The notes under the pieces are model-generated. The model was not told where the DNA came from and searched no databases. It worked only from the letters and a program-made list of their open reading frames with translations. DNA of 33,343 nt. It comes from Geobacteraceae bacterium (GTDB taxonomy: Bacteria; Desulfobacterota; Desulfuromonadia; Geobacterales; Pseudopelobacteraceae). The stretch spans positions 1 through 33,343 of the forward strand of contig JANXZX010000029.1 of assembly GCA_025355325.1 (NCBI GenBank). The letters are read 5' to 3'. This document shows, in pieces, positions 1 to 33,343 of this stretch; position 1 is the stretch's first letter; each line of letters opens with the position of its first letter. The position numbers were made by a program, and so were the translations under genes.

Positions 1-426
1 GTCGAACCCTCCATACACAAAGCGACCAGCCGCTTCAGCGTCTCCTACGGCGAGCACCTCCCGCAGTTTTGCGGCAATGCCCAACGCATCGAACAGGTGC
101 TGGTCAATCTGATCCTGAACGCCTGTCAGGCGTTATCCGGCACGGAGGGTGCCATAGAGGTTGCGACGTATTGCGACACAGCTCGAACTACGCTGACCTT
201 TCGTATCCGGGATGAGGGAAGCGGCATAGCACCCGAACATCTGGCCCGTCTGACCGATCCGTTCTTCACCACCAAGCGGGAGAGCGGCGGCACCGGTCTC
301 GGTCTGTCGGTTTCAGCAGGGATCGTTAAAGAGCACGGCGGCAAGCTGACGTTTGATTCTATCCCCGGCAGGGAGACGACCGTGACGTTGACACTGCCTG
401 CCTATAACAAGGAGCAGACCCAATGA
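1..426 (+). CDS. Sensor histidine kinase, C-terminal part (cut by window edge)
   Basis: This is the ATP-binding end of a two-component histidine kinase; the reading frame is open from base 1, so the gene begins outside the window. About 141 residues remain and hold a complete HATPase_c set: N box NLILNA, G1 box DEGSGI, F box DPFFTTK and G2 box GTGLGLS. The sensor and the phospho-accepting histidine are not visible, so the signal cannot be named. The stop overlaps the start of the next gene by four bases (ATGA), so the two are translationally coupled. The partner is a sigma-54 response regulator, which makes this an NtrB/NtrC-type pair. The identification as a kinase is firm; the stimulus is unknown. 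Confidence 0.93.
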   Translation, partial: VEPSIHKATSRFSVSYGEHLPQFCGNAQRIEQVLVNLILNACQALSGTEGAIEVATYCDTARTTLTFRIRDEGSGIAPEHLARLTDPFFTTKRESGGTGLGLSVSAGIVKEHGGKLTFDSIPGRETTVTLTLPAYNKEQTQ

Positions 427-1838
427 GTACAACCCTCTACCCCGAATTTGGCGTGCTGCTGGTGGATGACGAGCCGGACTGGCTCAGTTCGCTGGCGCTG
501 ACCTTGGAGAGCTGTGCCGGAATCAGCAACATCTCCACCTGCAGCGACAGCCGTCAGGTGATGGCCATTCTCGACCAGGGGGCTATCGGACTGGTGTTGC
601 TCGACCTGACCATGCCCCATCTCTCCGGAGAAGAGCTGCTGGGACAGATTGCCGAGCGCCATCCGGAGATTGTTGCCATCGTGGTCAGCGGCCTGAATCA
701 GCTTGAAACCGCCGTGCGCTGCATGCGCAAAGGGGCTTTCGATTATTTCGTCAAAACAGACGATCAGGACCGCATGATTGGCGGAGTGCTGCGGGCGGTG
801 CGGATGCAGGAATTGCAGCGTGACCACCGCGAGATGGCCAGCCGTCTCAATGCTCCCGAGATTCGCCATCCTGAAGCCTTTGATGCTCTTGTCACCAATG
901 ACCGGGCCATGCGCTCGTTGTTCGCGTATGTGGAAGCGGTCGCCAAAAGCCCGCAACCGCTGCTGATCACCGGTGAAAGCGGCGTCGGCAAGGAGTTGGT
1001 CGCTCGTGCCGCTCACACCTTAAGCGGCTGCCGGGGCAAGCTGGTCACGGTCAATGTCGCCGGCCTGGACGACACGGTATTTGCCGATACCCTCTTCGGC
1101 CATCTGCGCGGCGCCTACACCGGCGCAGAACAACCGCGGCGCGGCATGATTGAGGAGGCCGCCGACGGCACCCTGTTCCTGGACGAAATCGGTGACCTGT
1201 CCATCGCCTCCCAGGTCAAGCTGCTGCGCCTGCTACAGGAAGGCGAATATTTCCCACTCGGCAGCGATCTTCCCAAGCGGATTAAAGCCAGGGTTATTGT
1301 CGCCACCCACCAGAATCTCGCTGATCGTGAAGCCTCCGGCACATTCCGTCGCGACCTCTACTTCCGCCTGCGTACCCATCACGTGCATCTTCCTCCTTTG
1401 CGGGAGCGCAGCGCCGATATTCCGCTGCTGCTGGATTACTTACTTGAGGAGGCGTCCCGCACTCTGGACAAACCACGACCGACCGTTCCCAAGGGGCTGG
1501 TTCCCCTATTATCCGGCTACAGCTTCCCCGGCAATGTGCGCGAGCTGAAAGGCCTGGTCTATGACGCCGTCAGCCAGCAGCGCGAGCGCCAACTCACGTT
1601 GGAGCCGTTTGCCAAAGTTGTGGAGCGAGGTCGCCCGGAGAGTGGTGCAGGAGCGGTTCCCTCAAAGCACAACCCCTTTTCCGGTTTTGAAGATCTCCCC
1701 ACATTTAGCGACGCCGCTGCTTTTCTTGTATTGGAGGCTATGGAACGTGCCGGAGGAAATCAAACCACCGCGGCCAGGCTGCTCGGAATTTCCCAGCCGG
1801 CCCTCTCGAAGCGACTGAAGATGATCAAGTCGTCATGA
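423..1838 (+). CDS. Sigma-54-dependent response regulator (REC-AAA+-HTH)
   Basis: This is an NtrC-family activator of sigma-54 promoters. The receiver covers about residues 8-125, with acidic pocket D15/D16, phospho-acceptor D61 and conserved K111. The AAA+ domain follows with Walker A GESGVGKE at 184-191, the sigma-54 contact loop GAYTGA at 230-235 and Walker B GTLFLDEIGD at 249-258. A Fis-type helix-turn-helix (NQTTAARLLGISQPALSKRL) ends the 471-residue protein. The loop has tyrosine in place of the usual phenylalanine of GAFTGA, a conservative variant seen in some members. It overlaps the upstream kinase by four bases. Target genes cannot be deduced; no clear -24/-12 promoter was found nearby. 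The family is certain. Confidence 0.96.
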   Translation: MSTTLYPEFGVLLVDDEPDWLSSLALTLESCAGISNISTCSDSRQVMAILDQGAIGLVLLDLTMPHLSGEELLGQIAERHPEIVAIVVSGLNQLETAVRCMRKGAFDYFVKTDDQDRMIGGVLRAVRMQELQRDHREMASRLNAPEIRHPEAFDALVTNDRAMRSLFAYVEAVAKSPQPLLITGESGVGKELVARAAHTLSGCRGKLVTVNVAGLDDTVFADTLFGHLRGAYTGAEQPRRGMIEEAADGTLFLDEIGDLSIASQVKLLRLLQEGEYFPLGSDLPKRIKARVIVATHQNLADREASGTFRRDLYFRLRTHHVHLPPLRERSADIPLLLDYLLEEASRTLDKPRPTVPKGLVPLLSGYSFPGNVRELKGLVYDAVSQQRERQLTLEPFAKVVERGRPESGAGAVPSKHNPFSGFEDLPTFSDAAAFLVLEAMERAGGNQTTAARLLGISQPALSKRLKMIKSS

Positions 1839-1912
1839 GTAAGGTGCTCAGCATTCCATTTCCTTTAGGAAATCAGCAACCTCATTAAGCCACCTCCCCC
1901 AATAAGAGGCAC

Positions 1913-1955
1913 TTGACATACCTCTCTTTCGATGTTACTTACCGGTAGGTATAAT
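1913..1955 (+). promoter_or_regulatory. Promoter and palindromic operator of tetR-efflux operon
   Basis: A perfect TTGACA (1913-1918) stands in front of tetR. The -10 element is uncertain: TACTTA at 1936-1941 gives 17-bp spacing, while a perfect TATAAT (1950-1955) lies 31 bp away and would need a different -35. Centred between 1943 and 1944 is an inverted repeat with core TACCGGTA (1940-1947) that extends imperfectly over 1933-1954. It overlaps both -10 candidates. A palindrome in this position is what is expected for autorepression by the adjacent TetR protein. The operator assignment is inference. Confidence 0.6.
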
Positions 1956-1972
1956 TAAAAACGAGGATATCT

Positions 1973-2611
1973 ATGCCAACTAAGCCATTGCCAATAGCCC
2001 CACATGATGACGTGCGCCAGCGCCTCATGCAGGAGGCAATCACCCTGTTTGTCGAACATGGCTATGCCGCGACCTCAGTGCGCCAGATAGTAGCCGCAGC
2101 AGGCGTCACCAAGCCGGTGATGTACTATTATTTCGGGAACAAGGAAGGGCTGTATCTTGAAATCATAAACGGCATCAGCCAGCAGTTCGACCAGTTGATT
2201 GCCGGGATGTACGCCACTTCCGGAAGTGTTCGCCAGCGTATCACCGACCTGTTCACCGGTATTCTGGACAGTGTCCAGGACAACCGTGCGGTGGTAAAGC
2301 TTGTGTATGCCATATACTTTGGCCCGCCACAGGGTGCGCCATTCGTCGATTTCAATCGATTTTTCGACGTGATACTGGGGACAGTGAATGATCTGCTGAC
2401 GGAGGGGATTTCCGGCGGTGAGATTATTCCTTGTAACCGGGATGCACTCTGCTGGTCACTGGTCGGCAGCCACCAGATCGTTCTGGAAGAGCAAATCTGC
2501 CGTACCACCCCCCGCATCAGTCGAGAGGGAATAATTCAGATCGTGAACCAGATACTCGACGGAGTGGCACCCCGCACTAACAACAGCACATTTGAAGGAG
2601 TTGATCGATGA
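1973..2611 (+). CDS. TetR/AcrR-family transcriptional regulator
   Basis: This 212-residue protein has a TetR_N DNA-binding domain with the helix-turn-helix at about residues 34-53 (TSVRQIVAAAGVTKPVMYYY), followed by a helical ligand-binding domain of usual length. TetR proteins repress neighbouring exporter genes until a substrate binds. The ATG follows a Shine-Dalgarno-like CGAGGA (1962-1967). Its stop overlaps the start of the efflux adaptor gene (ATGA at 2608), so regulator and pump genes are in one operon and the regulator probably controls itself through the palindrome just upstream. The ligand is unknown. Family confidence is high. Confidence 0.94.
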   Translation: MPTKPLPIAPHDDVRQRLMQEAITLFVEHGYAATSVRQIVAAAGVTKPVMYYYFGNKEGLYLEIINGISQQFDQLIAGMYATSGSVRQRITDLFTGILDSVQDNRAVVKLVYAIYFGPPQGAPFVDFNRFFDVILGTVNDLLTEGISGGEIIPCNRDALCWSLVGSHQIVLEEQICRTTPRISREGIIQIVNQILDGVAPRTNNSTFEGVDR

Positions 2612-3765
2612 ATCGATGTAGAAATCTGCTGGCACTGTTCATACTTTTCTCCGTTTTGACCGCCTGCAACGGAAAGGACAAAAGCCCGGTGCAGACGACC
2701 AAACCCCGACTGGCCGTGGAGACCCAGGCCGTGACCGCCTCTTCCATAGTGGAGTCGGTTGAAGTTACCGGCAGCCTGGAACCAAAATTCTCCGTGGACG
2801 TTAAAACCCAGATTCCCGGATTGGTCAAACAGGTCATGGTATCGGAATGGGTTCATGTAAAGAAGGGTCAGCCGCTGGCACGCATCGATGTGGCAGAAAC
2901 CGAGGCACAGGTTAAACGGGCCGAGGCCGGCATAGTGTCAGCCAAAGCGAATCTGGTACAGACACAGGTGGCCGCAAACCGCGCAGAGCGGGAATTAGCC
3001 CGCATTGCCAAACTGAAAGAGTCCGGCCTGGCCACCCAGCAGAGCCTTGATGATGCCCGTAGCGAAGCTGAGGCCGCCAAGGCCAGAATCGGTGTTTCAG
3101 AGGCACAGATTCATGTTTCCGAAGAAGAGCGACGCCAGGGTTTGGCCCGTCAGGCGAAAGGCGCGGTGGTTGCGCCGATTGACGGAGTCATTGCCCTGCG
3201 TGAAGTCAATGTCGGCGACCTTGCCAGCGACGCAGCAGCGGCGAAGCCGATTTTCCGGATCGTGGACAATCGCCTGCTTAACCTGACAGTAACCGTATCT
3301 TCAGCTGATTCCGGACGGGTCAAGGTTGGCCAGCCACTTGAATTCACCGTCGATTCCGACCCGGGGCGCACGTTTACCGGTAAAGTCATGTATATCAACC
3401 CCGAACTATCTTCTACAGACCGCTCTCTAAAAGTTATCGCGGAAGTTCATAATGTCCCTGAACGTCTGAAAGGCGGGCTTTTCGCCAAAGGGCGCATTGT
3501 TACCGGAACCCGTTCACATGTACTGCAAGTGCCGCGCAGTGCGATCAACGCGTTTGACCTTCAGGCGAAAAAAGGAAGTTTGTTTGTAGTCGAAAACGGT
3601 GTGGCCCGTAAAAGAGAGATTCTAAGCGGTGCCGTGAATGGCGAAATGATCGAGATCGCTTCGGGACTCAAACCGGGTGAGCAGTACGTGATCCGGGGCG
3701 GCTTTAATCTGAAGGATGGCGACGCCGTTGCCGTTGCAGCAAAACCGGAAGCGACCGCAAAGTGA
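2608..3765 (+). CDS. RND efflux periplasmic adaptor (membrane fusion) lipoprotein
   Basis: This is the HlyD/AcrA-type adaptor that bridges the inner-membrane RND pump and the outer-membrane channel. A lipoprotein signal peptide ends in lipobox LTAC with C20. The mature part shows the usual order: beta strands, a barrel-sandwich (lipoyl-like) half (VDVKTQIPGLVKQVMVSEWV), a long Ala/Glu-rich helical hairpin around residues 90-180, the second lipoyl half (GAVVAPIDGVI) and a beta-barrel plus membrane-proximal domain. Length 385 aa is typical. It starts inside the tetR stop and is followed closely by a small gene and the pump. Transported substrates cannot be deduced. Confidence 0.93.
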   Translation: MNRCRNLLALFILFSVLTACNGKDKSPVQTTKPRLAVETQAVTASSIVESVEVTGSLEPKFSVDVKTQIPGLVKQVMVSEWVHVKKGQPLARIDVAETEAQVKRAEAGIVSAKANLVQTQVAANRAERELARIAKLKESGLATQQSLDDARSEAEAAKARIGVSEAQIHVSEEERRQGLARQAKGAVVAPIDGVIALREVNVGDLASDAAAAKPIFRIVDNRLLNLTVTVSSADSGRVKVGQPLEFTVDSDPGRTFTGKVMYINPELSSTDRSLKVIAEVHNVPERLKGGLFAKGRIVTGTRSHVLQVPRSAINAFDLQAKKGSLFVVENGVARKREILSGAVNGEMIEIASGLKPGEQYVIRGGFNLKDGDAVAVAAKPEATAK

Positions 3766-3776
3766 GAGGAGAGAAT

Positions 3777-4151
3777 ATGAACGTGACGCTTGTTTTTGTC
3801 TATAACGCCGACAGCGGCCTTTTTAACACCCTTACTGACATTGCCCACAAAACCTTTGCACCGGAAACCTATTCCTGCAATCTCTGTGCAATCACCTATG
3901 GGGCCTTCGGCATGCGTGCGGAATGGAAGGAATTCATTGAATCGCTTGATTGCGGCCTTGAATTTCTGCATCGGAACGAACTTTTTGACCGGTACGGAAT
4001 TGCGAGTACGGATCTGCCGGCTCTGTTTCTCAAGCAGGCCGACAGGATGGACTTGTGGATCGCAGCCGCAGAGATAAATGCCTGTGCTACCATGACGGAA
4101 CTGAAACAGTTGATAGTAACAAAGCTTGGCCAGGTATCCGTAGCACCGTAG
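3777..4151 (+). CDS. Conserved hypothetical small protein with CxxC, in efflux operon
   Basis: The frame can be extended to a GTG at 3762 overlapping the adaptor stop, but the ATG at 3777 is better: AGGAG at 3767-3771 lies five bases before it. The product is 124 residues and appears cytoplasmic, with no signal peptide or membrane segment. It begins with a hydrophobic strand (VTLVFVYNAD), has one CxxC pair (CNLC, about residues 34-37), and an alternating pattern that could suit an alpha/beta fold. I do not recognise a characterised family. It lies between adaptor and pump in the same orientation, so it is probably co-expressed with them. A metal- or thiol-related role is only a guess. Confidence 0.8.
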   Translation: MNVTLVFVYNADSGLFNTLTDIAHKTFAPETYSCNLCAITYGAFGMRAEWKEFIESLDCGLEFLHRNELFDRYGIASTDLPALFLKQADRMDLWIAAAEINACATMTELKQLIVTKLGQVSVAP

Positions 4152-4176
4152 TAGACAGCTCAATTAAGGACAAAAC

Positions 4177-7100
4177 ATGATCCTCTCCAATACCTCCATA
4201 AAGCGCCCTATTTTTGCCACGGTCATGATTCTGGCTCTGGTCGTGCTCGGAATATTCTCCTATCGCCGCCTTTCGGTCGAAATGTTTCCCAATGTCGAGT
4301 TTCCGATTGTCTCTATTGTCACCACGTACACCGGCGCTTCGCCTGAAACGGTTGAACGTGAGCTTTCCAAGCGGATTGAGGAGGCGGTCAACCAGATTGC
4401 GGGAGTAAAGCATGTCTTCTCCACATCGCGTGAAGGCGTCTCGACGGTCGTGATTGAGTTCCGGCTTGAGGAAAAGGTTAACGATGCCGCCCAGGAGGTA
4501 CGGGCGAAGATTTCCTCCATACGCGGTACCCTGCCGACCTCCATTGATGAACCGATCATACAGAAACTTGACTTTAATGCGGCGCCCATTGCCGCATTGG
4601 CTGTTGAGTCAACGACGTTGTCGCCGCGCGAGCTGACGACGCTGGTGGAGAAAAAGATCAAGAAACGCTTCGAAAGTGTCGCCGGAGTCGGCAAGGTCGA
4701 TATGGTCGGCGGGCAAAAGCGCGAGATAACGGTCGATCTCGACCCGGTCCGACTGGATGCCCTCAAGTTAGGAGTCAACGACATCGTCTCCGGCATTCGC
4801 TCCGAAAACACCAACACGCCGCTTGGGCGAATCACCAAGGGGACGGCAGAGTACCCGCTACGGATTGAAGGAAAGCCGGATCGCGCCGACCAGTACCGCC
4901 GGATGGTCGTAGCCCAGAGGAATGGCCGCCCGATTTCGTTAGGCGAGGTTGCACTGGTTGGCGACGGAATTGAGGAAAAGCGCAAACTGGCACAGGTCAA
5001 CGGCAAACCGGCCATCGGACTCGATATTTACAAACAGTCAGGCGGCAACCAGGTTGAATTGGTCGATACGGTCAAAAAAGTTATGGCCAAGGTTCAAAAA
5101 GAGTTGCCACCGGGTGTGACCCTTTCCCTGGTGCGCGACGGTTCGATCATGACCCGTGAATCACTGGCTGACGTCAAGCAGACCCTGATCATCGGCGGGA
5201 TCCTGACGGTGCTGATTGTTTTCTGCTTCATAAACTCCTGGCGCTCCACCGTTATTACCGGCGTAACGCTGCCGATTTCGGTCATCTCCTCATTTATCAT
5301 CATGAATGCGCTCGGCATGACGCTCAACGTCATGACTCTGATGGCACTTTCACTGGCAATCGGCATGCTGATCGACGACGCCATCGTGGTTCGCGAGAAC
5401 ATCGTCCGGCATCTGGAAATGGGTAAAGACCATATGGAGGCATCCCGGTTCGGTACCTCGGAGATCGGCCTGGCTGTGTTCGCCACCTCCATGTCGATTA
5501 TTGCGGTGTTCGTTCCGGTGGCGTTCATGAAGGGCATCGTCGGTCGTTTCTTTTACCAGTTCGGCATCAGTGTCGCCTTTGCCGTGCTGGTGTCGCTGTT
5601 CGTTTCCTTCACTCTCGATCCGATGCTTTCATCCCGCTGGCATGACCCGTCGATTCACCTGCAGGGGCACCGCGTAGGAATTGCCCGCTATCTGGAAATG
5701 TTCAATACCTGGTTTGATAAAACTGCAGACAAGTACAGGAGCGCCATCGCCTGGGCTCTGGATCACCGCAAGAGCGTCATGGGACTTGCCTTCGTAGCCT
5801 TTGTCACCGGGATCTATATCTTCAGTACACTGGAGTCATCTTTTATGGCACCGGAGGATAAGGGAGAATTTCAGATCGCCTTCAAAACCGCGCCGGATGC
5901 TTCCATAACAGAAACCGAAAGCCGGATGAATGCGGTACTGACGGCGGTTAAAGTGGCGCCGGAGGTTGACCATACCTACGCCACAATCGGGGCCGGAGAC
6001 AGTGGGACAGTACGCGATGGCCTGCTCTACGTGAAACTCAAGGAACGCTCGGAACGTACCAAGAACCAGTTTCTGCTGCAGCGGGAAGTGCGGGAACGCT
6101 TGCAGAAGATCGCCGGCATCACCTTTTCCATCGAGGAGGTCGGCCAGATTGGCGGGGCGCAGAAACCGCTCAACGTCAACCTCAAAGGGGATGACCTTGC
6201 CGTCCTGAAACAGCTCGGCGCGCGCTTGAAAGAGGAGCTTTACAAAGTGCGCGGCATCGTCGATATTGCTATGACGCTGGAGAATGACATCCCCGAATAC
6301 CGCATGCGGGTTGATCGGGACAAAGCGCTGTCAGCCGGAGTCACCACCAATGATATCGTCGGAGCGATCAGTCGTCTGGTGGGGGGAGAGGCAATCTCTA
6401 CCTATGAGGATGAAGATGGTGATGCGGTCAACCTGCGGGTACGCCTTCCGGCTCATTTGAGAAATAACGCGGCCCAGGTTCTGGATCTGAATGTCTCAGT
6501 GCCTGACGGAGCCGGCGGCATCAAACTTCTGCCGATATCCAGCCTTACCACCACGGTGGTGGCCGCCTCGCCCACCGAGATTAACCGGCGTGATCTTGCC
6601 CGCCAGGTAACCATCAGCGCCAATCTCGACCGGCTGCCGGTCGGCACGGCCGCCAAGTACGTTGAGGCGGCCTCAAAAAATATCAACATGCCCCCCGGCT
6701 ACTCCATCAACCTGTCGGGTGAGGCCGAAGACATGGCCGAATCGTTTGGCTACATGGGGGAATCGCTGCTGCTGGCGGTACTGTTTGTTTACCTGATTCT
6801 GGCCGCCCAGTTTGAATCGTTCTTCGAACCGCTGGCGATCATGTTCTCCCTGCCGCTCTCCATCGTCGGTATGGCCGGAATGCTTAAGTTGACCGGCGAC
6901 ACAGTCAACATCATGTCGCTGATCGGCCTGATCATGCTGATGGGGCTGGTGACCAAAAATGCCATTCTGCTGGTCGATTATGCCAAAGTTCTGCAGCGTC
7001 GCGATGGCATGGAACGCCGCGCGGCGGTTATTCTGGCCGGTCGCACCCGTCTCCGTCCGATTATCATGACGACGCTGGCGATGATTTTCGGCATGATGCC

Positions 7101-7305
7101 GCTCTTTCTGGCGCTCGGCGCCGGAGCGGAAGGACGCGCACCTATGGCCCGCGCCGTAGTTGGCGGGCTTCTGACGTCAACCATGCTGACACTGTTGGTG
7201 GTGCCGGTCATGTACACCCTGATGGACGACCTGGGTAGTTGGCTGAAACGGAAATGGAAAGGGAAAGTTATGCCGGAACATGTTGCGGTGGAGCATTCTG
7301 ATTGA
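4177..7305 (+). CDS. RND family efflux pump permease (HAE1/AcrB type)
   Basis: This inner-membrane proton-driven exporter is 1042 residues, the usual size. It starts IKRPIFATVMI (first transmembrane helix), followed by a large periplasmic porter loop, a helix block, a second loop and a second helix block, the internal duplication typical of the family. The proton-relay residues are present: two aspartates in helix 4 (GMLIDDAIVV, D400 and D401) and the helix-10 lysine (GLVTKNAILL, K927). An AAGGA (4166-4170) precedes the ATG. It belongs with tetR, the adaptor and the small CxxC protein. The channel partner is probably the TolC-like gene at 11864, now separated by three other genes. Substrates are not deducible; hydrophobic drugs or solvents are usual for HAE1. 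Confidence 0.96.
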   Translation: MILSNTSIKRPIFATVMILALVVLGIFSYRRLSVEMFPNVEFPIVSIVTTYTGASPETVERELSKRIEEAVNQIAGVKHVFSTSREGVSTVVIEFRLEEKVNDAAQEVRAKISSIRGTLPTSIDEPIIQKLDFNAAPIAALAVESTTLSPRELTTLVEKKIKKRFESVAGVGKVDMVGGQKREITVDLDPVRLDALKLGVNDIVSGIRSENTNTPLGRITKGTAEYPLRIEGKPDRADQYRRMVVAQRNGRPISLGEVALVGDGIEEKRKLAQVNGKPAIGLDIYKQSGGNQVELVDTVKKVMAKVQKELPPGVTLSLVRDGSIMTRESLADVKQTLIIGGILTVLIVFCFINSWRSTVITGVTLPISVISSFIIMNALGMTLNVMTLMALSLAIGMLIDDAIVVRENIVRHLEMGKDHMEASRFGTSEIGLAVFATSMSIIAVFVPVAFMKGIVGRFFYQFGISVAFAVLVSLFVSFTLDPMLSSRWHDPSIHLQGHRVGIARYLEMFNTWFDKTADKYRSAIAWALDHRKSVMGLAFVAFVTGIYIFSTLESSFMAPEDKGEFQIAFKTAPDASITETESRMNAVLTAVKVAPEVDHTYATIGAGDSGTVRDGLLYVKLKERSERTKNQFLLQREVRERLQKIAGITFSIEEVGQIGGAQKPLNVNLKGDDLAVLKQLGARLKEELYKVRGIVDIAMTLENDIPEYRMRVDRDKALSAGVTTNDIVGAISRLVGGEAISTYEDEDGDAVNLRVRLPAHLRNNAAQVLDLNVSVPDGAGGIKLLPISSLTTTVVAASPTEINRRDLARQVTISANLDRLPVGTAAKYVEAASKNINMPPGYSINLSGEAEDMAESFGYMGESLLLAVLFVYLILAAQFESFFEPLAIMFSLPLSIVGMAGMLKLTGDTVNIMSLIGLIMLMGLVTKNAILLVDYAKVLQRRDGMERRAAVILAGRTRLRPIIMTTLAMIFGMMPLFLALGAGAEGRAPMARAVVGGLLTSTMLTLLVVPVMYTLMDDLGSWLKRKWKGKVMPEHVAVEHSD

Positions 7306-7373
7306 AATTGCAAGTAGCACTCTATTAAACAGTAGTGTAGAAGACATCAAGATCTCTTTGATTCGGAGGCAGT

Positions 7374-8336
7374 ATGCAGGCAAATAGTAACAAGACCCGC
7401 CAATGGAAGGCCGATATCGCCCAATCCGTCGATATGTACAACGTATGGTTCATGAGCTTCGCGCCGGTGGCTTTCCGCGAAACTCGTATCCGGACGACTA
7501 AGGACGTTGAGGCTGCTCTTGTTTCTACCCGTTATTTGACCGACATTTCTCCAGCAATTTTCCGCACCAACCCGGATATTCTCCCGACGCTCCGTATGTC
7601 CACATGTCCTCCGCTCGCTGTTGACCGGTTGATCGGTTTGGCCGGAATATCGGCCAGCATGGTAAAACGCATGGAAAATGAGAAAAAGCTGCCCGTGAAG
7701 ATGGCATACGATGATGTTGACCGGGAACTCGGCAAAATCGGGGCGATCATTGAGAAAATGGCCGATCCTGATATCTTCGTCTGGCTAGAGCAGAAAAAAT
7801 CTCCTGCCAAAGCAGAGATCCACAGAGCAGCCACTATTGTTGCCGACCGCCTCTGCGGATCGGTCGCAAACCCGATCATCCGCAACGCTCAGGAAAAACG
7901 GCAGCTGGCAGCAATCAAGTCTTGGCTTGAGGAACGCGGCTACACTCAGATTCCAGCTGGCAACGGAACCCGCTTTGATGCAATGTCACCCGGAACCTTC
8001 AGTTTTCGAATGAACGTACCGGTTAAACTTGAAAATGGCGTGCAGAGCGTAAATATTCCGGTTGACGCCGTCATCATGCCGAAAAATGCTAAGGCCAAGC
8101 AACTACCACTCTTCTTTGAAGCCAAATCTGCCGGTGACTACACAAATACGAACAAGCGCCGCAAGGAAGAGGCCGTGAAAATGGCACAACTCCGCAGCGC
8201 CTATGGCAGAAAAGTACAATTCAACCTGTTCCTGTGCGGCTACTTTGACAGCAGTTATCTCGGTTACGAGGCTGCCGAAGGTATCGACTGGGTGTGGGAA
8301 CATCGCATCGACGATCTGGCACTTTTCGGTATTTGA
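7374..8336 (+). CDS. XamI-like type II restriction endonuclease
   Basis: The 320-residue product resembles the XamI restriction endonuclease family, whose founding member cuts GTCGAC. A PD-(D/E)xK-type core is readable: D231 in VNIPVDAVI and E249-A-K251 in PLFFEAKSAG, followed by a conserved-looking basic stretch (TNTNKRRKEEA). The N-terminal two-thirds is helical and probably reads DNA. GGAGG (7365-7369) precedes the ATG. The cognate methyltransferase starts three bases after the stop. A weak promoter (TTGAAA at 7302, AT-rich -10 near 7323-7330) may sit in the short gap after the pump gene. No controller (C) gene is visible. The family call is from pattern recognition; the actual recognition site is inferred. 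Confidence 0.82.
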   Translation: MQANSNKTRQWKADIAQSVDMYNVWFMSFAPVAFRETRIRTTKDVEAALVSTRYLTDISPAIFRTNPDILPTLRMSTCPPLAVDRLIGLAGISASMVKRMENEKKLPVKMAYDDVDRELGKIGAIIEKMADPDIFVWLEQKKSPAKAEIHRAATIVADRLCGSVANPIIRNAQEKRQLAAIKSWLEERGYTQIPAGNGTRFDAMSPGTFSFRMNVPVKLENGVQSVNIPVDAVIMPKNAKAKQLPLFFEAKSAGDYTNTNKRRKEEAVKMAQLRSAYGRKVQFNLFLCGYFDSSYLGYEAAEGIDWVWEHRIDDLALFGI

Positions 8337-8339
8337 TAC

Positions 8340-9926
8340 ATGGCAAATACAATCGACATATTAGAAAAACAGCGACTCAACATCCAAGCCGAACTAGACC
8401 GCCGTAAAACGCAGGCAGAGCGGAACCGTCTTGGGCAGTTCGCGACGCCAACAGTCCTTGCCCGTGATATTCTGGAATACTCCGCCACGCTTTTTGCCCC
8501 AGAGGAACAGGTGCATTTTCTCGACCCGGCTATTGGCACTGGTGCCTTCTATTCAGCGCTACTCAACACATTTCCGGAACAGCGGATAGCCGAAGCCATC
8601 GGTTTTGAGATAGACCCACACTACGGCCTGCCAGCTTCCGAGATCTGGCAGAATGCCGGGTTAAACCTGAAGCTCTCAGACTTTACACACGAAGAACCGA
8701 CTTCCCGTTTTAACCTCATAATTTGTAATCCGCCATACGTCCGACATCAGCATCTGCTTGGCAGAGACAAAGACCGGCTGCAATTACGAACTTTCAAAGC
8801 TAACGGTATGAAACTTAGTGGACTTGCCGGGTTATACTGCCATTTCATTGGTCTTGCCCATGCCTGGATGGCAGAAGATGGGGTTGCGGGATGGCTGATC
8901 CCGAGCGAATTCATGGATGTGAACTATGGCCAGATAGTGAAGCAATATCTCCTTAGCCGTGTCACACTCCTGCACATCCATCGTTTCGATCCCAGCGACG
9001 CACAGTTCTCCGACGCCCTGGTGTCATCCAGCGTTGTTTGGTTCCGGAATACTCCTCCCCCTCCCGGTCACAACGTAACGTTCAGCTTTGGCGGAACATT
9101 GTCAGCCCCCAAAATTTCGAGGCAAATTCCGGCAAAAGTGCTTGTCCATGAGGCCAAGTGGACACGTTTCCCCCTTTCTGAAATTCGGAGCCGCAAGGTG
9201 GTTCCGACGATTGCAGACTTCTTCCGGATCAAACGTGGCATCGCCACCGGTGACAATGGTTTTTTCATTTTTAAAGAAGCGGACATTATTGCCCGTGGTT
9301 TGCCAATGGAGCTGTTCCGACCAATACTTCCGAGTCCACGTTACCTGCCCGAGGACGAGGTTTCTGCCGACAGGGATGGTAATCCGCAGGTTGGGCGACG
9401 TCTTTTTTTGCTGGACACACGTTTGAGCGAGGATGAGATTAGATGCAGTTTTCCAACCTTGTGGGCATATTTTGAGGAGGGGAAAGCCAGCAGAGTTCAC
9501 GAAGGATATATTTGCAGCCACCGTTCTCTCTGGTATGTGCAGGAAAATCGGCCAACTGCGCCTATCGTCTGTACCTACCTTGGGCGTGGAGATGCGAAGA
9601 GCGGGCGTCCATTCCGGTTTATTCTGAACAATTCTCAGGCGATCATCGCCAATGTCTATCTCGCCATGTATCCGACTCCACTGCTTTTGCGCTATCTGTC
9701 GCGTGATCCGGGTTTAATCCGCCGAATCTGGCAGGTGCTGAACGCCATGACACCGCAGCAGCTTCTTGATGAGGGGCGGGTTTACGGCGGCGGGTTGCAC
9801 AAGTTGGAGCCGAAGGAACTTGCCAATGTGGATGCATCGGCAATTGCGGCGCTACTACCCGGGTTTAAGCGGGGTGCGGAGTTGACGCAGTTGGATATGT
9901 TTGGTCATCAGAATTTAGCGGCATGA
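8340..9926 (+). CDS. N6-adenine DNA methyltransferase of the XamI-like system
   Basis: This is a class I SAM-dependent DNA methylase that would protect the host from the adjacent endonuclease. SAM motif I is DPAIGTGAF (D62 on), and the catalytic motif NPPY is at residues 130-133, which marks N6-adenine (amino) methylation. Motif order (SAM site before NPPY) fits gamma-type enzymes, with a target-recognition region in the C-terminal half of the 528 residues. It follows the endonuclease by three bases with only a weak ribosome site, so translation may depend on coupling to the nuclease. Having nuclease first and methylase second is less common. Its stop overlaps the start of pabBC (ATGA). Function is firm; the target site is inferred. 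Confidence 0.92.
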   Translation: MANTIDILEKQRLNIQAELDRRKTQAERNRLGQFATPTVLARDILEYSATLFAPEEQVHFLDPAIGTGAFYSALLNTFPEQRIAEAIGFEIDPHYGLPASEIWQNAGLNLKLSDFTHEEPTSRFNLIICNPPYVRHQHLLGRDKDRLQLRTFKANGMKLSGLAGLYCHFIGLAHAWMAEDGVAGWLIPSEFMDVNYGQIVKQYLLSRVTLLHIHRFDPSDAQFSDALVSSSVVWFRNTPPPPGHNVTFSFGGTLSAPKISRQIPAKVLVHEAKWTRFPLSEIRSRKVVPTIADFFRIKRGIATGDNGFFIFKEADIIARGLPMELFRPILPSPRYLPEDEVSADRDGNPQVGRRLFLLDTRLSEDEIRCSFPTLWAYFEEGKASRVHEGYICSHRSLWYVQENRPTAPIVCTYLGRGDAKSGRPFRFILNNSQAIIANVYLAMYPTPLLLRYLSRDPGLIRRIWQVLNAMTPQQLLDEGRVYGGGLHKLEPKELANVDASAIAALLPGFKRGAELTQLDMFGHQNLAA

Positions 9927-11668
9927 CTTTGAATCCTCCCACAATTTTATTCGACTCTTTCAACAGAGACCGATTCCCCTCTTCGTGGCGATTCGGCGGC
10001 TACGTCAATACAATCGTTGCCGCTCACCCCGATGAGGTGTTTGATGTGCTGAAGCAGGTAGAGTGGGCAACCGCTGATGGCATGTATGCAGCCGGGTTTG
10101 TTGCCTATGAAGCTGCTTCCGCACTTAATCCTGACCTGCCTTCCGTCTCGCCGGCTGAAGGCCTGCCGCTTGCCTGGTTTGCCATCTTTCGAGAACGGCA
10201 CTGCGTTGAAGCCGGTGCGGAGCCTCCTTTTTCTTCCACCGATGTTTCGCTTGAACCCCTGAAAAGCATCACACAGTATACCGGGGACATTGAGCGCATC
10301 CGTGACTACATTGCCAGTGGCGACAGTTACCAGATCAATCACACATTTCCGATGCAAGGGGGCTTTCAGGGAGATTTGGGTGAGCTGTACCGGCATCTGG
10401 GCACCTCGCAACAGGCTCCGTTCGGCGCATACCTTGATACCGGCCGTTACAAAATCCTCTCCGCTTCGCCGGAACTGTTCTTTTTGCTGAAGGACGGCAC
10501 AATTACCACCCGCCCGATGAAGGGAACCGCCAGTCGGGGGCGGTGGTCAGCGGAGGACCGTGACACAGCCCTCCAGTTACTGAGTAGTCCCAAAGAAAGG
10601 GCCGAGAACCTGATGATTGTTGATCTGCTGCGCAACGATCTCGGCATTGTGGCTGAAACCGGTTCCGTGACGGTTGACGTTCTATTCGAAGTGGAAACAT
10701 ATCCGACGGTTCACCAGATGACCTCCACTGTTTCGGCGCAACTCCGCCCCGGAACCAGCCTGACGGATATTTTCAAGGCCCTGTTCCCGTGCGGCTCGGT
10801 GACCGGAGCGCCCAAGCGGCGCAGCATGGAGATAATTTCCGAACTTGAAAACACACCGCGTGGTGTCTATTGCGGGGCAATCGGCTGTGTCGCCCCCGGT
10901 GGTGAGGCGCTTTTCTCCGTCGCTATCCGCACCATGCTCTTTGATGCATACACACACAAACTGACTATGGGTGTCGGTAGCGCGGTCACCTGGGATTCGG
11001 AACCGGCAGCAGAATATGACGAATGCATCAGCAAGGCAGCGTTTATTAATCAGCCGGGCCACAATTTTACGTTGATTGAATCACTAAGGTTGGAAAATGG
11101 CGTTTATACGCTGCCGGCCAAACATATAGACCGACTGACCGCTTCTGCACGCTACTTCAATTTTCGCTGTGATAGAGTGCAGGTCCGGCACGATCTGACA
11201 TGTTACGCCACGCAAACACCGGGGCTTTGTAAGGTTCGCCTGATGCTGTCGGCAGATGGCGGTATTGATATTTCTTCAGAACTGCTTTTGGAAAACGACG
11301 ATATCTTATGTGCCGCCGTCAGTTCAATCACCGTTGATTCCCGCAACTGTATGCGTTACCACAAGACCTCCTGTCGTGATCTGTTTAATGCCGCCCGGGC
11401 AGAGCAGCCTGATTATGATGAGGTGCTTTTTTTAAACGAGTGCGGCCAGTTGACAGAAGGGAGTTATCATAATCTGGTGGTCAAGCTGGAGGGGCAATTT
11501 GTTACGCCTCCTCTTTCGTGCGGTCTTCTGCCGGGGGTATTTCGAGAGAGGTTGCTTGAACGGGAGGAAATTATTGAACAGATTCTCTATCCCGGCGATC
11601 TGAAACGGGCCGATGAAATCTGGCTGATCAATTCGGTGCGCGGGTGGCGCCGGTGTATTGTTGTATGA
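9923..11668 (+). CDS. pabBC: Fused aminodeoxychorismate synthase component I / aminodeoxychorismate lyase
   Basis: This bifunctional enzyme makes 4-aminobenzoate for folate. The PabB part (about residues 1-375) aminates chorismate and carries the chorismate-binding motifs PMKGTASRG with K200 at the position of the E. coli PabB nucleophile lysine, ENLMIVDLLRNDLG, and CGSVTGAPKRRSMEII. The PabC part (about 385-581) is a PLP lyase releasing pyruvate, with HKTS (K481 is the likely PLP lysine), LTEGSYHNL and the closing LINSVRGW. The natural fusion is known in many bacteria. The glutaminase subunit PabA is not in the window. The start overlaps the methyltransferase stop, which is unexpected for a folate gene. 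The intergenic DNA after it contains dispersed repeats. Confidence 0.93.
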   Translation: MTLNPPTILFDSFNRDRFPSSWRFGGYVNTIVAAHPDEVFDVLKQVEWATADGMYAAGFVAYEAASALNPDLPSVSPAEGLPLAWFAIFRERHCVEAGAEPPFSSTDVSLEPLKSITQYTGDIERIRDYIASGDSYQINHTFPMQGGFQGDLGELYRHLGTSQQAPFGAYLDTGRYKILSASPELFFLLKDGTITTRPMKGTASRGRWSAEDRDTALQLLSSPKERAENLMIVDLLRNDLGIVAETGSVTVDVLFEVETYPTVHQMTSTVSAQLRPGTSLTDIFKALFPCGSVTGAPKRRSMEIISELENTPRGVYCGAIGCVAPGGEALFSVAIRTMLFDAYTHKLTMGVGSAVTWDSEPAAEYDECISKAAFINQPGHNFTLIESLRLENGVYTLPAKHIDRLTASARYFNFRCDRVQVRHDLTCYATQTPGLCKVRLMLSADGGIDISSELLLENDDILCAAVSSITVDSRNCMRYHKTSCRDLFNAARAEQPDYDEVLFLNECGQLTEGSYHNLVVKLEGQFVTPPLSCGLLPGVFRERLLEREEIIEQILYPGDLKRADEIWLINSVRGWRRCIVV

Positions 11669-11685
11669 ACCTGGACAAAGCATTT

Positions 11686-11720
11686 GAAACACGGAGCAAC
11701 TGAGTAACTGAGTAAGAGCA
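11686..11720 (+). repeat. Dispersed GAGCAAC-type repeat, diverged copy
   Basis: GAAACACGGAGCAACTGAGT and the following bases repeat a heptamer-like unit (GAGCAAC, GAGTAAC, GAGTAAG). It matches the copy at 33307-33341 with about five differences over the first 30 bases and lies inverted relative to the copy at 11790-11824. It sits between pabBC and the channel gene. Confidence 0.6.
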
Positions 11721-11789
11721 AAGAAGATTCGGGTTGAAGATCAAAAATATCACTTCCACTTTCGGTTATATCCACGGTTGACATAACTA

Positions 11790-11824
11790 TTTGATTTCTC
11801 TGTTGCTCCGTTGCTCTGTGGTTC
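11790..11824 (-). repeat. Dispersed GAGCAAC-type repeat, inverted copy
   Basis: Read on the minus strand this begins GAACCACAGAGCAACGGAGC and is identical to 33307-33341 at 33 of 35 positions by hand alignment. Together with the diverged copy at 11686-11720 it forms an inverted pair that could fold in RNA or single-stranded DNA. Confidence 0.8.
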
Positions 11825-11863
11825 GAAACTGCCGTTCTGGATTAGGATGAAAGGAACATTGGA

Positions 11864-13165
11864 ATGAAAATATATGCAGTACTCTTTATTATCAGTATCC
11901 TGCCGACGATTTGTGCCGCTGAAACGCGGGTGCTGACGCTTGACCAGGCGATCTCTATTGCGATGGAAAAGAACCGCGATATCGAAAAGGCACGTGAATA
12001 CGCCCGCTATGTCCATGGGAAATATGTTGAGGAGCGCGCCGCCGCATTGCCGCAACTGTCTCTCAACGGCTCGGCATATATCTCGAAAGATGCCAGTCAG
12101 GAGGTAGGCGGATTTCCCGCACAGCGCCAGTTCGTTCGCGCCGTTGACTTGACGCTTTCGCAGCCGCTCTATACGTGGGGCAAATTAAATGCCGCCATCC
12201 GCGCCGCAGAGGTCGGACTGAAAACCGCCGATGAACAACTGCGGCTGTATCGTCAGGCGGCCTACCGCGATGTTGTGGCGGCCTATTACGACATTCAGCT
12301 GGCCAGGGAGCTGCACCTGCTGGCACAGGAAAATCGCGCCCAGAGGCAGCGTCATCAGGATGAAGCAAAACGCAAGTTCGACGCCGGTGTCGCAACCGAT
12401 TATGATGTGCTGGCGGCTGAAGTCGCTGTTGAGAACGCTCAACCGGAAGTCATTCGATCCGAGAACAGCATTCGAATGGCCCGCGAACGTCTCAGGTTTC
12501 TGCTCGCGATTGGCGTTGATGAGATCGATGTAACCGGATCACTGGAGACACCGGCAGTTACCCGGCCACTTCCGGCGAGCTATGACGAAGCGGTGCAGAC
12601 CGCCGGTAAGCATCGCCCCGAGTTGTCTGATCTGCGCCTGCGCCTTGGTATTTATGATGAGCTGGTGACCATCGCAGCCGCAGAGGACAAACCGCGGCTT
12701 GACCTTAAAGGGGGCGTCGGCTGGCACTGGGCAAATATGAATGATCCGGGGCCGTCACTGGAAGTAGACGGTGCGGCATGGAATGTCGGACTTTTTGTTA
12801 CATTCCCTTTTTTTGACGGTCTGCGGACGAGCGGAAAGGTTACCCAGGCCAGAAGTGATCTGAGGACAAAACAGATTGAAGAAGCCAAGCTTGTGGAATC
12901 GATTGCGCTGGAAGTTCGTCAGGCAGAATTTTCATACCGCGAGGCTGGTGAAATAGTCAAAGCGCTTTCTGGTACGGTCAAGCAGGCTGGACGCCTGGTT
13001 CAGATGGCGGAGAAAGGCTATGAATTCGGCGTCAAAATACGGCTTGAGGTCGATGACGCCCAGTTGAACCTGCTGCAGGCCAGGAGCAATCTGGCCAGGG
13101 CTCACCGGGACTTGAATGTTGCCCAGGTTAATTATCTCTGGGCTGTAGGGGTCGTGGGGGAATAG
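11864..13165 (+). CDS. TolC-like outer membrane efflux protein
   Basis: This 433-residue protein has a Sec signal peptide (MKIYAVLFIISILPTICAAE) and then two internally similar OEP repeats of long helices, recognisable from LTLDQAISIAMEKNRDIEKA at the start of the mature part and the second half ending in LDVDDAQ-like text (RLEVDDAQLNLLQARSNLARA). The family forms trimeric channels across the outer membrane and periplasm for RND or type I exporters. AAGGA (11851-11855) precedes the ATG. The obvious partner is the pump at 4177-7305; no other exporter is nearby. About 200 bp with repeats separates it from pabBC, so it may have its own transcript; a TTGACA at 11778 lacks a good -10. Confidence 0.93.
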   Translation: MKIYAVLFIISILPTICAAETRVLTLDQAISIAMEKNRDIEKAREYARYVHGKYVEERAAALPQLSLNGSAYISKDASQEVGGFPAQRQFVRAVDLTLSQPLYTWGKLNAAIRAAEVGLKTADEQLRLYRQAAYRDVVAAYYDIQLARELHLLAQENRAQRQRHQDEAKRKFDAGVATDYDVLAAEVAVENAQPEVIRSENSIRMARERLRFLLAIGVDEIDVTGSLETPAVTRPLPASYDEAVQTAGKHRPELSDLRLRLGIYDELVTIAAAEDKPRLDLKGGVGWHWANMNDPGPSLEVDGAAWNVGLFVTFPFFDGLRTSGKVTQARSDLRTKQIEEAKLVESIALEVRQAEFSYREAGEIVKALSGTVKQAGRLVQMAEKGYEFGVKIRLEVDDAQLNLLQARSNLARAHRDLNVAQVNYLWAVGVVGE

Positions 13166-13212
13166 GGAGTGCTCCATCACAAGTTCGGTTATGCTGAATA
13201 CCTACAATCCTT

Positions 13213-13241
13213 TTGACTCATAAACACCTGCGTGGTAATTT
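13213..13241 (+). promoter_or_regulatory. Possible promoter of the sugar-kinase/pilW/rodZ genes
   Basis: TTGACT (13213-13218) and TAATTT (13236-13241) are 17 bp apart, about 30 bp before the kinase start. The -10 match is weak, so this is tentative. Confidence 0.35.
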
Positions 13242-13271
13242 GAGCAATTATTTTACTGCGGGAGAATATAT

Positions 13272-14186
13272 ATGGGCATTGTAGTTGTCGGTACAGTCGC
13301 GTTTGACACTGTTGAAACCCCTTTCGGGAGGGGAGAAAACGTTCTGGGTGGTTCGGCCACCTATTTTTCCACCTCGGCGAGTTTTTTTTCCGACGTGTCG
13401 CTCGTTGCTGTTGTCGGTGAAGATTTCCCCGAAGAGCATGTCAGCTTTCTGCAGAGCCGTAACGTAGACACCGCCGGCCTGCAACGCATTCCGGGCAAGA
13501 CGTTCCACTGGAGCGGTCGCTATGGCTATGATCTGAACGAAGCGCAGACGCTTGATACACAACTTAACGTCCTGATGGATTTTAAACCGGAACTGCCGGA
13601 ATCCTACCGTGATGCTGAATATCTCTTTCTGGCAAATATCGACCCTGATTTGCAGATGCAGGTGCTGGAGCAGGTACGAAAACCGAAGCTTGTGGCGTGT
13701 GACACCATGAACTTCTGGATTTCCTCCAAACCGGAGGCTCTGAAAAAGGTGCTTCAGAAGGTTGATATTGTCGTTATCAACGAAGGAGAAGCCCGACAAT
13801 TTACCGGAGAAGCGAATCTTGTTAAGGCCGCCCGGCAGATCATAGCGCTCGGCTGCAAACGGCTTGTCGTTAAACGGGGTGAGTACGGTGTATTAATGTT
13901 CACTGCCGATTCGGTTTTTGCCGCGCCGGCGTACCCGCTGGAAGAGGTCTTCGATCCTACCGGTGCAGGCGATACTTTTGCCGGCGGATTCATGGGCTAT
14001 CTGGCAAATACGGGAGATCTGTCGGAAGAGGGGCTTCGCCAGGCTATCGTCTTCGGCAGCGTCATGGCCTCTTTCAATGTTGAGGATTTCAGCCTCAACC
14101 GCATGAAGCGCCTTCAGTATAGCGAGATACAAGCCCGTTACAGCAGCTTCAAGGCATTGACGAACTTCAGGGATATTTCTATTTGA
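13272..14186 (+). CDS. PfkB-family carbohydrate (ribokinase-like) kinase
   Basis: This 304-residue cytoplasmic enzyme should phosphorylate a sugar, nucleoside or related alcohol with ATP. The N-terminal beta-lobe region has GGSATYFSTSASF, as in ribokinases, and the PfkB signature DPTGAGDTFAGG is at 228-239, with D234 the expected catalytic base and the GAGD anion hole intact. GGGAGA (13260-13265) precedes the ATG. It is followed by pilW-like and rodZ-like genes on the same strand; the 79-bp gap leaves open whether they share a transcript. The substrate cannot be told from sequence; adenosine- or ribokinase-like roles are possible. Confidence 0.88.
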   Translation: MGIVVVGTVAFDTVETPFGRGENVLGGSATYFSTSASFFSDVSLVAVVGEDFPEEHVSFLQSRNVDTAGLQRIPGKTFHWSGRYGYDLNEAQTLDTQLNVLMDFKPELPESYRDAEYLFLANIDPDLQMQVLEQVRKPKLVACDTMNFWISSKPEALKKVLQKVDIVVINEGEARQFTGEANLVKAARQIIALGCKRLVVKRGEYGVLMFTADSVFAAPAYPLEEVFDPTGAGDTFAGGFMGYLANTGDLSEEGLRQAIVFGSVMASFNVEDFSLNRMKRLQYSEIQARYSSFKALTNFRDISI

Positions 14187-14265
14187 TGGGTAAGCCATCC
14201 TGACTGACGTGGACGATCATTTCGCACCTATTTTTCTGTTAATCAGGCTCAGGGATATATACTCA

Positions 14266-15027
14266 ATGAAAAATATTTTCTACATCTTCGTAACACTGCT
14301 CGTTCTGTTTGCCGTTTCCGGGTGTGCTTCCGGTCGGAATCAGAATATTTCCAAGCCAAATCCGGCTGCCTATCACTACCAGATGGGAATCTCCTATCTC
14401 GGGGAGCGCAACTATTCTTCGGCACTGTTTGAACTGTCAGAGGCCGAGAAGCTCGATCCGGATAATCCGGATGTCCTTTACAATCTCGGTTTGGCTTTTA
14501 TGGGGAAAAAACGCCCTGACCTGGCTGAAGTACATCTGTTGAAAGCTATTCAGTTAAAGCCGGGCTTTTCCGTGGCCCGTAACGATCTTGGGGTCGCGTA
14601 TCTTGAACTAAAGCGCTGGGAAAATGCAATTCAGCAGTTCAAGATTGTCAAAGACGATCTTTTTTACGACAACAATGAAAATGCGGCCATAAATCTTGGC
14701 CTGGCCTATCTGGGAAATGGCAATCATGCCAATGCCCTTGAAGTGCTACAGGGCGTCGCCACTTTGAACCCACGCAACCCTGTCGTGCGGCAATCTTTGG
14801 GGAGGGTCTGGTTTGCCATGGGCAAGAGCGACCGGGCGATCACCGAATATACCAAGGCGCTTGAAATTTATCGCGATTATGGCGCAGCCCACTTTTATCT
14901 GGGGCAGGCTCAGCTCAAGACGGGTAATGTAGATGCGGCCAGGGCTTCGTTCAAAGAGGCGGTACGACTTATTCCCGACAGCGAACTTGGACGGGCTGCT
15001 CTTGGATATCTGGATCTTCTCAAGTGA
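14266..15027 (+). CDS. pilW: PilW/PilF-like TPR lipoprotein
   Basis: The frame is open from a GTG at 14209, but the ATG at 14266 begins a proper lipoprotein signal (MKNIFYIFVTLLVLFAVSGC), so the protein is 253 residues, the same size as PilF/PilW. The rest is about six tetratricopeptide repeats (for example YHYQMGISYLGERNYSSALF and VLYNLGLAFMGKKRPDLAEV). PilF/PilW lipoproteins help type IV pilus secretin assembly at the outer membrane. The next gene is rodZ-like, and pilF-rodZ adjacency is known from gammaproteobacteria, which supports the name. It overlaps rodZ by four bases (GTGA). A generic TPR lipoprotein remains possible, since no other pilus gene is in the window. Confidence 0.78.
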   Translation: MKNIFYIFVTLLVLFAVSGCASGRNQNISKPNPAAYHYQMGISYLGERNYSSALFELSEAEKLDPDNPDVLYNLGLAFMGKKRPDLAEVHLLKAIQLKPGFSVARNDLGVAYLELKRWENAIQQFKIVKDDLFYDNNENAAINLGLAYLGNGNHANALEVLQGVATLNPRNPVVRQSLGRVWFAMGKSDRAITEYTKALEIYRDYGAAHFYLGQAQLKTGNVDAARASFKEAVRLIPDSELGRAALGYLDLLK

Positions 15028-15902
15028 GGAAGGTCGGCGCGTCAGATCCTGTTCTGTCCTCTCCGGATACCCTTGGCAGTTCTCCAGGGTCAATTCTCCG
15101 CAGGTGCCGGGAATTTCACGGCATTACACTTGAAGAAGCCTCAGAAACCACAAAAATCGGGATCTCCCATCTGAAAGCATTGGAAGAGGATCGGATTCGC
15201 GATTTTGCCAATCAGGCGTATCTTAAAGGCTTTCTTCGCATCTATGCCACCTTCCTTGGCTTGAACTCCGACGATGTATCACGCATGTATGAAAAGCTTT
15301 TCGGAGTTCAAAGTGAAAAGCCTGGTCCTGCCCGTACATCGGCTGCTCCCACCCATTCGCGGCGCCGTTTGGTCCCTCTCAAAAAATTGGTGTTTCCTGC
15401 CATCTTATTAGCAGTAATTCTCATTACCGCCACTTTCTTCAAGCAGCCTCCCCCGGCACTGGTGCGTAAACCGCCACCTGTTGTGGTCTCTCCATCCATT
15501 AATCAAAACAGTGCCGTCCAGTTGGTGCACAGCTCGGCACGAATCGGCCTGGCAGAACAGCAAATCCCCCCACCCGAGGAAGTACGTTCTCCTGTAAAAA
15601 AACAGGAACCTGAAAAAGTGGTGGAGGTAAAACATCAGGCAGATACCGCCAAAGGGTTTGTTCTAAAAATCAAGGTTACCCAAAACGGTACGCTCACATC
15701 CACCGTGGACGGTTCAGGCCCACAACAGCATGAGCTCTCCATCGGGGACGTTATTGAGTGGAAAGCAGAGAAAAAAGTCACTCTGGACTTGAGCAATGCG
15801 GGTGGAGTAGAAGTTGAGCTGAACGGCAAACCATACAAATCACTCGGTGAACCAGGCAAACCCGCATATGTTGAACTCGATGCTGACAGAGTTTTACCAT
15901 AA
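15024..15902 (+). CDS. rodZ: RodZ-like protein (HTH-TM-DUF4115)
   Basis: The start is a GTG overlapping the pilW-like stop. Domain order is that of RodZ: a Xre/Cro-type helix-turn-helix at about residues 20-95 (GSILRRCREFHGITLEEASE, later TKIGISHLKALEED and AYLKGFLRIYATFLGL), a basic linker, one transmembrane helix at about 122-139, a Pro-rich periplasmic linker, and a C-terminal DUF4115 beta domain from about 210. RodZ links MreB to the cell-wall elongation machinery. The family call is good; the gene is 292 residues, normal. Its position after pilW matches the conserved pair. A role in rod shape is family knowledge, not shown here. Confidence 0.87.
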   Translation: MRKVGASDPVLSSPDTLGSSPGSILRRCREFHGITLEEASETTKIGISHLKALEEDRIRDFANQAYLKGFLRIYATFLGLNSDDVSRMYEKLFGVQSEKPGPARTSAAPTHSRRRLVPLKKLVFPAILLAVILITATFFKQPPPALVRKPPPVVVSPSINQNSAVQLVHSSARIGLAEQQIPPPEEVRSPVKKQEPEKVVEVKHQADTAKGFVLKIKVTQNGTLTSTVDGSGPQQHELSIGDVIEWKAEKKVTLDLSNAGGVEVELNGKPYKSLGEPGKPAYVELDADRVLP

Positions 15903-15972
15903 TTCCTTCACCCTTCCATCACCCAGACGATTCTCTCGCATAGACGTAAACAAAAAAAAGAAATGCCGGGCC

Positions 15973-16000
15973 TTGACAGTCCGACGCTCCATGTTAGACT
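15973..16000 (+). promoter_or_regulatory. Sigma-70-type promoter for the receiver/UspA/kinase genes
   Basis: TTGACA (15973-15978), a 16-bp spacer and TAGACT (15995-16000) lie about 35 bp before the GTG start of the receiver gene. This is one of the best matches in the window. Confidence 0.6.
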
Positions 16001-16034
16001 TTGTGTACGCATTAAACAGATGTAAGGAGTCTCT

Positions 16035-16409
16035 GTGGGACAGGACTGTAAACGGATACTGGTAGTGGATGATGAGGAAAATGCCCGCACGGCGCTTTCC
16101 AAGATCCTTACCCATGACGGGTTTGCCGTATCGTCCGCAGCAAACGGGCTTGAGGCGCTTAATTATCTGAGGAGCAAGGAAGTCGAGTTGATTATTACTG
16201 ATCTCAACATGCCGGAGATGAACGGCCTGATGTTCTTGCGCGAGCTCAACCGCTGCCATCCAGCCAGCAACGTCATTATGATTACAGCCTACGGTGAAGT
16301 TGAATCATATCTTGAAGCGATGACGCTCGGTGCCTTTGAATACATCAACAAACCGGTCAAGTATGACGACCTCAGAAAAGTTATCAACAAGATTTTTAAT
16401 ATTGCTTGA
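16035..16409 (+). CDS. Stand-alone response regulator receiver (CheY-like)
   Basis: The start is GTG, supported by AAGGAG (16024-16029) five bases upstream. The 124-residue protein is one receiver domain: acidic pocket D12/D13, phospho-acceptor D56 (IITDLNMPEM), conserved Thr in ITAYG and Lys in NKPVKYDD. There is no output domain, so it acts by protein contact or as a phosphate relay. It is followed by uspA and a REC-kinase on the same strand, and the nearby kinase is a plausible donor, though that is inference. Confidence 0.93.
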   Translation: MGQDCKRILVVDDEENARTALSKILTHDGFAVSSAANGLEALNYLRSKEVELIITDLNMPEMNGLMFLRELNRCHPASNVIMITAYGEVESYLEAMTLGAFEYINKPVKYDDLRKVINKIFNIA

Positions 16410-16440
16410 GAACACAACCACTTTTTCGGGAGGATATTCC

Positions 16441-16890
16441 ATGAAACCGTTTACAAAAATTCTGAGTGCCATAGATTTTTCGGAGAACTCTGAATGCGCT
16501 TTCGACTACGCCCTGACTCTGGCAAACCAGTTCAATGCCGAACTTACGATCATGCATGTAATCAATGAGCCGGTTGACTTACGCGGCTTCTACGTGCCGC
16601 ACATCTCTTTTGAACAGCTTGAAAAAGAAATAGAAGAAAGTGCCGTCAAGATGATGGAAACTTTCTGTAGTTCAAAGCTGGGGTCGTTTTCAAATTATAA
16701 AACTGAGATCGTGACAGGTATCCCGTGCGATGAAATCGTTGCTGAAGCTGTAAAAATTGATGCGTCTCTCATAGTTCTTGGCACTCATGGCAGAACCGGC
16801 CTTGATCGTATCCTCTTTGGCAGCACGGCGGAACGGGTTGTCCGTTCGGCCAATTGTCCCGTACTGACGGTCAGACTTCCAGCCATTTAG
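16441..16890 (+). CDS. Universal stress protein (UspA family)
   Basis: The frame extends back into the receiver gene, but GGGAGGA (16428-16434) six bases before the ATG at 16441 fixes the start; the product is 149 residues, the normal Usp size. The N-terminal KILSAIDFSENSECAFDYAL and the ATP-binding loop GTHGRTGLDRILFGSTAERV match nucleotide-binding Usp proteins, with the spaced glycines and final Ser present. Usp proteins aid survival under starvation or stress. It sits within a regulatory gene row and is likely co-transcribed with the upstream receiver. Confidence 0.93.
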   Translation: MKPFTKILSAIDFSENSECAFDYALTLANQFNAELTIMHVINEPVDLRGFYVPHISFEQLEKEIEESAVKMMETFCSSKLGSFSNYKTEIVTGIPCDEIVAEAVKIDASLIVLGTHGRTGLDRILFGSTAERVVRSANCPVLTVRLPAI

Positions 16891-16930
16891 TCGCCCATTC
16901 GGTACGCGCTATGAATCGAGTTGCCTCCCT

Positions 16931-18148
16931 ATGAAAATAAAACCAGCATCTCACGATAATAAGGCTTCTGTCGTCATAATCGATGACGACAGGAACATCC
17001 TCGAACTGACTTCCCTGATACTCAAAAAAAACGGTTTCCAAACATATACGGCCGGCTGCGCCCTTGAAGGGTTTGAGCTGATATCCCGCCTTTCTCCGGA
17101 ACTGGTATTACTCGACTACATGATGCCGGAAATTGATGGTCTGTCGGCACTTCAGAAGATAAAAACAGCTTTTCCCGATACGTACGTCGTGATGTTGACC
17201 GGCAAGGGAAGCGAAGAGGTCGCCGTTGAATTAATGAAAAACGGCGCTTCAGAATATATTCTTAAGCCGTTTGACAATCACAAGCTGGTCGCGCGACTGG
17301 AAAATGTCCTGAAAATTCGTGAGGTTGAGCTTCATAACAGAACACTTATAAAACAGCAGGAGCAACTGCTTTTTGAAATTGAGCAGTGGAATCTGGAGCT
17401 ACAAAAACGGGTGTACGAGAAATCCGAGGCACTTCAGGTCGCCCAGGAAGAAATTGTCCGTTCTGAAAAACTCGCGGCGATGGGCTACCTTTCCGCCGGC
17501 ATTGCCCACGAGATCCGAAACCCGCTCAACTCTATCTCGCTGTTTGTCCAGCTTATGCGTCAGACGACGACTGACCCCGACCAGCTTGAACACCAGGAGA
17601 AAATTCTGAAAGAGGTAGACCGGATAGATACTATTATCCGCAAATTGCTGGATGCATCCAGGCGAACCCGGAGTATTTCTCCCTGTGTACAGATAACTCA
17701 GGTGATTGATAACGTAATTGAATCTTTTTCAGCCCAGATTGAAGCCAAAAGAATTCAGGTTGATCGGCAGTATCCCGACACGCCCCTGCTGCCATCCATA
17801 ACAGCCGATCCGACTGAGCTGGAACAGATTTTTACGAATCTCTTTCTGAACGCCATGGATGCCATGACTCGCGGTGGCCGACTGGTTATTGAGATATTTG
17901 AAAAAGACGGGAGGGTGATTACCAGGGTCAGTGACAACGGCAACGGCATTGCAAATGATGCTCTTCCCAGCATATTTGAACCTTTTTTCAGTACAAAAAG
18001 TCGGGGCACCGGCATGGGCCTCCCCGTTGCCCAACGTATTGCGCGCATGTACGAAGGGAGTATGGAGGTTGAACACACCTCATCGGAGGGAACCACGTTC
18101 CGCCTGGAATTCCCCGTGTGCCGTCAAGATGCTCTCCACTTAATATGA
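16931..18148 (+). CDS. REC-histidine kinase (response regulator-kinase hybrid)
   Basis: This 405-residue soluble protein has a receiver first (about residues 10-130, phospho-acceptor D62 in LVLLDYMMPE, Lys in ILKPFDN), a coiled-coil linker, a HisKA domain with phospho-histidine H193 (GIAHEIRNPLNS), and an HATPase with NLFLNAMDAM, DNGNGI, PFFSTK and GTGMGLP. No transmembrane helix is present, so it takes its input from another kinase through the receiver. No Shine-Dalgarno is evident; the ATG overlaps the TGA of a seven-codon frame starting at 16911. Its phosphorylation target could be the lone receiver at 16035 or the minus-strand HD-GYP regulator. It converges with that gene with a 25-bp gap. 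Confidence 0.93.
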   Translation: MKIKPASHDNKASVVIIDDDRNILELTSLILKKNGFQTYTAGCALEGFELISRLSPELVLLDYMMPEIDGLSALQKIKTAFPDTYVVMLTGKGSEEVAVELMKNGASEYILKPFDNHKLVARLENVLKIREVELHNRTLIKQQEQLLFEIEQWNLELQKRVYEKSEALQVAQEEIVRSEKLAAMGYLSAGIAHEIRNPLNSISLFVQLMRQTTTDPDQLEHQEKILKEVDRIDTIIRKLLDASRRTRSISPCVQITQVIDNVIESFSAQIEAKRIQVDRQYPDTPLLPSITADPTELEQIFTNLFLNAMDAMTRGGRLVIEIFEKDGRVITRVSDNGNGIANDALPSIFEPFFSTKSRGTGMGLPVAQRIARMYEGSMEVEHTSSEGTTFRLEFPVCRQDALHLI

Positions 18149-18173
18149 TATAAACCTTTGATGTCCGGGTACA

Positions 18174-19280
18174 TCAGACTAACCTGTCTATATCACAAAC
18201 CATCGAATGATCCTCCAGCGTGTCCTTTAATGCATCCCTGATTTCGATAAAACTCTCAATATTACCCAAAAATACATCGAGAAGATCCGGATCAAAAAAA
18301 GTGCCCCGGCTTTCGTCCATGATGCTGATGATCTTTTCAAGCGTGAAGGCCTTTTTGTAGGGGCGGTCGGAGCCGAGTGCGTCAAAGACATCGACAATGG
18401 AAACTATTCGGGAAAACACCTGAATCTCTTCCCCCTTGAGTTTCGCAGGATAGCCGCTCCCATCCCATTTTTCGTGGTGTTGTCTGGCGATGATGCTTCC
18501 TGCCTCGATGAGAGGATAACGGCTCGCATCGGACAGAATCTTTCCGCCAATTTCAGTATGAAGCTTCATGATTTCGAATTCGGTCTGATCCAGCTTGCCC
18601 GGCTTGAGCAGGATACGGTCCGGAATACCGATTTTACCGACATCGTGCAACGGAGAAGCAAATTTAAGCACTTCGCACTGGTCTGCGGGCATACCGGCAA
18701 GAAGCGCGAGATGTTTGGAAAACTCACTGATGCGGCGGGTGTGCAGACCGGTCTCCTGATCGCGGAATTCAGCGGCACGACCAAGACGGAGTGAAATCTC
18801 GTACTCCGCTTCCTTGGAAAGATCGAGCGCTTTTTGCAGAGCAGCAGTCTTCTTGACCACCTCCGCTTCCAGGACGCTGTTCATATCTTTTGCCAGGTCA
18901 GAGAGCTTCTTGCTGCGGACATGGTTCATGACTCTTAACCGCAACTCCTCCGGATTATATGGCTTGGCAATGAAATCATTGGCGCCCAATGCCAGCGTTC
19001 GAGTCACCTCGTGGGTCCCGGCAGTGACAACAATAACCGGAATATCGCGCAGGGTGAAGCTCTGCTTGATGCGCTTGATTGTTTCGTAACCATCCATGAC
19101 CGGCATTTCAAGATCCAGAAGCACAACATCGATCTGTGGTTCCGAATCCAGCAGGTCCAGAGCCTGCTGCCCATTTTTGGCCTTTAGCAGTCGGCAATCC
19201 AGTTCGGACAGCATCACGCCCAGCATTTCCAGATTCATCAGATCATCGTCAACCGCAAGAACCGTCACTTCATCAAACAT
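18174..19280 (-). CDS. REC-HD-GYP response regulator (c-di-GMP phosphodiesterase)
   Basis: An upstream in-frame ATG exists at 19298, but GGAG (19287-19290) is placed for the ATG at 19280, giving 368 residues. The receiver (residues 1-120) has D11/D12, phospho-acceptor D56 and K106. After a coiled-coil linker comes an HD-GYP domain with HD at 212-213 (HDVGKIGIPD), HH at 268-269 and GYP at 276-278 (HHEKWDGSGYP), all metal-ligand motifs intact, so it should hydrolyse c-di-GMP. The output is thus controlled by phosphorylation, as in RpfG-like proteins. The gene is on the minus strand, downstream of the permease gene with a 108-bp gap, and converges with the REC-kinase. Confidence 0.95.
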   Translation of the reverse strand: MFDEVTVLAVDDDLMNLEMLGVMLSELDCRLLKAKNGQQALDLLDSEPQIDVVLLDLEMPVMDGYETIKRIKQSFTLRDIPVIVVTAGTHEVTRTLALGANDFIAKPYNPEELRLRVMNHVRSKKLSDLAKDMNSVLEAEVVKKTAALQKALDLSKEAEYEISLRLGRAAEFRDQETGLHTRRISEFSKHLALLAGMPADQCEVLKFASPLHDVGKIGIPDRILLKPGKLDQTEFEIMKLHTEIGGKILSDASRYPLIEAGSIIARQHHEKWDGSGYPAKLKGEEIQVFSRIVSIVDVFDALGSDRPYKKAFTLEKIISIMDESRGTFFDPDLLDVFLGNIESFIEIRDALKDTLEDHSMVCDIDRLV

Positions 19281-19388
19281 ACTATTCTCCGTTCGCATTG
19301 ATTACGAAATATGACCCGCGTGGACAGGGTGCGAAGAGCCTGCCCGACCATATTCCACGGAAAGCATAAAGATACATCGAGCTGGTTT

Positions 19389-20309
19389 CTAGGTCAACAG
19401 CCAGATGGTAACAGGAAGAGTGATGAAAGAGAGACAAGTTTGCACGGTGATGATTGCCGCCATGCTGTCATGGTCACCTCCCATCTGCCGGGACAGAATA
19501 TAGGCCGAAGGGGCGGTAGGAACGCTGAACAGGAGCACCGCCACACTTAAGGCAACGCCGGTTAGTCCGAAATATGATGCCAGCCCCCAGGCGATCAGCG
19601 GCTTGCAAAGAAATTGTACGATGCTGCTTGCCATCAGCGGCTGCCAATGCAGCATAAGGTTACCGGCCCTATAGGCGGCCCCCACCGCCATCAGTCCCAC
19701 CGGAAACGCCGCTTTGCCCCCCAGCGCCAATATGCCGTCAATGGCCACCGGAAGTTTCAGCCCTGAGGCATTCACCCCCACCCCGATGACGCACCCGATA
19801 ATGAGCGGATTGCGCAGCAGATCCCCAGCCAACCGTTTCAGACTTATTCCGGCACCGTTTTTTACCGCCAGAGAGAACGCGGAGACGCACAGTACGTTGA
19901 TCAGAATGATCATAAACCCGGCGCCCAGCGCCGCCAGAAACAGGCCGTCCCTGCCGTACAGGTTTTCCGCCAGCGCCAGTGCCACGAAGGTATTGAAACG
20001 CACACCTCCCTGGAAAAGCGAAGTAAAAACCGCGCCACCCATATTCCGGTTCATGAGCCACCAGAGCAACACCAACACGGCGCTGGCCAGCGTTGCCCCC
20101 TCTACCGTCAGCAAAATTTTCTGCCACGGCAGGGAACCTATCGATTTTCCGGCCAGGTTATGAATCAGCGTGGCCGGCATCAGCAGGAAATAGGTCAGTT
20201 TTTCGGCGGAAGGCCAGAATGTCGGAGGGAGGAAACCGGTACGCTGGATGACGAAGCCGACCAGAATCAAAGCCAGTACAGGTGTGAGGGCATCGGCGAT
20301 GGTTGTCAT
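19389..20309 (-). CDS. AEC-family (auxin efflux carrier-like) permease
   Basis: The frame extends upstream to 20363, but the ATG at 20309 begins a typical family start (MTTIADALTPVLALILVGFV). The 306-residue protein is almost entirely hydrophobic, with about ten predicted membrane helices in two similar halves and the family-like helix text PLIIGCVIGVGVNASGLKLP and FPVGLMAVGAA. Bacterial members of the family move small organic acids such as malonate or malate. Substrate is unknown. It is divergent from the GAF-HD-GYP gene and precedes the REC-HD-GYP gene on the minus strand. Confidence 0.9.
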   Translation of the reverse strand: MTTIADALTPVLALILVGFVIQRTGFLPPTFWPSAEKLTYFLLMPATLIHNLAGKSIGSLPWQKILLTVEGATLASAVLVLLWWLMNRNMGGAVFTSLFQGGVRFNTFVALALAENLYGRDGLFLAALGAGFMIILINVLCVSAFSLAVKNGAGISLKRLAGDLLRNPLIIGCVIGVGVNASGLKLPVAIDGILALGGKAAFPVGLMAVGAAYRAGNLMLHWQPLMASSIVQFLCKPLIAWGLASYFGLTGVALSVAVLLFSVPTAPSAYILSRQMGGDHDSMAAIITVQTCLSFITLPVTIWLLT

Positions 20310-20436
20310 ATAACAATTCTCTCTGTTGAGATTACCGCAAGGAGTGCAGAATAGCACATGCATTGGGATAAATATCCAGTATTTTGCAGCGGCGCCTGGT
20401 CAAGTTTGTGAATCGGGTAAAAGCGCGTCTTGTCTA

Positions 20437-20465
20437 TTGACTTTTTCATGCGCGGCGACAATGAT
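20437..20465 (+). promoter_or_regulatory. Possible promoter of GAF-HD-GYP gene
   Basis: TTGACT (20437-20442) and AATGAT (20460-20465) are 17 bp apart, about 30 bp before the ATG at 20497. The -10 is weak; the position in a divergent intergenic region is sensible. Confidence 0.35.
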
Positions 20466-20496
20466 GAACATTCTATACATCGACAAGGAGTATCCA

Positions 20497-21624
20497 ATGC
20501 ACATCTCAAAATCGACTCCCGTACCGGATGAAATGAAAAAACTTCACTCACTCATGGAGATTGCGGCGCTTATCAATTCATCCCGTGATCCGATCGAAAT
20601 CACGCGACTTGCTGTCGAGGTAGCAACAAATTGTGTCAATGCTGATGCGGCCAGTCTGTTACTTGTAGATCCGGAAACGGAGGAGTTGTACTTCGAAACG
20701 TCGACGGGTGAAAAGGGGGCGCAACTCAAGGAGATTCGCCTCAAACCGGGACAGGGGATTGCCGGTTGGGTCGCGCGTAAAGGCGGTTCGCTGATCATCG
20801 ATGATGTGAGTAAAGATGCTCGTTTCAACGCGAATGTAGACCGGATCACTGGGTATGAATCCCGAAATATGGTCGTTGTCCCGGTAGCCAGCAAAGAGCG
20901 GATCCTGGGAGTTTTACAAGCGATCAATAAGAAAGAGGGAAATTTTACGGATGAAGATCTGGAGATGTTGGAAACCCTTGCTCACCAGGTTGGCACGGCC
21001 ATAGAAAATGCCCTGCTGTACCAGGAACAGCGCGAGACTTTTTTAGGGATCACAATGGCATTAGTCGATGCTCTTGAAAAGCGGGATACCTACACGGGCG
21101 GCCATACGAGAAGGGTTTGTGAATACTCCACAGCTACCGCACGCCATCTCGGCCTGCCCGAGAAAACCCTTAATGAATTGCACTTATCTGCCATTCTACA
21201 TGACATCGGCAAGATCGGAGTGTCGGACCAGGTTCTTCAAAAGCCGGGACGACTCGAACCGGATGAATTCACCGAGATGAAGCGCCACCCGGAGATCGGG
21301 GCAGAGATCCTCGAACATGTCAAATCGCTGCGGACCCTGATTGGAGGCGTCCGCCATCACCATGAAAAGTACGACGGAAGCGGTTATCCCGACAAAATCT
21401 CGGGGAAGGAAATCCCCCTTGTCGGAAGAATTATCGCTGTTGTCGACGCCTTTGACGCCATGACGTCAACCAGGCCATACCGTACGGCCCTGAGCCATGA
21501 ATGTGCCTTGAAAGAATTGGTGGATTGCCGTGGCACGCAGTTTGATCCCCAGGTGGTGGAAGCCTTTCTGAAAGCCTACCAGGAAGGACTCGCGTTTCTC
21601 CCTGAGGACGACCTTACGGCATGA
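20497..21624 (+). CDS. GAF-HD-GYP protein (c-di-GMP phosphodiesterase)
   Basis: The open frame begins at 20326, but AAGGAG (20485-20490) six bases before the ATG at 20497 sets the start, giving 375 residues. A GAF sensory domain covers about residues 25-175 (KPGQGIAGWVARKGGSLIID is its recognisable core), then an HD-GYP domain with HD at 235-236 (HDIGKIGVSD) and HHHEKYDGSGYP ending at P298. All catalytic motifs are present. The GAF domain may bind a small molecule or cyclic nucleotide; the ligand is not deducible. It has no receiver, unlike the minus-strand HD-GYP regulator nearby, so the two enzymes are set by different signals. Confidence 0.94.
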   Translation: MHISKSTPVPDEMKKLHSLMEIAALINSSRDPIEITRLAVEVATNCVNADAASLLLVDPETEELYFETSTGEKGAQLKEIRLKPGQGIAGWVARKGGSLIIDDVSKDARFNANVDRITGYESRNMVVVPVASKERILGVLQAINKKEGNFTDEDLEMLETLAHQVGTAIENALLYQEQRETFLGITMALVDALEKRDTYTGGHTRRVCEYSTATARHLGLPEKTLNELHLSAILHDIGKIGVSDQVLQKPGRLEPDEFTEMKRHPEIGAEILEHVKSLRTLIGGVRHHHEKYDGSGYPDKISGKEIPLVGRIIAVVDAFDAMTSTRPYRTALSHECALKELVDCRGTQFDPQVVEAFLKAYQEGLAFLPEDDLTA

Positions 21625-21889
21625 AATGGGAAAAAACTAAGCAGGTTATTGCGTACCCCCTCGCTGTACCGTACTGGGCGAGCATGATACAGCCAAAATG
21701 TCATGATGATTGCTAACGAGTGCAACTGTATTGGATATCAGGTAGCTGATGGACAATCAGGCAGAGTGTGCGCTGTAGTTTTCAACGACTACATGACGTT
21801 CAAATTTAGCTTCACACTGGCAGGATCTGACCGATACCGCCGAAAAAGCATCAATAACAGTTATCTTTGCTATCTGCGCGACTGGATGA

Positions 21890-22078
21890 TGGATTGTAAC
21901 TCTATCGAAGCGGAGCGCCCGCACCAATGGCATCCAATCTCAACTCGACATTCTCTGCGAATACTGCCAGTTCGAGTTCCCGTCAGCACCTGCAAAATAT
22001 TTCTACCGTGGCACCTACGACACCAGCGAGCATGACGTCATTGAAAAGATCGACAATGCACCCATAAAGTCCGGTTGA
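21890..22078 (+). pseudogene. Possible remnant of a protein-coding gene
   Basis: A 62-codon open stretch following an in-frame TGA (21887-21889) translates to protein-like text, for example DILCEYCQFEFPSAPAKYFY and RGTYDTSEHDVIEKIDN, ending in TGA at 22076-22078. There is no start codon with a ribosome site, and the same frame upstream is broken by stops. It reads like the C-terminal end of a decayed gene. I do not recognise the family, and it could be chance. Confidence 0.35.
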
Positions 22079-22091
22079 ACAATCTGGTCTC

Positions 22092-22133
22092 GTTCATACC
22101 GGGTACGACAGGTGATGTGCACGATTGGGCGAC
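22092..22133 (+). repeat. Imperfect direct repeat, left copy
   Basis: This 42-bp stretch matches 27327-27371 in the same orientation at 36 positions, with one 3-base gap. The shared core is CAGGTGATGTGCAC. The two copies bracket the AT-rich four-gene cassette. Confidence 0.65.
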
Positions 22134-22256
22134 CTTTCCGCCACAGATGTGCCGCTGATAAGCCAGTATACCCCGATTTTACACCCGTGCCCCGCCCACA
22201 ACCACAGTTTTAGCCGCAACAGAAATGCTCCCACCTAATGACTCCATGAAAGAAAT

Positions 22257-22299
22257 AATATGAATATATTTATTTAATATTGATAATTATATTCATATT
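22257..22299. repeat. 12-bp perfect inverted repeat in AT-rich leader
   Basis: AATATGAATATA (22257-22268) is repeated as its reverse complement TATATTCATATT (22288-22299) with 19 bases between. It lies about 115 bp before the candidate cassette promoter and could be a protein-binding site or AT-rich cruciform. AT richness raises the chance of coincidence. Confidence 0.5.
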
Positions 22300-22414
22300 G
22301 TATTGGCTTTTTATATTCTTAAAACGCACTTATCATAAGGCTTTACATTGGCCAAAGCCACAAATATGCATATATCTATATTCATAAATATTAAATATTA
22401 TATTTTAATATCTG

Positions 22415-22443
22415 TTGACATCCAGAAAAATGTAGTTAATTAT
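22415..22443 (+). promoter_or_regulatory. Candidate promoter of the exported-hydrolase cassette
   Basis: TTGACA (22415-22420), 17 bp, then AATTAT (22438-22443). Transcription would give a leader of about 110 bases before the ATG at 22563. In such AT-rich DNA the -10 match carries little weight. Confidence 0.4.
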
Positions 22444-22562
22444 CGCTACGCACATTGTAGCTATGAATTAGCGTTTTATAAGGCATATAAAAAAGTCAAG
22501 CACCCATATTTTGCACCACAGATTTTTATTATATCGAGTTGACAAACTCAAAAGGAGTTTCC

Positions 22563-23792
22563 ATGAAAAAGCTGATATGTATCGTCCTGTTCCCATTAGT
22601 ATTATTAGTTGGTTGTGGTGATGGTAGTACATCCGCTCCATCAAAAGTTACCTACTCTGACAGTGCAGGGAAAGGAACAATGGGAAACTATACCAATGCG
22701 GACTGGCTCTACCAAAACTACTTTGGTGATTACGGGGTGCCTGCGGAATTCAAGCAATCATTCATGCCGGCTATTAAGATGCTGGCAAATGGTTTTGCCT
22801 TGCAGTTGAATAGAAATGATCCAAAGCAAGGCGATGATATCAAGGGAAACATCGAATATTTTCATAAACAATTTTTGCAATTTGTAGCAAGTGGAGAGGC
22901 CGCTCAGTATGTTAAATCAATGTCTGAGCCACGACCCCAACCACCCATAAACCCTGACATACCTCGCTTAACAGCCGCTGAGCAGGAAGAACGGATTAAA
23001 AATTATGTTCCTCCTCCGATGTCTGATGATGCAAAAAAGGCCGTGGCCGAAGCGATGGCTGAGGACGAGCGGGTGCGCGCTGAAGTCAAAAAAACTGCTG
23101 CTGATTACAAATTACCATACACAATCGAAGGACGAGATGAACAGTGGTTTATCTATTCGCCGACAATGAAAGGCAAAGGCAGACCTGCCTCTGCCCCAGC
23201 TCCAGTCGCCACTACCAAAAGTACTGATGAGATTAATAGATGGAATTGGCGTATGGGGGACATTATATGGTCTAATGGTTCAACACTATCAGGTGTTGCA
23301 GGACATGTTGGTCTGGTTGATACCACTAACACTTTGGCCCCTCCACGGGCAATAGAGGCAAACACTGCAACAGACTATGGAAAAGGAGTGGTAGTGTTTC
23401 CAAATTTGAAGATATGGTCAGACCGCCCCTACACTCAGATAAAGGGTTATTCTCCGAAATTGGGTTGGAATCCTTCCGAAGGGGACACTGCGCGCGTATG
23501 GGTGCCGCCGATATGGGCATGGGCGGGTTATTGGGACACTAGAACTACAGATAGTGGTCATAGAAGAGCTGCAATTAAATATGCCAATCAACAATTAGGT
23601 AAGCCTTACAACTACATCTTTTGGGATGCGTACAACTTCACAAAATTTTATTGTTCGCAGTTGGTATGGGGTATGTATTATTTGACCGGCTGGGAAATCC
23701 TTGAATCCCCCTTACAATACTACACTGTTGTAACACCAGCGCAAGTCACTAATTCAATAAAAACAACCATGTTTAATTCATTTTCAAAATGA
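22563..23792 (+). CDS. Lipoprotein with YiiX-like permuted papain (NlpC/P60-related) domain
   Basis: The ATG at 22563 follows AAGGAG (22552-22557) and starts a lipoprotein signal (MKKLICIVLFPLVLLVGC, C18). The middle is Pro/Lys/Glu-rich and probably helical. The last 180 residues match the circularly permuted papain-like fold of YiiX/YebB-type proteins: GDIIWSNG, AGHVGLVDT with H248, an acidic AIEAN (E265), then QLGKPYNYIFW and FYCSQLVWGMYYLTG with C364. In permuted members the His precedes the Cys, as here. Known or proposed activities are amide, peptide or thioester hydrolysis, often at the cell wall or on lipids. It overlaps the next gene by four bases and is the first gene of the cassette. 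Confidence 0.78.
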   Translation: MKKLICIVLFPLVLLVGCGDGSTSAPSKVTYSDSAGKGTMGNYTNADWLYQNYFGDYGVPAEFKQSFMPAIKMLANGFALQLNRNDPKQGDDIKGNIEYFHKQFLQFVASGEAAQYVKSMSEPRPQPPINPDIPRLTAAEQEERIKNYVPPPMSDDAKKAVAEAMAEDERVRAEVKKTAADYKLPYTIEGRDEQWFIYSPTMKGKGRPASAPAPVATTKSTDEINRWNWRMGDIIWSNGSTLSGVAGHVGLVDTTNTLAPPRAIEANTATDYGKGVVVFPNLKIWSDRPYTQIKGYSPKLGWNPSEGDTARVWVPPIWAWAGYWDTRTTDSGHRRAAIKYANQQLGKPYNYIFWDAYNFTKFYCSQLVWGMYYLTGWEILESPLQYYTVVTPAQVTNSIKTTMFNSFSK

Positions 23793-25015
23793 TAGTCAAA
23801 TATATTCTGTTAGTAGTAGCCACCTGTTCACTTACTGCCTGTGATAAATCCGTAAATAGAACGGAGATCAGAATCAAGCCGGTCAGTTGTGAAAACTCGT
23901 TTGCCATGACCGACAGCCAACAGGTGTGGTTGTTTGATTTCAAGCCCAAGGGGGAAGAATTATTCCAGTCATTTCATCTAAAATACGATCAACAGGCGTC
24001 AGCATCCAACGTAAACTACTTATGCCAGACTAAAGAACTGGCGGTAGGTTATGCCTTTAGAGGAAAATCTGGTGGAGATGCTGGGATAGATTTTATTGGT
24101 GAGAAGGATTTTTACAATATTGAGATCAAACCGGACAGCTTTGGCCTGATGCTTACAATTGGGCAGGAATTGTTCGTCTATACGGCATTGGTTAAGAGAG
24201 CCGAAATTGACCCGGGTATTGGAGCAATGACAAAAGAAGAATATGCCCCAAAGTCAATGTCCCCACCGTCTCAAGTGTTTAGAGAAGAAAAACCACCTTC
24301 AGCAGATTCATCGGAGCATGTTTATATTGATATGCTCGCCATCAATTTGAATAGTCATAAAGTTGACAGAAAGCTCCGGTTTCCGACCTCAATCGGACTG
24401 CCAATGTGGGTTGAAGGTGACAATTTTATTGTCTATAACGGTACGCCACTAGCAATCAATACCCAAAATGGGCATAGAAAGATAAAGGTCGATAATTTTA
24501 ATGACCTCCAAGCTTTTCACGAGTTTAGAGTACGTGGTCACTATTACAACAATAATTTTTATGTGATTGTTGGTAAAAGACGTAGCGACTCAACCGAAAA
24601 GACCAACATAACGCCCGACTCAATCTATGTTCACAACAACTCAACAAGCAGCTGGGACAAGATTGCTTCTCTGAATTTTGATCCTGTGCATGTCACCGGT
24701 TTCCAAAATGAAATTGTGATCTTCGGACTAGGTTCTTTTGCACGGTTTGATATTGCGAAGAACAAGCTGGTTTCGGAAAAGAGGAATTTTGAAGGGATGG
24801 AAGTGACTGCATCGACAAGGATAAAGGATGGTCGTGTGTTGTATTTGTCACATCCAGGTACTAAGGAAAATACCTACGGTGGTGGCGAGTTGTGGGTCTA
24901 TGATTCCGCCTGGGGCAAGGTGATCACCAAACATAAATTTGATGATATCGGGTTGCCGAGCATAACGTCGCAGTTATCATCATTCCCGTCAGAGGTGTCA
25001 TACAACTCGTTATAG
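23789..25015 (+). CDS. Lipoprotein of unknown function
   Basis: The ATG overlaps the stop of the YiiX-like gene (ATGA), so the two are coupled. A lipoprotein signal (MIVKYILLVVATCSLTAC, C18) is clear. The 390-residue mature part is rich in beta-type patterns and repeated short strand-turn stretches (for example DNFIVYNGTPLAINTQNGHR and FQNEIVIFGLGSFARFD), which suggests a propeller-like fold; this is inference, and I do not recognise a family. No catalytic motif is visible. Tight coupling suggests it works with, or restrains, the upstream hydrolase. Confidence 0.85.
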   Translation: MIVKYILLVVATCSLTACDKSVNRTEIRIKPVSCENSFAMTDSQQVWLFDFKPKGEELFQSFHLKYDQQASASNVNYLCQTKELAVGYAFRGKSGGDAGIDFIGEKDFYNIEIKPDSFGLMLTIGQELFVYTALVKRAEIDPGIGAMTKEEYAPKSMSPPSQVFREEKPPSADSSEHVYIDMLAINLNSHKVDRKLRFPTSIGLPMWVEGDNFIVYNGTPLAINTQNGHRKIKVDNFNDLQAFHEFRVRGHYYNNNFYVIVGKRRSDSTEKTNITPDSIYVHNNSTSSWDKIASLNFDPVHVTGFQNEIVIFGLGSFARFDIAKNKLVSEKRNFEGMEVTASTRIKDGRVLYLSHPGTKENTYGGGELWVYDSAWGKVITKHKFDDIGLPSITSQLSSFPSEVSYNSL

Positions 25016-25033
25016 ATCAGGAGTCAGTCTGAA

Positions 25034-25594
25034 ATGTGGAACTTCTTAACAAAATGGGACTTCTTCAAGGTGCTGGTTAGTGGTTATACCTTGGTTTCTG
25101 CCTGTTTATTGGCATTTATGGTTGCCAAGCTGCATATTGAAATGTGGAATTTTTCCAGAGCGTGGAGTCTCATAGAGATGTTTGTTGCTGGTTACTTCCT
25201 GGTTCCTGGCTATGTAGTGGCAATTTTTATAATACTCAGGAAGAAACCCAAAATGTGGAGCATCATCAGAAAATGGGATATTTTAAGGGTAATTGTTGTT
25301 GGGTACACCTTGGTATCCATGATTATCCTGGTGATGTCATTATTTGGCAGGACTCCGGAAGCAGGAGGTGGCGAGGTAGTCATGGTGATGACTATGCTTT
25401 CAATGCCTTCAAGTTACTTAACCGGCATGTTTCTGAACTACATTGACTACATGTCACCGCCAATAATTAGCAGCTTACCTGGCAGGGCTCAATTGTTTAT
25501 GGTCTGGTTTCCCTTTTTTCTCGGTGGGCTGCTTCAATGGGGAGCGCCTTATATGATTTCGCGGCTACTTACAAAGAACCACAAAATTATGTAG
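25034..25594 (+). CDS. Membrane protein with three copies of a 36-37 residue unit
   Basis: This 186-residue inner-membrane protein contains three tandem units starting at M1, M37 and M74. Each begins MWN or MWS, has Trp seven residues after the Met (W8, W44, W81), then Gly-Tyr (17-18, 53-54, 90-91) and a Leu-Val, followed by a hydrophobic membrane span. A fourth hydrophobic region at about 110-130 and a fifth near 155-180 complete it. AGGAG (25019-25023) precedes the ATG by ten bases. No known family is recognised. It lies between two lipoprotein genes on the same strand. A role as membrane anchor, channel or immunity protein would be a guess. Confidence 0.85.
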   Translation: MWNFLTKWDFFKVLVSGYTLVSACLLAFMVAKLHIEMWNFSRAWSLIEMFVAGYFLVPGYVVAIFIILRKKPKMWSIIRKWDILRVIVVGYTLVSMIILVMSLFGRTPEAGGGEVVMVMTMLSMPSSYLTGMFLNYIDYMSPPIISSLPGRAQLFMVWFPFFLGGLLQWGAPYMISRLLTKNHKIM

Positions 25595-25640
25595 TACACA
25601 TCGCTATAAGGCCGATCATGAAGTTGACACCGACAGAAGT

Positions 25641-25668
25641 TAGGCGCCTTACCGGAGGGAGGCGCCTA
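25641..25668 (+). other. GC-rich hairpin between membrane-protein and protease genes
   Basis: TAGGCGCC (25641-25648) pairs perfectly with GGCGCCTA (25661-25668) across a 12-base loop, followed by TTTGTT. The purine-rich ribosome site GGAGGGAGG (25654-25662) lies in the loop and the first bases of the 3' arm. It could be a weak terminator for the upstream genes or a structure that gates translation of the protease. Confidence 0.5.
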
Positions 25669-25674
25669 TTTGTT

Positions 25675-27186
25675 ATGACAGACATTCCGCATTTGTTATT
25701 TGCCATGTTTTGCCTTGTCAGCATGACACTCGGAATAGCTGGCTGTGGTGACAGTTCATCATCCTGGCAGGAAGACCCGCTTGCAAAAGAACAATGGTAT
25801 TTGACCGGCGATCCGAGCGACGCGGCAATTATTCATATCAACTTGCCGACACCATCGAAGTACACCGGGAGGGGCGTAATAGTTGCGGTCGTGGACAACG
25901 GGATTGACCTTAACCATGAAGATCTGGCAGCCAATATTGAGTGGGGCAATTTCAGCTATCTTCCTGAAGAGTATGATTTTTCAAATGCAGATCATGGTAC
26001 TGCCGTGGCCGGCATTATTGCCGCTGTAGCAGGTAACGGTATTGGCATACGCAGCATAGCACCAGACGCCAAACTGCTCTCCTTTAACGCTATTCGCACA
26101 CCTTCCATAGAAAATATTGCGAACGCTCTCGTCAGAGAAAAAAATCGTGTATCAGTTTCCAATAACAGTTGGGGAGATTTTAATAGCTGGGGGGAGCCTC
26201 TTGGCTTACGAAGTGTGATTGAATCTGCATTACAGGAAGGCACTAGTACAGGAAGGAATGGCAAGGGCATTGTCTACATATTCTCTGCCGGGAATGGCGC
26301 GACTATAGACGCAAACGGTATTCCGTCCGACAATGTGAACTATAGCGGTCTGGTCAATAACCAATACACCATTCCGGTTTGCGCTTTGGACCCCTATGGG
26401 AAAAAAGCTGGCTACTCTGAAACTGGTGCAACATTGGTGATTTGCGCGCCATCGAAGGACAAGGACAGCACGAGAGGAATTGTCACAACGGATGTGACCG
26501 GTGAACTCGGCTACAACTCAAGCACCAGCAAAAATGAAGAGGAAAAAACGAACTACACCAGAATTTTTGGTGGAACTTCAGCGGCTGCCCCGATGGTTTC
26601 AGGTGTGGCGGCACTGATGCTGGAGGCAAACCCTGATCTCTCCTGGCGAGACGTCAGATATATCCTCGCAAAATCAGCCAGGCAAAACGACCCTCAACAT
26701 CCGGATTGGACAACAAACAGCACCGGATTACACATCAACCATTCGTATGGCTTCGGCCTCGTTGATGCCGCTCAGGCTATCAAGTTATCAGAATCCTGGG
26801 CACCAATTGCTCAAGAAAAAAACATTGAGTTTGAAGCCATCGTAGATACACCCATTCCTGACAATGATGTGTCCGGGATTACACATGAACTGAATGTACC
26901 TGATGATATAACTGTTGAGTTCGTCGATATCTTCTTTAATACACCGGACCATCCTCGCCTGGGTGACCTTGAGGTTATTCTTATATCACCGTCAGGTACC
27001 CGAAGTATTTTGTCTGAAAGACACAATCAAACCTTTGAAGTATTTCGTTACTATAACTGGCGTTTTGGGTCAATACGTCACTTGGGGGAATCCTCCAAGG
27101 GCAGTTGGAAGCTTGAAGTACGAGATAAACGGATTGGTGAAGTTGGGACATGGAAAAGCTGGAAAATGAAAATACACGGTTTCTGA
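25675..27186 (+). CDS. Subtilisin-like (S8) serine protease lipoprotein with P domain
   Basis: From the ATG at 25675 the protein is 503 residues, with a hydrophobic leader ending in lipobox GIAGC (C24). The catalytic triad is complete: D74 (VAVVDNGIDL), H107 (DHGTAVAGIIAA) and S302 (GGTSAAAPMVSG), and the oxyanion Asn is N207 (SAGNGA). A P (proprotein convertase) domain of beta type closes the protein from about residue 410 (HPRLGDLEVILISPSGT, ending KSWKMKIHGF), as in kexin-like proteases. The start is uncertain: an in-frame ATG at 25618 would add 19 residues including two RR pairs, giving a basic N-region. There is no obvious propeptide. Probably anchored to the outer membrane. Confidence 0.88.
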   Translation: MTDIPHLLFAMFCLVSMTLGIAGCGDSSSSWQEDPLAKEQWYLTGDPSDAAIIHINLPTPSKYTGRGVIVAVVDNGIDLNHEDLAANIEWGNFSYLPEEYDFSNADHGTAVAGIIAAVAGNGIGIRSIAPDAKLLSFNAIRTPSIENIANALVREKNRVSVSNNSWGDFNSWGEPLGLRSVIESALQEGTSTGRNGKGIVYIFSAGNGATIDANGIPSDNVNYSGLVNNQYTIPVCALDPYGKKAGYSETGATLVICAPSKDKDSTRGIVTTDVTGELGYNSSTSKNEEEKTNYTRIFGGTSAAAPMVSGVAALMLEANPDLSWRDVRYILAKSARQNDPQHPDWTTNSTGLHINHSYGFGLVDAAQAIKLSESWAPIAQEKNIEFEAIVDTPIPDNDVSGITHELNVPDDITVEFVDIFFNTPDHPRLGDLEVILISPSGTRSILSERHNQTFEVFRYYNWRFGSIRHLGESSKGSWKLEVRDKRIGEVGTWKSWKMKIHGF

Positions 27187-27562
27187 ATAATTTTGAATGT
27201 TCTCAACCCCATAACGACAGGATTCTGGACACCTGATTAATACGGCACCTTACAGCACCCACATCATAATTGATATTGTTGGTTCGTTAAAGTCAAACCT
27301 TCGAAGTCGATATCTTTTACAGGTTTGTTCGGAATGCCGGGGACGGCAGGTGATGTGCACTGTTGGGTGACTATCAGGATTAAATCCCTCCCAAAAATTC
27401 TTCCGCGTGTTTCTTCTTGCCAATCGAGCTACTTTCATTAATAATTGTCCCGTTATAAACTGTAGTTTTTTCGCTACGGAAATATGTCCCGTGGCGTGAA
27501 AAACCTACCTGCCAGCATCTTGAAGAATCAATCCGAACAGTCGAGTTCCACGGAGAACGTTT
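27187..27562 (+). other. Non-coding stretch after the protease cassette
   Basis: About 375 bp without a credible gene. It contains the right copy of the direct repeat (27327-27371), and GC rises again toward the next gene. A 62-codon minus-strand frame (27250-27438) includes the repeat but has no ribosome site or other sign of coding. Confidence 0.6.
27327..27371 (+). repeat. Imperfect direct repeat, right copy
   Basis: This 45-bp stretch is the partner of 22092-22133 (36 matches, one 3-base gap, same orientation). It lies about 140 bp after the last cassette gene. It may mark the end of an acquired segment. Confidence 0.65.
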
Positions 27563-28804
27563 TTGAGTAATTCCAGCTATCTTATGGGCAGGCAACCAAT
27601 TCTGAACGGACTTGAAGAGGTCGTCGGCTATGAGTTGCTCTTCCGCTCGCCTCAATCCACTTCTTCGGCCGTTATTCTCGACTCCTTCCAGGCAACGTCC
27701 AGTGTCATCTTTAACGTACTATCCAATTTCGGTATCGGCGAAATCCTCGGTGAACATCGGGGATACATCAATGTCGATGCCGATATGCTGATGAATGAGA
27801 GCCTTGATCTGTTGCCACGGGGTGTGATTGGCCTGGAACTGCTTGAAAGTGTTAGAATTACTCCAGAAATAACCGATCGGTGCCGGCAGCTGAAAGAGGA
27901 GGGCTTTGTTCTGGCCCTTGATGATCATCGTTTCAATCCGGAATATGAAGAACTGTATAGCGGGCTTATAGATATCGTCAAATTTGACCTGATAGCCACG
28001 CCTCTGGATGAGTTGTATCAGGAGATTGAACAGCTGCGCCATTTTCCGGTCAAGCTCCTTGCTGAGAAGGTTGATAGCCGGCACGTATACCTTCGCTGTC
28101 GCAGGATGGGGTTTGAACTTTTCCAGGGATACTTTTTTGCCAGGCCGTCACTGATGCAGAAATCTCGGATGGAAAACTCGTCCGGTACGTTTTTACGGCT
28201 GATGCAGCAATTGTCGAATAATGCCGAAATCGACGAAATAGAGGAAACCTTCAAGCAGAGCCCGGCGCTTACCTACAAACTCCTGTTACTGGTAAACTCC
28301 GTCTCCCTTTCTACGCGGGAAAAGATTCGCACGGTACGCCACGCAATCACCCAGATCGGTTTTGCCCATCTCAACCGCTGGGTGCAGCTTGCTATTTTTG
28401 CCGACGATAGCGGTACGGGACTAAACGGCGCCCTCCTTGACATGGCTGCAGTCCGTGCGGCTTTTATGGAGGAACTTTCCCGCCTGGAACCTCGAAGTTC
28501 CCGGTTGTTGCGCCATGCGCACCCCGATCAGGCGTTCATGGTCGGCACCCTGTCAATGCTGAAAGATATCTACGACGTGGATTTAAAGCAGATTGTATTG
28601 CAATTGAATTTGTCGGACGAAATACAGGATGCCCTGCTGAGCCGGGAAGGAGATCTGGGGACGTTGCTCTGTCTGGTGGAGATGATGGAATTGCTGGAAC
28701 TCGACGAGGCCGCGGAAGCTCTGGAAAAGCTGGGCATCACCATCGAAAGTGTCATTGCCTGTCAGAAAAAGGCGTATAGTTGGCGGAGCAAGCTGGGGTT
28801 GTAA
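27563..28804 (+). CDS. EAL-HDOD signalling protein (YuxH-like)
   Basis: The start is TTG, supported by GGAGA (27552-27556) six bases upstream; the next in-frame ATG (27584) has no ribosome site and would remove residues before the conserved MGRQPI. The 413-residue protein has an EAL-type domain (about 8-200) and an HDOD domain (about 205-400). The EAL domain keeps E24 (YELLFR), LELLES, LDD, VKFD, AEK and QGYFFARP, but the DDFG loop reads DDHRF and the usual Glu of the loop-6 region is Asp, so activity is doubtful and c-di-GMP binding or protein regulation is more likely. The HDOD (QSPALTYKLLLLVNS) resembles HD domains without hydrolase residues. Confidence 0.92.
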   Translation: MSNSSYLMGRQPILNGLEEVVGYELLFRSPQSTSSAVILDSFQATSSVIFNVLSNFGIGEILGEHRGYINVDADMLMNESLDLLPRGVIGLELLESVRITPEITDRCRQLKEEGFVLALDDHRFNPEYEELYSGLIDIVKFDLIATPLDELYQEIEQLRHFPVKLLAEKVDSRHVYLRCRRMGFELFQGYFFARPSLMQKSRMENSSGTFLRLMQQLSNNAEIDEIEETFKQSPALTYKLLLLVNSVSLSTREKIRTVRHAITQIGFAHLNRWVQLAIFADDSGTGLNGALLDMAAVRAAFMEELSRLEPRSSRLLRHAHPDQAFMVGTLSMLKDIYDVDLKQIVLQLNLSDEIQDALLSREGDLGTLLCLVEMMELLELDEAAEALEKLGITIESVIACQKKAYSWRSKLGL

Positions 28805-28823
28805 CCAACGCTTACTCCAGGTA

Positions 28824-28868
28824 CATTAACAAATAAAGCCCGACAGAATCGGGCTTTATTTGTTAATG
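28824..28868. terminator. Bidirectional hairpin terminator
   Basis: A perfect 20-bp stem (28824-28843 with 28849-28868) with the five-base loop CAGAA. The GC-rich centre AGCCCGA is flanked by A-rich and T-rich arms, so it yields a U-tract on either strand. It lies between the converging EAL-HDOD gene and the barrel-protein gene and should end both transcripts. Confidence 0.93.
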
Positions 28869-28886
28869 CTATGTCTAAAAATCAGA

Positions 28887-29426
28887 CTATTTTCCGAAGT
28901 AGTAAGTTAGACCAACAAGGAAGGTAGTGGTGGACTGTTTTTGTGTCTGTCCTTCAATTTTAAATGAGTCTTTACGATAATTCAATTCTGCGTCGAGGGA
29001 GGCGTTCTCCATAAGGAAGTAATTCACACCTGCCATAGCGCCGTAGTCGTAACCGGAACCCTTGGTATCCCCAGACAGATTCGCGATACCAGCCATAATA
29101 CCTACATACGGTACAAGTACACTTTTAGGCATGAAGTGATATTTGGCATCAAGGTTGACGTATGTCATGCCCATATTGGAATTATCGTTTTTCTGACCGA
29201 AATACGTTACCTGGCCACCGACAGAGACTGTATCCATCAAGAAATAGTTTACCCCGGTCACAAGGGTCGTACTTGTTGTTGAAGATGAATTATCCGGCTT
29301 GGAAGACGAAAGTGAACCGGCGATACTAAAAGCTGTTTCGCCTTTAGAGGTACCAGCGAAACAAGTGCTACCAAGAGCCAACGCCATCAGAAGTGATGCT
29401 ACCATTGCAACTGCAAATTTTTTCAT
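28887..29426 (-). CDS. Small outer-membrane beta-barrel protein (OmpX/OmpW-like size)
   Basis: This 179-residue protein has a classic Sec signal (MKKFAVAMVASLLMALALGS, cleaved near CFAG) and a mature part of alternating strands with Tyr/Gly-rich turns (GVNYFLMDTVSVGGQVTYFG; later GVNYFLMENASLDAELNYRK, a near repeat). It ends TTFLVGLTYYFGK, aromatic-rich as in barrel C-termini. A strong GGGGG ribosome site precedes the ATG. It is likely an eight-stranded barrel in the outer membrane. Specific function is unknown. Expression would start from the AT-rich divergent region upstream; its terminator is the hairpin at 28824-28868. Confidence 0.85.
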   Translation of the reverse strand: MKKFAVAMVASLLMALALGSTCFAGTSKGETAFSIAGSLSSSKPDNSSSTTSTTLVTGVNYFLMDTVSVGGQVTYFGQKNDNSNMGMTYVNLDAKYHFMPKSVLVPYVGIMAGIANLSGDTKGSGYDYGAMAGVNYFLMENASLDAELNYRKDSFKIEGQTQKQSTTTFLVGLTYYFGK

Positions 29427-29557
29427 ACTGCCCCCTGTTTTTTTGTATTTCCCAGCATGTCATAAAGCTGAGCATGGGTCGTTAAGTATCATAATCACAT
29501 CTTAATTGTAAACATAATTTTATACACATAATTAATATGCAGGAAATTGTTTTCACC

Positions 29558-29589
29558 TTGACAATTATTTGGCAGGCAACATATATACT
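29558..29589 (+). promoter_or_regulatory. Promoter of the exported-protein operon
   Basis: TTGACA (29558-29563) is followed after 18 bp by TATATA (29582-29587), which is part of ATATATACT. It is about 50 bp before the ATG at 29639 in AT-rich divergent DNA. The -35 is perfect and the -10 strong. Confidence 0.6.
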
Positions 29590-29638
29590 CTTTCATTCAT
29601 AAAATAGCAGTTTGAAATTCATAACATGGGGGTAACAT

Positions 29639-30550
29639 ATGAAAATGATTTCTTTGGCTGTATTGTCCTTATTCGCAGCTTTTACCATGCCACAACCTGC
29701 CGCTGCGGCCCAATCAGGAGTAAGAGAAACATTGATTAAATCCGCACAAACCAGTTATGTGTACGCTATCGATAATGACTATACTCTGGTTATTCCAAAA
29801 ACCGATCTTATCAAAGGCGGAACTATCAGTGATGCATTTGTAAAAGAATTCGCTGCACTGTGTCCCGCAGGGCTCGACAGGATTGAAACGATAGCTATTG
29901 AAGACCCGGATACCGGCAAGGTCACTAATAAGACAAAGCTTTCTGAATTTGCTCCCGATGAAGCCGACGAGTCAATCAAAGAGGGCGTACGGTGCAAAAA
30001 TGATTTCACTATCGTAAATATTTTCGGAAAAAAACAGAATGGCTACTTCAGGACAAAATCATTTATCATGAAACATGAGACTCCACAACACCTGGCGTAC
30101 AAGACTGACGCTATCGCCGGAGAAATCACCCTGCCGCCGGAAGGTCCGGTAAAATTCATCAAGGAGAAAAACTCTGACGGCGTCATGAATGTATTCGGAG
30201 GACTCTTCGGCAGCAAAAAATATCCTTTTGATAGTGAAGATCTGCTTCAATATCTTGTTGCGGCCTGCGACAAATTCAAGCTGAACCCGCGTTTCATAAT
30301 AAAGAGCGGCAAATTGAAAGAAGTTAGCGCATATGAAGCGATGGCCTACGCCTTCTCGAACAATACGGCTATAGATAACAAACAGTTTTACTTCGTTGCC
30401 GAAGGGGACAAACCATTCATCGTATCTGTCAAACGGGATAAAGGAGCAAGTGTTCCGGAAAGCACCGTCACACTGAACAAAGGGACCGACGGGTTGACCT
30501 TTACGCCGCTGCAGAAGCCCTCCGATAAAAAAACAGCTGCGGTCAAGTAA
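29639..30550 (+). CDS. Exported protein of unknown function
   Basis: A GGGGG ribosome site (29628-29632) precedes the ATG. The protein (303 aa) has a Sec signal ending near AAAAQS (MKMISLAVLSLFAAFTMPQP...), so it is periplasmic or secreted. The mature part has two Cys (in AALCPAG and GVRCKND) that might form a disulfide, and several beta-rich segments. I do not recognise a family. It starts a row of three exported-protein genes on one strand; the gap to the next gene is about 70 bp, so they may share the promoter at 29558. Confidence 0.85.
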   Translation: MKMISLAVLSLFAAFTMPQPAAAAQSGVRETLIKSAQTSYVYAIDNDYTLVIPKTDLIKGGTISDAFVKEFAALCPAGLDRIETIAIEDPDTGKVTNKTKLSEFAPDEADESIKEGVRCKNDFTIVNIFGKKQNGYFRTKSFIMKHETPQHLAYKTDAIAGEITLPPEGPVKFIKEKNSDGVMNVFGGLFGSKKYPFDSEDLLQYLVAACDKFKLNPRFIIKSGKLKEVSAYEAMAYAFSNNTAIDNKQFYFVAEGDKPFIVSVKRDKGASVPESTVTLNKGTDGLTFTPLQKPSDKKTAAVK

Positions 30551-30623
30551 CCTGCCGACACCAGTGCCACCTGTTGCAGATGAAATTACGGAAATCTGAA
30601 AATTTCAAGGGATGGTGCCCGCT

Positions 30624-31760
30624 ATGCGTATAATCGCCTTATTACTCCTGGCATTCTTCATCGGCATTACTCCGGCGAATGCAGCACATGAACCGGTAAC
30701 AGTCACCGGAACGGGACTGACATCACTCTCCAATGTCAAAAAAGCAGCTTTGAGTGATGCGCTTTGCGCTGCCGTCAGAGAGGTGATCGGGGTGCAGGTC
30801 AAGAGCGAAACCCTGGTAAAAAACCTCCAGCTCATCAATGACAAAATCATTACCAAATCTGACGGGTATGTAAAGAAATGGGATGTTCTGAAGGAAGATA
30901 CCCAAGGCGCTGAGTATATCATTACCATCAAAGCATGGGTTGAAGAGGGAGCCCTCAACAAAGACCTGTTCATGAACGGAATTGAAGTTGAACAGGTATA
31001 TGACTGGGCAGGCAAGCCAAGAATACTTGTTGTTATTTCGGATTACATCGATGGCAAAACGAGCCTGACAGCATTTATGCAGCCGCAACTGGAGGGTCTG
31101 CTCAAAAACAAAGGGATGACTATCCTGAGCGGAGAGCAACTCAAAGCCATAAAAACACGGGATGTGGAGCTGGCAGCAAAGAATTCTGACAAGGCAATTG
31201 CGCTTGGGAAACGCTTTGGGGCGGAAATCGTAATTGTGGGCAAGACCGTCTCAACGTTTAGTCGTGCGCTGGATGTCGAAGGTTTCAAATACTACTTCTA
31301 CACCACCCAGTTCGATGCCAAAGCCTACCGCACCTCAAACGCAGAAATTCTCCTTTCCAAAGTCTATACTGAAACAAAAAGCGAACAGGACACCAGCGCC
31401 ATGGGCAAGCACGATGCCGCAGTGCGCTCCATCAGCAACACACTCGATCAGCACGCCCAGGATATTGTCTATAATGTGGTTAAACACTGGTACGATGGCA
31501 TGAGCAAGGCCAGCACCTACCAATTGATTATTTCCGGCGTAAAAAGTCAGGAAGTTACCGCGCTGTCGTCCCTCATTACCGCTTTACCGGACGTTTCCGC
31601 TGTCCACCGCCGCAGTTTCAACCGCGGTGTGGCAGAGTTGGAGGTCGAATTCCTTGGCGTCCAGTCATGCCTGATTGAAGCCCTGGAAGGCAACCAGAAG
31701 ATTCCCCTCGATGTGGTTAGTGACGAACCATTCCGTATCAATCTGGAGAAACGCAAATGA
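30624..31760 (+). CDS. FlgT/LPP20-like periplasmic protein
   Basis: The ATG at 30624 begins a proper signal peptide (MRIIALLLLAFFIGITPANA); an in-frame ATG at 30612 would add four residues. The mature N-terminus (about residues 25-115) has the pattern seen in FlgT N-terminal/LPP20-type domains: ALSDALCAAVREVIGVQVKS, ETLVKNLQLINDKI, KSDGYVKKWDV and YIITIKAWVEEGAL. A second domain (about 125-250) looks alpha/beta, as in the TolB/CsgG-like middle domain of FlgT (RILVVISDYIDG, FGAEIVIVGKTV). FlgT is a flagellar H-ring protein, but here there are no flagellar genes, so the true role may be a different envelope complex. The stop overlaps the WD40 gene start. Confidence 0.8.
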   Translation: MRIIALLLLAFFIGITPANAAHEPVTVTGTGLTSLSNVKKAALSDALCAAVREVIGVQVKSETLVKNLQLINDKIITKSDGYVKKWDVLKEDTQGAEYIITIKAWVEEGALNKDLFMNGIEVEQVYDWAGKPRILVVISDYIDGKTSLTAFMQPQLEGLLKNKGMTILSGEQLKAIKTRDVELAAKNSDKAIALGKRFGAEIVIVGKTVSTFSRALDVEGFKYYFYTTQFDAKAYRTSNAEILLSKVYTETKSEQDTSAMGKHDAAVRSISNTLDQHAQDIVYNVVKHWYDGMSKASTYQLIISGVKSQEVTALSSLITALPDVSAVHRRSFNRGVAELEVEFLGVQSCLIEALEGNQKIPLDVVSDEPFRINLEKRK

Positions 31761-33262
31761 TCATCCACTCTATCGCCCTGTTGCTCTCTGTTGCAGTCAT
31801 GCTCATTTCCGTACCGTCGTCACATGCGCGCCAATCCAGCATAGTGGAACTTGCCGGTAAAGGTACCGGCCTGGTGGCTGTTGTCAGTAAAAAAGGGGCT
31901 GAGGACTATACCGAGTATGCCGAAGGTTTGCTTAAAGAGCGGCTGCAAAAGCTTAATTTCAAAGTATTGAACAAGGAACAGGCCGATAAAGCAAAAAAGG
32001 ATCGTCTCCTGATGGAGGCGATCAAAAATCAGAGCGCTTCTGCCATGGCTAAAATCAGTTCCGAATACGGTGCAGCGTTCCTGGTGCGCGCCACTCTACA
32101 GTCCGTTGCAAGTCACGAAAAGATGGGCTCGTGGGAGGGGGGAAGTTCCTTCTCTCTTCTGGTTATCGATACAAAGACCGGAGAAGAGGTAATCAATGTG
32201 GTCAGTGAGCCGATGGGCACGCCTGATAATCCGGCACCCATGGAGGACTCATCTCTGGCGGCAAAGCAGATGGCAATAAGTAAGGCGGTGGATAGCGTCC
32301 TCACCAAAGTCGGCGCTGACTCGGAAACTCTGTCACAGTTATCCAGTATTACGGCCAATTATCATTCCGCATTTTCCACTGACGGCAGACTTGTCAAGGC
32401 TCAAATTTTCTCTCCTGACAGCACACAACTGCTGTCAGCTCTTGAGGACCGACTGGAAGTATACTCGCTGGAAAGCAAAGAGAAGGTCAAGTCCATAGAA
32501 AGTCCGAAGGGTGACATTATCTCCCTGGCCTTCTCCCGCAACGGAACAACTCTGGTAGCCGGCACCAAGAAGGGGTATCTCATTGTGTGGAGCTGGCCTG
32601 ATCTGAAGGTTAAGCATGTTTTGGATGCCCACAGCAAAGGGACACAAAGTGTTGATATCACCCCGGACGGCCGACTTGCAGTCTCTGCCGGAGGCGACGG
32701 CAAGGTGAAATTCTGGGATGTAGCCAGCGGGCGCCAAACTGCCAAGATAGACGCTCACGACGAGCGCATTTTACGGGTATCCTTCGATGCTGGCGCCCGT
32801 AATATTGTAACGGTCAGCGAAGATTTATCCATTCGCTTCTGGGACATCAACACAAGAAAAGAGACACGCTCATTCAAAGAGTCGATGGATCGTATCGAGT
32901 CAGCCATCTTAAACAAGGATAAGACAATTCTCGCCTGTGCAACAAGGACGATTGAGATCGACCTTTTGCGAAAAAGACGCATGGATAAACGGTATATCCG
33001 GCTGCGCGACCAAGTCTCAGGACGGGATATTTTCACATTTGAAGGGCATTTGAAAGATATTAACGATATTGATTTCTTTCCAGGCAGGAGATTCGTGGTG
33101 ACAGGCTCATCAGATAAGACCGTTAAAGTTTGGGACATTGAAAAACGTGGTGAAGTGGCGTCCCTCGACTGCAGCAATAAAGTCACTTCGGTGGCGATCA
33201 GCAATGATGGAAAGTATCTGGCTGCTGCAAGCTCAGAAATTCAAATCTGGAAATTCAAATAG
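31757..33262 (+). CDS. Periplasmic WD40 beta-propeller protein with alpha/beta N-domain
   Basis: The ATG overlaps the previous stop (ATGA). A signal peptide (MIIHSIALLLSVAVMLISVP, cleaved near SHA) exports it. Residues about 30-185 form an alpha/beta domain like the CsgG/TolB-N/FlgT type (EDYTEYAEGLLKERLQKLNF, AKISSEYGAAFLVRATLQSV). Residues about 205-501 are WD40 repeats, for example DGKVKFWDVASG, DLSIRFWDINT and SSDKTVKVWDIEKRG, enough for about seven blades. The order alpha/beta domain then propeller is also that of TolB. WD40 proteins are scaffolds; a complex with the FlgT-like partner is plausible. Partners and role are inferred. Confidence 0.9.
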   Translation: MIIHSIALLLSVAVMLISVPSSHARQSSIVELAGKGTGLVAVVSKKGAEDYTEYAEGLLKERLQKLNFKVLNKEQADKAKKDRLLMEAIKNQSASAMAKISSEYGAAFLVRATLQSVASHEKMGSWEGGSSFSLLVIDTKTGEEVINVVSEPMGTPDNPAPMEDSSLAAKQMAISKAVDSVLTKVGADSETLSQLSSITANYHSAFSTDGRLVKAQIFSPDSTQLLSALEDRLEVYSLESKEKVKSIESPKGDIISLAFSRNGTTLVAGTKKGYLIVWSWPDLKVKHVLDAHSKGTQSVDITPDGRLAVSAGGDGKVKFWDVASGRQTAKIDAHDERILRVSFDAGARNIVTVSEDLSIRFWDINTRKETRSFKESMDRIESAILNKDKTILACATRTIEIDLLRKRRMDKRYIRLRDQVSGRDIFTFEGHLKDINDIDFFPGRRFVVTGSSDKTVKVWDIEKRGEVASLDCSNKVTSVAISNDGKYLAAASSEIQIWKFK

Positions 33263-33276
33263 GCCTGCTTGTCGGT

Positions 33277-33299
33277 GCCGATATAAACCTAAAATCGGC
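33277..33299 (+). other. Small hairpin after the WD40 gene
   Basis: GCCGAT (33277-33282) pairs with ATCGGC (33294-33299) across 11 bases. There is no T-tract after it; GTTCATGAAC (33301-33310), a perfect palindrome, follows. A terminator is possible but not convincing. Confidence 0.3.
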
Positions 33300-33306
33300 G
33301 GTTCAT

Positions 33307-33341
33307 GAACCACAGAGCAACTGAGCAACAGAGGAATCAAA
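33307..33341 (+). repeat. Dispersed GAGCAAC-type repeat, third copy
   Basis: This 35-bp stretch begins GAACCACAGAGCAACTGAGC and is the reverse complement of 11790-11824 with two differences. It lies at the window end after the WD40 gene, so the repeat may extend or recur beyond. Confidence 0.8.
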
Positions 33342-33343
33342 CA

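Follow-up and report, generated by a model that had tools for sequence, protein, structure and literature searches.

Dentilisin of Treponema denticola, the complex PrcB-PrcA-PrtP, is encoded by a three-gene operon in which two genes for auxiliary lipoproteins stand first and the gene for the subtilase lipoprotein stands last, as outlined in PMC8167434. In a second system, the kexin-like subtilase ASP of Aeromonas sobria is propeptide-deficient and, in the account excerpted from PMC5638518, depends on the chaperone ORF2 encoded by an adjacent separate gene. For YiiX-like enzymes, the sections consulted of PMC7387801 describe the physiological substrate as poorly understood.

The window, i.e. 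the whole analysed stretch of 33,343 nt from a Geobacteraceae bacterium, contains four same-strand genes, all present as given in a preliminary description. The latter knew of no described system with this set of four, and a description of a linked set with two lipoprotein hydrolases was likewise not found in the literature searched. Three of the genes, coding for a C92/YiiX-like lipoprotein, a middle lipoprotein and a subtilase lipoprotein, are a recurring module. The membrane protein of gene 3 looks like a local extra beside it. The features are:

21703..22133, plus strand, decayed DRAT gene, whose final 38 nt (22096-22133) form the left copy of a flanking repeat
22563..23792, plus strand, gene 1, C92/YiiX-like permuted-papain lipoprotein P0001 (409 aa)
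23789..25015, plus strand, gene 2, fast-diverging lipoprotein P0002 (408 aa), overlapping gene 1 by 4 nt
25034..25594, plus strand, gene 3, accessory membrane protein of three repeated units P0003 (186 aa)
25641..25668, plus strand, terminator-like hairpin between genes 3 and 4 (z -3.64)
25675..27186, plus strand, gene 4, furin/kexin-like S8 subtilase lipoprotein with P-domain and without prodomain (P0004, translated from 25618)
27334..27371, plus strand, right copy of the 38-nt DRAT 3' end (84% identical), 191 nt ahead of an EAL-HDOD gene

With a confidence a little short of even, we infer that the three lipoproteins would form a lipid-anchored envelope enzyme complex which was horizontally acquired and works like dentilisin, in which the two lipoproteins encoded upstream act together with a surface subtilase; its formation, location, activities and purpose are all part of this proposal, and it may represent an envelope enzyme complex of a new type. 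The furin-like subtilase would be made without a folding prodomain of its own and would probably rely on the two co-encoded lipoproteins for assembly and positioning. Of these, the propeller-like one would act as scaffold or substrate-binding part, and the C92 lipoprotein would add a second activity by cutting or transferring an amide or ester bond in an acyl or peptide substrate. The purpose would be to process or degrade envelope proteins or external ones. The proposal draws on dentilisin and ASP/ORF2, which, as far as these accounts go, are examples of such subtilases depending on partners encoded alongside them (PMC8167434; PMC5638518).

P0001 carries a lipobox and matches Pfam Peptidase_C92 with 29.8 bits (gathering cut-off 27), the match being restricted to residues 333-373; its homologue in a Comamonadaceae MAG (L008) scores 26.6 bits, narrowly below the cut-off. 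A conserved N-terminal domain (about residues 30-203), for which there is no Pfam match, precedes a catalytic part (about 225-409) with the permuted catalytic His, acid, Tyr and Cys as H248, E265, Y349 and C364. The residues H248, E265 and C364 lie where the preliminary description had placed them; H248 and C364 are invariant in the two homologues found, both of which have Asp at the position of E265. In the alignment with YiiX, Y349 falls on the KPY tyrosine, and the tyrosine of the homologue in a Burkholderiales MAG (L016) is shifted one residue along. The N-terminal domain is more conserved than the catalytic part (82/164 vs 60/168 identities with L008, 55/161 vs 46/174 with L016), as would be expected of a domain that binds a conserved partner, which argues for a complex. 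A fold search with the C92 model gave no match at E<=0.001, and scanning genome contigs with P0001 returned 12 stretches, none of them a relative. As the L008 homologue with 40% identity was missed, such scans miss members.

A rival reading is lipoprotein remodelling or release, in which the C92 protein would remove, add or swap an acyl chain on lipoproteins and the subtilase would also cut these lipoproteins, causing them to be shed or matured. As reported in the consulted parts of the sources, YiiX binds a fatty acid and has been proposed as an enzyme that cleaves acyl-amide bonds, also those of lipoproteins (PMC3142127), and LnsA of the same permuted group acts with LnsB in lipoprotein N-acylation (PMC7387801). 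This reading appears unlikely: no substrate gene is recognised in the module, and there is no LnsB-like CPBP partner because P0003 is without a Pfam match.

P0002 was correctly described as a lipoprotein coupled to gene 1 without a recognised family (at E<=1, neither Pfam nor NCBIfam gave a match). It is probably a beta-propeller. Both single-sequence structure predictions were poor (mean pLDDT 37 and 35), which counts against a complex. A fold search with a poor model gave 60 matches at E<=0.001, with TM-scores of 0.09-0.33 among the best 50 of 60; many of these 50 are, we assume, propellers, so that the search lends the predicted fold weak support. The corresponding Burkholderiales protein is not clearly homologous to P0002 (z 1.7, hhalign E 0.25), which again speaks against a complex.

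The triplicated structure of P0003 was borne out: its three units of 36-37 aa, each with one hydrophobic segment, align with pairwise scores of 61-84, against shuffled maxima of 38-41 (1000 shuffles each). Pfam gave no match to the protein at E<=1, the best hit in 31 genomes other than the protein itself had an E-value of 0.0175, and no relatives were found in plasmids and viral contigs. Being also absent from the loci L008, L009 and L010, it was rejected as a core member, and its place in the set as first proposed is not supported. The idea of self-protection by this protein or by the coupled lipoprotein gained no evidence.

An antagonism module, with the C92 protein as a membrane-damaging phospholipase directed at neighbours, the subtilase releasing or activating it and gene 3 as local immunity, is distinctly unlikely. 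The related Tox-Act1 is, in the portion of PMC12994826 consulted, a phospholipase with antibacterial action whose immunity protein is membrane-associated, and the module is an acquired insertion. However, the lipoprotein P0001 has a signal peptide and lipobox, no domain for export or delivery was recognised in it, and the other loci lack gene 3.

Gene 4 encodes an S8 subtilase (149.9 bits) followed by a P-domain (PF01483, 67.7 bits, residues 444-518). For its start, 25675 is likelier than 25618, because the lipobox cysteine then becomes residue 24, and it is residue 15-20 in three relatives. The full triad of the preliminary description is present as D93, H126 and S321, together with N226 (numbered from 25618; S321 is the former S302, counted from 25675). 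P0004 aligns with furin/kexin over residues 52-519, comprising the catalytic domain and the P-domain in the order of kexin/furin convertases (S8B). Residues N189 and S243, both invariant in five sequences, occupy the positions of furin D258 and D306, which we take to form the acidic S1 pocket for basic P1 residues; this acidic pocket is therefore absent. In the C92 linker, K203, G204 and G206 are invariant in three sequences. Since the S1 aspartates are absent from the furin-type subtilase, its cleavage of this linker at a basic site was rejected.

In P0004, the lipobox cysteine lies nine residues before residue 52, where the furin-type catalytic domain starts, and the protein thus has no prodomain. 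None was found in the genome of the window and in three module or subtilase MAGs searched, nor is there a prodomain-like stretch within the window. The subtilase relatives have a prodomain in a separate gene (n=4) or fused (n=1), and its absence here argues for assembly by partners. As candidate remnants, the C92 protein (hhalign E 0.069 and 0.029, confined to the signal-peptide region) and P0002 (hmmsearch E 0.6-0.7) were both discarded. We give a low probability to a more specific version, in which the prodomain, split off into a gene of its own in relatives, would in this lineage have given way to the co-encoded lipoproteins, most likely to the conserved C92 N-terminal domain, making the papain-fold hydrolase a membrane-anchored assembly factor and brake of the furin-fold protease in a two-enzyme machine spread as a small insertion. 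At L009 of a Hydrogenovibrio MAG, the middle gene and a prodomain occur together, which counts against a complex, since the middle gene is no prodomain substitute there. A PDB search with the separate L009 prodomain did not match ORF2.

The preliminary description had asked whether its four families ever co-occur. For three they do: L008 has the C92, middle and subtilase genes in the same order, each overlapping the next by 4 nt, the Burkholderiales MAG has this order divided between two contigs (L016 and L010), and L009, at the edge of a contig, retains the middle and subtilase genes. This recurring gene order argues for a complex of the three lipoproteins, as does the subtilase identity of 52-60% across these loci and L011. 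Against it, L008 is the sole other complete, ungapped locus known, at L011 the subtilase lies at a contig end in a genome without a C92 match, and neither a C92 nor a middle-type gene lies close to the subtilase at four distant loci of Nitrospirota. The neighbour survey leaves out the distant subtilase loci of G1111, G1050 and G1068 and the loci L012-L014.

Genes 3 and 4 are separated by a gap of 80 nt holding a strong hairpin, whose loop contains the apparent Shine-Dalgarno sequence of gene 4. Rfam returned no matches. The hairpin is possibly a terminator or regulator; a single simple four-gene transcript is thus not assured, and the hairpin may separate gene 4 from the upstream genes, to the detriment of a complex. 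Together with the L011 genome and the very unequal divergence from the window proteins (subtilase 52-60% identity, across L008, L009, the Burkholderiales MAG and L011; C92 30-42%; middle protein 15-20%), it favours independent envelope hydrolases travelling together without a complex and serving nutrition or competition by general breakdown. We nevertheless consider this unlikely, as the order recurs across phyla and the genes overlap in L008.

The module lies at the 3' end of the decayed DRAT gene, flanked by 38-nt copies of the end of that gene, and is absent from seven of ten related loci. By its sequence context it is apparently a small, horizontally acquired insertion. The view that the repeats are unrelated to DRAT was dropped, as one of their reading frames encodes the C-terminus of DRAT; a repeat search over the whole window led nowhere. 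No matches were obtained in plasmids for P0001, P0002, P0003 and P0005, in phages for P0001 and in viral contigs for P0001-P0004, A2 or A3. P0004 found 85 plasmid records (24-34% identity among the best 30 of 85) and 11 phage records (27-30%). Phage or plasmid cargo was rejected on these searches, in which P0004 found only 24-34% identity among the matches listed.

Phage defence, by receptor cleavage or an IetAS-like protease system, is very improbable, and the early suggestion of it found no evidence. The insertion occupies a variable site, PemK/MazF-like and PIN genes lie near L008, and gene 4 has weak partial IetS matches in PADLOC (27 bits or less), besides a generic subtilase model (69.5 bits). 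Genes 1-3 gave no PADLOC match, there is no ATPase partner, and all three module proteins are envelope lipoproteins. The module also differs from IetAS in that the best IetS match is short and partial (27 bits) and no second IetAS component lies beside gene 4.

If the proposed complex is right, it would add to the envelope protease complexes a form in which a subtilase is joined by an enzyme that probably acts on lipids or amides. The relatives would offer a natural series (prodomain fused, in a separate gene, or missing with partner lipoproteins) in which the trade between internal and external chaperones is directly testable, and the linkage to a protease would provide a handle on the physiological substrate of a YiiX-like enzyme.

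Compared with known systems, P0004 shares the aligned catalytic domain and P-domain with furin/kexin (S8B) but lacks the N-terminal prodomain and the S1 aspartates. P0001 has the permuted His, acid, Tyr, Cys order of YiiX (PDB 2if6) and C92 enzymes, from which its extra conserved N-terminal domain and its linkage to a subtilase set it apart. Staphylococcal LnsA/LnsB, as presented in the consulted sections of PMC7387801, likewise involves a permuted NlpC/P60 enzyme at the membrane acting on lipoproteins, whereas the window has no CPBP-type membrane partner (P0003 without Pfam match at E<=1). ASP, like P0004, is a kexin-like, prodomain-less subtilase and is among the PDB matches of P0004 (3hjr, E 1.2e-40), but the window holds no prodomain or ORF2-like gene, adjacent to gene 4 or elsewhere. 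In dentilisin, PrtP has its own prepropeptide, unlike P0004, which scores 59.3 bits with NF033595 (PrtP; cut-off 300); no NCBIfam match naming PrcA or PrcB was obtained for P0001-P0003, and the excerpted text of PMC8167434 describes no C92 enzyme for dentilisin. Common to dentilisin and the module are two upstream lipoprotein genes followed by that of a subtilase lipoprotein.

The four genes of the module region were described beforehand as lying on one strand, and all four were found on the plus strand as stated:
22563..23792, +, gene 1 (P0001), C92/YiiX-like lipoprotein
23789..25015, +, gene 2 (P0002), middle lipoprotein
25034..25594, +, gene 3 (P0003), three-unit repeat membrane protein
25675..27186, +, gene 4 (P0004), subtilase lipoprotein
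The catalytic residues assigned to gene 1 (H248, E265, C364) and the subtilase triad were verified in the sequence, and the triplication proposed for gene 3 was borne out: judged by 1000 shuffles for each pair, the similarities of the units lie far above chance. The first two genes share 4 nt, gene 3 begins 18 nt after gene 2, and the subtilase start at 25675 lies 80 nt past gene 3. The subtilase frame extends open upstream as far as 25537; the 25675 start places the lipobox cysteine at residue 24, compared with residues 15-20 in three relatives. At 0.42-0.47, the G+C content of the four genes is lower than the 0.51-0.52 measured for two flanking genes. Elsewhere the window encodes a XamI-type restriction endonuclease followed by an Eco57I-type methylase (7374-9926) and a WD40-repeat protein of 501 aa (31757-33262).

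A hairpin at 25641-25668 folded better than 200/200 shuffles (z -3.64), and its loop contains what looks like the Shine-Dalgarno sequence of gene 4; the hairpin may attenuate or regulate this gene. With 2 sites versus 5.8 in shuffles for terminators and 15 versus 13.9 for promoters, the two scans provided no evidence.

The module region is flanked by copies of one gene end:
window 21703-22133, decayed DRAT gene
window 27334-27371, second copy of the DRAT 3' end (38 nt, 84% identical)
A whole-genome search with 27180-27563 returned these two places alone at E<=0.001. The EAL-HDOD gene downstream of the module has relatives in 34/39 genomes of the genus. Among ten loci compared around the best of these relatives, seven carry an intact DRAT frame (265-312 aa; one confirmed by Pfam with 383 bits) directly upstream of the EAL-HDOD gene, and none was found there in the other three (L058, L064, L065). 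The DRAT-to-EAL gap is about 120-220 nt in the relatives, and 191 nt separate the right repeat from the EAL gene in the window. The flanking DRAT-end copies and the arrangement in relatives show that some 5.2 kb, filled by the four genes, entered at the DRAT 3' end, which is now present in copy to the left and right of the insertion. Integrating elements enter at gene ends, leaving an end copy on both sides. The DRAT-end copies resemble such an att arrangement, but without a recombinase gene: Pfam revealed none among the four genes. In a Comamonadaceae MAG (L008), the module is likewise bracketed by a duplication, here of part of an alpha/beta-hydrolase gene (91% identical, 498/548 nt):
L008 1862-2409 and 6579-7129, duplicated alpha/beta-hydrolase gene part

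Within reach of these searches, the module is rare and patchy. P0001 had no relatives in the order beyond its own genome (1/141 genomes); in the phylum, matches at E<=0.01 occurred in 4/395 genomes, its own and three weak partial ones, two covering the C92 core and one residues 1-53. P0002 matched its own genome alone in the phylum (1/395), as did the subtilase profile in the class at E<=1e-60 (1/195). With P0004 as query, the genome collection yielded 45 pattern matches and seven loci, four at 52-60% and three at 31-34% identity. Co-occurrence of the four families held for three of them in L008, where C92, middle lipoprotein and subtilase genes follow one another with 4-nt overlaps; no membrane gene lies between them. 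The C92 profile matched 6/399 genomes in the order of L008, that of L008 strongly and five weakly (E 4.7e-6 to 5.1e-4). Upstream of the L008 module are genes for a PIN-domain protein (at the Pfam cut-off) and a PemK/MazF-like toxin (394-1446, minus strand).

In a Burkholderiales MAG, one contig (L010) starts at its end with middle-type genes followed by the subtilase. A C92 homologue (E 2e-39) is also encoded in this MAG, where its gene precedes a middle-type gene running off the end of a second contig (L016). The two contigs probably join into one locus, because their middle genes are 77-93% identical; these tandem copies occupy L010 1-3396 and L016 2887-3759. A LuxR-family regulator gene (L016 652-1419) lies just upstream of the C92 gene. 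The Hydrogenovibrio MAG locus (L009) comprises a middle gene, a secreted protein of 144 aa and the subtilase, on a contig that breaks off 88 nt before the middle gene begins. In a Troglogloeales MAG (L011) the contig is cut at the subtilase; its genome gave no C92 match, which counts against a module in that MAG.

P0002 resembled the middle proteins of L008 (z 8.7, 0/500 shuffles; BLASTP E 2e-5, single comparison) and L009 (z 7.3, 0/500; E 5e-5, single comparison). The middle-type proteins P0006 and P0008 were not significantly similar on their own (z 2.0). The Burkholderiales protein was not significantly similar to that of the window (z 1.7) and marginally so to that of L009 (z 3.7, 1/500), and profile comparisons among middle proteins were weak (E 0.0041, 0.25, 0.0023). 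By these comparisons, homology is good for three proteins and positional for the Burkholderiales ones. The lipid-type cysteine and two further cysteines are common to five aligned middle proteins. The predicted structure is poor and still matches many beta-propeller structures, including BtuG-type surface lipoproteins. The residue after the lipid cysteine is Asp in the window (23789-23845), Ala in L008 and Val in L009. Asp at this position favours inner-membrane retention in E. coli.

P0004 (residues counted from 25618) has a P-domain, and its residues 52-519 align with furin at E 1.2e-54; kexin also aligns, at E 1.3e-47. At the positions of furin D258 and D306 it has N189 and S243, both invariant in its five-member subfamily; the alignment shows a convertase fold that lacks the pocket for basic specificity. 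After its signal peptide, P0004 has no prodomain. Subtilase matches at E<=1e-60 occurred in 8/198 Nitrospirota genomes, that of L011 and seven distant ones. Four of these seven loci were examined for neighbours: three have a separate domain gene directly 3' of the subtilase lipoprotein gene, and the fourth has the same prodomain fused N-terminally to the subtilase. A profile of these four prodomains matched the 144-aa protein of L009 (E 2.8e-16). This prodomain family has its own gene up- or downstream of a lipoprotein subtilase in four genomes and is fused in one:
L009 1344-1778
L031 6243-6971
L032 4831-5493
L034 8961-9593
L033 6818-9220, minus strand
No C92 or middle-type match occurred at the four Nitrospirota loci. 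Genome searches detected the prodomain in 4/8 genomes, all four being these Nitrospirota ones, and not in the window's own genome (99.84% complete) or the MAGs of L008, L010 and L011. The module and its relatives form a comparative series for prodomain loss. A partner encoded by the next gene is reported for the protease ASP, which requires the chaperone ORF2 (PMC5638518).

The module may encode a lipid-anchored complex in which a protease is joined by a second hydrolase; this is the reading we favour, at somewhat less than even confidence. It competes with antagonism, phage defence and hydrolases that act independently of each other. The set was put forward as undescribed, and no description of a C92-subtilase lipoprotein set was found in titles and opening abstract lines of the open-access literature, a scope outside which most subscription papers fall; the parts are known, and their combination was not found described.

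Both C92 homologues keep H248 and C364. For the N-terminal domain of P0001 (residues 30-203), Pfam gave no match. Conservation is higher in this domain than in the catalytic part, with identities of 82/164 versus 60/168 against L008 and 55/161 versus 46/174 against L016. The fourth catalytic residue of the C92 family is reported to be a tyrosine (PMC3142127), which corresponds to Y349 in P0001. By analogy with related enzymes, the substrate may as likely be a lipid or acyl-amide as a peptide, and lipoprotein remodelling is a further alternative to the protease complex. YiiX is reported to hold a fatty acid (PMC3142127), LnsA and LnsB to function together in lipoprotein N-acylation (PMC7387801) and Tox-Act1 to be a phospholipase (PMC12994826); YiiX, LnsA and Tox-Act1 are thus described as relatives of gene 1 that act on acyl bonds.
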